From: Herpetosiphon giganteus
GTDB lineage: Bacteria > Chloroflexota > Chloroflexia > Chloroflexales > Herpetosiphonaceae
DNA length: 64,000 bases
Assembly (NCBI RefSeq): GCF_016907925.1
Contig: NZ_JAFBCZ010000014.1
Span: forward strand, 62,001 to 126,000
Direction: 5' to 3'
In this document: one piece after another, positions 1 to 64,000 of the stretch
How positions within the stretch are numbered: position 1 is the stretch's first letter
Layout of the letters: each line of letters begins with the position of its first letter
Made by a program: the position numbers and the translations under genes
The notes under the pieces: generated by a model
The model's database searches: none
What the model saw: only the letters and a program-made list of their open reading frames with translations
Told to the model about the DNA's origin: nothing

Positions 1-2
1 TT

Positions 3-971
3 TTGGTGCTGCTGCCGTTGTTTTTGCTGGGCTACGCCATGTACAACTTTACTGGCGGCTCTGGCTCGGTGGCGTTTCAAGAAGTGGTGGCCAAAACGAT
101 TCCAGCCCGCCAGCGCGGCAAATTTTTTGGCGCGCGCAATTTGATTGGCGGTTTGCTTTCGTTTGCCTTGGTTAGTCCCTTGGTTGGCTGGCTTCTCAGT
201 CGCACTAGCCCGTTGGTTTTTCCGCATAACTACGGCATTTTGCTGTTTATTTCGTTTGTGCTGATTGGATTTGGCATTATTTCGTTTAGCTTATTTGCCG
301 AGCCGCCAACGACCAACCCGCCAGCAGCAATCTCGGCTAGACAGATGTTTGCCAAAATTCCGGTGCTGCTCAAGCACGACCGCAACTTTCGCCAATATGT
401 GCTTTCGCGCATGGTCACGCGCTTGGGTGGCTTGGCCGACCCATTTTATATTTTGTATGCCCGCGAAGTGCTGCATGTCTCGCCGCGCATGATTGGGGTC
501 TATTTGGCGGTGCGGGTATTCGCCGCAGCCCTATCCAACCTGGTTTGGTCACGCATCGGCGATCAACGTGGCAATCGTTTGTTGATTGTATTAACTGGCG
601 CGTTGATTATTACCGTGCCAACGTGGGCTTTGCTGATTATGCCATTTGCCAATGTTTTAGGCCCAGAAGCCTTGGGCTGGCTGTTTGGCGTAATCTTTTT
701 GCTGATTGGCTTGAGCGTTGATGGCTCGAACACCGCTAGTTTGACCTATGTGATGGAGCTAGCTCCAGCCGAGCAACGGCCTGTTTATGTGGGCGTTTGT
801 AATACGCTGATGGGTGTAGCAACCTTCTTTCCCGTTTTGGGTGGCTTGCTACTGGCTCAATTCGGCTATTTGCCATTATTTTGGATCAGCGCTGCCAGTG
901 CTTTTGGCGGCTGGTTGCTCTCGCGCCGCCTACCTGAGCCACGGACGAAGAGCATAGAACATAGAGCATAG
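3..971 (+). CDS. MFS transporter, C-terminal part (5' end outside window)
   Basis: This is the C-terminal ~320 residues of a major facilitator superfamily permease, an integral membrane secondary transporter. The reading frame is open from the window edge, so the true start lies upstream and the TTG at position 3 is not a real start. About eight hydrophobic segments are visible, with short basic loops such as PARQRGKFFGARN near the beginning, as between TM4 and TM5 of MFS proteins. The substrate cannot be told. The last codons (KSIEHRA and the TAG stop) lie inside a heptanucleotide repeat array, so the natural C-terminus was probably replaced or extended by repeat DNA. Confidence 0.8.
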   Translation: MVLLPLFLLGYAMYNFTGGSGSVAFQEVVAKTIPARQRGKFFGARNLIGGLLSFALVSPLVGWLLSRTSPLVFPHNYGILLFISFVLIGFGIISFSLFAEPPTTNPPAAISARQMFAKIPVLLKHDRNFRQYVLSRMVTRLGGLADPFYILYAREVLHVSPRMIGVYLAVRVFAAALSNLVWSRIGDQRGNRLLIVLTGALIITVPTWALLIMPFANVLGPEALGWLFGVIFLLIGLSVDGSNTASLTYVMELAPAEQRPVYVGVCNTLMGVATFFPVLGGLLLAQFGYLPLFWISAASAFGGWLLSRRLPEPRTKSIEHRA

Positions 972-1325
972 AACATAGAACATAGAGCGTATTTTGGGCT
1001 ATGCTTTAACGCAGAGGCGCAGAGCAACAAAGTTACGACTGCGCCTTTGTGTTAAAGCAAGATTACGAAGGAGCGTAACCGCGAAGAGCACGAAGAACAC
1101 GAAGGATTATTTTCGCCACAGATTCTACAGATTGGCTTGATTATCGTTCCCATAGCCCAAAGCCAATAGCCCAAAGCCATCGTGTCTCTGCGCCTCTGCG
1201 TTAAAATTGTGATCCACGCAGGACTATTTTCGCCACAGATTTCTAGGATTGGGCTTTTGACTTCTGACTTTTGATTTTTGCCTTCATCCTTCCCCCTATG
1301 TTCTATGCTCTTTGTTCTATGTTCT
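954..1325. repeat. Intergenic repeat cluster (heptads and 8-9-mers)
   Basis: Five perfect or near-perfect copies of ATAGAAC/ATAGAGC run from 954 to 988 and supply the stop codon of the MFS gene. After them come a GCAGAGGC-type unit (about 1010-1025), the ACGAAGAGC/ACGAAGAAC 9-mer array (about 1081-1106), a TTTTCGCCACAGATT block seen twice (about 1109 and 1219), AATAGCCCAAAGCC heptads, the complementary CTCTGCGCC unit, ACTTTTG heptads (about 1255-1283) and GTTCTAT heptads (1298-1324). The same families recur in most long intergenic regions of this window. No gene is seen here. Confidence 0.85.
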
Positions 1326-1341
1326 ACCAATATGGTATGAT
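1312..1341 (+). promoter_or_regulatory. Putative sigma70-type promoter of the acyl-CoA ligase
   Basis: TTGTTC at 1312-1317 and TATGAT at 1336-1341 are separated by 18 nt, about 57 nt before the start codon. The -35 hexamer lies inside the GTTCTAT heptad array. Confidence 0.4.
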
Positions 1342-1397
1342 GGCGCAAATCTATAGCTGAGAGCCAGACCCGTTTCGGAGTGCAAGGAGGCATTTGC

Positions 1398-3026
1398 ATG
1401 CTACGTGGCCTGATGATGGACTATCCGCTGACCGTTGATCGGTTGCTCGACCACGCTTATAAGCTCTACCCCCACAAACGTGTGACAACCAAGCAACCAG
1501 ATGGCTCACTCCACCGCTATTCGTTCGCCGATTTATACCACCGCGTTAAACGCTTAGGGAATGTGATCCACAAACTTGGCATCAACCAAGGTGATCGAGT
1601 CGGTACGTTTGCATGGAACAACTACCAACATCTTGAACTCTACTATGCAATCCCTTGTGCTGGCGCTGTCTGCCATACGCTCAACATTCGGCTTTCGGCT
1701 GAGCAATTGGCCTATATCATCAATCACGCCGAAGATAAGGTGATTTTTGTTGATGCGACCTTGCTGCCGTTGTTCTCCAAGCTAGCCGATAACATTCCTG
1801 CGGTCGAAACCATTGTCTTGATCAATGGCCAACCTGGCATCGAACTCCCCTTCCCCAATGTTGTGCACTATGAAGATTTGATGGCTGCTGCTGAGGCAGA
1901 ATTCGCTTGGCCAGTGACTGACGAACGCCAAGCAATGGGTTTGTGCTATACCAGCGGCACGACTGGCAATCCCAAAGGCGTGTTGTATAGCCATCGCTCG
2001 CTCTATTTGCATACGATGGGCGAAAATCAGGCAACCGCCTTGGCCTTTACCCCCGATGATATTGTGATGCCAGTTGTCCCTCAATTTCATGCCATGGCGT
2101 GGGGCTTGCCCTATTCGGCCATGTTTGCAGGCGCAGATTTGGTGATGCCTGGCTTGCACTTGAATCCAGTAGCCTTGGCCGATTTGATTGCTGACGAAAA
2201 AATTACCTTTCCTGCTGGCGTTCCCACGATCTGGACGGCGATGTATCAAGAAATGCGGGCTAGACCACGCGATTTTTCGCATGTGCGCTGTTTGGCTGTG
2301 GGCGGCGCGGCCATGCCACGCGGCTTAATCGAAGCCTACGAACGCGATTTTGGTGTGCCAGTGCTGCACGCGTGGGGCATGACCGAGCTTTCGCCTCTAG
2401 GCACAATTTCTAGTTTGCAACCGCAACATCGCAATTTGAGCAACCCCGAGCGCTGGGATTTACGCGCCAAACAAGGCTATCCAATTGGTGGAGTCGAGCT
2501 GCGCATCGTCAACGATGCAGGCGAGGAATTGCCGTGGGATGGTACAACAGTGGGTGAGTTGCAAGCGCGTGGCCCGTGGGTTACTGCTGGCTATTACAAA
2601 GTTGAGCCAACTGCCGAGCATTTTACCGCCGATGGCTGGTTTCGTACTGGCGACGTGGCCACAATCAACCACGAAGGCTATTTGGGCATTACCGACCGCA
2701 CCAAAGATTTGGTCAAGAGCGGCGGCGAATGGATCTCGTCGGTCGAATTGGAAAATGCCTTGATGGGCCATGCCAAAGTGACCGAAGCGGCGGTGATCGC
2801 GATTCCCGATGAGCGTTGGAGCGAGCGCCCGCTGGCGTGTGTGGTCTTAACTAACGATGCTGGCGAGGTTGCGCCAAGCGAATTATTGGATTATCTTGAG
2901 CCGTTGGTTGCCAAATTCTGGCTGCCTGAGCGGGTTGTTTTTCTGAGCGAAATTCCTAAAACCAGCGTTGGTAAGTTTGATAAAAAAGTTTTGCGTGCCC
3001 GCTATGCCAATGGCGAACTGGGCTAA
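1398..3026 (+). CDS. Medium/long-chain fatty acyl-CoA ligase (AMP-forming)
   Basis: This enzyme activates a fatty acid with ATP to an acyl-adenylate and then transfers the acyl group to CoA; it acts in the cytoplasm or at the membrane. The 542-aa product has the whole adenylate-forming fold: the P-loop motif [11 protein letters not shown] (about residues 185-195), the A5-type WGMTELSP, the TGD motif (GWFRTGD) followed by the hinge region [13 protein letters not shown], and the C-terminal catalytic lysine in [10 protein letters not shown]. Its overall pattern is closest to the AlkK-like fatty-acyl-CoA synthases. The ATG at 1398 was chosen because AAGGAGG (1384-1390) sits 7 nt upstream. It stands alone, with a terminator directly downstream. 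Chain-length preference cannot be read from sequence. Confidence 0.93.
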
Positions 3027-3030
3027 ATAA

Positions 3031-3061
3031 AAACAGGGCGGATGTTACATCCGCCCTGTTT
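3031..3061. terminator. Bidirectional rho-independent terminator
   Basis: A perfect 13-bp stem (3031-3043 with 3049-3061) has a 5-nt loop, with A-rich sequence on the left and T residues on the right. It lies 5 nt after the acyl-CoA ligase stop and just beyond the stop of the convergent small gene, so it can serve both. Confidence 0.85.
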
Positions 3062-3078
3062 GATCTATGGCTTGGAGT

Positions 3079-3303
3079 TTAACAGACTGTTTCCCCAAAG
3101 CAGGCTTCAAGCAGGGTGCGAATTTGAGTTTGGTGTTGTTGCCACCAGCCGCGCCCGCCGAGCACTTCAACAACGGTTATCACTTCGTTAAGTTGGTAAC
3201 ATGTAGCCTCGATGCCATCAGAGCGCACGATCGAAATGCTTTGCTCATCAGCATTAGGCGAAATTTTGATTGTATATGTTTGGGTTTCAATCACCATGCT
3301 CAT
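3079..3303 (-). CDS. Small hypothetical protein
   Basis: A 74-aa cytoplasmic product with no recognised family. It starts with a beta-rich segment (MVIETQTYTIKISPN), contains an ELNEV-like helix region and ends in a helix with QTQIRTLLEACFGE. There is no signal peptide or membrane segment. It is preferred over the overlapping plus-strand frame because its composition is that of a soluble protein and because it ends against a bidirectional terminator. The ribosome-binding site before the ATG is weak (AAAGGG at about 12 nt); a second ATG lies two codons in. Function unknown. Confidence 0.5.
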   Translation of the reverse strand: MSMVIETQTYTIKISPNADEQSISIVRSDGIEATCYQLNEVITVVEVLGGRGWWQQHQTQIRTLLEACFGETVC

Positions 3304-4259
3304 TTGTGTGCTACTACCCTTTCGTTTCTACTATTCACCAATAGCCTCGCTTGCTGGTTGGAAACGTTTTCTCCAGCAAGAAAACTATGGTTTCAGCCTA
3401 CAATTTCAAGTTAACCAACTAATTTACCCAATTTGCTTTCGATGTAAGTAGAACGTTTGAAAACGCCGAACGTTCCTAGAAAAATTCCTTTTGGCTACCC
3501 TTTAACATTGCGCTAACAGTAGTTACTCGTTGGGCTAGGCTTAACGTTGACGCTTACCAGGATAAATCTCTGCCGCAGTTTTCCCACAATCGTGGGGCGC
3601 ATCGACCACAGCCTCGCAGCGCGAACGTGCTTAGGCCATTGCTGGCAAAGGTGAGAGAATTTGAGCCTGCTTTGCCAACATACTGGAACGATTTGCCCCA
3701 AGCATAATGGTTATGTCGCCTGCGAACACTATCATCTAGGTTGGATTGGCCAGCAATTTAGGTTTAAATGCTGAGTGTTTTGGTCAATTGGGCCAGAATT
3801 TAGCCCAACAGTAAGCGCGATTAACCAAGCTGAGCTAGGTATTTGTCGGTGCTTCCTTGAGGGCTTCTGCTAAGCAAATATCGAGCCATGGCTATATATG
3901 TATAGTTGTAGGTTTAAGGATGAAAGTCAAAAATCAGAAGTCAAAAGGCAAAATAGAAGGATGAGGAATGAAACGTAACAGCTTTAACTTAAGGCAGCGG
4001 CGCAGAGGGATCATGGCTATAGGCTATGGGCTATCGGGCATTTGTTGGTAACGTCAAAAACCGATAGTCCATAGCCGCGTTTTCTTCGCGGTTTCAGGCT
4101 TCGTGCTCTTTGTGGATCAAATTTAACGCAGAGACGCAGAGGAATGAGTTTATGGGCTATCGGTTTTGGAACTAAATATCTTGGAACTACCAGAATCAAT
4201 CATTCCGATAGCCAATAGCCCAAAGCCAATAGCCACTAGCTCTCTGTTCTATGCTCTGT
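3304..4259. other. Long intergenic region, repeats in its right half
   Basis: No convincing gene is seen. An imperfect palindrome (AGCAATTT-AGGTTT-AAATGCT) lies at about 3751-3771. From about 3915 to 4255 there is a mosaic of the dispersed repeats: AAGTCAAAA units, GGATGA units, GCAGCGGCGCAGAGG, the heptads GGCTATA/GGCTATG/GGCTATC (4015-4037), GCAGAGACGCAGAGG, ATAGCCA/ATAGCCC/AAAGCCA heptads (4207-4235) and CTCTGTTCTATGCTCTG at 4241-4257. The left half (3304-3900) is AT-rich unique sequence of unknown role. Confidence 0.6.
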
Positions 4260-5237
4260 TTATTGCCCCAAAATCAAGGCAAACATCAACGGAGCCACGA
4301 TTGAGGCATCGGATTCAACGATAAACTTCGGTGTGGTTGGCTCCAGCTTGCCCCAGGTAATTTTTTCGTTGGGCACAGCGCCTGAGTACGAGCCATAGCT
4401 GGTGGTCGAATCGCTGATTTGGCAGAAGTAGCCCCAGACTGGCACATTGCCCATCTGCATATCTTGGTGCAACATTGGCACAACACAAATTGGGAAGTCA
4501 CCAGCGATACCGCCGCCAATTTGATAGAAGCCAATTGAATGGGTTTTGCTGGTTTCGATATACCAGTCGGCCAAATATGTCATGTATTCGATGCCCGTGC
4601 GCACGGTGTGCACATTTTTGACTTCGCCTTGCATAACGTGAGCTGCAAACATATTCCCAGTCGTTGAATCTTCCCAGCCTGGCACGATGATTGGCAGGTT
4701 TTTCTCCATCGCGGCGTACATCCACGAATCTTTGATGTCGATTTGGAAGAATTCTTCCAACACACCTTTGCGCAAGATCCGATATAAAAACTCGTGGGGG
4801 AAATAGCGCTCGCCAGCGGCATCGGCTGCTGTCCATTCATCGACCAAGGCCCGCTCCAAGCGGCGCATGGCTTCTTCTTCTGGAATACAGGTGTCGGTGA
4901 CGCGATTCATGTGGCGGGCCAAGAGTTCTGCTTCATCATCGGGGGTTAAATCGCGATAATGTGGCACGCGTTCGTAGTAATCGTGGGCCACCAAGTTAAA
5001 CAAATCTTCTTCGAGATTGGCTCCGGTACACGAAATAATCTGCACTTTATCTTGGCGAATCATTTTGGCCAACGAGAGACCCAATTCGGCGGTGCTCATC
5101 GCGCCTGCAAGCGTAATCATCATTTTGCCATTATTGGCAAGGTGCTGCACATAGGCATCGCTGGCATCGATTAAGGCTGCCGCATTGAAGTGGCGAAAGT
5201 TATGGCGCAAAAAATCGCTGATAGGAGTTGTGCTCAC
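4260..5237 (-). CDS. Deoxyhypusine synthase-like protein
   Basis: A 325-aa NAD-dependent aminobutyl-transferring enzyme of the deoxyhypusine synthase family. Visible motifs are the Rossmann-type TLAGAMSTAELG near residue 43, SCTGANLEEDLFNL, WEDSTTGN, QIGGGIAGDF and ITWGKLEP, in which the WGK lysine aligns with the catalytic lysine of eukaryotic DHS, followed by ESDASIVAPL. Bacterial members do not modify eIF5A; known members make homospermidine or a guanidino-substituted analogue, so polyamine synthesis is the more likely role. The start is a GTG at 5237 with AGAGGTA about 8 nt upstream. The downstream edge carries GTTCTAT-type repeats. Confidence 0.88.
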   Translation of the reverse strand: MSTTPISDFLRHNFRHFNAAALIDASDAYVQHLANNGKMMITLAGAMSTAELGLSLAKMIRQDKVQIISCTGANLEEDLFNLVAHDYYERVPHYRDLTPDDEAELLARHMNRVTDTCIPEEEAMRRLERALVDEWTAADAAGERYFPHEFLYRILRKGVLEEFFQIDIKDSWMYAAMEKNLPIIVPGWEDSTTGNMFAAHVMQGEVKNVHTVRTGIEYMTYLADWYIETSKTHSIGFYQIGGGIAGDFPICVVPMLHQDMQMGNVPVWGYFCQISDSTTSYGSYSGAVPNEKITWGKLEPTTPKFIVESDASIVAPLMFALILGQ

Positions 5238-5321
5238 AAGCTACCTCTTTATTGATAATGCAAAGATTAAGGCGCTAGATTGGGCTAGCGCCGCCGTCTA
5301 TTGTACCGCAGGCTGCCCCGA

Positions 5322-7442
5322 TTATTGCGCTAAAACGAGGGCAATCCGTTTGCGTTCTTGGTCAATCGATTGAATACTAACATCCACAATATCGCCAACG
5401 CTCAAACTCAGGCCACGAGGAATTTGCGAACGGTGCAATAAGCCATCGTGTTTGACCCCCAAATCGATGAATGCACCCCAATCGACGACATTGCGCACGG
5501 TGCCTTTGAGCTGCATGCCTGGCTGCAAATCTTCAAAAGCTAGCACATCGCTGCGCAAAATCGGTGCTGGTACATCCTCGCGTGGGTCACGGCCTGGGCG
5601 CAAAAGTTGGTCGATAATATCGCTCAAGGTTGGCACGCCGGTGCCTAATTCTGCTGCAAGGCCATGCAATGGCTGGTTTTTCAGATCTTCCAAGCGTTTG
5701 ATGCGTTCGTTGCGGCCTGTTTTGGCATTGATATTGAGCTTGGCTAGCAAATTTCGTGCTACAGCATAGCTTTCTGGGTGAATGGCGCTGGCATCCAAGG
5801 CCTCATCGCCATCGCGAATGCGCAAGAAGCCTGCTGCTTGTTCAAAGGCTTTTGGCCCAAGGCCTTTGACCTTTTTGAGTGCGACGCGCGAACGAAAAGG
5901 CCCATGTTCCTCGCGATGGCTGACAATTTGGGCCGAAAGTTTGGGGCCAATCCCCGCAACGTAGCGCAAGAGCGCAGGCGAGGCGGTGTTGACATCAACG
6001 CCAACATTATTAACCGCGCTTTCAACCACGCCATCGAGAGCATTGCCCAGCGCAGTTTGATCAACATCGTGTTGATACATGCCCACGCCAATTGCTTTTG
6101 GCTCGATTTTGACCAACTCTGCAAGCGGGTCTTGCACGCGACGGGCAATCGAAACTGCGCCGCGCAAACTTACATCGAGATCGGGCAATTCGTTGCGAGC
6201 AAGTGTGCTGGCGCTATAGACGCTGGCTCCTGCTTCGCTGACAATCAAATATTTGAGGCCAGCATTTTGGCGAATTACATCGGCAACCAATTGCTCGGTT
6301 TCGCGCGAGGCTGTGCCATTGCCAATGGCAATTAAACTTACAGCATAGCGTTTGATCAAGCCCTGTAATTCTTGAAAGGCTCGTTCGCGAGCTGCCGCGC
6401 CACTGTGGGGATAAATTGTCGCAGTGGTGAGCACATTGCCAGTTTGGCCAATAATCGCCACTTTGCAGCCAGTGCGAAAGCCCGGGTCAAGCCCAAGCAC
6501 GACGTTATTGGCAATTGGCGCTTGCAACAGCAACGAATGCACGTTTTTGGCAAAAACGGTGATCGCATGGCTTTCTGCTTGTTCGGTCAAGGCGCGGCGC
6601 ACATCGCGTTCGATTGCTGGCAGCAGCAAGCGCTCAGCACCATCGTGAACCGCCAAACGCAGCTGTTCAGACCATTGTGAGCGTTGATCGAGCGGAAAAT
6701 ATTTGGCGGCAACATCGGCCCAATCGCGTTCGCTGACCTGAATTTTGAAGCGCAAAATATGTTCGGCCTCGCCGCGATTGAGCGCCAGCACTTGGTAGGG
6801 CTTGAGCCGATTGGCGATGGCCTCAAATTGGTAATAGGTCTGGTAAACGCCTTTGCTATCGTCGGCATCGGCGATCAACTCGCTGCGGGCAACGCCCCAA
6901 CGCAAGGCTCGTTCGCGGGTTTGGCGGCGCACTTCTGGATGCTCGCTCAGCTGCTCGGCCACAATATCGCGCGCTCCGGCCAAGGCATCTTCAACGCTCG
7001 CAACGTGGTCGTTGAGAAACTGGCGGGCAGTGGCCTCGATTGCGTCGTTGGGCTGCATCTGGATAATCTCGGCCAAGCCTTCGAGGCCACGTTCGCGGGC
7101 GATGCTGGCGCGGGTGCGGCGTTTGGGCTTGAAGGGTGCATACAAATCTTCGAGCGTCGTTTTATCGCTGGCTGCGGCCAAGGCTTGGGCCAGCGCATCA
7201 GTCAAGGTGCCTTGTTCGCGCAGGGTATTCAAAATCGCCTCGCGACGTTCATCAAGCTCGCGCAAGCGGGCAATTTGGCTTTGGATGCTGCGCAATTGTT
7301 CTTCATCCAAGCCGCCAGTTTGCTCCTTGCGGTAGCGAGCGACAAACGGCAAGGTATTGCCTGCATCAAACAGTTGAATTGCGGCAGTAACTTGGTCGGC
7401 ACGCACCGTCAAGCTTTTGGCAATTAAATGAGCATAATCCAT
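5322..7442 (-). CDS. tex: Tex-family S1 RNA-binding protein
   Basis: A 706-aa cytoplasmic nucleic-acid-binding protein of the Tex/Spt6 group, associated in other bacteria with transcription and RNA metabolism. In order it has the N-terminal helical region with PFVARYRKEQTGGLDEEQL, a central YqgF/RNase H-like domain beginning VVLGLDPGFRTGCKVA (about residue 320), helix-hairpin-helix repeats (VNTASPALLRYVAGIGPKLS and VKGLGPKAFEQAAGF), and a C-terminal S1 domain (LKGTVRNVVDWGAFIDLGV). The ATG at 7442 (MDYAHLI) is the conventional family start; a TTG four codons upstream is possible. It is separated by 84 nt from the DHS-like gene and may be transcribed with it. Confidence 0.94.
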   Translation of the reverse strand: MDYAHLIAKSLTVRADQVTAAIQLFDAGNTLPFVARYRKEQTGGLDEEQLRSIQSQIARLRELDERREAILNTLREQGTLTDALAQALAAASDKTTLEDLYAPFKPKRRTRASIARERGLEGLAEIIQMQPNDAIEATARQFLNDHVASVEDALAGARDIVAEQLSEHPEVRRQTRERALRWGVARSELIADADDSKGVYQTYYQFEAIANRLKPYQVLALNRGEAEHILRFKIQVSERDWADVAAKYFPLDQRSQWSEQLRLAVHDGAERLLLPAIERDVRRALTEQAESHAITVFAKNVHSLLLQAPIANNVVLGLDPGFRTGCKVAIIGQTGNVLTTATIYPHSGAAARERAFQELQGLIKRYAVSLIAIGNGTASRETEQLVADVIRQNAGLKYLIVSEAGASVYSASTLARNELPDLDVSLRGAVSIARRVQDPLAELVKIEPKAIGVGMYQHDVDQTALGNALDGVVESAVNNVGVDVNTASPALLRYVAGIGPKLSAQIVSHREEHGPFRSRVALKKVKGLGPKAFEQAAGFLRIRDGDEALDASAIHPESYAVARNLLAKLNINAKTGRNERIKRLEDLKNQPLHGLAAELGTGVPTLSDIIDQLLRPGRDPREDVPAPILRSDVLAFEDLQPGMQLKGTVRNVVDWGAFIDLGVKHDGLLHRSQIPRGLSLSVGDIVDVSIQSIDQERKRIALVLAQ

Positions 7443-7499
7443 ACAAGTTCCCAATCTAGCTAAACCAATAGCTTCATTTTAACATAGCAGGTTTGATCG

Positions 7500-7800
7500 A
7501 CACGGGGGAAGTGGTATGAGGGATAAGGGTTCAGGGTCTAGGGAGACGGAAACCACGAAGAGTTTTTAACCACGAAGGACACGAAGCGCACGAAGGGGGA
7601 TGAGGCTATGGGGTATGGCTATCGGCTATCGGAATTTTATTTTTCCTCCCTCATACTTCATCCTTTGGTTCTCTGCGCCGCTTCGTTAACATTTCGATCC
7701 ACGAAGAGCACGAAGAACATGAAGTATAGATTTATTGTGCTATTTGGCGGTAATTCATAGGTATCTTCAACCCTAGTCCTTGGCCCCTGACCCCTACTAA
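7500..7800. repeat. Intergenic repeat cluster
   Basis: This gap upstream of tex contains AGGGTTC/AGGGTCT/AGGGAGA heptads (7527-7549), the ACGAAG 9-mer family twice (about 7553-7598 and 7700-7723), GGCTAT heptads (7602-7639), CTCATACTTCATCC-type units, TTCTCTGCGCCGC and CCCCTGACCCCTAC heptads (7786-7798). No gene is seen. Confidence 0.75.
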
Positions 7801-7802
7801 TC

Positions 7803-9434
7803 CTACTCAGGATTGAGTTGAGGGCGCGTAAATGGATTACTCAATGCTTCGCCCCAAGTAGCGCTGAGCGGCTGGCCTTCGATTGTGATCAAGACCTGTT
7901 GAACGCTGCTGAACGAGGTTAATGCCAATACCAAAGCATCAACGGCTGCGCGGGGATTGCTGGTTTGGGTGAATTCAGCGCTGAGATCGAGCTGGGCCAC
8001 GCCATCGACAATCACCAAACGCCGAACTTGGCTTGTGCTAGGAATTGCACTGCTGACCACATTACTATAGCGGCCAGCACCGCGAATAAGCTCATCGACA
8101 GTGGCGCGGGCCTCGGTTTTGGTGCTTGGCACGAGGCGCATCACACGCACCCAACGGCCAGTGCTGGCTTGGAAATACAACGGTAAGAACGAAGTTGTGT
8201 TAAACTGGCCATTTAAACCCTGCGGATTATCGGGGTTGACGTTGGGTCGGTAACGCAAGCCCCCAAGATTCTGGCCTTGGACTTGAAGCTGCACTTGGCT
8301 AACGTCTGGTTGTTCAGTCAAGGCCAAAACGATCGAACGCAAGCCCAAATCTTCCACACCTGAATTGCCAAACGTCGGGATACGGTTAAAATTAGCCGTA
8401 GCGATGCCACTGTTGAGCCGTAGCCCAAGCAATTGGGTATCGCTGGGCAACAAACTGCGTAAATCGCTGCGTGCTCCAGCAATCAACTCGTGGATCGCAG
8501 CAGTGCGTGGCTGGCGCGTCGTTGCAATTTGGCGCGACACCGGCACTAACACTTGACCACTGCTATCTGCATAAAACAGCGTCACTTGATTGACCTCACG
8601 GCCACCAGTTTCCTCGGTTGGCGGGGCAGTTGGTTCTGGCAGCGGTTCGGTGGTTGGCTCGATTGTTGGTTCAACCGTTGGTTGTACGGTTGGCTCGACC
8701 GTTGGTTGTACGGTTGGCTCGATTGTTGGTTCCACGGTTGGTACAGCGGTTGCAATTGGCGATAACGTTGGCTCGAACGTCGGCAGATCGGTGGCAAACG
8801 GAATGCTAGGAGTTGGACTAGCAACAATCACATCTTCAGTTGGCGGTACAATAACAAATGTAGGCGATGCAAGAATCACCTGAGTGGTTGCAGAAGCCGA
8901 TGGCGTAGCAGAGACCGAGGGAGTGGCGGTAGTGGTTAGAGCGATGGCTTCGGCTGTTTGAGTTTGACGAACCGCTGCTGTGGCAAAGGCATTTGGCGAT
9001 GGTGAAACGGTTAATGTTGGACCAGCGTTGGTTGGTTGCACGACCAACGATGTGGTGCTCGGTGTCGTAGGGCTGGAGTTGTTGCTAAATAACACAACCC
9101 CGCTAATGGCATAGGCCACAATAATTAAGCAGAGCAAGCCAACTAAGGTGGCATAAATGCGGCGATCGCGGGTAGATAAGCCAGCGAGCCAACCGCGCCA
9201 ACCACCAACCCCAACCGGCGTAGGCGGGCTAACCGCCTGCTCAATCGGCAGATCTTCACCAGTATATAATGGGCAACGCACATGGTTGCTACTTAAACAA
9301 AACGCGGCTTGGGGCACTGGAATATCGTGGGCCTCACCAGTTATGTAGCAGCGGTGCTCCGACGTAGGACTCGCGAAACGAATCGCACGATTTTGTTTAA
9401 GGCCCACATATGGGCAGTGATGCACTGGTTCCAC
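7803..9434 (-). CDS. GerMN-domain membrane protein with cysteine-rich N-terminus
   Basis: A 543-aa single-pass membrane protein. Residues 1-55 lie in the cytoplasm and carry spaced cysteines (HHCPYVG, HRCYITG, FCLSS, RCPLY) that look like a zinc-binding module. A membrane segment follows at about 92-115. Next is a long extracellular Pro/Thr/Glu linker with PTVEPTVQ repeats, then two GerMN-type domains (one beginning VTLFYADSSGQVLVPVSR, the other LPLYFQASTGRWVRVMR). GerMN domains occur in spore-germination lipoproteins and in envelope proteins of non-sporulating bacteria; their ligand is uncertain. The GTG start has GAGGAAC just upstream. It is divergent from the phosphoesterase gene. Confidence 0.82.
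   Translation of the reverse strand: MEPVHHCPYVGLKQNRAIRFASPTSEHRCYITGEAHDIPVPQAAFCLSSNHVRCPLYTGEDLPIEQAVSPPTPVGVGGWRGWLAGLSTRDRRIYATLVGLLCLIIVAYAISGVVLFSNNSSPTTPSTTSLVVQPTNAGPTLTVSPSPNAFATAAVRQTQTAEAIALTTTATPSVSATPSASATTQVILASPTFVIVPPTEDVIVASPTPSIPFATDLPTFEPTLSPIATAVPTVEPTIEPTVQPTVEPTVQPTVEPTIEPTTEPLPEPTAPPTEETGGREVNQVTLFYADSSGQVLVPVSRQIATTRQPRTAAIHELIAGARSDLRSLLPSDTQLLGLRLNSGIATANFNRIPTFGNSGVEDLGLRSIVLALTEQPDVSQVQLQVQGQNLGGLRYRPNVNPDNPQGLNGQFNTTSFLPLYFQASTGRWVRVMRLVPSTKTEARATVDELIRGAGRYSNVVSSAIPSTSQVRRLVIVDGVAQLDLSAEFTQTSNPRAAVDALVLALTSFSSVQQVLITIEGQPLSATWGEALSNPFTRPQLNPE
8640..8745 (-). repeat. Coding tandem repeat in the Pro/Thr linker
   Basis: Imperfect 12- and 24-bp tandem units (GTTGGCTCGACC and GTTGGTTGTACG on the plus strand) encode the EPTVQPTV linker of the GerMN protein. 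Copy number is likely to vary between strains. Confidence 0.8.
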
Positions 9435-9472
9435 GACGTTCCTCGTTCAAGCTCAAAAGGCTTCTGACCGCC

Positions 9473-9501
9473 ATTATACTCTACCAACCCTTGCCACAGA
9501 A
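9473..9501 (-). promoter_or_regulatory. Possible promoter of the GerMN gene
   Basis: A perfect TATAAT on the minus strand (9473-9478) has a weak -35 (TTCTGT) 17 nt upstream, and lies 39 nt before the GTG start. Confidence 0.35.
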
Positions 9502-9529
9502 ACAGCGCTTGATTGCAGAAAGGTAACAC

Positions 9530-10264
9530 ATGCGGGTTCTGGTTCTTGCTGATATTCATGCTAACTTAGCCGCACTGGAAGCTGTTCTTGGAGCAGCAGG
9601 CGAGGTCGATTCGGTTTGGTGTTTGGGTGATACGGTTGGTTATGGGCCTCAACCAAATGAATGTGTTGCGCTCATGCGTGAACGCCAGCAAGCGATGTTG
9701 GTCGGGAATCACGACCTTGGTTGCCTTGGCTCAATTTCGCTGAACAATTTTAATCGTGATGCTCGGATTGCCAACGAATGGAATGGGTCGCAATTAACCG
9801 AGGACAATCGCGAGTTTTTGCTTAGCCTTAGCCCCATGCAGCAGGTGAACGATACGGTTACGTTGGCGCATGGCAGCCCACGCGACCCAGTTTGGGAATA
9901 TTTACTTGATACGGTGGGGGCAACCTATTCGTTTGATCATTTTAGCACACCTATTTGCTTTGTTGGCCATACGCATCAGCCAGTTATTTTTACTGCCGAT
10001 ATGCTTGGCGACCATTGTACCGCCACGATTCCCACCGATAACTTGGTGCTGAAGCTGCAACCAGATAAGCGCTATATCATCAATGCTGGGGGCGTAGGCC
10101 AACCCCGCGATGGCGATGCCCGCTCTGGCTGGGCGATTTACGACGATGAGCAACAAACGGTCACGTTCCATCGCACAACTTACAATATTCGGCGCACCCA
10201 AACCTTGATGCTTGAACATGGCTTGCCCAATATTTTGGCTGCCCGTTTGAGCTTTGGGATGTAG
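9530..10264 (+). CDS. Metallophosphoesterase (YfcE/MJ0936-like)
   Basis: A 244-aa cytoplasmic calcineurin-like phosphoesterase. It has the five metal-binding blocks: DIHAN at residue 8, GDTVGYGP around 34, GNHD around 63, HGSP around 112, and GHTHQP around 143. The length is slightly above the single-domain phosphodiesterases. The substrate is unknown; relatives hydrolyse phosphodiesters or nucleotide monophosphates. The ATG is preceded by AAAGG at 10 nt. It converges on the LuxR/Kelch gene with only the stop codons between them. Confidence 0.9.
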   Translation: MRVLVLADIHANLAALEAVLGAAGEVDSVWCLGDTVGYGPQPNECVALMRERQQAMLVGNHDLGCLGSISLNNFNRDARIANEWNGSQLTEDNREFLLSLSPMQQVNDTVTLAHGSPRDPVWEYLLDTVGATYSFDHFSTPICFVGHTHQPVIFTADMLGDHCTATIPTDNLVLKLQPDKRYIINAGGVGQPRDGDARSGWAIYDDEQQTVTFHRTTYNIRRTQTLMLEHGLPNILAARLSFGM

Positions 10265-11656
10265 CTATCGGCCCACGCCAGGCAAAAAGATGTTGGTAAT
10301 TGGTGTCCAGCTGCGAGTTTCAGCGAGCGCATTCGTGCCATTCCACCCACCAATGCTATAAATATCCCGAGCATTTGAAAGCACGAGGTGTTCGCTGAGG
10401 GCATGGCCTGTGCGTAAATCGGTTGTCGTCCACAGGTTGTTTTGCAAAACCAGCACCGGCTGATCGCCTTCCGCGCCACCAACCAGATAGATTTGATTGG
10501 TAATATACACTGCGCCAGCGTCAATCCGTGGAGCTGGCAAATCGGCCAAGGCTTGCCACTCACCAGTTTGCAAACGCCAGGTTTTGAGGTTTGGGCCAGT
10601 GGTGGTTTGGCCACCGATCAGGACCACATCGCTGCCGTTTTGGGCAAGCGCCGCATCGCGTAATGGCAATGGGATGGGTGTGCCTTGGCTCCAGTTTTTG
10701 CTGTCGGGGCTATAAATAAACGTGGTGTTGGCAATCACGCTTTCGCTTTCGCCGCCAAACACATACACTTTGCCATCAATTGCTGCAACCATGGCATTGG
10801 CGCGTGCTTCAGGCATGGCTGGCCCACTTTGCCAGCGATTTTGTGCCAGATCAAAAATCTCAAAGCTCTTGCTTGCATTGCCGTTTTTATCGCGACCCCC
10901 AGCCACATAAATTTGGCCGGCAATCTGCACTGCGCCGCTGGCTACGACTGCGGTTGGCTTGGGCGCAAGCTCGCGCCATGCTCCGGTCGCAAGGTTGAGT
11001 TGCCAAGTTTGCGCTACCACGCCCGTCTCGGTATTGCCGCCAATCACAATCAAGCTATCGGCCAAAAAGACCCCGGTATGTTGATAGGTTGGTTGGGGCA
11101 AGGCAGTTAATGGTTGCCATACATTACTCACAACGGTGGTTGGCGCAGGTTGGGTTGTGGGCGTGATGTTGTTGCGCACAACAAACCAGCCAATCGCCAT
11201 TACCGCTACAATCAGCCCACCCAACACGCCCAAAATCGCCAACGCATAGCCGCGCGGAATCGTAATTTGATTGGTTGGTTGGGTCAGCACAGGGGTAATG
11301 GGATCGGGCGTTGGCGTTATTGTTGGTTGCACAATCGTGGTCGCTTGAACTGGTTCGGGTGGGGTTGGCTCGCTGCTTGGGGGCGTAACAATCGGTTCTG
11401 GCTCAGTTGGCACAATTTCTGGCTCTGGCGCGAGGGTTGGGTTAACTGCAACCTCAATTAAGCCCCGACGTACTGCTTCGAGCGTTGCCTCTGTTCGCGA
11501 TAACACCCCTAACTTAGCATAGATATTGCGGATATGTACTTTAACCGTGTTGGGGCTGATGACGAGCGTATTGGCGATTTCGTTATTGCTTGCCCCCAGC
11601 GCTAGCTGTTGCAAGACTTCAATTTCACGCTCGCTAAGTGGTGATTGTTCAGACAT
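10265..11656 (-). CDS. Membrane-anchored LuxR-type regulator with Kelch-repeat sensor domain
   Basis: A 463-aa protein with three parts. Residues 1-65 are a GerE/LuxR helix-turn-helix (LSEREIEVLQQLALGASNNE, then ISPNTVKVHIRNIYAKL). Residues 70-135 are a Pro/Glu-rich linker, followed by one membrane segment (YALAILGVLGGLIVAVMAIG). The rest is a set of five to six Kelch repeats (for example IVIGGNTETG, IYVAGGRDK, VYVFGGESE, IYLVGGAEG, IYSIGGWNG) predicted to form an extracellular beta-propeller. This is a one-component transmembrane regulator: the propeller may bind an outside ligand and pass a signal to the DNA-binding domain. The target genes are not evident. The ATG at 11656 was chosen over an in-frame TTG seven codons earlier. 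Confidence 0.87.
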   Translation of the reverse strand: MSEQSPLSEREIEVLQQLALGASNNEIANTLVISPNTVKVHIRNIYAKLGVLSRTEATLEAVRRGLIEVAVNPTLAPEPEIVPTEPEPIVTPPSSEPTPPEPVQATTIVQPTITPTPDPITPVLTQPTNQITIPRGYALAILGVLGGLIVAVMAIGWFVVRNNITPTTQPAPTTVVSNVWQPLTALPQPTYQHTGVFLADSLIVIGGNTETGVVAQTWQLNLATGAWRELAPKPTAVVASGAVQIAGQIYVAGGRDKNGNASKSFEIFDLAQNRWQSGPAMPEARANAMVAAIDGKVYVFGGESESVIANTTFIYSPDSKNWSQGTPIPLPLRDAALAQNGSDVVLIGGQTTTGPNLKTWRLQTGEWQALADLPAPRIDAGAVYITNQIYLVGGAEGDQPVLVLQNNLWTTTDLRTGHALSEHLVLSNARDIYSIGGWNGTNALAETRSWTPITNIFLPGVGR

Positions 11657-11735
11657 ATTCCTCAATTCCTGAGCCAATTCTCGATCGCTTGCATGGTAGC
11701 TGAACGCAGAAGCAAAGTCAAAGGGTTAATCAACA

Positions 11736-11774
11736 ATCAGGGGTAGGAATCAGGATTTGATTCCTACCCCTGAT
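11736..11774 (-). terminator. Terminator-like hairpin after the SEC-C gene
   Basis: A 17-bp perfect stem (11736-11752 with 11758-11774) and 5-nt loop lie between the SEC-C gene and the start of the LuxR/Kelch gene. The arms contain the AGGGGTAG-type repeat. The minus strand has no long T-run. Confidence 0.6.
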
Positions 11775-11791
11775 CGCTCTCTTAACGCTGT

Positions 11792-12790
11792 TTATTTGGC
11801 TGGCTGTTCGCTCGAATCAGCTGCTTGATCAGCATCGTCGTCGCTCTCAGGCTGATCAGTGTCGCTATCATCATTGCTGTCATCAAAATCGTCAGCGTCG
11901 TCAGCGTCGTCATTATCACTGTCGTCGAAATCGTCATCATCATCGTCGTCGTCATCCTTGCCCAAACCCAACGATTGTTTGGTCATTAACAAGGCTGCAC
12001 GGCCACGCAACATCAAATCGTCAAATTTCGATGGCTCTTTTTCCTCGCGTGGCAACACCGAGATAAAATGATTGAACAAGTGGCTATTTTCGCGCACAAA
12101 CTGGTTCAAATCTGCATCAGGATTGCGCAATTGCCAATCTTCCAAGCTGACGGCCAAGAACTCGTGTAGTTTTTCCACGGTGTCGGGAGTGGTTTGGGCC
12201 GCAGCGCCAGCAATGTAGTATTCATCGCCAACTGGCACAAGGTGGGCGAAAATCAATTCGTTTTCTTCTAAGCGTTTGGCGGCGGCATGGTCGCGCAGGG
12301 TGAAGGTTTCTTTGGTTAAAACCTCTTCAATCAACGCACCTTTGCCCTTAATAATTTCGACGATTAGGTATGGTCGCAAGCGAATGCCCGACCACGTTGG
12401 CAGCAGATTAAGTTCATGCTCGTCAAGCTCAAGCTCTGCTGGCGGATTGGCAGCGATGCGTTCGACCAAGGTTGAGCCGTCGTCGCCACTTTGGGCATCG
12501 AAGGCGAGCCAAGTCAAGAAGCGCTCTGAGCCGCGATCTTCCTTCTCGTCAAGGTCGATCATATCGGCGGCAGTGTAGCGGCCACCCCAATATTGCTCAA
12601 ACAAAGCAGGGGTTTTGGGCGCTAAATCGTCGTTTTGGCTGGCATCGATCAATTTGGGAAACAAGCGATCTTGGGCACGGCGCAATAAGCGCAACTGGTC
12701 TTCTTGTGCTCGATCAGCTGCTTCATGACATTGTTTATATTTTTTGCCACTGCCACATGGGCATGGATCGTTGCGGCCTACTTTTGCCAT
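11792..12790 (-). CDS. SEC-C motif protein with acidic tail
   Basis: A 332-aa cytoplasmic protein. The N-terminus is a SEC-C zinc-binding motif ([18 protein letters not shown], residues 5-22), as found at the end of SecA and in many proteins of unknown function. The middle ~230 residues are not recognised. The last ~60 residues are a very acidic Asp/Ser run with GAC/GAT slippage-prone codons (11850-11960). AGGAG lies 8 nt before the ATG. It follows the histidine kinase by 15 nt and is probably in the same operon. SEC-C proteins often act in protein quality control, but the role here is unknown. Confidence 0.85.
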
Positions 12791-12805
12791 GGAACTACTC
12801 CTAGA

Positions 12806-14479
12806 TTATGCTGCTGAGGGCATGCTAAAGATAAAAGTACTGCCTTTGCCAGGCGTGCTATCGACCCAAATGCGGCCACCATGGGCCTCGATCACCTGCT
12901 TGCAATAGGCCAAGCCAACCCCGCCGATGCGTTGCTCGCCAACCTGTTTGCTGAAGCGGTCGAAAATGCGGCCCGCCAGCTCGACCGGAATACTTGGGCC
13001 TTGGTCGGCGATCCGCACTTGGGCATTGCCGCCAGTGTTGCTGACCTGCACCCGCACCGTGCTATAGGCTGGGCTGCGGCGCAAGGCATTATCCAACAGA
13101 TGGCTCATCACGCGGCGCATCTTATCGGCATCAAACGCCAGCCCACCACTATCAGCGCCATATTCCAACACAAGGTTGATTGCACGTTGTTGGGCTTGGG
13201 GCGTGGCTTGAGCAATGCTGCCTTCGATGAGTGGCCGCAGAGGGTTGGCCAAACGGTGCAAGCTGTTGGCATCGCCATGCAAACGGCTCATTTCCATCAA
13301 GGTATTGGTCAATTCGACCAAGCGCGAGGTTGTGCGGCGGGCGGTTGATAGCACCCGCTCGTTGCCATCGCCCAAATCGCCAGCCAACAAGGTATCTTGG
13401 GCCGCTAACACTGAATTGAGCGGATCATGCATATCTTGCACCAAGAAATCGAGCAATTGCGAGCGCATTTCCTCAACTTCCAATTCGGTGGTTTTATCGT
13501 GAAACACCCCAACATAACCCAAAACGCTGCCAGCGCTACTGCGAATTGGCACTTGATTCAGGCCAATGACGGGCTTGCGCGTACCTTGTTGTTGCTCAAA
13601 AACCACTCGTTGGCGTTCGCCTTCGCGCTCGTTGCTGATCACGCGCAGGCGGCCTGTGTTTTCTTGGCTCCATTGGTTGAGCGCTTGGCCTTCAAGCGTG
13701 CCGCCAAAGGTTTCATTCAACAACTGGCGGGCAGCAGCATTGGCCTGGACGATTACGCCATTGCTATCGGCCAAAACCACGCCATCGCTCGCTGCGCCAA
13801 GCACCGCCGCCAGCCGATCGCGCTCTTGCACCAATAATTGGGCGGCGCGTTCGACCCGCTCTTGTTCTTCGCCAAGCTGCTTGTTGAGCTGGGTCGTCGA
13901 TTCGTGGCCAACGGTTTGCTGGCGGTCAAAGGCGCGCAAGGCTGCGCTACATACCAAACCAAAAACGCTGATCACCAACACAAAGGCGCTCAGCACGCCC
14001 CATTGAATTAATTGGTTGCTGCTTGGCTCGGCAGCGGCGAAATAGGCTGCGGCCCACAAACTAGCTAAACTAACAACCGTAACAATAGCAGTGTGCAAGG
14101 GGCGCAAGGTCAAAGCTGCACACAACACCGGCAAGGCCGCGCTGATAATCGCCAATTCACGCTGGTCGGGAAAGACCATAGTCGCGCCGAGGGCAATACT
14201 TAGTGTGCCAATGACCAAAGCCCAACCGCTCAAGGGCAAGCGTCGACGCAGGCCAGCAATCAAGCCAACCAAGGCGGCGAGTGCGCCAATCCCGCCAGCA
14301 ATTGCGCCAATGAGCATGGGTTGCGAACCAAAATTAAGCCCACTCCACGCTGCAAGCCCTGCGCCAAGCGCCAAGACAACCAAGGCAATTGGCAATAACA
14401 ACCGACTTAAGGGCGAACGTGGGCTGGGTATGGCAGCCATTTGGCTAGGCTGCTCGGCAATTGCGACGCTTTCAGTCAT
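12806..14479 (-). CDS. Membrane sensor histidine kinase with PAS domain
   Basis: A 557-aa integral membrane kinase. Residues 25-185 contain about six hydrophobic segments. A coiled region follows (ESTTQLNKQLGEEQERVERA), then a PAS domain (ASDGVVLADSNGVIVQANAA, about 235-330). The dimerisation/phosphoacceptor region contains DMHDPLNSVLAAQD, in which H is the likely phosphorylated residue, and the ATPase domain has N box LLDNALRRSP, G1 IADQGPSIP and GGVGLAYCKQVIEAHGG. No response regulator gene is adjacent, so the partner is encoded elsewhere. The upstream neighbour is a secreted protease lipoprotein 43 nt away; the downstream one is the SEC-C gene. Confidence 0.9.
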   Translation of the reverse strand: MTESVAIAEQPSQMAAIPSPRSPLSRLLLPIALVVLALGAGLAAWSGLNFGSQPMLIGAIAGGIGALAALVGLIAGLRRRLPLSGWALVIGTLSIALGATMVFPDQRELAIISAALPVLCAALTLRPLHTAIVTVVSLASLWAAAYFAAAEPSSNQLIQWGVLSAFVLVISVFGLVCSAALRAFDRQQTVGHESTTQLNKQLGEEQERVERAAQLLVQERDRLAAVLGAASDGVVLADSNGVIVQANAAARQLLNETFGGTLEGQALNQWSQENTGRLRVISNEREGERQRVVFEQQQGTRKPVIGLNQVPIRSSAGSVLGYVGVFHDKTTELEVEEMRSQLLDFLVQDMHDPLNSVLAAQDTLLAGDLGDGNERVLSTARRTTSRLVELTNTLMEMSRLHGDANSLHRLANPLRPLIEGSIAQATPQAQQRAINLVLEYGADSGGLAFDADKMRRVMSHLLDNALRRSPAYSTVRVQVSNTGGNAQVRIADQGPSIPVELAGRIFDRFSKQVGEQRIGGVGLAYCKQVIEAHGGRIWVDSTPGKGSTFIFSMPSAA

Positions 14480-14522
14480 GAGCCAATCCTCAATCCATCT
14501 AAGCTAGGGCTGCCCAATTATA

Positions 14523-16382
14523 CTACGGTGTGACGTTATAGCTGTAATCGGCTGCTTCGGTTGTGCCTTGCGTCGTTGCATTGAGCACCAAAACCGCGCG
14601 CTGATTGGCCGGAATGACCCAGCGTGCCTTGCCATTATCAGTTGGAATTGACATAATTTTGATTGCCCCAGTTTGATCATAGAGCACCGCCGTGAGCATC
14701 CAGCGTTGAGCTAGTTGATTGTGTACCGGCACAAAACCAGCGCCCTGCCATTCTGGGGTTAGGCCAGCGATTGTCAGATCGCTCAAGGCCAAACCAGGAG
14801 CATTATAGGCTTCATCGTTGATAACCCAAAAGCGCAGTTGAATGTTTTGGCCTGCCCACGGCGTGAGATCGACGCTTTCTGCTTGCCAACTGGTTTGTTG
14901 GCCTGTCCAGCCAGCGCCAATATTTAAGCCAACCGGATTAGCGCCAGTGCTGGCTGAGGTGGCGATTGCCTGCCAGGTTTGGCCTTGGTCAAGCGAGACG
15001 CTGAGATAGGCATAATCGTAATCTTGCTCTAAATCAAACCAGCGTTGATAGCTTAATGTGCTGCCCGTGCTTGGCACCTGAATTGCCGTGGTTAATGTAC
15101 TGACGCGGGCATCGCCACGGCCACTCCACCATGTGGCGCTATTTGTCACATCAGCAGCGAAAATAGGTACAGTGTTATTGCCCTGCCATTCAACTGTTCG
15201 TTCGAAGGCTGCTGGCTCAAAGGCCAAATAATCGCTGCCAAATTGCTGAATGCTGAGGTTTTGTTTGCTACTTTGGGCTGGTTCTGGCATCACAGCACGG
15301 GGCAGATCGTAGCCATAACGGCCATCAGCCAAACTGTCATCATTAACCAAATTGGCCACCGCCCAAGCAGCAAACACATGGTCAAAGCTGCTCATATCGG
15401 GGTAGCGGGTGGCCATCAGGCTGGTAATGCTGGTTAAATTATCGCCAGCATCGGCTGCGGCCAAGGTTCCCATCGGCAAGCCAGCCAGCTGCTGATCAAG
15501 GTAGCTCAGAAAAAGCTGGGCCGCGCCATAGTGCTTGAGCGCAGTGCCCGGGCTGCTGGCCCATGCATTCAGTTGGGTATCGGGCGAGGCCAGAAAATCG
15601 AGCGCCAAGCTATCGTTGCCATAGCCTGAGCGCTGTTCGCTGAGCATCGAAGCGCCTTCGTTGATCCATGTTGCTGGGTGGCTCAGCACATTGCGTTGCA
15701 ATAAATGCTGCATCTCGTGGATCACGGTAGCAACATAACTCGGATCATTTGGTGGCGTGGCCGCAGCGTTAATCACCACCATCTCACGTTCATTCGAAAA
15801 GGGATTGATCGCTTGGGACAGTTCATTATCGCTGGCATAGTAGCCGCCAGCTCCGCTAATATTGGTATTGAGCACGGTTACGGGCACTTTGGGCCAAGCC
15901 TGTTGCGGATACCATTTGGCAAGCAGCGGCCAGCCAACTTGCTCAAATTGCTGGGCAGCATTGCTCAGCGCTGCTTGGTCAACTGGCAAATCATCAGCCA
16001 CATAGATTAACAAGTGGGTTGTGCTGAGTTGAAGGGTGGCACTGATATTGCGCTGTTGATTGCTCGTCAAGTCGGTAACCCAAAAGCTGCGTTGCTCGTA
16101 TGGAGGTGGCATTTTGGGCAGCACGGCTGGTGATTTGGCCTCAATCAAGCGCCAATCAACTGCCAATTGAGCCAAATCGCGCTCAAGCCCTTGTTGGTTG
16201 GCTTGTTCCACGGCTGCTTCATCAGCAATTATTGGAAGGGTTGTGGCGACAACGTGCGTCGGATTGAGTGACTGAGTTGGCGTTAATGAGCTTGTAGTTG
16301 GTGGTTGGGTGGGCTTTGCAGGGGTGGTTGTGCTACAACCGGCCAACATCAAAAGCAAAAGGCAGATTTGCCAGCAACGCAT
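14523..16382 (-). CDS. Putative secreted zinc metalloprotease lipoprotein
   Basis: A 619-aa exported lipoprotein: the signal peptide ends in LLMLAGCS with a lipobox cysteine near residue 16, followed by a Thr/Pro linker. The catalytic motif VIHEMQHLLQRN (HExxH) is followed by WINEGASMLSEQ, in which the glutamate is a candidate third zinc ligand. The C-terminal half contains a beta-rich region (LSYQRWFDLEQDYDYAYLSV, then WQAESVDLTPWAGQNIQLRF) typical of the jelly-roll module of immune-inhibitor-A type proteases. The ATG at 16382 was chosen because it gives a clean signal peptide and has AAGG 9-10 nt upstream. It could serve predation or nutrient scavenging; the substrate is unknown. Confidence 0.82.
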   Translation of the reverse strand: MRCWQICLLLLMLAGCSTTTPAKPTQPPTTSSLTPTQSLNPTHVVATTLPIIADEAAVEQANQQGLERDLAQLAVDWRLIEAKSPAVLPKMPPPYEQRSFWVTDLTSNQQRNISATLQLSTTHLLIYVADDLPVDQAALSNAAQQFEQVGWPLLAKWYPQQAWPKVPVTVLNTNISGAGGYYASDNELSQAINPFSNEREMVVINAAATPPNDPSYVATVIHEMQHLLQRNVLSHPATWINEGASMLSEQRSGYGNDSLALDFLASPDTQLNAWASSPGTALKHYGAAQLFLSYLDQQLAGLPMGTLAAADAGDNLTSITSLMATRYPDMSSFDHVFAAWAVANLVNDDSLADGRYGYDLPRAVMPEPAQSSKQNLSIQQFGSDYLAFEPAAFERTVEWQGNNTVPIFAADVTNSATWWSGRGDARVSTLTTAIQVPSTGSTLSYQRWFDLEQDYDYAYLSVSLDQGQTWQAIATSASTGANPVGLNIGAGWTGQQTSWQAESVDLTPWAGQNIQLRFWVINDEAYNAPGLALSDLTIAGLTPEWQGAGFVPVHNQLAQRWMLTAVLYDQTGAIKIMSIPTDNGKARWVIPANQRAVLVLNATTQGTTEAADYSYNVTP

Positions 16383-16432
16383 ACCATTGATCCTTATCGC
16401 AATTTTGCTATCAGGATAGCACAGAACTTCGG

Positions 16433-16461
16433 TAGACATGGCATGGTTTGCCATCTATAAT
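16433..16461 (+). promoter_or_regulatory. Promoter of first LppM-like gene
   Basis: TAGACA (16433-16438) and a perfect TATAAT (16456-16461) are spaced by 17 nt, 43 nt before the ATG at 16505. Confidence 0.6.
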
Positions 16462-16504
16462 CGCAGTATCCTCCGGTAGAATAATTATTGAAGGAGCGAA
16501 ACCC

Positions 16505-17380
16505 ATGAAACAATGGATGAGCCGTATTTTAGTCGGCGTTTTAGCACTTTCCCTGAGCGGCTGTGTTGCCTCACAAATCGAAACTTCGATTAAAGATGAT
16601 GGCACTGGCACAAACACCTTTAAAGCGGGCTTGGGCGAAAAAGGTTTGGCCATGCTCCAACAGCTTGGTGGCGACGATGCTCAAGAACCATTCGCTGATG
16701 TTAAAGAAGGTGTAGCTGCCTATCCCGCCGAATGGGGCGCAACTGCTGCTGATTGGCAAGAAACCATCAATGGCACGACCTTCAAAGGCGTGAAGGTTGA
16801 CATGAAGTTTGATAACCTTGCTATGCTCAATGAGCAACTGAACAAATTTATGAGTGATTCGGATAGCGAACAAATTCCAGCTACCCAGTCATTATCAAAT
16901 TTGAAAGTGACTGATGATGGCGATAACTATACGGTTACTGGCAATGCAACCGCTACCGACTTGGCAGCTGACCTTGCAGCCCAAAGTGGCGGCGAAATGG
17001 GTGAATTACCCAGCGAAGTTGAAGATCCAAAAAGTGCTGTGATTGTCTGGCAAATCACCTTGCCTGGCGAAATTACCGAATCAGGCCCAGCTGAAATTAC
17101 CACTGTCAATGGCAATACCGTTACGTGGAAGATTCCTGCCGACAAGGTTGCAACCTATAGCTTGAAGGCTGTTTCGTCGAAGGGTGGCGGGAGTAACTTG
17201 CCGTTGATTATTGGCGGCATTGGTTTGTTGGTGGTTTTGGCAGGTGTCGGCTTATTTGTGATGAATCGCCGCAAAGCAGCTCCAGTGGCCGCTGGTTATC
17301 AACAATATGGTGGCCAAACCTACGACCCGAACGCCCAACAAAATTATTCAGATCCCAATGACCCTAACCGCAAACCATAA
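16505..17380 (+). CDS. LppM-like membrane lipoprotein
   Basis: A 291-aa envelope lipoprotein. The signal peptide has lipobox LSLSGCVAS (Cys at about residue 19). An LppM-like domain of about 210 residues starts SQIETSIKDDGTGTNTFKAG and contains a basic, aromatic core. It ends in a membrane segment (LPLIIGGIGLLVVLAGVGLF) and a short cytoplasmic tail rich in Tyr/Gln/Asn. Thus it may be anchored at both ends. AAGGAG lies 8 nt before the ATG. The next gene is a diverged paralogue. LppM of mycobacteria affects envelope and host interaction; the role here is unknown. Confidence 0.8.
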   Translation: MKQWMSRILVGVLALSLSGCVASQIETSIKDDGTGTNTFKAGLGEKGLAMLQQLGGDDAQEPFADVKEGVAAYPAEWGATAADWQETINGTTFKGVKVDMKFDNLAMLNEQLNKFMSDSDSEQIPATQSLSNLKVTDDGDNYTVTGNATATDLAADLAAQSGGEMGELPSEVEDPKSAVIVWQITLPGEITESGPAEITTVNGNTVTWKIPADKVATYSLKAVSSKGGGSNLPLIIGGIGLLVVLAGVGLFVMNRRKAAPVAAGYQQYGGQTYDPNAQQNYSDPNDPNRKP

Positions 17381-17400
17381 CCAAACTTGAAACATTTTGG

Positions 17401-17436
17401 CCAACACTCCGTCTTTAGGGCGGAGTGTTGGCGTTT
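17401..17436 (+). terminator. Rho-independent terminator
   Basis: An 11-bp perfect stem (17401-17411 with 17421-17431) with a 9-nt loop is followed by GCGTTTT. It ends the first LppM-like gene. Confidence 0.8.
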
Positions 17437-17496
17437 TAGCTGGCAAAATTGCGGTACGATTAGAGTGAGTGATTTTTGATTAATGGAGGCTTGTAT

Positions 17497-18582
17497 ATGC
17501 GTGCTTGGTTGTTGCTTCTCGGTCTGGTGTTGTTGAGCGGGTGTGTGAGTCAGCAACAACAAACTGAATTCAATCCCGATGGAAGTGGTTTGTATGAAAT
17601 TCGGCTGGGCTTTTCGCAGCAAATGCTCGATTTTGCCATGATGGGAAATTCTGGGGTAAGTGATGATGTGTTTGATGATGCAATGCTTGAGTTAGGCTCA
17701 ATTGCCAATGGCTTACCCACCGAATGGCAAGCAAGCAGCGAAAATTGGAAAAGTGATGATGGCAAATATCGCGGCACAGTAATTCGCATGCAATTTCGCG
17801 ATGCGGCGATGCTGCGTGATCAATTAACGAATACTGACTTGAACGAATTGTATAGTTTGGTGCGTTTTGAGGATGTTGAAGTTATCCAAGATGGCCGCGA
17901 AGTTCGCATGCGTGCGACAGTCAAAAATGGCGAAAATAGCATGTTCGATAGCCAAGAAAGCGCTGATGTGCTAGGCTCTGGTTTGATCGCTAGCCCAACC
18001 ACGAGCTGGACAATTCGCTTCCCCGAAAGCATCGATTCGTGGAGCGAACGCGAAATTGCCTCAATCAGCGAAGATAAAAAGACCTTGACCTATGAGTTTC
18101 CTTATCCGCTGACCCGTGATTATCAGCTTGAAATCGTTGGCACACTCAGCCCGGCTGTGCCACAATGGGCGCTTTGGGTTGTTGGTGGCTTGGTTGGGGT
18201 TGGTCTGATCTTGGTGGGGGTGGGCTTCGGGTTGAGCCGCCGCAAGCCGACTGCGAGCTATCAGCCCTATGATTCAGCAACTGCTGGCCCGAGCACTGCG
18301 TCTTATCCAGCAGCCAGCCAAACCGCACCGCTAGCTCCGCCAAGCTACACACCTAAGCCTGCTGAATATCAACCAAGCGATAGCGTTGCGCCGTATGTGC
18401 CCAAGCCTGCTGAATATCAACCAAGCGATAGCGTTGCGCCGTATGCACCCAAGCCTGCTGAATATCAACCAAGCACCAGCTACGAACAGCCAACCAGTTT
18501 TGGCTCAACGCCTGCCGAGTATGGCGGACGCACGCCAACCCGCTCCTTGGGCATGTGGCAAGATCCGAACGATCAAGCCTAA
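17497..18582 (+). CDS. LppM-like membrane lipoprotein with repeat tail
   Basis: A 361-aa paralogue of the preceding protein. The lipobox is VLLSGCVS (Cys near residue 16). The same domain follows (TEFNPDGSGLYEIRLGFSQQ), then a membrane segment (WALWVVGGLVGVGLILVGVG) and a C-terminal cytoplasmic tail of about 110 residues. That tail holds two full and one partial copies of PKPAEYQPSDSVAPY. GGAGG (17485-17489) lies 7 nt before the ATG. Its stop overlaps the stop of the convergent RCK gene by three bases. The Tyr/Pro-rich tail may be a protein-binding region; this is inference. Confidence 0.8.
   Translation: MRAWLLLLGLVLLSGCVSQQQQTEFNPDGSGLYEIRLGFSQQMLDFAMMGNSGVSDDVFDDAMLELGSIANGLPTEWQASSENWKSDDGKYRGTVIRMQFRDAAMLRDQLTNTDLNELYSLVRFEDVEVIQDGREVRMRATVKNGENSMFDSQESADVLGSGLIASPTTSWTIRFPESIDSWSEREIASISEDKKTLTYEFPYPLTRDYQLEIVGTLSPAVPQWALWVVGGLVGVGLILVGVGFGLSRRKPTASYQPYDSATAGPSTASYPAASQTAPLAPPSYTPKPAEYQPSDSVAPYVPKPAEYQPSDSVAPYAPKPAEYQPSTSYEQPTSFGSTPAEYGGRTPTRSLGMWQDPNDQA
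18352..18474 (+). repeat. 48-bp coding tandem repeat
   Basis: Two complete 48-bp units (18352-18399 and 18400-18447), almost identical, and a third partial unit encode the PKPAEYQPSDSVAPY repeats of the LppM-like protein. Confidence 0.9.
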
Positions 18583-19658
18583 AGCCGATATGGCGCGTGT
18601 GGCGCTGCATTTGGTTTATTTTGGGCTTGAATATGATTAATAGCTGCCAGCGGCCCAATAATCACCAGTTGATCGCCGCTGGTCAAGCGTTCATCGCCAC
18701 GTGGGCGTAAATCTTCGCCATTACGCCCACGCCGATAGAGCACCGAAATATCGTGTTGATTTTCGACCGTCTGAATCAAGCGGCCATCAAAAATGCCATC
18801 ACGTTCAACCACAATTTCCACCGTCGAAAGCAATTTGCCCGCAACATATAAGGCGTTGGTAATGCCGCGACCTAAGGCTGCTGCGGCCAAGGTTGGCGCT
18901 GCCAAGGCCGAGGTGCTAAATGCGGTCTGAATGTTAAACGCCGAGCTAAGTTTGCCCGCCAACGAATCGTTGAACACCCGCATCACAATATGAATATCGG
19001 GGTGTTGTTCGCGCGCGGTCAGCGCAATATCAAGGTTGGTCAAATCGTCGCCAGTGACGACAGTGAGCGAGGTGGCATGATGCAGACCCGCTTGTTGCAA
19101 CAGCTCTGGCTGGCGCGCATCGCCAATAATCACTGGCACATGCTGGCCCATCACCAATTCATGAAACGGCCCATCGCTATGGGCATCGATCACCACAATA
19201 TCGCAGCCGCTGGCCAGCAATTGGCCAACAACTCGATAGCCAATCTTGCCCAAACCACACACAATAATATGATCACGATAGGTTGATGCTAACGCCATTT
19301 GCCATGCCTCCCGTCGATTGCGTTTATCGAAGAGCAAAATGCCCATGTTGAGCGCACCTCGCGCCAGCAAAATAATATTCAAGGCTGGCGCGAGATAAAA
19401 CAAAAGCTGCAACCACCATGGCTCAGGCAACGGCACAGGGTTAAGGGTTATTTGGCTAAATGCTTGATACAGCGCTTCGTGAAACGCCAGCGCCGGGCGC
19501 GTGCCCGCCCAAATTGCCATCGTAAAGCCCAGCCACAGCAAGAGCCACAAGCCCAACCAGACCCACGAATCGCGAAACACAATCCAGCCGTCGCGCAACG
19601 AGGCAGCGACCAAGCGTTTCCAACGGGCTTTGCGACTAGGGGCTTTGGCTCGTTTCAT
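18579..19658 (-). CDS. Membrane RCK (TrkA-N/TrkA-C) protein, ion-channel-like
   Basis: A 359-aa protein with a basic N-terminus, two or three hydrophobic segments (DSWVWLGLWLLLWLGFTMAI; WLQLLFYLAPALNIILLARG) and a cytoplasmic RCK unit. In the RCK unit the NAD-binding motif is VCGLGKIGYRVVGQLL near residue 140, and the TrkA-C part is at the end (VERDGIFDGRLIQTVENQ). It resembles two-TM potassium channels with RCK domains, but a canonical TVGYG filter is not seen, so transport activity is uncertain. It overlaps the upstream antiporter gene by 4 nt (ATGA), which implies translational coupling. Confidence 0.82.
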   Translation of the reverse strand: MKRAKAPSRKARWKRLVAASLRDGWIVFRDSWVWLGLWLLLWLGFTMAIWAGTRPALAFHEALYQAFSQITLNPVPLPEPWWLQLLFYLAPALNIILLARGALNMGILLFDKRNRREAWQMALASTYRDHIIVCGLGKIGYRVVGQLLASGCDIVVIDAHSDGPFHELVMGQHVPVIIGDARQPELLQQAGLHHATSLTVVTGDDLTNLDIALTAREQHPDIHIVMRVFNDSLAGKLSSAFNIQTAFSTSALAAPTLAAAALGRGITNALYVAGKLLSTVEIVVERDGIFDGRLIQTVENQHDISVLYRRGRNGEDLRPRGDERLTSGDQLVIIGPLAAINHIQAQNKPNAAPHAPYRL

Positions 19659-21517
19659 GCGTGATACATTGCCTCGCTCGCTCCCTCACGCAGTTGTTGA
19701 TCAGCTTGTTGAATTGTGCTGGCAGTCCCAATTAAGGTTAGTTGATCTGCTGCTTGTAATTCGGTTTGGCCATCGGGCACAAATAGATTGCCCGCCCGCC
19801 GAATCGCCACAATCAACACATTACTTGGCAAATTAAGCTGTTTCAACGGCTTACCCACAACCCGCGGATTGGATACTTCAACTTCGTAAATGCTTTGATC
19901 AGCTTGATGACTTAAAAGCATGCTCATGGCTGATGGGCCTTGAACCAATTGAGTCAAAGCATCAATTGATGCTTGTAAGGGATTCAAAACCATAATTCCG
20001 AGATCGCGCAAAACGCTGCTAGTACTTTCATTTTCAGCCCGAGCCACAATGGTTACAACTTTAAAATGCGAACGCACAACTTGGCTTACCAACAGATTGA
20101 GTTTATCACTCGGGGTCAAGGCTACAACCGCTTTGGCCCGTTCAACGCCAGCTTTACGCAACACTTGCAGATCTGTCGCATCGCCAGTGATTGTGCTTAT
20201 GCCGTGTTGGCGCACCCGATCGATCAATTGTTGGTCAGTATCGATCACGACTACATCGTGATGTTGGCTATGTAGTTGGCGGGCAAAGAGCTGGCCTAAA
20301 TCATTCGCGCCAATAACTAAAGTGGTCATCGGTTCAACTCCTAATAAACGGGCAAATAGTGGGGTAGTGAAGCTTTGCAACACTACTGTGCCGATCACGG
20401 TCATAAAGACCAAGCCAATCAACAAATTGCCCCCAGCAAATCCTGCTTCTTCCAATGAGATCGAGGCAAAGGTGGCGACCGAAGCGGCCACAACTCCGCG
20501 TGGGCAAACCGCAGCAATAAATGCCCGTTCGCGCCAGGTTAACGTTGAGCCAAGCGTCGAGGCAAAGACACACAATGGTCGCACCACCACAATCATCAAC
20601 ACCACTGCCAACACGCCCCACCAGCCAAGCGCGGCCAAATCGGCAAATTTCAAACGCGCAGCTAGCAAAATAAAAATAATTGTAATTGCCAGCATGGTTA
20701 GGTCGCCCTTGAACAACACGACTTCTTCTTCATGAGGAAAATCAATATTGCCAACGACAATCCCTGAAACTGCTGCGGCGGCAATGCCAGCTTCATGCGA
20801 AATCGCTTCGGCAATAATAAAGATCGCAATTGCGCCACCCAACGCGCTCAAACGGGTGGTTTCAGCATTGAGTTTCGAGCCAATAAAGCGCAAGGCATAG
20901 GCCAAACCAATGCCGCCAACCAAGCCAATCAACGAACCAAGCAATAAGCGTTCGGCCCAATCGAAGGCTCCACTAATGGTTGTGCCGCTGGTAAGCAAAA
21001 CATCAAGTACAACCACTGCCAAAATAGCGCCAACCGCATCAACCAGCACGCCTTCAGCTTGTAACAACACTTTTAAGCGCTCTTTGGCATTGCTACGCCG
21101 CATCAAGGGTGTGATCACGGTTGGCCCAGTCACACTCATTAAAGCCCCAAACAAGGTTGCCAGTGGCCACGATAAGCCCGCCACAAAATGTGCTACCAGG
21201 GTTGCACTGCCCCATGTCACCAAGGCTCCGACGCTCATCAACATCTGCAATGGGTAGGATAAACGGCGCAAATCGTTGATATCGAGCACCAAACCACCCT
21301 CAAACACAATAATCGCCACAAACAATGGAATTAATACTCGCAGCCCAACCCCTAAGGCCGATGGATCAACCAAGCCAAAAACTTCGGGGCCAACCAGCAC
21401 CCCTACCAACAGCAACAATACAATCGACGGGATGCCAATCCGTTCGGCCAGCACGAAGGTGGCAATACCAAAACAAATTACCATTCCCGCCATCAACAGC
21501 AAACTATGTGCATCCAT
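19655..21517 (-). CDS. Cation/proton antiporter with C-terminal RCK domain (CPA family)
   Basis: A 620-aa inner-membrane monovalent cation:H+ antiporter. About twelve hydrophobic segments fill residues 1-395. VFEGGLVLDI and SVTGPTVITPLMR, with the polar residues of the exchange site, are visible, as is CPRGVVAASVATFAS. A TrkA-N domain starts at TTLVIGANDLGQLFARQL (about 398), followed by TrkA-C to the end. This layout is that of nucleotide-regulated K+/H+ or Na+/H+ exchangers. AAAGGAG lies close to the ATG. It is the first gene of a two-gene operon with the RCK channel-like gene, suggesting joint ion homeostasis. Confidence 0.9.
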   Translation of the reverse strand: MDAHSLLLMAGMVICFGIATFVLAERIGIPSIVLLLLVGVLVGPEVFGLVDPSALGVGLRVLIPLFVAIIVFEGGLVLDINDLRRLSYPLQMLMSVGALVTWGSATLVAHFVAGLSWPLATLFGALMSVTGPTVITPLMRRSNAKERLKVLLQAEGVLVDAVGAILAVVVLDVLLTSGTTISGAFDWAERLLLGSLIGLVGGIGLAYALRFIGSKLNAETTRLSALGGAIAIFIIAEAISHEAGIAAAAVSGIVVGNIDFPHEEEVVLFKGDLTMLAITIIFILLAARLKFADLAALGWWGVLAVVLMIVVVRPLCVFASTLGSTLTWRERAFIAAVCPRGVVAASVATFASISLEEAGFAGGNLLIGLVFMTVIGTVVLQSFTTPLFARLLGVEPMTTLVIGANDLGQLFARQLHSQHHDVVVIDTDQQLIDRVRQHGISTITGDATDLQVLRKAGVERAKAVVALTPSDKLNLLVSQVVRSHFKVVTIVARAENESTSSVLRDLGIMVLNPLQASIDALTQLVQGPSAMSMLLSHQADQSIYEVEVSNPRVVGKPLKQLNLPSNVLIVAIRRAGNLFVPDGQTELQAADQLTLIGTASTIQQADQQLREGASEAMYHA

Positions 21518-21545
21518 ATAACTCCTTTCTGTGCGCCATGATACA

Positions 21546-21586
21546 TTGACACAAACCTAAGCTATGCTACTATTATTGTTAGGTTT
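21546..21586 (+). promoter_or_regulatory. cysK promoter with inverted repeat
   Basis: TTGACA (21546-21551) and TACTAT (21568-21573) with 16 nt between them form a good promoter. An inverted repeat AAACCTAA (21553-21560) and TTAGGTTT (21579-21586) brackets the -10 box and the expected transcription start, so it could be an operator. Confidence 0.5.
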
Positions 21587-21620
21587 ATCGTTTAACTTAG
21601 TTAACAAAAGGACCCAAACG

Positions 21621-22550
21621 ATGGCGCGGATTTACGAAAACATTACCCAACTTGTCGGCAACACGCCGCTGGTTCGCTTGGGCAAAGTTAATACCACGGG
21701 GGCGACGGTATTAGCGAAGCTTGAGTTCTTCAACCCAGCGAGCAGCGTCAAAGATCGCATTGGCTTGGCGATGATCGAGGCAGCGGAGGCCGACGGTCTG
21801 ATCAACCCAAGCGAAACTACGATTATCGAGCCAACCAGTGGCAATACTGGCATTGGCTTGGCCTTCGTGGCAGCAGCCAAAGGCTACCGCATTGTGCTAG
21901 TTATGCCAGAAACGATGAGCCTAGAGCGACGCAAATTGCTCAAAGGCTTTGGTGCTGAATTAGTGCTGACCCCAGGGCCAGAAGGCATGACTGGCGCGAT
22001 TCGCAAGGCCGAAGAAATAGCCGCCGAACGACCTGGCAGCTTTATTCCGCAACAATTTAAAAATAAAGCCAATCCAGCAGTACATCAACGCACAACCGCC
22101 GAAGAAATTTGGAATGATACTGATGGCGCGGTTGATATTTTGGTTTCAGGCGTTGGAACTGGCGGCACACTGACTGGCGTAGCCTCGGTGCTCAAAGCGC
22201 GCAATCCAAACTTCAAGGCCATTGCGGTTGAGCCAACTGCCTCGCCGGTGCTTTCTGGTGGCAAAATGGGGCCGCATAAAATCCAAGGCATTGGGGCGGG
22301 CTTTATCCCCGATGTGCTTGATACCAGCTTGATCGATGAAGTTATTCAGGTGACCAATGAACACGCCTTTGAATGGGCGCGCAAATTGGCCCAAGAAGAA
22401 GGCTTGATGGTGGGTATTAGCTCTGGAGCTGCCGCTTGGGCCGCTTTGCAAGTAGCTGCCCGCCCAGAAAATGCTGGCAAAACGATTGTCTTTATTGTGC
22501 CAAGCAACGGCGAACGCTACCTCAGCACGCCATTGTTTGATGCTGAGTAG
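21621..22550 (+). CDS. cysK: Cysteine synthase (O-acetylserine sulfhydrylase)
   Basis: A 309-aa PLP enzyme that makes cysteine from O-acetylserine and sulfide in the cytoplasm. Visible are the PLP lysine in [11 protein letters not shown] (about residue 41), the substrate loop [10 protein letters not shown], the phosphate-binding GTGGTLTG, and the C-terminal [17 protein letters not shown] lies 9 nt before the ATG that starts [18 protein letters not shown]; an upstream in-frame start is less likely because the promoter overlaps it. It is transcribed alone and ends in a strong terminator. Confidence 0.96.
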
Positions 22551-22660
22551 CGTTGAGGGGTCAGGGGCTAGCTGCCAGGGAGCAGTAGCTGAGATTCTAT
22601 GCTTTGTGATTGTTTTAGCTAAAAGCTGATCCCTCGCCCCTGATAACTGAATCCTAAACA

Positions 22661-22700
22661 AAACCACCCTCAGCATATTTAGGTGCTGAGGGTGGTTTTT
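22661..22700. terminator. Bidirectional rho-independent terminator
   Basis: A 15-bp stem (22661-22675 with 22684-22698) is followed by T residues on the plus strand and by T-rich sequence on the minus strand. It separates cysK from the convergent small gene. Confidence 0.88.
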
Positions 22701-22716
22701 TGTGTTTGAGCGCAAT

Positions 22717-22953
22717 TTAGGCAGCTGGAGGAGCTTCGTCGCCGTCGATGCCCAATTTATCTTTGGCGGCTTCATAGACATCGCTAGCTTTATCGCCAAC
22801 GACTTCAGCAGCATCGCTAATTTTTTCTGCTGCTTGTTCTGCAAGGTCGCCAGCTTTTTCAGCGGCATCGCCTAAAAATTCACCAACCGACTCGGCAACA
22901 TCCTTGGCTTTTTCAACCAAATTTTCGAAAAACCCTGGTTCATTATCAGTCAT
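22717..22953 (-). CDS. Small amphipathic helical protein
   Basis: A 78-aa acidic protein made almost wholly of Ala/Glu/Lys/Asp amphipathic helix with roughly 11-residue periodicity (KAKDVAESVGEF, EKAGDLAEQAAEK, AAEVVGDKASDVYEA). No signal peptide or membrane segment is present. The pattern recalls LEA-like or apolipoprotein-like stress proteins, but a firm family cannot be given. GGAGGAAA lies 5-8 nt before the ATG at 22953. It is a single gene that ends in the terminator shared with cysK. Confidence 0.72.
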   Translation of the reverse strand: MTDNEPGFFENLVEKAKDVAESVGEFLGDAAEKAGDLAEQAAEKISDAAEVVGDKASDVYEAAKDKLGIDGDEAPPAA

Positions 22954-22968
22954 TGGGGTTTCCTCCAA

Positions 22969-23360
22969 AATGCCACGTGGTAGCTACCACGATCCGATGC
23001 TTCGCTCTATTGTAGTGGATTCATGCCAAGTTACAAGTAGCAATTTGGTTCCATTCCGCTGGATTCAGCACTGATCCATAAAGGCTATTGGCTACAGGTG
23101 TTAGGCTATCGTGGGCATGATTGAAATACCCATGCCTGCTGAAACCGCGAAGACCACGAATGCCGCAAAGGATGAGGCTCTAGGCTACAGGCGTTAGGCT
23201 ATGGAAACAGAATGTTCCTAATATTCGTGGATTAGATTTTTAACGCAGCGGCGCAGAGCATGAATGGATCAAGGATGCGGAACAATTTTTGGATTTCAAT
23301 GATTGCTCCATCCAATAGCCATCAGCCTATAGCCCAACTAATGGAATGTTCGATTTTACT
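22969..23360. repeat. Intergenic repeat cluster
   Basis: It contains ACGAAGACC-type 9-mers (about 23146-23168), GGCTAC/GGCGTTAGGC variants of the GGCTAT family (23083-23120 and 23173-23200), the GCAGCGGCGCAGAG unit (about 23243) and CAATAGCCATCAGCCTATAG (about 23312-23332). No gene is seen. The last ~40 nt precede the zinc-ribbon gene and hold a TATAATAAT sequence near 23360. Confidence 0.7.
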
Positions 23361-23395
23361 TATAATAATGAGCGCTACATAACAAGGAGTGAAGA

Positions 23396-23758
23396 ATGAA
23401 AGTCATTTGGAGTTTTCATTGTGATTATTGTTTAGCATGGCAAGAGTTTCACGATGATGATTGGGAATTGCCAGACGATTATTCTTGCCCCAAAGGCCAT
23501 GAACTTGTAACTGCTTCGAAGCGATTGCTATCCGATAAACCAATTATTTGTTTGTATCCAACCAACACCTATGATCCGGTTAAAAAACAAACCAGCAAAG
23601 ACAAGAATTTTTGGGTGATGATTCAACATATTCATACAGGCGAGCAAGTTTTTTCGCAAAACTTCTATCTCTTGGCCGATGCGCTCAAAATTGTTGAAAA
23701 TTTACATCTGTTGACTTGGGATCGAGCACTGTGGTATTTGCAATTGAAAAAGATTTAA
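23396..23758 (+). CDS. Hypothetical protein with zinc-ribbon-like N-terminus
   Basis: A 120-aa cytoplasmic protein. Residues 9-12 (CDYC) and the later C-P-K-G-H (about 31-35) look like a four-ligand zinc site. The rest is a basic, aromatic-rich domain with two predicted helices (NFYLLADALKIVENLHLL). No family was recognised. AAGGAG lies 7-8 nt before the ATG. It stands alone between two repeat clusters and has somewhat lower GC than its neighbours, which fits an accessory gene. Confidence 0.75.
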   Translation: MKVIWSFHCDYCLAWQEFHDDDWELPDDYSCPKGHELVTASKRLLSDKPIICLYPTNTYDPVKKQTSKDKNFWVMIQHIHTGEQVFSQNFYLLADALKIVENLHLLTWDRALWYLQLKKI

Positions 23759-24100
23759 TCATTGGATGAGGCTATTGGCTTTGGGCTATCGGGGCGTGGT
23801 TGAAATTAGCCATGCAGGCTGAAACCGCGAAGACCACGAAGACCACGAAGGTTAAGTTTTTTCGCCACAGATTTGTTTGATTATTCTTCTATGCGCACAG
23901 ACACAGCTGCTTTTTGATTTTGCCTTTCGTACTTCATCCTTCATCCTTCATCCTTAGCCATATTTCCCTCTGCGCCAAGAAAATGAATCCACGAAGGTTA
24001 TAGGCTTCTGACTTTTGACTTTTGACTTTTGCCTTCTGACTTTTGCTCTTCATCCTTCATCCCTCATCCTTTGTTCTCTGCTCTCTGTTCTCTGTTCTTA
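23759..24100. repeat. Intergenic repeat cluster before recG
   Basis: A dense mosaic holds GGCTTTGGGCTATCGG, GACCACGAA 9-mers (23829-23850), TTTTCGCCACAGATT, CATCCTT heptads (23937-23955), ACTTTTG heptads (24009-24052, five or more), CATCCTT/CATCCCT heptads (24050-24068) and GTTCTCT heptads (24072-24098). No gene is seen. Confidence 0.85.
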
Positions 24101-24106
24101 TTCTGG

Positions 24107-24160
24107 TACAATATACGCACAGGTGAGCGACTAGATTTGAACATAGAAATTTCTATGTTC
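24107..24160 (+). promoter_or_regulatory. recG upstream region: -10-like box and palindrome
   Basis: A TACAAT box (24107-24112) follows directly on a GTTCTCT heptad array. A perfect 22-bp palindrome at 24139-24160 (arms GAACATAGAAA and TTTCTATGTTC) spans the first candidate ATG. It is either an operator or hairpin, or two heptad units in inverted orientation. Confidence 0.45.
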
Positions 24161-26653
24161 TTTGTTTTGATGGCTATGCAAGCAAATCAGCATATTATTG
24201 ACCTTGGCAAAACCTTGGCCGCCGAGGAAAAAGCCGGTTGCGACGATACTGCAACCACCGAGGGAATTAGCGCCTTTCTGCGCGAATGGCAAGCGCAGCA
24301 TCCCCAAGCCTTGCACGAACCAGTTGTGCAGGGCGTGCTTGATGCGCTCGATGGCTATTCCGATTTGGGCCATGCCGAACGCGAGGCGCGTTTGAGTGTC
24401 GCGCTTGATCGGCTGCGCAATTTGTTTCGTAAACAGCCCAAAGCGCCGACCGAGCCAGTTGGAGCCGTACCGCCGCTCGATACCTTGCTGAAAAATTTGG
24501 CGGGCATTGGGCCAAGTACCGCGCGCTCGTTTGCTAAGCTGGGCGTACATAGCCTCGAAGATTTGCTTTATCACGTGCCGCATCGCTACGACGATTTTAG
24601 CAAACGCAAGCAGATTTGCGATTTGGTGGTGGGCGAAACTGATACCGTGATTGTGACCGTCGATGCGATTAAAAGCTTCAATGCCAAAGGTCGCCAAGGC
24701 GTTGAAATTACGGTCGGCGACGATACTGGCGTGCTCAAGGCTTCGTGGTTTCGTGGCACATGGATGGCCAAGCAATTTCGTGAAGGCATGCGGATTGTGC
24801 TCAGCGGCAAAGTGAGTATGTTTCGCGAAATGAAATCGATGAGCAACCCACAGTGGGAGCCATTTGTCGAGGACGATTTGGTGCATACTGGCCGACTTGT
24901 GCCAGTTCACCCGCTAACCAAAGGCCTGCAAGATCGCAATGCTCGCCAAGTGATCAAACGAGTGGTCGATGTACTTACGCCAACTTTGCCCGATCCATTG
25001 CCAATTGAGCTACGCGAACGCGCCAGTTTGTTGCCTTTGGGCGTTGCAGTCAGCCAAATTCATTTTCCTGATAGCTGGGCGATGGTGCAACGGGCGCGCC
25101 AACGCTTGGGCTTTGATGAATTTTTGTACATTCAGCTGGGCGTGTTGCAGCGCAAACGGCTCTATCAAGGGGTGCAAGGCCAACCAATCGCCTTTAATCA
25201 AGCAATTCACGATGCCTATTTGGCTTCGTTGCCCTTTGCGTTGACCAATGCTCAAGCGCGCACCTTTACCGAAATTTGCCGCGATTTGGAGCGACCCGTA
25301 CCGATGACCCGCTTGGTGCAGGGCGATGTTGGTTCGGGCAAGACGGCGGTTGCAGCAGCAGCCTTGGTGCAGGCCGTTGCGGCTGGCTTTCAAGGCGCGA
25401 TGATGGCTCCAACCGAAATCTTGGCCGAGCAACACTATCGCGGCCTGAAAAAACTGCTAGCGAATGTTAAAATTCCTGGCCGCGAAACGCCGACGAATGG
25501 CGATTGGCGCAGCGATCTTGATCAAGAAAAACGTAATCGGCTGGCGCAAATTAAGCAATTGCTGATGCTCGCCGATGAGCCAGAGCCAGAGCCAGGTGGC
25601 ATTCGGGTAGCACTGTTGACTGGCAGCCTAAAGGCTCGCCAACGCCGCGAAGCACTCAAATTAATTGCCGATGGCGAAGTTGACATTATCATTGGCACGC
25701 ATTCGCTGATTCAAGCCAATGTCGATTATCAGGCGCTTGGCTTGGCGGTGGTCGATGAACAGCATCGCTTTGGGGTTGAGCAACGTGAGGCGCTCAAACG
25801 CAAGGGCTTTAATCCGCATCTCTTGGTGATGACGGCCACGCCAATTCCGCGCTCGTTGGCCTTGACAATTTATGGCGATCTTGATGTTTCGGTGATTGAT
25901 GAGCGCCCACCAGGCCGCCAGCCGATTCGCACCAAATGGATTAGCTCAGGCGAACGCAGCAAAGCCTACAAACATATGCGCAAAGAGATTGCTGCTGGTC
26001 GCCAAGCCTTTGTGATCTGCCCGTTGGTTGAGGAAAGCGAAAAACTCGAAGATGTGAAATCGGCGATTGTCGAGCAAGAGCATTTGCAGCACGAGATTTT
26101 CCCTGAGCTGAAAGTGGGCTTGATTCATGGCCGCATGACGGCGAGCGAAAAAGACACGATTATGGCGCAGTTTCGCGACCGTGAATTTGATATTTTGGTG
26201 GCAACGGCGGTAGTTGAAGTTGGCATCGACATTCCCAACGCTACAACAATTATGATCGAAGGTGCTGAGCGCTTTGGCTTAGCCCAATTGCATCAATTCC
26301 GTGGGCGGGTTGGGCGCGGCAGCCATCAATCATTCTGCATTTTGGTCAGCGATAAAGAAGATAACGATGTGACGGTGGCGCGGCTTTCGTCGATGGAAGA
26401 AAGCGAAGATGGCTTTCGCTTGGCCGAGGTTGACCTTGAACTGCGTGGGCCTGGCGAGTTTTTTGGCATTCGCCAGAGCGGCACGCCTGATCTCAAAGTG
26501 GCGCAACTGACCGATACGCGCTTGTTGCACGCGGCGCGAATCGAGGCTGAACGCATCTTGAAGATTGACCCTGAGCTAGAATTGCCTGAGCATGCCAAGG
26601 TTCGCGAAAAACTCCAAGCCTTTTGGGCTGGCATGGAAACCCAAAGCAACTAG
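24155..26653 (+). CDS. recG: ATP-dependent DNA helicase RecG
   Basis: A branch-migrating helicase that remodels stalled replication forks and Holliday junctions. It has an N-terminal extension of about 110 residues, absent from E. coli RecG, then the wedge/OB-fold domain (LAGIGPSTARSFAKLGVHSL and HVPHRYDDFS). The helicase core has motif I GDVGSGKTA, Ia APTEILAEQHY, II DEQHRFG (DExH-like) and III TATPIPRS. In the C-terminal half are IDIPNATTIMIEGAERFGLA and QFRGRVGRG, then the TRG-like region. The start is uncertain: TTG 24137 (with AGGTGAG 9 nt upstream) and ATG 24155, 24170 and 24176 are in frame. It is probably monocistronic. Confidence 0.93.
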   Translation: MFFVLMAMQANQHIIDLGKTLAAEEKAGCDDTATTEGISAFLREWQAQHPQALHEPVVQGVLDALDGYSDLGHAEREARLSVALDRLRNLFRKQPKAPTEPVGAVPPLDTLLKNLAGIGPSTARSFAKLGVHSLEDLLYHVPHRYDDFSKRKQICDLVVGETDTVIVTVDAIKSFNAKGRQGVEITVGDDTGVLKASWFRGTWMAKQFREGMRIVLSGKVSMFREMKSMSNPQWEPFVEDDLVHTGRLVPVHPLTKGLQDRNARQVIKRVVDVLTPTLPDPLPIELRERASLLPLGVAVSQIHFPDSWAMVQRARQRLGFDEFLYIQLGVLQRKRLYQGVQGQPIAFNQAIHDAYLASLPFALTNAQARTFTEICRDLERPVPMTRLVQGDVGSGKTAVAAAALVQAVAAGFQGAMMAPTEILAEQHYRGLKKLLANVKIPGRETPTNGDWRSDLDQEKRNRLAQIKQLLMLADEPEPEPGGIRVALLTGSLKARQRREALKLIADGEVDIIIGTHSLIQANVDYQALGLAVVDEQHRFGVEQREALKRKGFNPHLLVMTATPIPRSLALTIYGDLDVSVIDERPPGRQPIRTKWISSGERSKAYKHMRKEIAAGRQAFVICPLVEESEKLEDVKSAIVEQEHLQHEIFPELKVGLIHGRMTASEKDTIMAQFRDREFDILVATAVVEVGIDIPNATTIMIEGAERFGLAQLHQFRGRVGRGSHQSFCILVSDKEDNDVTVARLSSMEESEDGFRLAEVDLELRGPGEFFGIRQSGTPDLKVAQLTDTRLLHAARIEAERILKIDPELELPEHAKVREKLQAFWAGMETQSN

Positions 26654-26668
26654 CTATACTGGTTCTTT

Positions 26669-26779
26669 GGATTGGCAACCAGAGCATGCCCTCACAGCCC
26701 CTCTCACACTGAACGCGGGCGAGGGGCGCGTGGTTCCCCCTCGCCTCGCGGGCGGGAGAGGGGGCAAGGGGGTGAGGGT
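26669..26779 (+). mobile_element. MITE-like GC-rich palindromic element, copy 1
   Basis: It begins with GGATTGGCAACC near 26669, then CATGCCCTCAC, and runs to GGGGGTGAGGG. The two ends are imperfect inverted repeats (CCCTCACAGCCCCTCTCAC and its G-rich complement). Other copies are at 29608-29775, 49872-50022 and, in part, 59641-59686. It encodes no protein, so it is either a non-autonomous element or a structured intergenic repeat. Confidence 0.6.
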
Positions 26780-26866
26780 ATCAGGCCGTTGTTAACGTAA
26801 TAAACCATTACAAATAGCTACTACAAAGGTTGCGAAAATTGCCCAACTAAAACACCAAAGACCCTC

Positions 26867-26976
26867 TTGACAGAGAGTGATTGGTGGTGTACTATATATT
26901 CAAACCTTCTCCTCTCTCTTCTCTCCCACAAGCGGCTCCATTATGCGAGCCGTTTGTGGTTTAAAACGTTTTTTTA
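26867..26976 (+). ncRNA. Putative short leader RNA or small RNA (promoter plus terminator)
   Basis: A strong promoter (TTGACA 26867-26872, 17-nt spacer, TACTAT 26890-26895) is followed about 30 nt after the expected start by a 13-bp hairpin (26926-26938 with 26947-26959, one G-T pair) and a T-run at 26969-26975. The transcript would be about 75 nt with no ORF. It lies 255 nt before the EF-G-like gene, so it is either a free small RNA or an attenuated leader. Confidence 0.5.
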
Positions 26977-27084
26977 TTTTCCTCAAACCAAAACTCTTTG
27001 CTTTTGCGCTTAAAAATTTTTGATTTATCTCCAACGGTAGCGAAACTGTAACATTCTGTCACTTGGCGCATGTTATGCTCAAAG

Positions 27085-27165
27085 CCTAAACCGCGATCGC
27101 CCAAGCGTGATGGTTTAGGTACTTTAAGGATTAAGCTTGCCGTTCGCTCGCGACGGCGCTATAAT
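27085..27165 (+). promoter_or_regulatory. Promoter of EF-G-like gene with upstream inverted repeat
   Basis: TTGCCG (27137-27142) and a perfect TATAAT (27160-27165) are spaced by 17 nt; the ATG follows 67 nt later. Upstream, CCTAAACC (27085-27092) and GGTTTAGG (27112-27119) form an inverted repeat that may be a binding site. Confidence 0.6.
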
Positions 27166-27231
27166 CGACAGACAATCAACCCTCACATTGATTCCGTCGT
27201 CGTTTCAAGTAACTCCAAAGGAGGAGTCTCT

Positions 27232-29343
27232 ATGAAAGAGTACGGTCCGGATCGTATCCACACAATTGGCCTGTTTGGCCATGGCGGTGCTGGCAAAACG
27301 ACCCTCGCTGAAGCCCTACTTTTCGCCAGCAAAGCCCTCCCACGCATGGGGCGCGTCGAAGATGGCTCAACCGTGAGCGATTACGACCCCGATGAAGTCA
27401 AACGCCACGCCTCAATCAACCTCTCGGTGATTCCAATCGAATGGAACGGCAACAAGTTCAATTTTATCGATGTGCCTGGCTATGCAGATTTTCGCGGCGA
27501 AGCTGCTGCGGCGCTCAGGGTGATCGATGGGATGGTGCTGGTGCTTGATGCCGCTGGCGGGGTCGAAGTTGGTGCAGAATTGCTGTGGCAAATGGCTCGT
27601 GAGGCGAATATCCCACGAGTTGTTTTTATTAACAAGCTTGATCGCGAAAATGCCAACTTTCAACGCACCGTCGAACAAGCCAAAGGCCTGCTGAGCGAAG
27701 CAATCACGCCAATGCATATGCCAATCGGCAGCGGAGCGAACTTCAAGGGCATTGTTTCGTTGCGCAAACGCAAAGCATGGCTGCATCACAATGGCAAAGA
27801 TGGAGCCTATGAGATCGCCGAAATTCCTGCTGAGATTCGCCCTGCAGCTCTGCAAATGGCCGATGGTTTGATTGAAAAAATTGCCATGACCAACGACCAC
27901 TTGATCGAGGAATATTTGGCAGGCGGCGCAGAAGCGCTTAGCGATGAAGAGCTTCGCCAAGGCTTTCAGGCTGCAATCAATGCGCATACAATTATGCCGC
28001 TGTTTATCGGCTCGGCAACTACGCTTTCGGGCATTCCCCAGTTGCTCGATGGCATTCTCGATGCGATTCCATCCGCGGCCAAGCGTTTGACCACTGCCCA
28101 CGATTTGCGCAATGATGATGATTATTTTCTCGAAGGCAAATCAGACGAGCCGCTGAGTGCGCTGGTTTTCAAAACCCATGTCGATCAATATGTTGGCCGT
28201 TTGAGCTGCTTCCGCGTATTTAGCGGCGAGCTGCACTCAAACTCGGTGGTGCGCAATGCGCGCACAGGCCGCGACGAACGCATTGGTCAACTCTTCCAGT
28301 TGCGCGGCAAGGAGCAAACGCCAGTCTCGGTGGTGCATGCAGGCGATTTGGGAGCTGTGGCCAAGCTCGCCGACACACTGAGCGGCGACACACTCTACGG
28401 CGCTGACAATCCGCTGCGCTTGCGCGGCATTAGCTACCCCGAAGCCGCCTTTACCGCCAAAGTCACCCCACATTCCAAAAACGACCTCGACAAGTTAGGC
28501 AATGCACTGCATCGAATTATTGAAGAAGACCCGATTTTGCAGCTTGGGCGCGACATCCAAACTGGCGAAACCTTGCTTGCAGGCTTGAGCGAAACGCACT
28601 TGAATTTTGTCGCCGAACGAGTGAAGCGCAAATTCGATGTGCATTTCGATTTGGCAATTCCTAGCGTGCCCTATCGCGAACGCATCAGCAGCACCGCTAG
28701 CTCAACCTATCGCCATAAAAAGCAAACTGGTGGAGCTGGCCAATTTGCCGAAATTTCGCTGCGGCTTGAGCCATTGCCAGCCGATCCTGATCGCGCTGAT
28801 CCACTCGAATTTGCGAGCGAAATTGTAGGTGGAGTGGTTTCGCGCTCGTTCTGGCCAGCGATTGAAAAGGGCATTCGCGAATCGATGGCTTTGGGCGTGC
28901 TTTCTGGCCACCCAGTGATTGACGTGAAGGCCGTGATTTACGACGGCAAGGAACATCCGGTTGATAGCAAAGAAATTGCTTTCAAAACTGCTGGTAAATT
29001 TGCCTTCCGCGAGGCTGCGCGCAAAGCCAATCCGGTAATTATCGAGCCAATTTATGTGCTCAACATCAATGTTCCCGATGAATATGTTGGCGATATTTTG
29101 AGCGATTTGAATGGCAATAAACGGGGGCGAGTGCAAGGCATGGAGCAAATTGGCCATAGCCGCACCTTGATTACCGCCCATGTGCCTTTGGCCGAATGCC
29201 AACGCTACTCGACCGATTTGCGTTCGATTACCCAAGGCCGTGGCGATTTTGTGATGCGGCTTGATCATTATGATGATGTGCCGCACAGCGTCGCCCAAAC
29301 CATCATCGCCAATGCCAAGCAGCACCACGACGACGATGAATAG
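27232..29343 (+). CDS. EF-G-like translational GTPase (FusA2 type)
   Basis: A 703-aa paralogue of elongation factor G. G1 is GHGGAGKTTLAEA (about residue 17), G3 DVPGYADF, and G4 NKLD. After the G domain come domain II (about 300-385) and domains III-V, with SSTYRHKKQTGGAGQFAE and the C-terminal NVPDEYVGDILSDLNGNKRG that resembles domain IV/V of EF-G. The P-loop and the switch II region differ from canonical EF-G, and the family (EF-G-like, Mycobacterium FusA2, Thermus EF-G-2) does not necessarily translocate ribosomes. AAAGGAGGAG (27217-27226) fixes the start. The gene stands alone. Confidence 0.9.
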   Translation: MKEYGPDRIHTIGLFGHGGAGKTTLAEALLFASKALPRMGRVEDGSTVSDYDPDEVKRHASINLSVIPIEWNGNKFNFIDVPGYADFRGEAAAALRVIDGMVLVLDAAGGVEVGAELLWQMAREANIPRVVFINKLDRENANFQRTVEQAKGLLSEAITPMHMPIGSGANFKGIVSLRKRKAWLHHNGKDGAYEIAEIPAEIRPAALQMADGLIEKIAMTNDHLIEEYLAGGAEALSDEELRQGFQAAINAHTIMPLFIGSATTLSGIPQLLDGILDAIPSAAKRLTTAHDLRNDDDYFLEGKSDEPLSALVFKTHVDQYVGRLSCFRVFSGELHSNSVVRNARTGRDERIGQLFQLRGKEQTPVSVVHAGDLGAVAKLADTLSGDTLYGADNPLRLRGISYPEAAFTAKVTPHSKNDLDKLGNALHRIIEEDPILQLGRDIQTGETLLAGLSETHLNFVAERVKRKFDVHFDLAIPSVPYRERISSTASSTYRHKKQTGGAGQFAEISLRLEPLPADPDRADPLEFASEIVGGVVSRSFWPAIEKGIRESMALGVLSGHPVIDVKAVIYDGKEHPVDSKEIAFKTAGKFAFREAARKANPVIIEPIYVLNINVPDEYVGDILSDLNGNKRGRVQGMEQIGHSRTLITAHVPLAECQRYSTDLRSITQGRGDFVMRLDHYDDVPHSVAQTIIANAKQHHDDDE

Positions 29344-29930
29344 CGACTGAAGGATGAATTATGAAGGATGAGGGATGAAGGCAGAAGTCAAAAGTCAAAA
29401 ATTTAACGCAGAGGCGCAGAGAACCAAGGGATGAAGGCAGAAATCAAAAGTCAAAAGGCAAAAGAAGGGAGGAATGGCTATAGGCTATAGGCTTTGGGAA
29501 CGTAATCAATAAATTTGTGGCGAAAAGAAGGGATGAAGGATGAAAATTCGGGCTGTAGGCTCTGGGAATTATTCCTAGAGCCTATATGTACTGGTCATTG
29601 CATTAACCATCGATTTCCCCTCACCCCCAACCCCTCACCCACGTGGCGGGCGAGGGGCTTTAATCCCGTGGTTCTTGCGCAATACGTTGGTAAAAACCGG
29701 TGCTCCCCTCGCCCGCGTTCAGTGGGAGCGGGGCTGGGGGGTGAGGGCATGAATTTCGTTGCCAATCTAACGAACCAGTACACCTATAGCCCATAGCCCA
29801 TAGCCATACTTATCTCTGCGCCGCTGCGTTAAAACCCCGATCTCTTATCCCCTATGTTCTATGTTCTATGCTCTATGTTCTTACTTCCCGATCCCCAACC
29901 CCTATGCTCTCTGTTCTTTCTCTGTTAACG
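29344..29930. repeat. Intergenic repeat cluster
   Basis: It contains GGATGAA/TTATGAA/GGATGAG heptads (29350-29375), AAGTCAAAA units, GCAGAGGCGCAGAG (29408-29421), GGCTATA heptads (29466-29490), ATAGCCC heptads (29785-29805) and GTTCTAT heptads (29855-29880 and 29903-29927), with a MITE-like element in the middle. No gene is seen. Confidence 0.85.
29608..29775 (-). mobile_element. MITE-like GC-rich palindromic element, copy 2
   Basis: It lies opposite to copies 1 and 3: CCCCTCACCCCCAACCCCTC at the left and GTGAGGGCATGAATTTCGTTG at the right, ending in GCCAATC. The ends are imperfect inverted repeats of about 45 nt, and the centre (about 29660-29700) is less conserved. The flanking CATG and GGATTGGCAAC-like sequence is shared with the other copies. 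Confidence 0.65.
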
Positions 29931-29931
29931 C

Positions 29932-29956
29932 AAAAAAGCCCACAGATGGGGCTTTC
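29932..29956 (-). terminator. rpsT terminator
   Basis: On the minus strand a 7-bp stem (GAAAGCCC with GGGCTTT) and 7-nt loop are followed by TTTTTT. It sits about 30 nt after the bS20 stop. Confidence 0.75.
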
Positions 29957-29986
29957 ATTGCAGAACAGTGCTAAAAATGGCAGAGC

Positions 29987-30274
29987 TTATTGCACGGTGG
30001 TGCGGGTGCCGATGCCATTAGCAATGTTGAAGCGGCGAACCAACCGTGATTTGCGGCGGGCTGCTTGGTTTTTGTGAATGATGCCTTTAGCGGCTGCTTG
30101 GTCCAAGGCTTTCAACGCTGCTGCCAACGACTCTTTGCTAGCTTCGTTTTTAGCATTGACGCTTTGAGCTGATTTCTTGACCAAGGTTTTGAGTTGTGAG
30201 CGCACCATAACGTTGCGTGCATGGCGGCGAGCAGTTGTCCGAATGCGTTTGCGGGCTGAAGCTGTATTAGCCAA
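29987..30274 (-). CDS. rpsT: 30S ribosomal protein bS20
   Basis: The 95-aa product is a basic helical protein with the family N-terminus MANTASARKRIRTTARRHAR and the C-terminal KGIIHKNQAARRKSRLVRR. It binds 16S rRNA early in 30S assembly. The start codon is TTG, with GGAGG 5-7 nt upstream; E. coli rpsT also uses a UUG start and is autoregulated at translation, so the weak start here may be a conserved control device. The gene is monocistronic, with its own promoter and terminator, and is divergent from murJ. Confidence 0.95.
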   Translation of the reverse strand: MANTASARKRIRTTARRHARNVMVRSQLKTLVKKSAQSVNAKNEASKESLAAALKALDQAAAKGIIHKNQAARRKSRLVRRFNIANGIGTRTTVQ

Positions 30275-30355
30275 CGTGACCTCCTCGAAGGTTTGGTATC
30301 ATAAGAAAACGCCGAGGCCACGCAGCCTGCGGCTAATTTGGATTCGCGACGATGG

Positions 30356-30384
30356 ATTATACCAGAAAGAATCAAAATGAGCAA
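30356..30384 (-). promoter_or_regulatory. rpsT promoter
   Basis: On the minus strand TATAAT (30361 to 30356) has TTGCTC 17 nt upstream (30384 to 30379). The -35 overlaps the murJ start codon on the other strand. The 5' UTR would be about 75 nt. Confidence 0.55.
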
Positions 30385-32200
30385 CGAGTCATTATCGCCG
30401 ACTCCCACGCCCACTTCCAGCCCATTACGCAAGCGCTCGATGAGTGCAGTGCTCAATAGCGCAATTGTGATGTTGGGCTATTTATTAAGTCGCGTGATTG
30501 GGATTGTGCGCCAAACAGTCTTGTCGAGCTACTTTGGCACCAATGTTGTCAGCGATATTTATACCACAGCCTTTCAAATTCCCGATTTGTTGTATTTGGT
30601 GATTATTGGCGGCGCGTTGGGCACAGCCTTTATTCCAATTTTTATTGAAGCCTATACCAACCAAACTCATGAACGAGCGTGGCAAGTTGCCAATTTGGTG
30701 ATTAACGCAGCTTTGGCGGTGCTAAGTGTGGTTTCGTTGGCGATTTTGCTGCTAGCCGACCCGCTGCTACGTTGGCTTAACCCGACTTATACGCCCGAAC
30801 AACTCGGTTTGGCGATATATTTGGTGCGCTTGTTTATGCTCTCGCCGTTGCTGCTTGGCTTGGGTGGTTTGGCAATGGCAACGCTGAATGCGCTTGATCA
30901 TTTCACCATGCCAGCCTTAGTTCCGGTGATTTATAACGTGGCGATTATTGCGGGAATTGTGCTGATTGGGCCGTTGCTGGTGCGTTTTGGCTTGGTGCAA
31001 CATCCGATCAGCGTGGTTGAGCATAATGGCCAATCGGTTTCGATTGAAGGCGCTGCGTGGGGCGTGGTGCTGGGTGCGTTGCTCTATTTGGTTTGTCAAT
31101 TGCCGGTGCTCTATCGGGCGGGCTTTCGCTATCAAGTGTTGTTTAATTGGCGCGATGCTGCCTTGCGCCGAATTGGCCTGTTGATGGGGCCGCGGGTTTT
31201 TGGCCAAGCAGCCATGCAAATCAACACAATCGCAATTTTTAGCTTTGCCAAATTGCTTGGCGATGGCCGCGCCACGGCGTTGAGCAACGCATTAACGTTG
31301 ATGTTGCTGCCGCATGGCATTTTTGCCCTCAGCTTGGCGACTGTGATGTTTCCCCAACTCAGCCGCTTGGATGCGGCAGGCGATGAGGAAGGCTTTAATC
31401 AAACGACGCGCAGCACCTTGGGCACAGTATTATGGGCAATTATTCCCGCCGCTGTTGGCTTGATGCTGCTGGCCACGCCAATTGTCCAGGTACTGTTCCA
31501 ACGCGGCAACTTCGATAGCCAATCGACCTTGTGGGTGGTGCAAGCCTTGATGATGTATGCCACGGCGCTGCCAGCCTTTGGTGCTGCCGAAATCTTGATT
31601 CGTGGCTTTTATGCCCGCCAAGAAACCACGATTCCGGTGCTGATTGGGATTGTGACCGTGGTGTTGAATATTGGTCTGTGTTGGATCCTGACTCGTTATA
31701 GCACCAGCCATATTGTGCTGGCGGGGGCATTTAGCGTTACCAACAATCTTGAATTATTGTTGCTGCTGGTGATGTGGCGGCGGCGCAATGGCAATCTTGA
31801 TGCTGCTGGCCAATTGCAGCGTTCGTTGCTCATTACGCTGCTTAGCTCGTTGGCGATGGCGTTGGTGTTGCAAGCGCCGATATTTAGCCTGTTGATTGTT
31901 GGCTTACTTGGCTTAAATTATGGGTGGCGACGTTTGAAGGCCGAGCCGCTGCCTCAATGGCTGGGCTTTGCCATTGCAGCGATTGGCGGTTTGGGCTTGG
32001 CGTGGCAAACCAACTTATTTGATCTAAAGTCTTGGGTGCAAATTGCGCCACAAGCCCAAAGTTTGGCTGGCTTGCTCGGTTCGTTGCTGTTTAATGGCTT
32101 ATTGGCGATTGCAATCTATTTTGCTTGCTCAAGCGCCTTGGGTGCGCCCGAAGCAGCAGTTTGGCAACAACGCATTTTGGGGCGGCTGAAACGGCGCTAA
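30377..32200 (+). CDS. murJ: Lipid II flippase MurJ
   Basis: A 607-aa membrane protein of the MVIN/MATE group that flips lipid II during peptidoglycan synthesis. After a short Pro/Ser-rich cytoplasmic N-terminus there are about 14 membrane segments. Family motifs are GYLLSRVIGIVRQTVLSSYFG (residues 33-53), the loop with GGALGTAFIP, and PQLSRLDAAGDEE. The ATG at 30377 gives MSNESLSPTP; its ribosome-binding site is weak, and the rpsT promoter overlaps it. The gene is divergent from rpsT and ends near a small membrane protein gene. Confidence 0.93.
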   Translation: MSNESLSPTPTPTSSPLRKRSMSAVLNSAIVMLGYLLSRVIGIVRQTVLSSYFGTNVVSDIYTTAFQIPDLLYLVIIGGALGTAFIPIFIEAYTNQTHERAWQVANLVINAALAVLSVVSLAILLLADPLLRWLNPTYTPEQLGLAIYLVRLFMLSPLLLGLGGLAMATLNALDHFTMPALVPVIYNVAIIAGIVLIGPLLVRFGLVQHPISVVEHNGQSVSIEGAAWGVVLGALLYLVCQLPVLYRAGFRYQVLFNWRDAALRRIGLLMGPRVFGQAAMQINTIAIFSFAKLLGDGRATALSNALTLMLLPHGIFALSLATVMFPQLSRLDAAGDEEGFNQTTRSTLGTVLWAIIPAAVGLMLLATPIVQVLFQRGNFDSQSTLWVVQALMMYATALPAFGAAEILIRGFYARQETTIPVLIGIVTVVLNIGLCWILTRYSTSHIVLAGAFSVTNNLELLLLLVMWRRRNGNLDAAGQLQRSLLITLLSSLAMALVLQAPIFSLLIVGLLGLNYGWRRLKAEPLPQWLGFAIAAIGGLGLAWQTNLFDLKSWVQIAPQAQSLAGLLGSLLFNGLLAIAIYFACSSALGAPEAAVWQQRILGRLKRR

Positions 32201-32312
32201 ATCAGCTGTGAGCTAATTCACACTAAAATTGCTCAATTCGTGACAGAACATGACACATAAGCCAATTATAGTATCTCCATCAACAGAAAATTGTTTATGG
32301 AGGGACGTAATT

Positions 32313-32741
32313 ATGGCTACACGACGGATTTCAACAATCGTAATGGCAGTTTTGGGTTTGATTATGTTGGTTGGTTTATTCTTGCCCTATATTCAAAGCA
32401 CCAGCTCGCCAGATTTAAAGATTAGCGTGTTTCAAGTACTTGGTGGCGAAATTAGCGATTTAATTCCAGCGGCAAATAAAACCATTTATCTGGTTATCGG
32501 GGCTGCTGTTGCAATTGGTGGTTTATTCGCTTTATTGAGCCTGACTGGCAAAAAAGTATTTGGAATTTTTAGTATTATCGCAAGTTTCTTGATTGCTGCA
32601 TTCCATGGCTTGCTCACAATTGGCTTCTCGGAAAAACGCGATATTGTGGCAGGCTTAGGTTTTTGGTTGCTCTTAGCTGCAAGCTTGGTTTTATTTGTCA
32701 CGAGCATTGTCTTTGTTGCGCGTAAACCAAAACTTGTCTAA
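32313..32741 (+). CDS. Small four-TM membrane protein
   Basis: A 142-aa integral membrane protein with four hydrophobic segments (IVMAVLGLIMLVGLFLP; TIYLVIGAAVAIGGLFALLS; FGIFSIIASFLIAAFHGLL; LGFWLLLAASLVLFVTSIVF). No family was recognised. GGAGGG (32299-32304) lies 8 nt before the ATG. It is 112 nt after murJ, and a terminator follows. It is not clearly linked to the cellulase cluster that converges on it. Confidence 0.75.
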   Translation: MATRRISTIVMAVLGLIMLVGLFLPYIQSTSSPDLKISVFQVLGGEISDLIPAANKTIYLVIGAAVAIGGLFALLSLTGKKVFGIFSIIASFLIAAFHGLLTIGFSEKRDIVAGLGFWLLLAASLVLFVTSIVFVARKPKLV

Positions 32742-32756
32742 TTGATTGTGGCGGAT

Positions 32757-32787
32757 GGCGGCAGTTGGGTGGAACTGCCGCCGTTTT
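32757..32787. terminator. Rho-independent terminator
   Basis: A 10-bp stem (GGCGGCAGTT with AACTGCCGCC) with a 6-nt loop is followed by GTTTT. It sits between the small membrane protein gene and the convergent GH8 gene. Confidence 0.8.
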
Positions 32788-32795
32788 GTATTTAA

Positions 32796-34286
32796 TTAGC
32801 GATTGGATTTAGCAAACGGTAAATACATACGAAAATTCAAATTTGGCACCAGCGTTGGTGTGCGACTTGGCGTTGCAGTTGGCGTGCGACTTGGGGTGAT
32901 GGTAATCGTCGCAGGCGTGGTGGTGCTGGTTGTAGGCGTGCCAGTCGCCGTTCTGGTTGGCGTGTTGCTTGCGGTTGGCGTTGCGGTACCGCCATTGCCT
33001 GCCAAGCCCATCTCATACAAATTGGGAAAATTGCCAGTCAGCAACAACATATTCAGCAAGCGCCAAGCGTTGGGATAATAGCTGTTGGGCGTATCTTTGG
33101 TTGCAAGCACGGCGTTGTAGGCTTGTTGGGGCGTGGTTTTCAGGCTGGCGGTTGCAGCGCCACAATTGACAGCTTGTGGAGCTGGCGCGGCCCAAATCGC
33201 GGCAGCAGCATTGGCCACGAAGAACACGCCGCGATAATTATCAACCGAGGTGCCATCGAGCCGATAGCGGGCTTGCAGGTTGTCGATGCCCACGCTACTG
33301 AAAAAACCACCAATTTCGTTCATGGTTTCGCGCGAGCTAGCGGTGTTGTACCAAGCCTTATCGATTGCGACTCGCCATGCAAAACGGGCTGCATCGTAGC
33401 TCCACCACGCCGATTCCTCAGGCTGCCACGAAACATACTGTACATCGCCATCATATTGATTCCAATTTGGCACCAGTTTGGAGCAATTGCCAGCTTTGGC
33501 TTGCACCAAATTGGTAATTGCATAGTTGCGGGTATTGACGGCGGCCCATTCGCTATTTTTATTGGTAAATTTGCCAAAGACCGTGCTATAGCCAGGTGAA
33601 AAATAAGAGAGATTAACAATACCTTGGATATATTCGGTCGCGGTCGACCAAGAATCACCTGGAAGAAGCTCGTTGCCTTGGTTGTTGGGCAAACCAGCGG
33701 GCGGGTTGCTGCCAGCATGATCAACTTCGTAAGTATAAATATTGTTGATCATCGTGGTGGCTAAGCTGCAATAATTCAGCCCATTGCTGCTGGCGGGCCA
33801 AACCCCTTGTTGCACTTTGACACAGGCATTGACAAGGCCCAAGGCCATATCTTCATCGCCATCGGTGGCAGCGCCACTGCCATTAATTTGGCCTGGATTG
33901 CCGATGTGCCAGTGCATCAAGCCACGAGTAGTAAAGTAGTCGCGGGTAAACAGCCACAACCCATCGAAGGTCGTCTGATCATCGAATAACGAGGCGAACA
34001 GCATGCCATAGCCTTGACCTTCGGAAACCGTCGTGTTATTGCTGACCCCACCCAGCACCCGCAAGCGATTGCCGCCGCCAGCGTTGTTGCTGGTAATTTG
34101 GGCGCTTTTCCATTCATTCCATGCTTGCGTGAGATCGGTCACATTGTAGTTAATGCCTGAAGCTTGATTATAGGGAAAAGTAAAGCCTTGCGGGCTAGCC
34201 TTGGCTGCTTGCTCACGTGGCAACGTAAAGCCGAGGCCGACTAAAATTGCCAAAATAAGCCAACGCGAGTGGAATGCTTGCTTCAT
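32796..34286 (-). CDS. Secreted GH8 endoglucanase, no CBM
   Basis: A 496-aa exported glycoside hydrolase family 8 enzyme that cuts internal beta-1,4-glucosidic bonds. The signal peptide covers about residues 1-30. In the catalytic domain (30-415) the general acid is in VSEGQGYGML and the proposed base is in SYDAARFAWR; ATDGDEDMALGL is also conserved. A Thr/Pro/Ser linker follows, and the protein ends NFRMYLPFAKSNR with no binding module. Its catalytic part is a close paralogue of the upstream GH8-CBM2 gene. The ATG at 34286 follows AGGAG by 8 nt. It is last in the leftward cellulase series. Confidence 0.92.
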   Translation of the reverse strand: MKQAFHSRWLILAILVGLGFTLPREQAAKASPQGFTFPYNQASGINYNVTDLTQAWNEWKSAQITSNNAGGGNRLRVLGGVSNNTTVSEGQGYGMLFASLFDDQTTFDGLWLFTRDYFTTRGLMHWHIGNPGQINGSGAATDGDEDMALGLVNACVKVQQGVWPASSNGLNYCSLATTMINNIYTYEVDHAGSNPPAGLPNNQGNELLPGDSWSTATEYIQGIVNLSYFSPGYSTVFGKFTNKNSEWAAVNTRNYAITNLVQAKAGNCSKLVPNWNQYDGDVQYVSWQPEESAWWSYDAARFAWRVAIDKAWYNTASSRETMNEIGGFFSSVGIDNLQARYRLDGTSVDNYRGVFFVANAAAAIWAAPAPQAVNCGAATASLKTTPQQAYNAVLATKDTPNSYYPNAWRLLNMLLLTGNFPNLYEMGLAGNGGTATPTASNTPTRTATGTPTTSTTTPATITITPSRTPTATPSRTPTLVPNLNFRMYLPFAKSNR

Positions 34287-34310
34287 CGTGATTGCTCCTA
34301 GACACAAAAA

Positions 34311-34339
34311 CAAGGATGCAGTTGTGGGCTGCATCCTTG
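34311..34339 (-). terminator. Intercistronic hairpin between the two GH8 genes
   Basis: An 11-bp perfect stem (34311-34321 with 34329-34339) and a 7-nt loop, lacking a T-run on the minus strand. It may stabilise or partly terminate the message rather than end it. Confidence 0.6.
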
Positions 34340-34370
34340 CAATAAACCGACGGCTAGTATACCAAGAATC

Positions 34371-36233
34371 TTATGGCGCGACGCTACATGCGGTGCCGTT
34401 TAAGCTAATGCTGCTTGGCTTGGGGTTGCTACCGCTGTAGGTTCCTTGGAAGCCAAAGCTAGCAGTGCCACCGCTGGCGATCGAGCCATTCCAGCCAGCG
34501 CTATTGACACTGACGTTTTGGCCGGTTTGGCTGACAACGCCATTCCAGAGATTGCTAATTTGTTGATTGCCTGCGAATGTCCAAGCCACATTCCAGCCAT
34601 TAATCGCTGCACCGTTGTTGCGAATACTGACATCGGCGGTGAAGCCACTGCCCCAGTCGTTGCTGATGGTGTAGCTGATTTGGCATGCGCCAGCAATTGG
34701 CGTATTGGTTGGCGGCGCGCTGGTTGGCACTGGCGTGTTGGTTGGGCGAATCGTTGGAACCGCTGTATTGGTTGGCAACACGTTAGTTGGCACTGGCGTG
34801 TTGGTTGCTGGTAAGGTGGTATTGGTTGGCAAGACGTTAGTTGGCACTGGCGTGTTGGTTGCTGGCACAGTGGTGTTGGTTGGGCGTGGCGTGCTGGTTG
34901 CTGGCACGGTGGTGTTGGTTGGCACTGGCGTGCTGGTTGGCGTAACGCCGTTGGCCAATTCATAAATATTGGGGAAGTTGCCAGTCAGCAGCAACATGCT
35001 CATCAAACGCCAAGCATTGACATAATATGAATTTGGCGAATCTTTGGTTGCCAAAACCATGTTATACGCTTGTTGCGGCGTGGTTTTGAGCTGGCCCGTG
35101 GCAGCGCCACAATTGACAGCTTGCGCAGCAGGAGCGGCCCAAATTGCGGCAGCAGCATTGGCCACGAAGAACACGCCGCGATAATTATCGACCGAGGTGC
35201 CGTTCATGCGATAGCGGGCTTGCACATTTTCGATGCCGACGCTGCTGAAGAAACCACCAACTTCGTTCATGGTTTCGCGTGAGCTGGCGGTGTTGTACCA
35301 CGCTTTATCGACGGCAACGCGCCATGCAAAGCGTGCTGCGTCATAGCTCCACCAAGCGTATTCTTCTGGCTGCCACGAAACGAGTTGGGCATCGCCATCA
35401 TATTGGTTCCAGTTGGGCACGAGCTTGGAGCAGTTGCCCGGGCGCGATTGAGCTAAGTTGGTAATTTCATAATTGCGGGCATTGACCGCTTCCCATTCGC
35501 TGGTTTTGCCTGTGAATTTACCAAAGACGGTGAAATAGCCAGGCGAGAAATAGGAAAGATTGACGATGCCTTCTGGATAATCGCGGGTCAGGTTCCAGCC
35601 ATCGCCGGGTAATAATTCGTTGCCTGGGTTGTTGGGCAAACCAGCGATTGGGCTTGAGCCTGGGTGATCAACTTCGTAGGTGTAAATATTGTTGATCATC
35701 GTTGTTGCCAAGCTACAATAATCGAGACCATTGCTGCTTGGTTGCCAAACGCCCTTGCGCACCTTGACACAGGCATTGACGAGTCCCAAGGCCATATCTT
35801 CGTCGCCATCAGTGGCGGCGTAGCTCCCGCGCAATTGGCCAGGATTGCCAATGTGCCAGTGCATCAAGCCGTTGGGGTCAAGGTGATCGCGGGTGAACAA
35901 CCACAAACCGTCAAGCGTGTTTTGGTCGTCGAAAATCGAGGCGAACAGAATGCCATAGCCTTGGCCTTCGGAAACCGTCGATGAGCTATCGACCCCACCC
36001 ATCACGCGTAGGCGATTGCCGCCGCCAGCATTGTTGGCGGTGATCATATTGCTTTTCCACTCGTTCCAAGCCTGCGTGAGATCGGTCACATTGTAGTTAA
36101 TGCCTGAGGGTTGGTTATAGGGAAACAACAATGGGCTAACATTATTGCCTTGGGCAGATTTGGATTGCAGCCATGGCACGCTAATCAGCGCGAGTAATGC
36201 CACGAGCAGCAGCATTTTGCGATGCTTTAACAT
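34371..36233 (-). CDS. Secreted GH8-CBM2 endoglucanase
   Basis: A 620-aa exported cellulase. The signal peptide is about residues 1-28, the GH8 domain about 30-410 (VSEGQGYGIL; GDEDMALGL; SYDAARFAWR), followed by a ~100-residue Thr/Pro/Val linker (PTNTTVPATN-type repeats) and a C-terminal family 2 carbohydrate-binding module from about 517 (ACQISYTISNDWGSGF). Two conserved cysteines near the CBM ends and tryptophans in WNVAWTF, NLWNGV and AGWNGS fit a cellulose-binding face. GGAGG lies 8 nt before the ATG. It follows the GH48 gene by 164 nt with hairpins between. Confidence 0.94.
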   Translation of the reverse strand: MLKHRKMLLLVALLALISVPWLQSKSAQGNNVSPLLFPYNQPSGINYNVTDLTQAWNEWKSNMITANNAGGGNRLRVMGGVDSSSTVSEGQGYGILFASIFDDQNTLDGLWLFTRDHLDPNGLMHWHIGNPGQLRGSYAATDGDEDMALGLVNACVKVRKGVWQPSSNGLDYCSLATTMINNIYTYEVDHPGSSPIAGLPNNPGNELLPGDGWNLTRDYPEGIVNLSYFSPGYFTVFGKFTGKTSEWEAVNARNYEITNLAQSRPGNCSKLVPNWNQYDGDAQLVSWQPEEYAWWSYDAARFAWRVAVDKAWYNTASSRETMNEVGGFFSSVGIENVQARYRMNGTSVDNYRGVFFVANAAAAIWAAPAAQAVNCGAATGQLKTTPQQAYNMVLATKDSPNSYYVNAWRLMSMLLLTGNFPNIYELANGVTPTSTPVPTNTTVPATSTPRPTNTTVPATNTPVPTNVLPTNTTLPATNTPVPTNVLPTNTAVPTIRPTNTPVPTSAPPTNTPIAGACQISYTISNDWGSGFTADVSIRNNGAAINGWNVAWTFAGNQQISNLWNGVVSQTGQNVSVNSAGWNGSIASGGTASFGFQGTYSGSNPKPSSISLNGTACSVAP

Positions 36234-36269
36234 CAAACAACCTCCGAAAAGAACAATTCAGAAAAAAGA

Positions 36270-36389
36270 GGGCAGACAATTAACTGCCGCCCTCAGTTTA
36301 CTCTTTATTAAGATATTTAATGGATAGCCTAAAAGTCCTGCAATTAAGGTTTATTAATGACTGCGCGTTAGCCGGCACTAACGCGCAGT
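36270..36389 (-). terminator. Two intercistronic hairpins after the GH48 gene
   Basis: Hairpin 1 (36271-36297) has the stem GAGGGC with GCCCTC and an inner CAG/CTG. Hairpin 2 (36360-36389) has a perfect 11-bp stem (ACTGCGCGTTA with TAACGCGCAGT). Neither has a clean T-run on the minus strand. Confidence 0.55.
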
Positions 36390-36397
36390 CGTGATGC

Positions 36398-38947
36398 TTA
36401 TTGGAACAATCGATCGTATTCGGCGTACGCCATTGCGATATCGGCTTGGGCCCAGAAGCGGTGGTAGGTGAAGGTTGGTGCTGGGCCACCGTTGAGGTAG
36501 GCTTGCACTGCTGGGAACGCTGGATCATCTTCGTACTTGGTGCGAATGCTCAAGAACGTCGATGAATTGTTGATTGGATCGCCATTGGCCATCGTGCCAG
36601 TCCAGCCGTTTGGCACAGACACTGGATCATCGAAGCGGTTGTAGTCGCGGCGGGTTTCTGGGTTAGCAACACCCTTATCATCGCGATACTGGGTCCACAT
36701 GCGGTCGATCAATGCTTTGGCCATGGTTTGTGAAGCAACGTGTTGGGTGCCATAGCGCTTGGTAGCGGCGCTGTAGTACATCAAGGTTTTGGCGTAGGCG
36801 GCGGCAACACCCACGTCTTGGGTCTTATCGACAACCGTAACGTGCAAATTGGTGTTGGCAGCTGGGTTGCTGGCGTTCCAAGTTGCTGGTTGGCCAGTCC
36901 ATGCCAAGGTTGATGGAATTTCGTAGCTGCCATTGCTGGTCAAGGTGGTGTTGGCCAAAGCCCACGTTACCCACTTGTCGAGCACGTTTTTGGCTTTGAC
37001 ATCGCCTGAAGCGTAGTAGTATTCTGCGACCCGTTCCATCGACCAAGCTTGGAAACCAAACCAGGTGTTGCTCGCAGGATCGTGATAGACCGGTTTTTCG
37101 TCGTAGGCCATGTTGTAGAAGGTGCTGGTGCCGGCTGGAGCTGCTTCGTAGCGGCCATTCCAGCTGTTGGTAGCACCACCAGCAATTGCGCCTTCGCTTG
37201 ATTGCAACCAGGTGTAGAACTCAATTTGGCGGGTCAAGCTGGTGTTCCAGTCGCGAGCGCCATTGGGTGAAGCTGGTTTGAAGGCTGGTTGGCTGCCCAA
37301 GATCCAGGCTGCCATTGGGTTTTGGTAGCCAAAGTGATTGTGGCTGCTGCCAATGCGCCATGCCCAGCCGCCGCCGTTGCCAATCGAGCCGCCCCAAGCG
37401 TAGTACCACGACAACAGATAGTGAGCGCTGTTGTAGCCTGAGCCTGCTGGGCACGAGGTTGATTTACAGCCAATTTGCTTGAAGTACTTGTCGAAGAAGG
37501 CGTAGCGCAGGTAGTCGCCCATCTTGGAGGCTTTGGTTACCAAGCCATTGACGATTGGCGAGCCGCCTTGTTCGTCGGCCCATACTTTAGCCCAGTAGAT
37601 CGCTTGGACAGCACGGGCATCAGCATCGGGAGCATTGGTGTAGCGCCATTGGCGGGCATAGCTTGCATCGCCAGTGAACAAATCTAAGAAGCCGTTGGTG
37701 CCACCATCGTTGAAGCTTTCCCACGATGGATGGGGCACAGTTTCCCACACTGATTCTTGCGCGCCACGTTGGAAGGTATTGATATATGATGGTTTGCTGG
37801 TGCCATCGCCACGGCGGCCATAGCCATACCAGTTATCAACATCGAGCAACCAGTGCATGCCATAAACATCGCTGGTTCCATAGGCCGAGCGCAATTCGGC
37901 GGCAATTGGGTCTTGGCCAACTGAGACGTTGGTTTGCAATTGTGATGGATAAAGGTTTGGCTGTTCCCATTCGCCAGCGTAGGTGGCTGGGCTATTGGCG
38001 TTGTATGAACCACTGCTTGGTTGATCTTGGCTGGTTGGAATGATGTACATTTCCATATTGCGCCAAGCATCGGCCAATGGTTGCCAGTTGCCAGTTGCTT
38101 CGCCATACATGGCTTCGAGCCACAACCAGTAGCTATAGGCTTCGGATGTGGTTTCGTGGCCATAATCTGGGGCTTCAACAATCAGGGTTTCGATTGAGTG
38201 GTAGGGCACGCCTTCTGGGCTGAAGTAGCCATTGGCTGGGTTTTTCAGCTCAGCATATAGTTCCAAGAAGCGTTGATCATACGTATCATCGCCTGGAATG
38301 GTTGGCGTGCTGGTTGGTGGCACCACGGTTGGCGTATTGGTTGGCCGTGGCGTGCTGGTTGGGCCGTTGGTTGCAGTTGGCGGCACGGTTGTGTTGGTTG
38401 GCCGCGTGGTCGCGGTTGGCGGCACAGCCGTGTTGGTTGGTGGCACAACTGCGGTGTTGGTTGGCCGCGTGGTTGCGGTTGGTGGCACGGTTGTGTTGGT
38501 TGGGCGGGTCGTTGCGGTTGGATTTGGATTATTTTCGCCACAAACCACACCATTTAAGGTAAACACGGTTGGCAGGGCATTAGCTCCGCTGTAGGTGCCT
38601 TGGAAGCCAAAGTTTACAGCGCCACCGCTGCCGATTGCCCCGTTCCAACCAGCGTTGCTGACCGTGACGTTTTGGCCAGTTTGGCTGACCACGCCACTCC
38701 AGAGGTTGCTGATTTGCTGATTGCCAGCAAACGTCCAGCCAACCGTCCAGCTGCTGAGTGCAGCACCATTATTTTGAATGTTAACATCGCCGAGGAAGCC
38801 ACTGCCCCAATCGTTGGGTACGCGATAGGTGACAACACAACTGGCAGCAGCAGCAGTTGGTTTGGCATTCTGAGTGGTCAGCAGACCACCAATCATTGTT
38901 AGCAGCGCTAACAACATCGCCCCACGGGCATAATAGTGTCGAGACAT
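36398..38947 (-). CDS. Secreted CBM2-GH48 reducing-end cellobiohydrolase
   Basis: An 849-aa exported exoglucanase. The signal peptide ends near residue 38. The CBM2 ([19 protein letters not shown]) lies at about 39-140, then a Thr/Pro linker, then the GH48 domain from about 215 to the end ([18 protein letters not shown]). [11 protein letters not shown] carries the general acid glutamate of the family. GH48 enzymes release cellobiose processively from reducing ends and are the key exoenzyme of many bacterial cellulase systems; the GH9 gene upstream is its usual partner. AAGGAG lies 5 nt before the chosen ATG. No dockerin is present, so this is a free-enzyme system. Confidence 0.95.
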
Positions 38948-39052
38948 ACATGCTCCTTGGATAAATGAAAAGTTCAGAGACAATACGAAGCGAACCTCTG
39001 CCCAATCGACGGCAGAGCTATCTATTTCCATACAACTAGCGTGCGAGCCTAG

Positions 39053-39100
39053 GGCAATGGTTGGAGCAAACAGCGCGGATCGTTTGCTGCAACCATTGCC
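39053..39100 (-). terminator. Large hairpin between the GH9 and GH48 genes
   Basis: A stem of 19 bp with one mismatch (39053-39071 with 39082-39100) and a 10-nt loop. A second small stem, CTCTGCC with GGCAGAG, is at 38996-39017. There is no T-run on the minus strand. Confidence 0.6.
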
Positions 39101-39117
39101 GAGGATTTGCTAGTTGG

Positions 39118-41703
<2,586 letters not shown>

Positions 41704-41791
41704 TTAATGTTGATTGCATGTGCTGGTGTGCTGCGTGGCACAGCACGACGATCATGGTCGCTGTGGCTTCAGCTTGGCTTGTTCAAGCTAT

Positions 41792-41805
41792 TGAGACCGC
41801 TCCCA
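41792..41805. promoter_or_regulatory. CebR-like operator A
   Basis: TGAGACCGCTCCCA matches the CebR/CelR box TGGGAGCGCTCCCA at 12 of 14 positions. It lies in the leader of the GH9 gene, about 100 nt after the predicted transcription start. The same 14-mer occurs at 43370. Confidence 0.65.
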
Positions 41806-41870
41806 ATTGCCTGAGATCAATCGTTTGCTGCGTGCATTCAAGGAGGAAGGAGAGTGATGGAGTAGTGAGA

Positions 41871-41884
41871 TGAGATCGCTCCCA
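41871..41884. promoter_or_regulatory. CebR-like operator B
   Basis: TGAGATCGCTCCCA matches the CebR/CelR box at 12 of 14 positions, about 20-35 nt downstream of the predicted GH9 promoter start. Confidence 0.65.
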
Positions 41885-41911
41885 AGCACAGATTGTTATG
41901 AAAGTAAAAAT

Positions 41912-41940
41912 ATCGTAAATGATTCATTGCAACTTGTCAA
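41912..41940 (-). promoter_or_regulatory. Promoter of the GH9-GH48-GH8-GH8 series
   Basis: On the minus strand TTGACA (41940 to 41935), a 17-nt spacer and TACGAT (41917 to 41912). Operators B and A lie downstream, where a bound repressor would block transcription. Confidence 0.6.
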
Positions 41941-42049
41941 GCGTAAATTTTACAAATTTTTTAGATTTAGGTTTAGGCTATTAGAATGGTCTAAAAAGCT
42001 ACTACACCACTATAAAGAAAACTAAAAGAGTGATTTGGCAAAGTACAGC

Positions 42050-42078
42050 TTGACAAAATACATAAGATCTTTTATCCT
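42050..42078 (+). promoter_or_regulatory. Promoter of the lacI-type gene
   Basis: TTGACA (42050-42055), a 17-nt spacer and TATCCT (42073-42078); operator C overlaps the region just after the expected start. Confidence 0.55.
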
Positions 42079-42092
42079 CTCCCCAAGACTTC

Positions 42093-42106
42093 TGAGACCG
42101 GTTCCA
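42093..42106. promoter_or_regulatory. CebR-like operator C
   Basis: TGAGACCGGTTCCA matches the CebR/CelR box at 10 of 14 positions. It lies between the regulator's promoter and its start codon, suggesting autoregulation. Confidence 0.55.
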
Positions 42107-42138
42107 AAGTATTTTAAATCAGTTTGTGGGGTTTCACC

Positions 42139-43161
42139 GTGGAACAACTCACGATTCGTCAAATAGCCCAACTTGCGAATGTTTCACGCTCAACCGTTTC
42201 GCGGGTAATTAATAATCATCCCAGCGTGCGGCCTGAAGTGCGACAACGGGTGTTGGAAGTTATTCGCGAACAAGAATATGTTCCGCAGGCAGCCGCACGC
42301 AGTCTGGCAAGCCGCCGAACCAATGTGGTGACCCTGTTGATCCCACGCAGCTCGGCAGTGATCTTCACCGACCCATTCTTCCCTTTAATTATTCAAGGAA
42401 TTACCGAAACCTGTTCAGAACGGGATTATTCGGTGATGCTCTCGATGGTAACGGGGCTGCAAGAACGGGATTTCTATCAGCGGGTATTACGCAGTCGGAT
42501 GACCGACGGTCTGTTGATGCTTTCGAGCGATATTGATGACCCAGTGTTGCCCTTGTTGATTAACGACCAAATGCCGTTGGTCTTAATCGGCGAACACCCC
42601 TATATGCAACCAATGTATACCGTTGACGTGGCAAATCGGGCGGGCGCAGTGCTGGCAGTCAATCATTTATTGCAACTTGGTCATCGACGGATTGGGGCAA
42701 TTACAGGCCTACTTCAGATGAAAACCGCCATTGATCGACGTGATGGCTACAAGCAATCGCTGTTGCAAGCTGGAGTCGCAATCGAGCATCAATTGATGAT
42801 TGAAGGCGAATTTACCCAAGAGGGTGGCTATGCTGCAATGCGTCAATTGCTGAGCCTTGAGCATCGACCAAGCGCTGTCTTTGTGGCAAGCGACACCATG
42901 GCGTTAGGAGCCTTACGGGCTATTTACGAGGCCGGTTTACATGCCCCACATGATATTTCGTTGATCGGCTTTGACGATGTGCCAGGCGCGGCCTACACAA
43001 CCCCCGCCCTGACCACAATTCACCAACCGATTCAAAAACTCGGAAGTACCGCCGCTACGATGTTGCTTGACCATCTCGAAGGGCGACCACCGCTTCAGCA
43101 ACACATTCGTCTCTCACCTTCGTTAGTCTTACGCCAATCGTGCGGACCACGGGTTTCATAA
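42139..43161 (+). CDS. LacI-family regulator of cellulose utilisation
   Basis: A 340-aa cytoplasmic repressor. The helix-turn-helix and hinge are at residues 4-60 (IRQIAQLANVSRSTVSRVIN, hinge helix AARSLASRRTN). A periplasmic-binding-protein-like sensor domain runs from about 62 (VVTLLIPRSSAVIF) with GHRRIGAITG, FVASDTMALGALRA and ISLIGFDDVPGA. The position between cellulase and cello-oligosaccharide importer genes, and boxes that look like those of CebR and CelR, suggest that it represses both and is released by cellobiose or a related sugar. GTG at 42139 was chosen over a TTG five codons earlier because it fits the family N-terminus. Confidence 0.88.
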   Translation: MEQLTIRQIAQLANVSRSTVSRVINNHPSVRPEVRQRVLEVIREQEYVPQAAARSLASRRTNVVTLLIPRSSAVIFTDPFFPLIIQGITETCSERDYSVMLSMVTGLQERDFYQRVLRSRMTDGLLMLSSDIDDPVLPLLINDQMPLVLIGEHPYMQPMYTVDVANRAGAVLAVNHLLQLGHRRIGAITGLLQMKTAIDRRDGYKQSLLQAGVAIEHQLMIEGEFTQEGGYAAMRQLLSLEHRPSAVFVASDTMALGALRAIYEAGLHAPHDISLIGFDDVPGAAYTTPALTTIHQPIQKLGSTAATMLLDHLEGRPPLQQHIRLSPSLVLRQSCGPRVS

Positions 43162-43210
43162 ACCCGCCGGATTCACTAGATCGCATGGTCTGATCGAACA
43201 CGGGAGTTTT

Positions 43211-43224
43211 TGGGAGCGATCCCA
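43211..43224. promoter_or_regulatory. CebR-like operator D
   Basis: TGGGAGCGATCCCA matches the CebR/CelR box at 13 of 14 positions and is nearly palindromic. It lies 63 nt before the binding-protein start codon, so it should control the importer genes. Confidence 0.75.
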
Positions 43225-43286
43225 AATGCGTTCGCATTGGACACTGATGTTCAACCCACTCAACGCCGGAATCAAGGAGGATTCGT

Positions 43287-44741
43287 ATGCAACGCTCACG
43301 CCGTCCGTTTATTAATTGGCTGACCCTCTTAACTCTGATCTCAATGATCTTAGTTGCTTGTGGTGGTGCTGAGACCGCTCCCACTGCCACAACTGCTCCA
43401 GCTGCAACCGCAACGACTGCGGCCCAAGTTGAGCCAACCGTTGCGGCAACTGCCGAAACCGCAGCAACCACCGAACCAGCAACCGCTGAGCCAGCTGCTG
43501 GCGAAGTAACCTTGAAGCTGTGGCACATGCCAAACGGTGCTGCTCCAGCAGACGCTATTCAAGCAGAAATTGATGCGTTCGAAAAAGCCAACCCAGGCAT
43601 TAACGTTGAGCCAGAAATGCTCGACTGGGGTGCAGCTTTCCAACGCATCCAAACCTCAGTTCAAGGTGGCGAAGGCCCATGTTTGACCCAATTGGGCACG
43701 ACCTGGAACCCAACCTTTGCTGCAATGGGTGGTTTGCGCCCATTCACCGCTGAAGAAATCACCGCCATGGGTGGCAGCGACAGCTTCGTAGCCGCTTCAT
43801 GGGCAACCTCACAATTGCAAGGTATGGAAGGCACGTTCTCGATTCCATGGTTTGCTGATGTGCGCGCCTTGGCCTATCGCAAAGACTTGTTGGAAAAAGC
43901 TGGCTTGAAGCCAGAAGATGCCTTCAAGGATTGGGCTAGCTTCAAAACCACCTTGGCTACCATCCAAGAACAAAATCCTGACGTTGCTGGGATCGCTTTC
44001 CCAGGCCGCAACGACTGGAACGTTTGGCAAAATAGCTCAATGTGGATCTGGAACAGCGGTGGCGATTTGTTGAGCAGCGACCTCAGCGAAGCAACCTTCA
44101 ACTCAGATGCAGCTGTGGCTGGCGTTTCAGAATTTGCTAACCTCTACAGCAGCAAATTGACCGTCACCAACACCTTGGAATTGAACTCAGCTCAAGTTGA
44201 TGCCAGCTTCGGCGATGGCCGCACCTTCAGCGCCATCACTGGCCCATGGTTGATCAGCAATGCTCGCACTGCTGCTGACGCTGGTGGCTGGACCAACCGC
44301 GACGTGGCCGACAACTTGGCCTACGCCGAATTCCCAGCAGGCCCAGGTGGCTCATACACCTTCGTTGGTGGTAGCAACTTGGCCATCTTGAAGAGCTGCG
44401 AAAACGTCGAAGCTGCTGTCAAGTTCGTTCAATTCTTGGCTGGTAACGAATCACAATTGCGCTACAGCCAAGCCATCGGGATGTTGCCAGCAACCAAGAC
44501 CGCTCAAGCAGATGCTAGCATCGCCAGCGATCCGTTGTACAGCGTGTTCATCTCAGCTGCCGCTAAAGGCAAGACCTCAGCACCTATCGCTGAATGGGGT
44601 CAAGTTGAGAGCGTTCTCAACGAACAACTTGGTTCATTGTGGGACGATGTAGCAACCGCTGGCGGCCCAGTCAGCGCTGAAGTCGTCAAGACCCGCTTGG
44701 ATCAAGCTGCTCAAACCGTCAACGAATTGTTGGGTAACTAA
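43287..44741 (+). CDS. Sugar ABC transporter substrate-binding lipoprotein
   Basis: A 484-aa extracytoplasmic solute-binding protein. The signal peptide has lipobox ILVACGGA (Cys at about residue 26), then a Thr/Ala/Pro linker, then a family 1 (MalE-like) binding domain (VTLKLWHMPNGAAPADAI). The likely substrate is cellobiose or longer cello-oligosaccharides, from its place in the cluster (CebE-like). Codon use is strongly biased toward a few codons (GCT, CCA, TTG), as in highly expressed genes. AAGGAGG lies 7 nt upstream of the ATG. The signal-peptide region carries an exact copy of operator A. Confidence 0.92.
   Translation: MQRSRRPFINWLTLLTLISMILVACGGAETAPTATTAPAATATTAAQVEPTVAATAETAATTEPATAEPAAGEVTLKLWHMPNGAAPADAIQAEIDAFEKANPGINVEPEMLDWGAAFQRIQTSVQGGEGPCLTQLGTTWNPTFAAMGGLRPFTAEEITAMGGSDSFVAASWATSQLQGMEGTFSIPWFADVRALAYRKDLLEKAGLKPEDAFKDWASFKTTLATIQEQNPDVAGIAFPGRNDWNVWQNSSMWIWNSGGDLLSSDLSEATFNSDAAVAGVSEFANLYSSKLTVTNTLELNSAQVDASFGDGRTFSAITGPWLISNARTAADAGGWTNRDVADNLAYAEFPAGPGGSYTFVGGSNLAILKSCENVEAAVKFVQFLAGNESQLRYSQAIGMLPATKTAQADASIASDPLYSVFISAAAKGKTSAPIAEWGQVESVLNEQLGSLWDDVATAGGPVSAEVVKTRLDQAAQTVNELLGN
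43370..43383. promoter_or_regulatory. Intragenic CebR-like operator E
   Basis: TGAGACCGCTCCCA is identical to operator A but lies inside the binding-protein gene, in the codons for AETAPTA just after the lipobox. Its spacing of 159 nt from operator D could support DNA looping. Confidence 0.55.
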
Positions 44742-44748
44742 TCGGACT

Positions 44749-44790
44749 GATACTGGGATGCATGTGGCTTGCTGCTTGCATCCCAGTATC
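44749..44790 (+). terminator. Intercistronic hairpin after the binding-protein gene
   Basis: A perfect 14-bp stem (44749-44762 with 44777-44790) with a 14-nt loop and no T-run. Such hairpins after binding-protein genes commonly keep the upstream message abundant relative to the permease message. Confidence 0.65.
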
Positions 44791-44819
44791 GACAGCATCC
44801 ACGCAATGGAGCGACGTTT

Positions 44820-45797
44820 ATGGCTCTGGCACCAAAAAAAAATAAACTCTCATTGTGGCAACGGATTCGGCAAAACAGCCTAGCATATAAATTTATCGCT
44901 CCAACCATTGTAGCGATGCTGGTTGTACACTTGATTCCGATTGTGCAAGGCTTGTATCTTTCACTCCTCGACGTTCGCCTTACCACCCTGACCCTCTACC
45001 TCAAAGCTCCATTTGTTGGGCTCAAATACTACATCGAAGTATTCAACGCGATTTTTGGCATCGGCGAAGATGGCACAAGCTCGCGGGTAACTGGCCTAAT
45101 TAATGCAGCCTCAAATACCTTAGTTTATACAATCTGGACGAATATTGGCACGCTGGGCGTGGGCTTGATTCTGGCCATGCTGCTGAATCGTAATTTCCGC
45201 TGGCGCGGGATTGCCCGAACCTTGGTCTTGTTGCCGTGGGTTGTACCCACCTTCGTCACTGGCACGATTTTCAACTTTATTTGGCTCGAACAAGGTGGCT
45301 TGGCCAATCGCATTTTGCTTGGCTTGAACATTGTTGATACGCCAATAACCTGGTTGATTGGCCCTAACTCGCTATATGCCTTGGTGATTGCCACGGTTTG
45401 GCGTGGGTTGCCCTTCACCACCATTATGTTCCTCGCCGCAATTCAGGTGATTCCAACCGACTTATATGAGGCGGCCTCACTTGACGGCGCAAATGGCTGG
45501 CAGCGCTTTCGTCACATTACCTTGCCCTTGATTAAGCCAATTGCGGCAACTCAAGTGTTGTTTGGCTTGATTAATGGTTTCTACGGCGGCTATAATATCG
45601 CTGTCCAAATGTTTGGCGGTGGTACCGGTTTCGCAGGCGAATATGCCGACTTGCTGGTTCCTGCAATTACGCGTCAGACGTGGGAACGCCACCTGTATGG
45701 ATTTGGCTCGGCAGCCTCGGTGATTCTGATGGGCATGCTGTTGATCTTTGTTGGCATTTGGTATCGTACATTCCGCGATAGCTTGCGGGCTGAATAA
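44820..45797 (+). CDS. Sugar ABC transporter permease (MalF/CebF-like)
   Basis: A 325-aa inner-membrane permease with six hydrophobic segments. The EAA loop, which contacts the ATPase, is EAASLDGANGWQRFRHITLPLIKP (about residues 217-240). It forms the translocation pore with the next gene product. GGAG lies 8 nt before the ATG; the open frame extends further upstream without a ribosome-binding site. No gene for the ATPase subunit is found nearby. Confidence 0.92.
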   Translation: MALAPKKNKLSLWQRIRQNSLAYKFIAPTIVAMLVVHLIPIVQGLYLSLLDVRLTTLTLYLKAPFVGLKYYIEVFNAIFGIGEDGTSSRVTGLINAASNTLVYTIWTNIGTLGVGLILAMLLNRNFRWRGIARTLVLLPWVVPTFVTGTIFNFIWLEQGGLANRILLGLNIVDTPITWLIGPNSLYALVIATVWRGLPFTTIMFLAAIQVIPTDLYEAASLDGANGWQRFRHITLPLIKPIAATQVLFGLINGFYGGYNIAVQMFGGGTGFAGEYADLLVPAITRQTWERHLYGFGSAASVILMGMLLIFVGIWYRTFRDSLRAE

Positions 45798-45808
45798 GGA
45801 GGCCGTTT

Positions 45809-46702
45809 ATGGGTGTTTCGCTCAGTAAAAAGGCCGAATCGGCCCGACCAGCACGCGCGACGATCAATTACAAAGCTTGGTTATTTGATCGTGGTGGCGA
45901 TATTCTGTTGCTGATTCTGATTGCCTTTATGTTGTTGCCAATTCTCTTCTTGATTCTTGGCTCGTTCAAATCGCGCGATGAGTTCGCAGCTGCTAGTAGT
46001 TTCTTTCCCAGCGAGTGGAAATTTAGCAACTATAGCGAAATGTGGACGCGGGTTAAATTTGGCACTTATTTTAGCAATAGCTTAATTATTTGTGGCATTA
46101 CGACCCTCGTTGTAACCATTTTGGCTTCGATGTCGGGCTATGCCTTGGCCCGCTTCCGCTTCCCTGGCTCTGGTGGGTTTAGTATGGCGATTTTGGGAAC
46201 CCAATTGGTGCCTGGCACCTTGTTCCTGATTCCGTTGTATATGACCTTTCTTTGGTTGAAAAATAACCTTGGCATTCCTTTGATTGGCACCAATTTTGGC
46301 GCGATTGTGCTGTATGTTGGCTTCTTCTTGCCAATCTCACTCTGGATTCAACGCAGTTTCTTTGCGACGATTCCAATCGACTTGGAAGAACAGGCCATGG
46401 TCGATGGGGCAACCCGCTTCCAAGCCTTCTTGTATATTATTATGCCGTTGGCTGGCCCAGGTGTCATTTCAACCGCAATCTTTGTGTTCTTGACCGCGTG
46501 GGATGAACTGTTGTTCGCCTGGATCTTGAACGTACAGACGATTCCGGTCGGGATTCGCCAATTTACGGGCGTTGCTGGCTCGCAAAATCGCTACGAGTTG
46601 CTTTCGGCAGCGTCGGTGGTGATTATTCTGCCAGTTGCCGCGATGTTCTTCCTTTTACAAAAGCGATTTATCGCTGGCCTTACCGCTGGCGCTGTCAAAT
46701 AG
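45809..46702 (+). CDS. Sugar ABC transporter permease (MalG/CebG-like)
   Basis: A 297-aa permease with six hydrophobic segments and the EAA loop EEQAMVDGATRFQAFLYIIMPLAGP (about residues 188-212). It is 11 nt downstream of the first permease, with AAGGAGG before the ATG, so the two are translated from one message. Confidence 0.92.
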   Translation: MGVSLSKKAESARPARATINYKAWLFDRGGDILLLILIAFMLLPILFLILGSFKSRDEFAAASSFFPSEWKFSNYSEMWTRVKFGTYFSNSLIICGITTLVVTILASMSGYALARFRFPGSGGFSMAILGTQLVPGTLFLIPLYMTFLWLKNNLGIPLIGTNFGAIVLYVGFFLPISLWIQRSFFATIPIDLEEQAMVDGATRFQAFLYIIMPLAGPGVISTAIFVFLTAWDELLFAWILNVQTIPVGIRQFTGVAGSQNRYELLSAASVVIILPVAAMFFLLQKRFIAGLTAGAVK

Positions 46703-46724
46703 ATTTATTTTCTCACCAACCGGG

Positions 46725-46772
46725 ACAAAGGCGTGCAGACTTTGGCGTTGCTGAGGTCTGCACGTCGCTTTG
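46725..46772 (+). terminator. Hairpin after the permease genes
   Basis: A long stem with outer arms ACAAAG and CTTTGT and an inner 9-bp arm CGTGCAGAC with GTCTGCACG, then TTATTTAT. It may terminate the importer transcript, or allow partial read-through to the GH116 gene. Confidence 0.6.
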
Positions 46773-46825
46773 TTATTTATCGAGCAGTGTTTGGCAATCG
46801 CACCCAAACATAGGAGCACAGGATC

Positions 46826-49150
46826 ATGACCGAACAACGCCACCACCCCTCAATTCCTCTCGCAGCGTGGCAACGCCCGCTTGGCCTCGATTATCCGAAT
46901 GCGGCGATTGCCGCCCACGATCATGGGCCAATCATTGACGATGGTGTCTTTCACGGCTTGCCAATTGGTGGCATGGGCAGCGGGGCGATTGGCCGTAACT
47001 TTCGCGGCGATTGGTCGCGCTGGCATTTAGAAGTTGGCAAGCACGTTAATCGCAGCGTTTGGCCCAACCAATGGAGTGTTTTCTGGCAAACCGCCAGCCA
47101 ACAAGCAGCCCAAGTGTTGTGCACAACCCAACCAGATGGCGATGAACTCAGCACATGGAATTGGAATTATCCAGTTGGCGCTGGCAAGTATCATGCGCTA
47201 TTCCCCCGCGCTTGGTTCGATTATCAACACCCAGATTGGCCACTTGAATTGGTGCAAGAGCAATTCTCGCCAGTTTTGGCTGGTAATCTCAAGGAAAGTA
47301 GCTTCCCTGTTGGCGTGTTTACTTGGCGCGTGACTAACCGTGGCAGCGAAACGCTACGCTTGGGCTTGATGCTGACTTGGGAACATACCCGCGCAGTGGA
47401 AGCAGCAGGCCTGACGTTGCAACGCCAACACAACGCATGGCACGATGGCAACACAACTGGCGTAACTTTGAGCCAAACCAGCGACCAAGCCTTGAGCAGC
47501 CACAATGGCACATGGGCGTTGGCAGTGCAAGCGCCAGAAGCTGCCAGCGTGAGTCAATGGACGTGTTGGGATGTGGCCCAAGATGCCGCCGCATTGTGGC
47601 AAGATTTTGCCAGCGATGGTCAATTGGCCGAATATCCAACCAGCCAACAGGTTGCCGCCGACCAACGCAGCGCAACTGCGATTGCTGTGACCCTCGAACT
47701 TGCACCTGGCGAAAGCGCCGTGATTCCGTTCAGCCTTGCTTGGGATTTTCCAATCGTTGAGTTTGCTGATGAAAGCCGCTGGTACAAGCGCTATACCCAT
47801 TTTTGGGGCACAAACGGCGATCAAGCCCAAGCTTTGGCAAGCGCTAGTTTGAACAACGCCGATGCTTGGCGCAACGCAATTGAAGCATGGCAAAACCCAA
47901 TTCTCAACGACGATCAACGGCCACAATGGTATAAATCTGCTCTTTTTAACGAACTTTATTATTTGGTTGATGGTGGTACGTTGTGGGTTGATCGCGCAGT
48001 GGGCGAGCCTGAGCCTGCTGAGGATTCGGTGGGCTTGTTTAGCTACCTCGAATGCTACGATTATCCATTCTATGGTACGCTCGATGTGTCGTTTTATAGC
48101 TCGTGGAGCATCTTGGCTTTGTGGCCAGAGCTTGAACGCGGCGAAATTATTGCCTTCTCCAAAACCGTCAACGATGCTGATGATACTGTCGTGACGATTG
48201 TGGCAACCCAAGTGCAAGCGATTCGCAAAGCAGCTGGAGCCTTGCCACACGATCTTGGCGCGCCCAAAGAGCAACCCTTGATCAAAACCAACGCCTATGA
48301 CTTCCAAGACATCAACAATTGGAAAGATCTCAACCTCAAGTATATTTTGCGCATCTATCGCGACGTAACGTTGTGGAACGATCAGGCCATGCTTGAAGCA
48401 ACGTGGTCAACGATTCCGACCGCCTTGGAATATGTGCATCAATTTGATAGCGATGGCGATGGTTTGCTTGATCATAGCGGAGCCGACCAAACCTACGATA
48501 CCTGGGCGATGAGCGGCGCTGCTAGCTACTCAGCCAGCTTGTTGATTTGTGCCTTGGAAGCGGCGATTCGCTTGGCCCAACGCATGGGCGAGCAAGCGCA
48601 AGCCGACACGTGGAGCGAATGGTTGGCAGCAGCCCGCCAAAGCTTCGAAACCAAGCTTTGGAATGGCAGCTACTTCCGCTATCACACTGCCGATACCGAT
48701 TTGCGCGAAGTGATTATGGCTGATCAATTGGTTGGTCAATGGTATGCAGGCGCAATTGGCTTGCCAGCGGTCGCCCCGCACGCCATGATTCGCTCGGCCT
48801 TGCAAACGGTCTATCGTTTCAACGTCATGCAATATGCCAATGGAACCTTGGGCGCGGTCAACGGCATGCATCCAGATGGCACGGTTGATACCAGCTCGAA
48901 CCAAGCCAGCGAAGTTTGGAGCGGCACAACCTATGCCATTGCGGCCATGATGTTGCAAGAAGGTTTGGATGTGGAAGGCTGGCAAACCGCTTGGGGAGCC
49001 TATAACGCCACCTATAACGAACTTGGTTTGTGGTTCCGTACCCCAGAAGCATGGGGCGTGGAGCGAACCTTCCGCGCCAGTATGTATATGCGGCCACAAT
49101 CGATTTGGGCAATTGAGCATGCCTTAGCTGTGCGTGCCAACAAAGCCTGA
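46826..49150 (+). CDS. GH116 beta-glucosidase (GBA2-type), cytoplasmic
   Basis: A 774-aa protein without a signal peptide. The N-terminal beta-sandwich begins GLPIGGMGSGAIGRNFRGDWSRW (about residues 45-68), and the (alpha/alpha)6 catalytic domain starts near residue 370. FNELYYLVDGG carries the expected nucleophile glutamate and QTYDTW the expected acid/base aspartate. The GH116 enzyme of Thermoanaerobacterium and human GBA2 hydrolyse beta-glucosides. Its position suggests that it cleaves imported cello-oligosaccharides, where other systems use GH1 or GH3. AGGAG is 10 nt before the ATG. It probably belongs to the importer operon or has its own promoter. Confidence 0.92.
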   Translation: MTEQRHHPSIPLAAWQRPLGLDYPNAAIAAHDHGPIIDDGVFHGLPIGGMGSGAIGRNFRGDWSRWHLEVGKHVNRSVWPNQWSVFWQTASQQAAQVLCTTQPDGDELSTWNWNYPVGAGKYHALFPRAWFDYQHPDWPLELVQEQFSPVLAGNLKESSFPVGVFTWRVTNRGSETLRLGLMLTWEHTRAVEAAGLTLQRQHNAWHDGNTTGVTLSQTSDQALSSHNGTWALAVQAPEAASVSQWTCWDVAQDAAALWQDFASDGQLAEYPTSQQVAADQRSATAIAVTLELAPGESAVIPFSLAWDFPIVEFADESRWYKRYTHFWGTNGDQAQALASASLNNADAWRNAIEAWQNPILNDDQRPQWYKSALFNELYYLVDGGTLWVDRAVGEPEPAEDSVGLFSYLECYDYPFYGTLDVSFYSSWSILALWPELERGEIIAFSKTVNDADDTVVTIVATQVQAIRKAAGALPHDLGAPKEQPLIKTNAYDFQDINNWKDLNLKYILRIYRDVTLWNDQAMLEATWSTIPTALEYVHQFDSDGDGLLDHSGADQTYDTWAMSGAASYSASLLICALEAAIRLAQRMGEQAQADTWSEWLAAARQSFETKLWNGSYFRYHTADTDLREVIMADQLVGQWYAGAIGLPAVAPHAMIRSALQTVYRFNVMQYANGTLGAVNGMHPDGTVDTSSNQASEVWSGTTYAIAAMMLQEGLDVEGWQTAWGAYNATYNELGLWFRTPEAWGVERTFRASMYMRPQSIWAIEHALAVRANKA

Positions 49151-49209
49151 TTAGCGGACAAGCCTCGCTTGTCGAACCTCTTCGCGTCGCCTTGACGCAA
49201 CCATGCTTC

Positions 49210-49243
49210 AAAACCACGCTGGATTCTGGCCCAGCGTGGTTTT
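49210..49243. terminator. Bidirectional rho-independent terminator
   Basis: A perfect 13-bp stem (49210-49222 with 49231-49243) with an 8-nt loop and A/T ends, between the GH116 gene and the convergent L7/L12-like gene. Confidence 0.85.
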
Positions 49244-49247
49244 GCGC

Positions 49248-49751
49248 TTACCACCGATCAACCATATCCTTGGCTTCTTTCAAGCCCAAGTTGGTTGCTT
49301 GACGCACCAATTTGATCGCCTGAATTTTGTTGCCTTGGCGGGCGATGGCTTGGGCTTCGCGCAGTAGATCGTCTGGTAAGGCTTGAGCTTGAGGAGCAGC
49401 ACGATTTGCACTCATCAGCTGACTTGGGTTTTCGCCGCGTTCAATCATCTCGACATAATCTTTGGCTTCTTTGAGGCCAAGGTTGGTTTGTACGCGAACC
49501 TGCTTAATCGCCTCAATCTTCTTGCCTTGGATCAATAAACCTTGAATAGCTGCTTGATCGATTGGTTTTGAATCGAAGCCAGAGCTAAATTGAGCGCTTG
49601 GATTTGCATCAACGTTTGGTGTGTGGACTGGATTGATTGGGGTCTGATTGAGATTGATGCTACTGCTTGGCCGTTCTGAGCGTTTGCTCCAAATCCAAAT
49701 CGCCAACCCAATCAAGACTGCTAAAACAATCCACCACATTTGATTTGGCAT
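49248..49751 (-). CDS. Membrane protein with two ribosomal L7/L12-like C-terminal domains
   Basis: A 167-aa single-pass membrane protein. Residues 6-22 form the membrane segment (WWIVLAVLIGLAIWIW), followed by a polar linker. Then two copies of a ~30-residue helical hairpin appear: KKIEAIKQVRVQTNLGLKEA and NKIQAIKLVRQATNLGLKEA, each ending in a D-Y/M-V motif. They match the helical part of the bL12 C-terminal domain, which binds translation factors. The role of this membrane-bound version is unknown. ATG 49751 has GGAG 8 nt upstream; an ATG two codons earlier is less likely. Confidence 0.78.
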   Translation of the reverse strand: MPNQMWWIVLAVLIGLAIWIWSKRSERPSSSINLNQTPINPVHTPNVDANPSAQFSSGFDSKPIDQAAIQGLLIQGKKIEAIKQVRVQTNLGLKEAKDYVEMIERGENPSQLMSANRAAPQAQALPDDLLREAQAIARQGNKIQAIKLVRQATNLGLKEAKDMVDRW

Positions 49752-49824
49752 ATTCATTGCTCCATCTACTTAATCGTTCTAATCAGAGTGTACGTGAATT
49801 GATGATCAATGCAAGGCCGAAGTT

Positions 49825-50090
49825 GATCCACGAAGAGCACGAAGGCGAGGAGGCTACGTCGAATGGTTCATTGGATTGGTAATCAGTTGCATGCCCTCAC
49901 CCCCAGCCCCTCTCCCACTGAACGCAGGAGAGGAGAGTTGACTGTTGTGTACCAAAAAATGGTGGTAAAACTACCGTCTAAAGCCCCTCGCCCGCGCCAC
50001 GGGAGAGGGGTTGGGGTGAGGGCATCTTCAACAACCAAAAGCCTATAGCCTAATTCCCAATGTTCTATGCTCTATGTTCTCTGTTCTGAG
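49825..50090. repeat. Intergenic repeat cluster
   Basis: ACGAAGAGCACGAAGG 9-mers are at about 49832-49846, then a MITE-like element, then the AAGCCTATAGCC unit and GTTCTAT/GCTCTAT/GTTCTCT heptads at 50062-50087. These lie directly upstream of the selenoprotein gene. Confidence 0.8.
49872..50022 (+). mobile_element. MITE-like GC-rich palindromic element, copy 3
   Basis: It starts GGATTGGTAATCAG, CATGCCCTCACCCCC and ends GGGGTTGGGGTGAGGG. The two ends (about 45 nt each) are imperfect inverted repeats; the centre differs from copies 1 and 2. No coding capacity. Confidence 0.65.
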
Positions 50091-50096
50091 TATAAT
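50091..50096 (+). promoter_or_regulatory. -10 box of the selenoprotein gene
   Basis: A perfect TATAAT follows directly on the GTTCTAT/GTTCTCT heptad array, 36 nt before the ATG. No good -35 hexamer is seen outside the array. Confidence 0.45.
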
Positions 50097-50131
50097 TGAA
50101 CCAATGGTTTATTGAATTTAGGAGGCTGCTG

Positions 50132-50377
50132 ATGCAGATCACCATTACCTTTTGTATGTATTGAAACTACACCCCGCGTGCTGTCAGTTTGGCAGCCCAA
50201 CTGTTGGACATTCATCGCCAAGCGATTCAGCAACTGAGCCTCGTTCCCTCGAAGGGTGGCTGTTTTGAAGTTGAAGTTAATGGGCAATTGCTCTATAGCA
50301 AACTTCAGACCGAACGCCATGCCGAGGCAGGCGAAGTTGAGGCCTTGATCGCTGCCTATCTCGACCAACAAGCCTAA
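50132..50377 (+). CDS. SelW/Rdx-family selenoprotein (in-frame TGA as Sec)
   Basis: An 81-aa thioredoxin-fold redox protein if TGA at 50162-50164 is read as selenocysteine. The sequence begins MQITITFCMYUNYTPRAVSL; C8 and U11 form a C-x-x-U redox motif where Rdx proteins have C-x-x-C or C-x-x-U. The rest fits the family: AAQLLDIHR, SKGGCFEVEVNGQLLYSK, and AGEVEALIAAYLDQ. AGGAGG (50120-50125) lies 6 nt before the ATG, and the frame is intact on both sides of the TGA. Conventional annotation would start at an internal TTG (50189) and lose the active site. The Sec machinery lies outside this window. Confidence 0.78.
50162..50196 (+). promoter_or_regulatory. Candidate bacterial SECIS hairpin
   Basis: After the TGA codon (50162-50164), a 6-bp stem GCTGTC (50180-50185) with GGCAGC (50191-50196) encloses the loop AGTTT. 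The loop starts 21 nt after the TGA and has G as its second base. This agrees with the general bacterial SECIS model: a small apical stem, G among the first two loop bases, and 16-37 nt from the UGA. Confidence 0.6.
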
Positions 50378-50383
50378 ACCGCT

Positions 50384-50451
50384 GCTGCAAGCCTACTTGC
50401 GGCATGCAGCGGGCTTGCAGCTTTCACAGGGCCAAATCCGCATGCTATAAT
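50384..50451 (+). promoter_or_regulatory. Hairpin and promoter before the epimerase gene
   Basis: A 10-bp stem (50384-50393 with 50412-50421), ending in TTTC, may terminate the selenoprotein transcript. The promoter TTCACA (50423-50428), 17-nt spacer and TATAAT (50446-50451) follows, 34 nt before the GTG start. Confidence 0.6.
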
Positions 50452-50484
50452 CGCAGCCACACCATACTAAGCAAGGAGTCTCCC

Positions 50485-51438
50485 GTGTTGGTTTTGATCA
50501 CAGGTTCCAGTGGGCAGATTGGCACCAATTTGGCGCTACGCCTTCTCGCAGATGGCCATGAAGTGTTTGGAGTTGATCAACGGGTCAACACGTGGACAAA
50601 AGCCTTTGAGTATGTGATTCAGGATTTGGGCGCACCCTACCGCGATTTCGAAGGCGGCATTGGCGGCGTGCCCTATCCCAAGCCCGATGTCGTGGTCCAC
50701 TTGGCGGCCAACGCCAAAGTTCACGAATTGGTGACCTATCCGCACCGAGCGTTGGAAAATGTGATGACCACCTACAACGTATTGGAATACTGTCGCCATC
50801 AACAAGTGCCAATCATTTTTAGTTCATCACGTGAAGTCTATGGTGATATTCATCGCTACTTAACCGAAGAAGCCCAAGCCGACTTTGTGTATACCGAAAG
50901 CCCATATTCAGCCTCAAAAATCAGCGGCGAAGCATTTATCTATTCCTATGCCCGATGTTACAACCTGCCCTATTTGGTTTTTCGCTTTTCGAATGTCTAT
51001 GGGCGCTACGATAACGACATCGAACGTATGGAACGGGTAATTCCCCTGTTCATTCGCCGCATTCGCGACGGCCAACCTGTGACCGTCTTTGGGCGTGAAA
51101 AAACCCTCGATTTCACCTACGTCGACGATTGTGTCGATGGGATTGTGCGCGGAATCGAGCGGATTGTCAGTGGCCAAGTTGCCAATCAGACCTTTAATTT
51201 AGCCTATGGCGAAGGCAATACCCTGGTTCGTATGGCCGAATTGATCGCCGAGGCGTTGCAAATTGAAGCAACGATTAACGTGCAACCGTCAAAACTCGCC
51301 GGTGAAGTCACCTACTATGTGGCCAACATCGGGCGAGCACGCCAACTCTTGGGTTACACGCCCCAAGTTGCTTTAGCCGAAGGCTTACGGCGAGCTGTCG
51401 CGTGGAACATTGCGTGGGATGAGGAACAGCGGCGATGA
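50485..51438 (+). CDS. NAD-dependent epimerase/dehydratase
   Basis: A 317-aa extended short-chain dehydrogenase/reductase acting on nucleotide sugars. The NAD motif is LITGSSGQIGTNLALRLL (residues 4-21), with HLAANAKV, the catalytic serines in FSSSREVYG, and the YSASK motif giving Y and K. The C-terminal part includes RMERVIPLFIRRIRDGQP and TYVDDCVDGIVRGIER. It resembles UDP-glucose/UDP-glucuronate 4-epimerases or related enzymes; the substrate is unknown. Start GTG (AAGGAG 7 nt before). Its stop overlaps the kinase start by 4 nt, and so the two are coupled. Confidence 0.9.
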   Translation: MLVLITGSSGQIGTNLALRLLADGHEVFGVDQRVNTWTKAFEYVIQDLGAPYRDFEGGIGGVPYPKPDVVVHLAANAKVHELVTYPHRALENVMTTYNVLEYCRHQQVPIIFSSSREVYGDIHRYLTEEAQADFVYTESPYSASKISGEAFIYSYARCYNLPYLVFRFSNVYGRYDNDIERMERVIPLFIRRIRDGQPVTVFGREKTLDFTYVDDCVDGIVRGIERIVSGQVANQTFNLAYGEGNTLVRMAELIAEALQIEATINVQPSKLAGEVTYYVANIGRARQLLGYTPQVALAEGLRRAVAWNIAWDEEQRR

Positions 51439-53702
51439 CAGAACGATCACGGCAACGCGGCCATCGACAGCTGCAAACGCTGGCTAGCAAACGGATTCAA
51501 ACTCGGCTTTTAGCGCTTTCGCGGATCATGAACGATATTATGAATGTTGATGATCCTGCGCGCTTGATTACCGCCGCTAGTGCCCAATTGCGCCACGTTT
51601 TAGCTGTCGATGCGATTGCAGTGTGGTTTTATAGTGCTACTTCACATCGTTACCTGCTAAGCCACTTCAATAGTGCGAGCCACGAGGATTTTAGCGCCGA
51701 CGATCGCGAGGCTCTTAGTGCCTTGCAAGTGCGCAGCGGTGAGGCGCTGGCTGGCCGCGTGATCAGCGAAGGCCATGCGATTACCGCGAGCAACGTCGAT
51801 GAATATCGGGCCATGTTTGGGGCGTTGGGTCGTCGCCGCGAGGCGCTTTTTAATCGTTGGCGCGCCTTATTGCCCATTTCGTTTCAAGTAACTGCGTTTA
51901 CCTTGGGCGGTAATGGGCGGCCCAGCGGCGTAATTGAGTTTTTTTGCAGCAAACCTAGCCTCAACGCCAATTCGGCAGTTTGGTTGCAACCAACCCTTGA
52001 TCAACTGGGTTCGTTGTTGCAGTTGGTGCGCCAACAGGCCGATGCCCGTGGCCAACGCCGCCGCTTGGCTGCGCTCGATGCAGTTGTGACGGCAATCAGC
52101 ACATCATCCGATTTGCCCGACTTGCTGAATGTCGCCTTGTTGGTGGTGATTGAGGTCGTCAGTGCCAATGGTGGGGCGATTTGTTTGGCCTCGCCTGGTG
52201 GCCGCAGCATGTCGCTTGCCGCCCAACATCAACTTCCGCCGCGTGAGGCGCTACTGCTTGGTTCGAGCCAAGCCAATAGCGTGCTTGAGGATGTGGTTTA
52301 TTATGGCCAGCCAACCTTGCGCCCAGTCATCAACACCAGCGATCTTGGCGAGGATATTATGGGGCGGGCGGCGATGCCACTCTTGGCAGGCGGCACAATC
52401 GTCGGCGTTTTGGTGTTGTATGGCAATTATCAAACTCTTGCGGCGAATATCGATTGGCCCTCGCTAGTTTCGATGGGTTCGCAAATTGGCATTGCGATTG
52501 CCAATACTCGTTTATATGAAGAAAGCCAACGCGAACGCCAACGGCTGGGCACGGTGATCGAATCGATCGCCGATGGCGTGGCGATTTGTAACGGAGTTGG
52601 CGAGTTGATTCTGGCCAACGAAACCGCCGCTGGTTTGTTGGAAATTTCGATTTTGCCAACTATGGCTACCAGTAGCGAGGCAGGTGCGCGCTACCTCGAT
52701 GGCAGTGTTGTCGAAGCCGATATGTTGCCGTTTGCCCGCGCCTTGGCTGGCGAAGTTTTTCGCGATTATCGTTTGATTGTGCCTGGCAGCCAAGATCAAG
52801 ATGTGGTGCTGAGCTTTAGCGGCGCGCCTTTGCGCCGTTCAGTATTAATTGATAGCGGCGATACCTCGTTTGATGGCGCGGTAATCGTGTTTCGCGATAT
52901 TACCGAGCAACGCCGCTTGGAAGAGGCCAAAGATGAGTTTTTGGCGGTTGCAGCCCACGAGTTGCGCTCGCCATTGGCCGCAATCAAAGGCTACAGCGAT
53001 TTGCTGTTGCGCCGCGAGTTGAAGCAAGCCACCGAGGGCCGCGATTTACGCGGCTTTATCACGCTCAGTCAGCAAGTTAATATTATGGTGCAACTGGTCG
53101 ATAATTTGCTTGATGTGTCGCGAATTGATGCCGAGCGCTATACGATTCAGCTTGATGCTGTTGATTTGGGCATTTTGCTTGATTCAGTTGTGACTCATGC
53201 CCGCCAAACAGCCAACCATCATACCCTGCATTTTGAACAGCTCAACCACAGCGTCGTCTATGGCGATTCGCTGAAATTGCGCCAAGTTGCCACCAACTTT
53301 TTGACCAACGCCATTCGCTATAGCCCGCAACAAACCCAGATTTGGGTGCAGGTGTTTAGCGATGAACATTTTGGCTATGTGCAAGTTGATGATCAAGGAC
53401 CTGGCATTCCCCAAGCTCAACGCGAACGCCTGTTTGAACGCTACTACAGAGTGCCGGGGATTCGGCGTACAGGCTCAAGCACCGAAGGCTTAGGTTTAGG
53501 CTTGTATTTATGTCGCGAAATTATTACACTGCACAATGGGCGGATTTGGGTTGATAGCGCACCGAGCGGCGGCGCACGTTTCTGCATCGCCATCCCGCGC
53601 TATATTCCCGAAAAACACGAAACCAACACCACCCAAACCACCCTCGATCTCGATGCATTTTTATTCTCGCCCCAACCAGGCCGGAGGAACGATGAACAGT
53701 AG
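51435..53702 (+). CDS. Soluble GAF/PAS sensor histidine kinase
   Basis: A 755-aa cytoplasmic kinase without membrane segments. A first GAF domain (about residues 25-200; RLITAASAQLRHVLAVDAI) is followed by a second GAF (about 215-355; LPDLLNVALLVVIEVVSANG) and a PAS domain (about 365-490). Then come the phosphoacceptor AAHELRSPLAAIKGYSDLL and an ATPase domain with N box NFLTNAIRYSP, G1 DDQGPGIP and G2 EGLGLGLYL. It is translationally coupled to the epimerase upstream and overlaps the cNMP-binding gene by 11 nt. No response regulator is adjacent. Confidence 0.92.
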   Translation: MTERSRQRGHRQLQTLASKRIQTRLLALSRIMNDIMNVDDPARLITAASAQLRHVLAVDAIAVWFYSATSHRYLLSHFNSASHEDFSADDREALSALQVRSGEALAGRVISEGHAITASNVDEYRAMFGALGRRREALFNRWRALLPISFQVTAFTLGGNGRPSGVIEFFCSKPSLNANSAVWLQPTLDQLGSLLQLVRQQADARGQRRRLAALDAVVTAISTSSDLPDLLNVALLVVIEVVSANGGAICLASPGGRSMSLAAQHQLPPREALLLGSSQANSVLEDVVYYGQPTLRPVINTSDLGEDIMGRAAMPLLAGGTIVGVLVLYGNYQTLAANIDWPSLVSMGSQIGIAIANTRLYEESQRERQRLGTVIESIADGVAICNGVGELILANETAAGLLEISILPTMATSSEAGARYLDGSVVEADMLPFARALAGEVFRDYRLIVPGSQDQDVVLSFSGAPLRRSVLIDSGDTSFDGAVIVFRDITEQRRLEEAKDEFLAVAAHELRSPLAAIKGYSDLLLRRELKQATEGRDLRGFITLSQQVNIMVQLVDNLLDVSRIDAERYTIQLDAVDLGILLDSVVTHARQTANHHTLHFEQLNHSVVYGDSLKLRQVATNFLTNAIRYSPQQTQIWVQVFSDEHFGYVQVDDQGPGIPQAQRERLFERYYRVPGIRRTGSSTEGLGLGLYLCREIITLHNGRIWVDSAPSGGARFCIAIPRYIPEKHETNTTQTTLDLDAFLFSPQPGRRNDEQ

Positions 53703-54192
53703 TGTCATTGCAGTGTTACGTCGCGTCGATATTTTTGCTGGGCTGAGCGATCTTGAATTGAGCCAGATTGCCCAGCTTTGCAAAGTTGCCAAAGCCAAAA
53801 AAGGCCAAATTATCTTCCGCGAAGATAGTGACGGCGACGATTTGTATGTTGTGCACGATGGCGCGGTGGAAATTCAAGTGCAGACCCGCGGCTCCGACGG
53901 CCAAAGCCGCTTATCGACGATTAACACCGCTTACGAAGGCCAAGCGTTTGGCGAAATTGCCATGCTTGGCGGCGGCAGTCGTTCGGCTACAGCGGTTGCT
54001 AGCATGAATCCAACCACCTTGTTAGTGATCAACGGGCCTGAGCTTTCGACGCTCTGCGATACCAACACCGCGATTGGCTACCGAATTATGCGCAACTTCA
54101 TCAACGATATGATCTACAAGCTGCGCTCAGCCTCGTTGCTGCTGCGCGGCCATATCAAATGGCAAGATAATCAATTGAGCCAAATTGAGTAA
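53692..54192 (+). CDS. Stand-alone cyclic-nucleotide-binding domain protein
   Basis: A 166-aa protein with a cNMP-binding fold (LRRVDIFAGLSDLELSQIAQ, GQIIFREDSDGDDLYVVHDG, then GQAFGEIAMLGGGSRSATAVAS, which resembles the phosphate-binding cassette) and a C-terminal helix. There is no DNA-binding domain, so it is a CRP-like sensor without a regulator output. GGAGG lies 4-5 nt before the ATG, inside the end of the kinase gene. It may act as a partner or input for the kinase; this is inference. Whether a cyclic nucleotide binds is not shown by the sequence. Confidence 0.88.
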   Translation: MNSSVIAVLRRVDIFAGLSDLELSQIAQLCKVAKAKKGQIIFREDSDGDDLYVVHDGAVEIQVQTRGSDGQSRLSTINTAYEGQAFGEIAMLGGGSRSATAVASMNPTTLLVINGPELSTLCDTNTAIGYRIMRNFINDMIYKLRSASLLLRGHIKWQDNQLSQIE

Positions 54193-54337
54193 ATTCTCAT
54201 GTTCGCACCCACTATGTGAGCATTATTGAACGAAAACTATTAGCAATCGGCTGTTTTGTAATTGATACCTCGATGGCAGCGGTGTTGTAGCGAGCCGCAC
54301 CGCTGCCTGCAACATTAGAGAGATAAGGGGATAGGCC

Positions 54338-54790
54338 ATGAGAATTGGTTTCTTCGGCTACGGGTTAATTGTGGTTTCATTAATCAGCTGTGGCTCGTCA
54401 TCAGTTGCCCCAACCCAACTTGCGACTGGCCCAACCTCAACAACTCCAACCCAAGTGCTACCTGAATGTTTTACCGAGATTCCCTTCTTGCCACCCCAAC
54501 CAGAACTGGCGACGATTCCCTTACCACCTACGACGCGCATTACCAATCGTTTTGAACGTCCACATGGAGATCTTATGTTTGTTGGCGGCGTTGTTGGGAA
54601 TACTGATCAGGCGGCGGCCTTTTTTGAATCGCAATTACCAAAACATGGCTTCCAAGTCGTATATAGCGATAGCGATATTGGGCAATCTGATGGTTCTTTT
54701 GTGAAGGATGGCCAACGCTTTCGCTGGCATCTTGTGGCCCAAAATCACTGCACCGAGATTGTCACCCTCTATATCATCTTCGAAGAATAA
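54338..54790 (+). CDS. Hypothetical lipoprotein
   Basis: A 150-aa exported lipoprotein: VSLISCGSSS is the lipobox (Cys near 18), then a Thr/Pro linker. A small domain with TDQAAAFFESQLPKHGFQVV follows and ends in NHCTEIVTLYIIFEE. Two later cysteines may form a disulfide. The family is not recognised. AAGGGGATAGG precedes the ATG. It is followed after 13 nt by a small membrane protein gene. Confidence 0.75.
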   Translation: MRIGFFGYGLIVVSLISCGSSSVAPTQLATGPTSTTPTQVLPECFTEIPFLPPQPELATIPLPPTTRITNRFERPHGDLMFVGGVVGNTDQAAAFFESQLPKHGFQVVYSDSDIGQSDGSFVKDGQRFRWHLVAQNHCTEIVTLYIIFEE

Positions 54791-54803
54791 GGGAGGAATG
54801 CCC

Positions 54804-55175
54804 ATGAGCTACCAAGTACCGGATGATACTCCATACATATCAAGAGCAAGAATCTTCCTCTTTAATAGTTTTTGCTTTCTCACATTCATTATCGTATTCA
54901 TTGTGGGTTACTACTTTATTTTAATCGATCTGTTCAGCTATCCGTTGCATGAATGGATGAAGTTCCTCTCGAAGGAAATAACGAGTTCCTATGGACGAAA
55001 AGCGCTGATTCCGTTGATTCCCTATATTCCGTTCTCATTGGTCTGCATCTGCACAGAATATCTGGTGATCGAATATAACAAACGATTAAAAACAGGACTT
55101 TGGTATCTGATCTGTGGGATGCTGCTCTTAATCTCGTTTTTAATCTTCTTGCTCGGTATCTTTGCTGCCTATTGA
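54804..55175 (+). CDS. Small membrane protein
   Basis: A 123-aa membrane protein with three hydrophobic segments (FLFNSFCFLTFIIVFIVGYY; PLIPYIPFSLVCICTEYLVI; GLWYLICGMLLLISFLIFLL). GGGAGGAA lies 6 nt before the ATG. It is AT-rich compared with neighbours, uses rarer codons, and is followed by two small membrane protein genes. Unknown function; likely part of the same accessory stretch. Confidence 0.7.
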   Translation: MSYQVPDDTPYISRARIFLFNSFCFLTFIIVFIVGYYFILIDLFSYPLHEWMKFLSKEITSSYGRKALIPLIPYIPFSLVCICTEYLVIEYNKRLKTGLWYLICGMLLLISFLIFLLGIFAAY

Positions 55176-55340
55176 AATAGATGAGAGGAATTTTCATGAA
55201 GCCCAGCATTCCATAATCTTATTTAACAAGTGTTGCGCATTTCAAGCATACAATTTTTGTACCTATTTTGTACCTAAATAATAATGCTTGATGTGCTCCA
55301 ATCGATCTTCAGCTGCTAATTAATTTTGAGGAATAAGCGT

Positions 55341-55709
55341 ATGGAACCAGAATATCATGTTCCTACTCAGAAAGCATCGTATGGATGGATGGTGCTGAGA
55401 ATAGTGATTTCGCTCATGAGCTGGGCAGGGAGTGCAGCATTTTTGCACTATCACATCACCTATGTTCTGAAACAGCATGCACGGGGAGCAACCATTCTGA
55501 GTATAGCCAGCTATCATCATGAATTGTATGTCGTAGTACCGGTTATGATCGGACTCTTCATTCTCCTCGTGGCCATACTCATGGACATGCGATCGAGACG
55601 GTTGTGGCGCAAACCTCCATGGAAACTGTACCTAAGCGCGCTCCTATTTATTGGCGGTTCATTCAGTTGGTTAGTTATTTATGAGTTCATTAAACTCTTC
55701 CGTTCATAA
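55341..55709 (+). CDS. Small membrane protein, paralogue 1
   Basis: A 122-aa protein starting MEPEYHVPTQKASYGW, with three hydrophobic segments (WMVLRIVISLMSWAGSAAFL; ELYVVVPVMIGLFILLVAIL; LYLSALLFIGGSFSWLVIYE). The following gene begins MQPEYHVPANRSPYRW and has the same plan, so these are tandem duplicates. GAGGAA lies 9 nt before the ATG; the in-frame TTG at 55326 is not used in the paralogue. Unknown function. Confidence 0.72.
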   Translation: MEPEYHVPTQKASYGWMVLRIVISLMSWAGSAAFLHYHITYVLKQHARGATILSIASYHHELYVVVPVMIGLFILLVAILMDMRSRRLWRKPPWKLYLSALLFIGGSFSWLVIYEFIKLFRS

Positions 55710-55827
55710 CCATTGCACGAATCATATTTAACGAGTATGGCTCGTTCAACACATCCAATTCTTGTACCTAGCGATGTGCTCCTACCGAGCTTTAGCTGCT
55801 GATTAACCGTGAGGAATAAACGAACGT

Positions 55828-56208
55828 ATGCAACCAGAATATCATGTTCCCGCCAATCGGTCGCCCTATCGCTGGCGAATGATCATCCGCATTGTGCTTG
55901 CGCTGGGCATCGAAGTGTATTATGGATTCTTTATGTACTACCGTCTTACGTTGTATCAGGACTATATAGCCCGCGGTGGGACATTTGAACAATATATTTC
56001 AATTCGACCTTTTCTCTGGGCGTTGCTGCCACTCTCCCTCGCGATGGTTTGCGTGTTGATAGGACTCGTGCGTGATAGCTGGATGCTGAGCACTCGACGC
56101 AGATCCTCCGCTTTGCTCCCGATTCCCTATATCGTTGCACTCGTCCTTATCGGGCTTGCAGCAATGATCTATGTTGAATCGGGGGAACTTAGGATTTATG
56201 GCTCATGA
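55828..56208 (+). CDS. Small membrane protein, paralogue 2
   Basis: A 126-aa protein, a tandem duplicate of the preceding gene (PEYHVP and ASYGW/SPYRW signatures, three hydrophobic segments, charged loop DSWMLSTRRRS). The 118-nt upstream gap also resembles the gap before paralogue 1 (CATATTTAAC, TTGTACCTA, GATGTGCTCC, then GAGGAATAA), so gene and leader were copied together. Unknown function. Confidence 0.72.
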   Translation: MQPEYHVPANRSPYRWRMIIRIVLALGIEVYYGFFMYYRLTLYQDYIARGGTFEQYISIRPFLWALLPLSLAMVCVLIGLVRDSWMLSTRRRSSALLPIPYIVALVLIGLAAMIYVESGELRIYGS

Positions 56209-56301
56209 GTCTGCATTTCAACCACTCTGCTTTTGTTGTAATCGCCTTCGTACTCTATGTGCGCACGATTCGAATTCCCTAACACTACTGATGGATATAT
56301 G

Positions 56302-56450
56302 CTTGCGCCTCTGCGTTAAAAGCTTATTTGGTTCAATACTGCTTCGTGCTCTTCGCGTCCTTCGTGGTTTCAGTGGCTAATCCCTGCTGACTGCCCCTAA
56401 AACCTCTCCGCTTCGTGACCTTCGTGTTCTTCGTGGATCAAATTTGTGGT
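56302..56450. repeat. Intergenic repeat cluster reaching into the SUKH-like gene
   Basis: GCGCCTCTGCGTTAAAAG, GCTTCGTGCTCTTCGCG, CCTTCGTGGTTTCAGTGGC, then TCGTGACCTTCGTGTTCTTC (56412-56431) form two or three 9-mer arrays of the ACGAAG family. The right part is the 3' end of the second SUKH-like gene. Confidence 0.8.
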
Positions 56451-56987
56451 ACGCTCCATAATTAACAACCCATCATAAAGAATTTTTTCTATGGCCTGCT
56501 CAAGACTTGCTCCTAGCATACTTAATACTGGAACACTAGGAAGCTTCCAATCAAGCCGATTAAATCTCCATTGGCCCTGCATAATAGAACCATTCGACAA
56601 CACAAAAATCGATGCGTTATTCTGGGTTGGGTAGCTGACTTGGCCAATTGGGGCAAGCTGTAGGCGCGTATGAAGGATATAGGGATGCGTTTGCCAAATC
56701 GTTGCTTCTGTTAAAGCCAGCGCACGATAGGGATCAATGCTAAGTTCAATCTCTGATGAAGTCCATTCAAATATTCCATCGAGTGTATCCGTCAGTTCAA
56801 ATGCCGTATCGTGCCAAGCGACGGTCGTGAAAGCACATCCTCCATAGCTTGCCAATAGTGCCTCTGCCGCCGGAAACAGCGGATAGTGGTGCGTTGCCAA
56901 GGCATCGAGCCATGGCGTTGGATCGTGATCAATCGCAGGTTTCCAGTTGGCAGAGGCCATGATCGTTTGTAGAACAGGTGGAAACAT
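56397..56987 (-). CDS. SUKH-like (SUKH-3-type) putative immunity protein 2
   Basis: A 196-aa cytoplasmic protein. The core from NWKPAIDHDPTPWLDALATHH, through YPLFPAAEALLASYGG and LAPIGQVSYPT, to LEQAIEKILYDGL follows the same plan as the upstream gene and fits a SUKH-3-like fold; such proteins neutralise toxins in many bacteria. The last ~15 residues (NLIHEEHEGHEAERF and the stop) are encoded by the ACGAAG repeat array and are probably not part of the fold. The ATG at 56987 has AGGAG 8 nt upstream. No toxin gene is recognised nearby. Confidence 0.62.
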   Translation of the reverse strand: MFPPVLQTIMASANWKPAIDHDPTPWLDALATHHYPLFPAAEALLASYGGCAFTTVAWHDTAFELTDTLDGIFEWTSSEIELSIDPYRALALTEATIWQTHPYILHTRLQLAPIGQVSYPTQNNASIFVLSNGSIMQGQWRFNRLDWKLPSVPVLSMLGASLEQAIEKILYDGLLIMERTTNLIHEEHEGHEAERF

Positions 56988-56998
56988 AGATTTTGCTC

Positions 56999-57547
56999 CT
57001 AGGGATAATAATAGGTTGCTTGTTGAATAAGCCGATTAAGCCCATCACTAAGCGTTTGACCGACGAGCCGCAACATTGGCTTTCGACTATTCTCTCCCGG
57101 AACACCATAATATTTTCCAAGCAGCACCAATCCATCCGCGGTCAATAAGATTGTTGCATCATTATCATAGGAACCAATGGGGCAAATCTGCCGTTGTTGC
57201 CGCTTAATAAACGGATGCTCAAGCCAACCAGGCGCTGCTTCATCATCACAATGCTGGGCATTGGCGGGAATAAAATCTTCAAACAGCCGATTGCGATCGA
57301 AAATATAGGGAATTGCATCGTGATAATAGAGCGGGGTTTCACCTGCTTGAGCAGCAGCGATCCGCGTTGTTAGGCCACCAAAGCTGGTCAAAAAGGCTTC
57401 AGCCAGCGGAAAGCTGGGATAGGTGGCGTGTTGAATTGCCGCCAAGTGCGCTGAAGGATCAATATGACGCGTCGGAGTCCAGCCAAAAAGCTGATAACAG
57501 GTGATTGCGATCGGGGTTAACTGGATATTTAAGCCGTGATTAGGCAT
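56999..57547 (-). CDS. SUKH-like (SUKH-3-type) putative immunity protein 1
   Basis: A 182-aa cytoplasmic protein. LFGWTPTRHIDPSAHLAAIQ, YPSFPLAEAFLTSFGGLTTR, QICPIGSYDNDATILLT and LGKYYGVPGE match the SUKH-3 immunity pattern (W-x-P-x-R; fL-x-s-f-G-G-l; PiG). It is 11 nt upstream of a paralogue, with GAGGG 6 nt before the ATG at 57547. The two could protect against related contact-dependent or polymorphic toxins; this is inference. Confidence 0.65.
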   Translation of the reverse strand: MPNHGLNIQLTPIAITCYQLFGWTPTRHIDPSAHLAAIQHATYPSFPLAEAFLTSFGGLTTRIAAAQAGETPLYYHDAIPYIFDRNRLFEDFIPANAQHCDDEAAPGWLEHPFIKRQQRQICPIGSYDNDATILLTADGLVLLGKYYGVPGENSRKPMLRLVGQTLSDGLNRLIQQATYYYP

Positions 57548-57639
57548 CAATTTCCCTCAATTTAAAAACAGCGCTTGTGGTTTCAGCATAGGCAAAATCA
57601 AAAGGCTGTCAATGCACAAATCGAAATTTCTGAAATAAG

Positions 57640-57906
57640 TTAATCAGCCTCAAAGGAATTAATCTCTTTGCCTGCTAAAATGTCACGAATATCGTCATGG
57701 CCTTCAAAGAAATCGTGCATAACATCCATGAAAAACGCAACATCAACGGGATATGCGGGCGGCTCATAGCGATCATGATACAGACGACGAAACAGATAAA
57801 AGCGAACCGCAATCAACAATCGGCGCGTAATCTCATTTTCCTCATGCCGAATCGCTTCATCGAAAGCATGGCCATTAACAGTAAATTGGCGAATATCACG
57901 TGGCAT
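57640..57906 (-). CDS. Hypothetical 88-aa protein
   Basis: A charged, helical cytoplasmic protein (MPRDIRQFTVNGHAFDEAIR; LLIAVRFYLFRRLYHDRYEP; FFMDVMHDFFEGHDDIRDIL). Family not recognised. AAGGATGG is about 9 nt before the ATG. It is 92 nt upstream of the SUKH-like pair and may be transcribed with it. Its lack of a signal sequence makes it unlikely to be an exported effector. Confidence 0.62.
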   Translation of the reverse strand: MPRDIRQFTVNGHAFDEAIRHEENEITRRLLIAVRFYLFRRLYHDRYEPPAYPVDVAFFMDVMHDFFEGHDDIRDILAGKEINSFEAD

Positions 57907-58225
57907 AGCATTCCATCCTTATAGCTAATGATGTTCATGGGTAAAAATACTCGATACCACAATGCCCGATCAGAGCTGAACTTCGAACAACCTAAGTTGC
58001 TGCTATCTATTTAGTATACTTGCGACAAAGCTATTGCCTGAGATGTATCTATGCTTTGCGCCTCTGCGTTAAAAGCTTATTTGGTTCAATACTGCTTCGT
58101 GCGCTTCGCGTCCTTCGCGGTTCCAGTGGCTAATCCCTGCTGACTGCCCTCTAAAACTTTCCCGCTTCGTGACCTTCGTGTTCCTCGTGGATCAAACTTC
58201 GTGACCTATCACTCAAAAATCACCC
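57907..58225. repeat. Intergenic region with repeats
   Basis: After about 120 nt of AT-rich unique sequence, a block at about 58035-58200 repeats almost word for word the block at 56300-56440: GCGCCTCTGCGTTAAAAGC, TTATTTGGTTCAATACTGC, TTCGTGCGCTTCGCG, then CTAATCCCTGCTGACTGCCC and TTCGTGACCTTCGTGTTCC. It is a duplicated intergenic unit of about 150 bp. No gene is seen. Confidence 0.8.
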
Positions 58226-58253
58226 TTGACATCCAGATACTTGGTTATATGAT
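58226..58253 (+). promoter_or_regulatory. Promoter of the 46-aa peptide gene
   Basis: TTGACA (58226-58231), a 16-nt spacer and TATGAT (58248-58253), 38 nt before the ATG. Confidence 0.7.
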
Positions 58254-58291
58254 TAGCGCTATTGACTTCTATTGAGACAAAGGAGAGTTCC

Positions 58292-58432
58292 ATGAAAACT
58301 GTCGCTAAATTCGTTGCCGCAATCGCTTTCGCCTTAATTATTATTTTTGGGGCAAACGCAGCTCCAACTTCAGCAAATGGCACCAATGGTTCACCTGTTT
58401 ATACCCCAAGCGGCAACTTAAACGCAATCTAA
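58292..58432 (+). CDS. Small exported peptide (46-aa precursor)
   Basis: A short gene with its own promoter, AAGGAGAG 5-6 nt before the ATG and a strong terminator 15 nt after the stop. The 46-aa product has a classical signal peptide: MKTVAKF, then AAIAFALIIIFG, and a cleavage site after ANA. The predicted mature peptide is about 23 residues, APTSANGTNGSPVYTPSGNL plus NAI, rich in Asn, Gly, Ser, Thr and Pro, uncharged, and without cysteine. There is no GG-type leader. It might be an exported signal or structural peptide; a role is not evident. Confidence 0.7.
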   Translation: MKTVAKFVAAIAFALIIIFGANAAPTSANGTNGSPVYTPSGNLNAI

Positions 58433-58447
58433 AAAAAGCTAGATTCA

Positions 58448-58478
58448 AACGCCCTCGGAAATTCCGAGGGCGTTTTTT
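58448..58478 (+). terminator. Rho-independent terminator
   Basis: A stem of about 11 bp (AACGCCCTCGG with CCGAGGGCGTT), a 4-5-nt loop and seven T residues. It closes the 46-aa peptide unit. Confidence 0.92.
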
Positions 58479-58540
58479 TGTGGTACGTAACTTGCGATAG
58501 TGCTCAGTAGTTTGCATTAGCCTAGTTGAAGGAGTTCTAT

Positions 58541-59452
58541 ATGGCTACTGAGAAAAATGTGCATCAAACTGAGCGCTTGCTTTCGGTAGCAAGCGGCAGC
58601 GCACTGGTTGCATTTGGGATTATGCGACGGCATCTGCCAGTAAGTTTGGCAGCAATTGCTGGCGGCGCACCGCTCTTGTGGCGCGGCTTGACTGGCCATT
58701 GTCCAGCTTATAGCGCACTCAATATTAATACTGCTGGCCAAGCAGCTGAATCGACGTGGAGCAAGCCTGCTGCCCCAACAACCCCACGGATTCCGATTCC
58801 AACAAATCACACCAATTCTGATCAAGCAGGCGTTGATCAAGCCAAAGCGATTAGCGTTGAACATACCGTAACGGTTGAACAACCAGTCGCCGAGGTGTTT
58901 CGCTTCTGGGGCAACTTCGAAAATCTGCCTAAATTTATGCACTATCTCAATAGTGTTAAGATGTTTCAAAATGGCACTAGCCATTGGGAAGCCAAAGCTC
59001 CGCTAGGCCTGAGCATCTCGTGGGATGCTGAAATTGCCGATGCCAAGCTCAATGAATATATTGCTTGGCGTTCGTTGCCCAATTCAACCTTGCCCAACCA
59101 AGGCCGCGTCGAATTTACTGCCTTGGGCGATGAGCAAACCGAAGTTCGGGTTAAGCTCGATTATCAACCACCAGCTGGCGCTGTTGGCGAAGCAATTGCC
59201 AAATTGTTTGGCAATGATCCCCAAAAAGCTATTACCGAAGACCTCGAACGCTTCCGCAAGGTGATTGAGGACGAGGAAGAACGCACGGCGGTGAAGTCGA
59301 ATGTGGTCGGCGAAAAGCCTTCTGCCAACGACCCACAATACACCGAGCAATTGAAGGTCGAAGCTAAAACCAATAAAGAAGAATCGTTGGAGAACGAAGA
59401 TAAAGCCGTTGATACCAGTTTTCCAGCCAGCGATCCACCAGCAACTTGGTAA
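58541..59452 (+). CDS. DUF2892-like/SRPBCC two-domain protein
   Basis: A 303-aa protein. Residues 8-60 resemble the YgaP-type membrane module (TERLLSVASGSALVAFGIMR, SLAAIAGGAPLLWRGLTGHC), and a proline-rich linker follows. From about residue 100 an SRPBCC (polyketide cyclase/dehydrase-like) domain is seen: VEHTVTVEQPVAEVFRFWGN, WRSLPNSTLPNQGRVEF, and VKLDYQPPAGAVGEAIAKLFG. The C-terminal 60 residues are acidic and disordered. SRPBCC proteins bind hydrophobic ligands; the ligand is unknown. AAGGAG is 6 nt before the ATG. Confidence 0.85.
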   Translation: MATEKNVHQTERLLSVASGSALVAFGIMRRHLPVSLAAIAGGAPLLWRGLTGHCPAYSALNINTAGQAAESTWSKPAAPTTPRIPIPTNHTNSDQAGVDQAKAISVEHTVTVEQPVAEVFRFWGNFENLPKFMHYLNSVKMFQNGTSHWEAKAPLGLSISWDAEIADAKLNEYIAWRSLPNSTLPNQGRVEFTALGDEQTEVRVKLDYQPPAGAVGEAIAKLFGNDPQKAITEDLERFRKVIEDEEERTAVKSNVVGEKPSANDPQYTEQLKVEAKTNKEESLENEDKAVDTSFPASDPPATW

Positions 59453-59507
59453 GCAGCAACGTGAGGCTTTAAGAGCAGCGGCTAACTCCTAGCCGCGCCT
59501 TGTAATA

Positions 59508-59534
59508 CGAGAGCAACCATTACGGTTGCTCTCG
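59508..59534 (+). terminator. Terminator after the SRPBCC gene
   Basis: A perfect 11-bp stem (59508-59518 with 59524-59534) with a 5-nt loop, followed by ATAATTTAAG; the T-run is weak. Confidence 0.7.
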
Positions 59535-59539
59535 ATAAT

Positions 59540-59605
59540 TTAAGCAAGTTTTTTCTGATCAATTCGGTAGGTTTTGTAGCGCCGCCCGCCAAGCCCAACA
59601 CCCAT
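59540..59605 (-). pseudogene. Duplicated 3' tail of the GNAT gene
   Basis: On the minus strand, VGLGGRRYKTYRIDQKKLA and a stop match the C-terminus of the neighbouring acetyltransferase (GLGGRCYKTYRIYEKKLT). The copy is about 65 bp and is separated from the intact gene by a partial MITE-like element. No upstream part of the gene remains here. Confidence 0.65.
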
Positions 59606-59640
59606 GAATTGACCACAAATTATGCCAAAACCACCAAACG

Positions 59641-59686
59641 AAAAGCCCCTCGCCCGCAACGTGGGAGAGGGGTTGGGGTGAGGGGA
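59641..59686 (-). mobile_element. MITE-like element, partial copy
   Basis: AAGCCCCTCGCCCGCAACG and GGGAGAGGGGTTGGGGTGAGG match one half of the elements at 29608 and 49872. It sits between the intact 3' end of the GNAT gene and its duplicated tail. Confidence 0.55.
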
Positions 59687-59697
59687 ATTTGACCAAT

Positions 59698-60840
59698 TTA
59701 AGTAAGCTTTTTCTCGTAAATTCGGTAAGTTTTGTAGCACCGCCCGCCCAGCCCCGCAATTGTATTGTTCATCACATCGTTGTTTTCGAGAATCCACGAC
59801 ATTTCGGCGGTATGATAGCCACGTTTGAGGCCAGCATTGCGTACTTCGCGATAGAACACTGCATCAATCCCGCGCCGCCGATATTCGGGCAGTACGCCCA
59901 TAATCAAGACCCGCATTTGATTGATTTCTCGTTTATGCCGTAGCATCGTGAGCCAGCCAAAGGGCAATAAACGTCCATCGCTGTAGCGCAAGGGAATATT
60001 AATATCGGGCACGGCGATCAGTAACCCTACCATCCGCCCCTGATCTTCGGCCACAATCATCACTTCGGGGTCGAGAAAGGGCTTGAAGCTATAGGCCAAA
60101 TGGCGAAATTCGGCCAGTGTCATATGAATTGCGCCCCAATTGTTGGCCCATGCCTGATTGTAGACATGCCAACCAGCCTCAACTTCTTCGCTAAAACGCC
60201 GCATATTGAGCTTGCGAAAGGTCAAGCCAGTTTGGGCTTGGGCCAAGGCCGCTACCCGTTCGATTTTCGGGCCACGGCCTTTTTCGGCATAGCTCTGTTG
60301 ATCAACGACCCACGCATAGAGATCAATCTTTTTGCCAAAGCCTGCTTGCTCAATATACTCAACATAACGCGGGGGATTGTAAGTCATCATCATCACGGGC
60401 GCTCGCTCAAAGCCTTCGATCAGCAAGCCACATTCATCATTGATTGAAAAATTCATTGGGCCGCGAATTGCCTTGTAGCCGCGATCGCGCACCCAATCAC
60501 AGGCGGTTTGTAACAGTGCGGCGGCAGCTTCGGGGTCGTCGAGCACCTCGAAAAAGCCAAAAAAGCCAATCTGTTCGTTGTGGGTGCGATTGTGCAGAAA
60601 ATTGATGTGGGCGGAGATGGTGCCAACAATTTCAGTGCCGCGTTGGGCGAGGAACAATTGCACATCGCCATGGGCAAAGAAGCCACCATGTTTGGGGTTG
60701 AAAAAACGCTCGCGTTCGAGCAACAACGGCGGAACCCACAGTGGGTCGGGGTTCGCGCCACGGTAAACCTGCCAGGGAAAACGAATAAACTGCTGCCGCT
60801 GTTTGGCATTGCGCACGGCTACAATCTGCAACGGCACCAT
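59698..60840 (-). CDS. GNAT-like N-acetyltransferase family protein
   Basis: A 380-aa cytoplasmic protein. VPLQIVAVRNAKQRQQFIRF begins an N-terminal region with WKVY-like WQVYRGANPDPLWVPPL; a central part contains YKAIRGPMNFSINDECGLL; the C-terminal GNAT core has MRVLIMGVLPEYRRRGIDAV, whose R-R-x-G-I/A motif binds acetyl-CoA. The layout matches a group of bacterial proteins of about 380 residues whose substrate is unknown. GAGG is 8 nt before the ATG. The gene is followed by a duplicate of its own tail. Confidence 0.83.
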   Translation of the reverse strand: MVPLQIVAVRNAKQRQQFIRFPWQVYRGANPDPLWVPPLLLERERFFNPKHGGFFAHGDVQLFLAQRGTEIVGTISAHINFLHNRTHNEQIGFFGFFEVLDDPEAAAALLQTACDWVRDRGYKAIRGPMNFSINDECGLLIEGFERAPVMMMTYNPPRYVEYIEQAGFGKKIDLYAWVVDQQSYAEKGRGPKIERVAALAQAQTGLTFRKLNMRRFSEEVEAGWHVYNQAWANNWGAIHMTLAEFRHLAYSFKPFLDPEVMIVAEDQGRMVGLLIAVPDINIPLRYSDGRLLPFGWLTMLRHKREINQMRVLIMGVLPEYRRRGIDAVFYREVRNAGLKRGYHTAEMSWILENNDVMNNTIAGLGGRCYKTYRIYEKKLT

Positions 60841-60856
60841 TGATCAACCTCAAACG

Positions 60857-61213
60857 CTAGGCTTTGGCTTTACGCCGTTTTGGCCGCACTAAATCATACG
60901 AATGGCTAATCAAGGCCAAACATTCTTCGTCGGGCACGCTGCCATCAAGCACAATCGTGTTCCAATGGCGCTTGTTTAAATGATAGCCAGCAGTAATTGC
61001 CGGATATTGCTCGCGCAACATTTCAGCCCGATCAGGATCGCATTTTAGGCTAATGTTGGCTAGCTCGCCTTGGGTCAACAAGGCAAACATTTTGCCGCGC
61101 TCATCGCCAATTTTAAATACCAATGCCTCAGGCCCAAATGGATAATCTTCGACCACATCATCAAGGCTTAGGCAATAGCTGCGGGCTTGGGCATAATCAA
61201 CGTGGTTGCTCAT
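60857..61213 (-). CDS. MmcQ/YjbR-family DNA-binding-like protein
   Basis: A 118-aa cytoplasmic protein of the MmcQ/YjbR (CyaY-like fold) family: YPFGPEALVFKIGDERGKMF, ISLKCDPDRAEMLREQYP, GYHLNKRHWNTIVLDGSVPD. Role not established in this family. The ATG at 61213 was chosen because AAGGAG is 7 nt upstream; it overlaps the end of pth by 17 nt, so pth and this gene form an operon. Confidence 0.9.
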   Translation of the reverse strand: MSNHVDYAQARSYCLSLDDVVEDYPFGPEALVFKIGDERGKMFALLTQGELANISLKCDPDRAEMLREQYPAITAGYHLNKRHWNTIVLDGSVPDEECLALISHSYDLVRPKRRKAKA

Positions 61214-61835
61214 TGGCTGGCTCCTTATCCTGCGTTGCTTGATCCTTCGGTTGCTTTTTTTGCTTGGGTGCTTCGCCATTGACCGCGTTCATGGCTTTGG
61301 TTATGCCATCGCGAATGCTCAATTCGCAGGCTTCAACCGCGCGATCGTATAACTTTGGCAATTCTTCGCGCTCGGCAGCATTCCAATTGCCTAGCACGAA
61401 ATTGATCACTTCCCAGCCTTCTGGCGGGCGACCAATCCCAAAGCGTAAGCGGGCAAATTTTTGAGTTCCGAGCAATTGAATAATCGAATTCATGCCACGC
61501 TGGCCGCCAGAGCTGCCTTGATTGCGCAGCTTAATCGTGCCAAAGGGCAAATCCAAATCATCATAAATAATCAATAATTCGCTGGCGGGATCGATTTTGT
61601 ACCAATTAACCAAGCCCACGACCGATTTGCCGCTATCGTTCATAAAAGTTTGCGGGCGAGCCAACGCAACGCGCTGACCATTAATGTTGCCCTCGGCGAT
61701 ACGGGCATCGGCTCGCTTGCCATCGAAGCTCAAGCCATGGCGACGGGCAAATTCAGCCACACATTGAAAGCCCACGTTATGCCGATTATTCAGATATTTT
61801 TCGCCTGGATTGCCCAGCCCAACAATTAAAAACAT
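61197..61835 (-). CDS. pth: Peptidyl-tRNA hydrolase
   Basis: A 212-aa cytoplasmic esterase that recycles tRNA from stalled peptidyl-tRNA. The signature starts at LIVGLGNPGEKYLNNRHNVG (catalytic His in RHNVGF), with ARPQTFMNDSGKSV, IIYDDLDLPFGTIKLR, SSGGQRGMNSI and FARLRFGIGRP. The C-terminal ~25 residues (PKQKKQPKDQATQDKEPANE) are an unconserved charged tail. The ATG at 61835 gives the standard N-terminus; the longer frame is not supported. An mmcQ-like gene follows with overlap. Confidence 0.96.
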   Translation of the reverse strand: MFLIVGLGNPGEKYLNNRHNVGFQCVAEFARRHGLSFDGKRADARIAEGNINGQRVALARPQTFMNDSGKSVVGLVNWYKIDPASELLIIYDDLDLPFGTIKLRNQGSSGGQRGMNSIIQLLGTQKFARLRFGIGRPPEGWEVINFVLGNWNAAEREELPKLYDRAVEACELSIRDGITKAMNAVNGEAPKQKKQPKDQATQDKEPANEQPR

Positions 61836-61928
61836 GACATCCCCACGACAGGTTTGGTTAAAATCGCGATATACTACACGCAATGCGCCGCCAATGGCGC
61901 AGGCTGAAGCATTGTACCATAGGGAAGT

Positions 61929-62465
61929 ATGCGCATTCTACGTTTTATGATTGTGGCACTAGCGTTGCTGGTGCTCCTGCCCAACCGCGCTTTCGCGGAT
62001 AATCCAACCGAGCAAGTGTTAATCGACGAAGTGCGCGGCGCGTATCACGTTGTTGCTACGCTTGCCCCCAATCCACCAGCTGTTGGCGATGCCTTGTTGC
62101 GGGTGGTGATTACCGATGCCGCCTCGGGCCAGCCTTCGCCGCTCAATTTGGTGCAGCTGTATGCAGCGCCTGAAAGCATTGGCCGCGAAGAATTGTTTAT
62201 CATGGTGCCCGAAAACCAAGATCGTAACGCTGGCCGCTACACCAGCGAACGCCTGCGCTTTACGATCAGCGACCAATGGAATTTGCGCTTGATCTTAGGC
62301 GCGCCCGAAGGCGAGATGGTTTTTACCAGCAAGGTTCAAGTTGATTCGGTCTTCAAGGCGATTGGCGAGGCGGCGGTGATTGCCGTGCCAGCAACCTTGG
62401 TTGCTTTGGCAGTGGTTTTTATTGGCTATAAAATTTGGCGCAAAAAACGCCAAGCCGCGAGCTAA
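61929..62465 (+). CDS. Membrane-anchored exported protein with a YtkA/FixH-like domain
   Basis: A 178-aa protein: signal peptide (IVALALLVLLPNRAFA), an extracellular beta-rich domain (YHVVATLAPNPPAVGDALLR, with SPLNLVQLYAAPESIGREEL), a membrane segment (VIAVPATLVALAVVFIGYKI) and the basic tail WRKKRQAAS. The domain looks like the small Ig-like YtkA/FixH fold seen in copper and respiratory contexts, but metal ligands are not obvious. AGGGAAGT precedes the ATG. The stop overlaps the next start by 1 nt (TAATG). Confidence 0.78.
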   Translation: MRILRFMIVALALLVLLPNRAFADNPTEQVLIDEVRGAYHVVATLAPNPPAVGDALLRVVITDAASGQPSPLNLVQLYAAPESIGREELFIMVPENQDRNAGRYTSERLRFTISDQWNLRLILGAPEGEMVFTSKVQVDSVFKAIGEAAVIAVPATLVALAVVFIGYKIWRKKRQAAS

Positions 62466-63265
62466 TGCTGCCCGCCAGTATCCAACACAGCCTTGAGCAA
62501 CACTTCGCCGCCACTATTCGGCCAATCAAGCCAATCTATGGCGGCGATATTAACCATGCTGTGCAAATTCAAATTGGCCAGCAAACGGCATTGCTCAAAT
62601 GGCGCGTGCAGCCAGCCAACAATTTTTTTGTGGCCGAAGCCGATGGCTTAGCATGTTTGGCGGCGGCCAAGACCTTGGCTGTACCAGCAGTTTTGGGCCT
62701 GAGCCAAAGTTGGTTGGTGCTCGAATGGTTTGAAGCTCAAGGCCGTTATCAGGCTGGTGATCTTGGCGCTGGCTTAGCGCAATTGCATCGTAACCTTGGC
62801 CCAAGTTTTGGCTATTCACGGGCCAATTTTATTGGAGCTTTGGCTCAGCCCAACCAACCAAGTACCAACTGGGCCGAATTTTGGCGTGATCAACGCTTGT
62901 GGCCGCAGGTTGAATTGGCGGCTCAAGCAGGCCACATGCCTAAACAACGCCAGCAGCAATGCCTGCGTTTGGCTGATCAGCTTGATCGTTTGTTGGCGCA
63001 TCAGCCGCAACCAAGCCTTGTGCATGGCGATTTATGGGCTGGCAACGTAATTACGACCAATACTGGCCAGCCAGGCTTAATCGATCCGGCGGTCAGTTAT
63101 AGCGACCGCGAAACCGATATTGCCTTTGCTAGCTTGTTTGGTGGCTTTGGCAGCGAATTTTTGTCAGCCTATCAGGCTATGTGGCCGCTGCCGAACGAGT
63201 ATCACGAGCGCCAGCCGCTCTATCAACTGTATTGGTTATTAGTGCATTTAACTCTGTTTGGCTAG
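62465..63265 (+). CDS. Fructosamine kinase-like protein
   Basis: A 266-aa cytoplasmic kinase of the fructosamine/ketosamine-3-kinase group: YGGDINHAVQIQIGQQTALL near the start, the catalytic loop LVHGDLWAGN (about residue 180) and the metal-binding LIDPAVSYSDRETDIAF. In other organisms such enzymes phosphorylate the sugar of glycated proteins to help deglycation. It starts inside the stop codon of the previous gene. Slightly shorter than the usual ~290 aa, with the C-terminus ending at VHLTLFG. Confidence 0.87.
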   Translation: MLPASIQHSLEQHFAATIRPIKPIYGGDINHAVQIQIGQQTALLKWRVQPANNFFVAEADGLACLAAAKTLAVPAVLGLSQSWLVLEWFEAQGRYQAGDLGAGLAQLHRNLGPSFGYSRANFIGALAQPNQPSTNWAEFWRDQRLWPQVELAAQAGHMPKQRQQQCLRLADQLDRLLAHQPQPSLVHGDLWAGNVITTNTGQPGLIDPAVSYSDRETDIAFASLFGGFGSEFLSAYQAMWPLPNEYHERQPLYQLYWLLVHLTLFG

Positions 63266-63316
63266 CAATACGGTCGCCAAATCGATCAGATTTTAAACTA
63301 TTACAATGGTTAACCT

Positions 63317-64000
63317 ATGCAACTAACAGCAGAAAATTACCGCGATCAATTGATCGCTTTGGCATTAACTGACGATTTTGTGCGCCTGACCATGAGTGGC
63401 GCGGCCCGCGCCGCCGATTTGCGCTGGCAGCGCGTGGTGGTGCGGCCTGTGCAACTGAAAAATGGGCGGGCATGGCAAGCAGCCTACTTCGATCAGCGCC
63501 AAAATATCACCAAAAATTATGCGCTTGAGCAAGCCAGCGAAGCGCTGGGCGAGATTATCGATATTCCGCTGAGCAACATCACCTTAGAAACCACCAGCGA
63601 ACGGATTCAAGTGCAGCGCAGCAAAAAAGGCAAAGTCATTCTGAGTCGCGCTCGTAATCAAGTTGCCGCGCCAGATTTGCGCCATAATCATGTTAAAGCC
63701 CTTCCCTTGCCCAGCGATCGCCCAGATGCCTATTTGCAAAAAACTGGCATTATGACCAACGATGGGGTGATTCGCGCCAGCATGAGCAAAAAATACACCC
63801 AAATCAACGAATTTTTGCGGGTGTTTGATGAGCTTGAGCTGAAGCCCAGCGCCGATCAACCGTTGCGGATTCTTGATGCTGGCTGTGGCTCAGCCTATCT
63901 GACCTTCGCGGCCTACCATTATTTGGTCAATATTAAGGGCTTGGCGGCGGTGGTAATCGGTGTCGATTCAAACGAGTATTTAATTGATAAATGTCGTGCT
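63317..64000 (+). CDS. SAM-dependent methyltransferase, 3' end outside window
   Basis: The frame is open from the ATG to the window edge (228 codons). The N-terminal ~160 residues carry a region with LSRARNQVAAPDLRHNHVKA and KKYTQINEFLRVFDEL. Then follows the class I methyltransferase motif I (ILDAGCGSAYLTFAAYH, about residue 190) and an acidic residue at the end of beta2 (IGVDSNEYLID). The layout resembles the Methyltransf_32 type of RNA or small-molecule methyltransferases. The substrate is not evident. No ribosome-binding site of note is seen. Confidence 0.8.
   Translation, partial: MQLTAENYRDQLIALALTDDFVRLTMSGAARAADLRWQRVVVRPVQLKNGRAWQAAYFDQRQNITKNYALEQASEALGEIIDIPLSNITLETTSERIQVQRSKKGKVILSRARNQVAAPDLRHNHVKALPLPSDRPDAYLQKTGIMTNDGVIRASMSKKYTQINEFLRVFDELELKPSADQPLRILDAGCGSAYLTFAAYHYLVNIKGLAAVVIGVDSNEYLIDKCRA

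Follow-up and report, generated by a model that had tools for sequence, protein, structure and literature searches.

The window, a 64,000-nt stretch of DNA from Herpetosiphon giganteus, almost certainly carries a functional gene for a SelW-like selenoprotein of the Rdx family, located at 50132–50377 on the forward strand. Comparison with relatives predicts that its in-frame UGA is decoded as selenocysteine (Sec). The same genome encodes the Sec machinery, and the codon and its surroundings are conserved in the genus and across the Chloroflexota.

Gene anatomy and family assignment

The reading frame begins at ATG 50132 and ends at a TAA stop (50375–50377). As a preliminary description of this DNA had reported, an AGGAGG stands 6 nt before the ATG, and a TGA at codon 11 is the only in-frame stop before the TAA. 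The features of the locus, in window positions, are as follows.

50091–50096 (approximate to a base or two), + strand: possible −10 box TATAAT, from direct reading of the sequence
50120–50125, + strand: Shine-Dalgarno sequence AGGAGG, with a CTGCTG spacer (6 nt) to the ATG
50132–50377, + strand: predicted gene for a selW-like selenoprotein of the Rdx family; the product has 81 aa, with Sec as residue 11 (C8-M-Y-U11)
50162–50164, + strand: in-frame TGA, codon 11, predicted Sec codon at the second redox position of CxxU
50180–50196, + strand: candidate bacterial SECIS hairpin GCTGTC-AGTTT-GGCAGC, with G in the second loop position

With the TGA read as Sec, the product is MQITITFCMYUNYTPRAVSLAAQLLDIHRQAIQQLSLVPSKGGCFEVEVNGQLLYSKLQTERHAEAGEVEALIAAYLDQQA. 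The Shine-Dalgarno sequence reads AGGAGG in three species of the genus and AGGAG in H. aurantiacus. A TATAAT also occurs at a similar upstream distance in the orthologues of H. llansteffanensis, H. geysericola, and H. aurantiacus; a consensus scan found no −35 partner for the copy at 50091–50096.

The surroundings of the gene contain several other elements. Right after the stop codon lies a GC-rich inverted repeat, GCTGCAAGCC ... GGGCTTGCAGC (50385–50420), without a T run. This repeat might mark the end of the transcript, in which case the selW-like gene would be monocistronic. The upstream intergenic region holds a long inverted repeat, GCCCTCACCCCCAGCCCCTCTCCC ... GGGAGAGGGGTTGGGGTGAGGGC (49893–49917 and 50003–50025), that looks like a dispersed repeat element. 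Beyond it, on the − strand and divergent to the selW-like gene, 49248–49757 encodes a 169-aa protein with a hydrophobic N-terminal stretch and two partial matches to the C-terminal domain of ribosomal protein L7/L12.

The product belongs to the Rdx family, as had been proposed. Residues 2–73 match Pfam Rdx (PF10262) with an E-value of 1e-17 (64.5 bits against a cut-off of 22.6), and the product also matches TIGR02174 (CXXU_selWTH; SelT/SelW/SelH) at 55.1 bits (cut-off 34.2). With NF041051, the Campylobacterota equivalog, it scores 79 bits, under the cut-off of 88. The protein matches the solved structures 2fa8, 3dex, 2p0g, and 2obk, all Rdx/SelW-related, and these matches imply a thioredoxin-like fold. 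The CxxU redox motif near the N-terminus, C8-M-Y-U11, lies where the preliminary description had placed it: Cys-type Rdx/SelW proteins align with the product from end to end, and in 2fa8 and 3dex a Cys stands opposite U11 (CxxC versus CxxU).

Comparison with known members places the gene among the bacterial SelW-like selenoproteins (PF10262, TIGR02174, NF041051). It shares with them its length, the N-terminal CxxU, the FEVxVNGxLxYSK core, a bacterial SECIS element directly 3′ of the UGA and co-occurrence with selA. There is no difference of substance, the gene falling inside TIGR02174 and outside the narrow NF041051 model. Cys-type members of the family (2fa8 Atu0228, 3dex SAV_2001, and the Chloroflexota sequences L056 and L058) have CxxC in place of CxxU and lack both the TGA and the conserved hairpin. 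Mammalian SELENOW shares the CxxU redox motif of the Rdx family and differs in its eukaryotic SECIS element, which has another structure and, like eukaryotic SECIS elements generally, sits in the 3′ UTR. The structural difference between eukaryotic and bacterial elements has been described (PMC1088965).

Conservation in the genus and phylum

The nearest named orthologues, which are intact, occur in H. geysericola DSM 7119, H. llansteffanensis CA052B, and H. aurantiacus DSM 785, with 98%, 96%, and 94% protein identity, respectively. Codons 9–25, the stretch with the TGA and the hairpin, do not vary among the four complete genes of the genus, counting the one in the window. The other three differ from the window gene at 4–17 silent and 1–4 amino-acid-changing codons, all of them outside codons 9–25. 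In H. aurantiacus, where 17 silent and 4 amino-acid-changing codons separate the two genes, the chance of finding no silent change within codons 9–25 is p of about 0.009.

For the phylum, we sampled 151 Chloroflexota genomes. Rdx is present in 71 of these, and 55 of the 151 have an Rdx with TGA, at exactly the same site; this tally includes genome G070, whose copy ends at a contig end. All 55 TGA-Rdx genomes have selA over the cut-off, compared with 122/151 overall (p about 3e-7, a value valid only for independent genomes, which these are not). The alignment of 71 sequences consisted of the window gene and 70 fetched loci, a few being repeats of one gene. The codon at its second CxxC/U position is TGA in 56 sequences and encodes Cys in the remaining 15, with no other stop or residue, and the TGA occupies the same codon in 56 of the 56 Sec-type sequences. 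The random stops and frameshifts that a decaying gene might show in relatives, and for which the preliminary description had advised a search, were not seen. The orthologue of G070 at first appeared truncated at the Sec codon, with a match from profile position 11; we rejected this candidate because the contig ends there (L052: 614/1301 bases).

These comparisons bear on two other readings of the frame. In the first, the TGA either truly ends translation or results from a sequencing error, which would make the gene a pseudogene or a misread Cys gene. Ordinary gene callers would indeed terminate at the TGA, and the assembly is a draft of 85 contigs. Against this stand the same TGA and identical neighbouring codons in four further genomes of Herpetosiphon, among them the complete one of H. 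aurantiacus, the TGA in about 50 other Chloroflexota genomes, and changes between species that are mainly silent. On this sequence evidence we treat a pseudogene or a sequencing error as practically excluded and give this reading a very small probability. In the second, translation starts at TTG 50189, which had been pointed out as a start that gene callers might choose; it lies in frame, and the product would be a 62-aa protein lacking the CxxU site. AGGAGG precedes ATG 50132, however, the TTG lies inside the hairpin, and codons 2–10, which build the CxxU motif, are conserved across the phylum in a way that a leader does not explain. We therefore regard a start at the TTG as extremely improbable and retain ATG 50132.

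In a tree of 65 Rdx sequences, the main Cys form of the Chloroflexota (CxxCGYEPQ...) branches as a subgroup of its own with strong support (100/99). Because the tree has few columns and many unresolved forks, we limited statements on the order of Sec/Cys changes to this subgroup. Genome G061, of the same family, carries a Sec-type Rdx with CMQU (L031/L055) and a separate Cys-type Rdx with CAAC (L056), so the Sec and Cys types are distinct subgroups in the Chloroflexota.

The SECIS hairpin

The preliminary description had claimed a 6-bp hairpin with loop AGTTT located 21 nt after the TGA, in accord with bacterial SECIS rules. The hairpin is there and its loop does lie at 21 nt, but its stem begins at 15 nt; the whole element spans 15–31 nt 3′ of the TGA. 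The published rules call for a loop of 3–9 nt, a stem of 4–16 pairs, a G in the first two loop positions, a distance of 16–37 nt from UGA to loop, and an energy of −7.5 kcal/mol or lower (PMC13188914). Folded alone with loop AGUUU and 6 pairs at 21 nt, the hairpin reaches −7.4 kcal/mol, just short of the threshold. Folded alone with loop GUU and 7 pairs at 22 nt, it reaches −7.8 kcal/mol, and folding of a 40-nt stretch gave this same form (7 pairs, loop GUU) at −8.7 kcal/mol. In the GUU form, with 7 pairs at 22 nt and −8.7 kcal/mol over 40 nt, the element agrees with the rules.

By itself, the window hairpin does not exceed shuffled sequences in stability (z −0.65). Since it is statistically ordinary, we excluded it as stand-alone evidence. 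The genus relatives are identical to the window here, and 23–30% of their synonymous recodings fold equally well because the codons for RAVSLAA favour the hairpin. Across Sec-type genes, this stretch folds better than its synonymous recodings (mean z −1.75, 44/50 below −1), whereas the same stretch of Cys-type genes folds no better than recodings (mean z −0.33). Among 25 Sec genes, picked from sequences having the hairpin in this register, the covariation score was 0.307 compared with 0.160 for shuffled alignments, and none of 500 shuffles scored as high. In these 25 genes, both sides had changed at three stem pairs (15 cells in total versus 2.1 in shuffles), and sliding the partner strand abolished the signal. 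A second set of relatives has an overlapping hairpin shifted by about 4 nt. In these alignments, the predicted hairpin shows phylum-wide covariation, and the Cys forms lack it. Support for it thus comes from the comparison with relatives, the energy of the window copy being unremarkable.

Selenocysteine machinery in the genome

We searched the host genome, a draft assembly of 85 contigs (6.16 Mb, 100% complete), for the four genes selA, selB, selC, and selD, the check that the preliminary description had put first, and found all of them. A single tRNA-Sec gene exceeds the Rfam cut-off (60.9 bits against 47), and ARAGORN reports a tRNA-SeC with anticodon TCA. SelB scores 316 bits against a cut-off of 242 and has SelB-type beta-barrel and winged-helix domains; SelA and SelD score 531.6 and 376.8 bits, respectively.

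The selD gene itself (L019 1480–2526; contig C24 of the host genome, near 35088–36020) contains one in-frame TGA, at codon 18 counted from an ATG placed at L019 1480. Its context, SCAGUAAK, is the position of the catalytic Cys or Sec in selenophosphate synthetases, and SelD is therefore very probably a second selenoprotein of this genome. The selD stretch 3′ of the TGA folds into a hairpin of about −8.8 kcal/mol. No in-frame TGA was seen in the Molybdopterin, AhpC-TSA, and CMD families of the host genome, which have known Sec members elsewhere.

The machinery bears on one further reading, in which the UGA is read by general readthrough as Trp or Cys. Nothing beyond the open frame speaks for it. 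The full Sec machinery is present, the TGA stands at the redox position where homologues have Cys, and the hairpin goes with the TGA forms and not with the Cys forms. General readthrough is accordingly a most implausible explanation, and Sec remains the predicted residue.

Proposed mechanism and significance

In bacterial Sec decoding, SelB and Sec-tRNA bind a hairpin and deliver Sec at the UGA (PMC1794560). For the selW-like gene, the ribosome would initiate at ATG 50132, the SECIS hairpin just 3′ of UGA 50162 would hold SelB with Sec-tRNA(Sec), and Sec would be inserted at this codon in place of termination. The predicted product is an 81-aa protein of thioredoxin-like fold; close to the N-terminus it carries the redox pair Cys-Met-Tyr-Sec. 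It is most likely a small thiol/selenol oxidoreductase, with a selenenylsulfide cycling between C8 and U11. What bacterial SelW-like proteins do has been called unclear; an interaction with glutathione is reported for the SelW family (PMC1088965), and this, together with the CxxU motif, suggests redox work for the bacterial proteins. Coding anatomy, machinery genes, and conservation are read directly from the sequence; cellular Sec incorporation, the redox cycle, and its partner we infer. Our literature search on Herpetosiphon and selenocysteine found no selenoprotein of this genus that had been studied by experiment.

Bacterial SelW-like selenoproteins were first described no later than 2005, and the Herpetosiphon gene is a further member. 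In marine surveys they rank with the most frequent families of bacterial selenoproteins (PMC1088965, PMC9312934), being the most abundant family in the Sargasso Sea set, with 48 genes (PMC1088965), and prominent again in later surveys (PMC9312934). They are also listed in the table of a 2006 survey (PMC1794560). The gene changes no concept. Standard gene calling will probably shorten or overlook it, and the redox site may be lost. The comparison across the Chloroflexota points to a CxxU-type SelW that is widespread and conserved there, together with selA.

A genome with few evident Sec genes would be a convenient setting for studying bacterial SelW function. Herpetosiphon, whose lifestyle is largely aerobic, could conceivably maintain its whole Sec system to serve very few proteins, perhaps SelW and SelD alone, although we consider this rather doubtful. 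If it were true, Herpetosiphon would use selenium mainly for the sake of the SelW-like protein, and the genus could be a simple model for bacterial SelW function.
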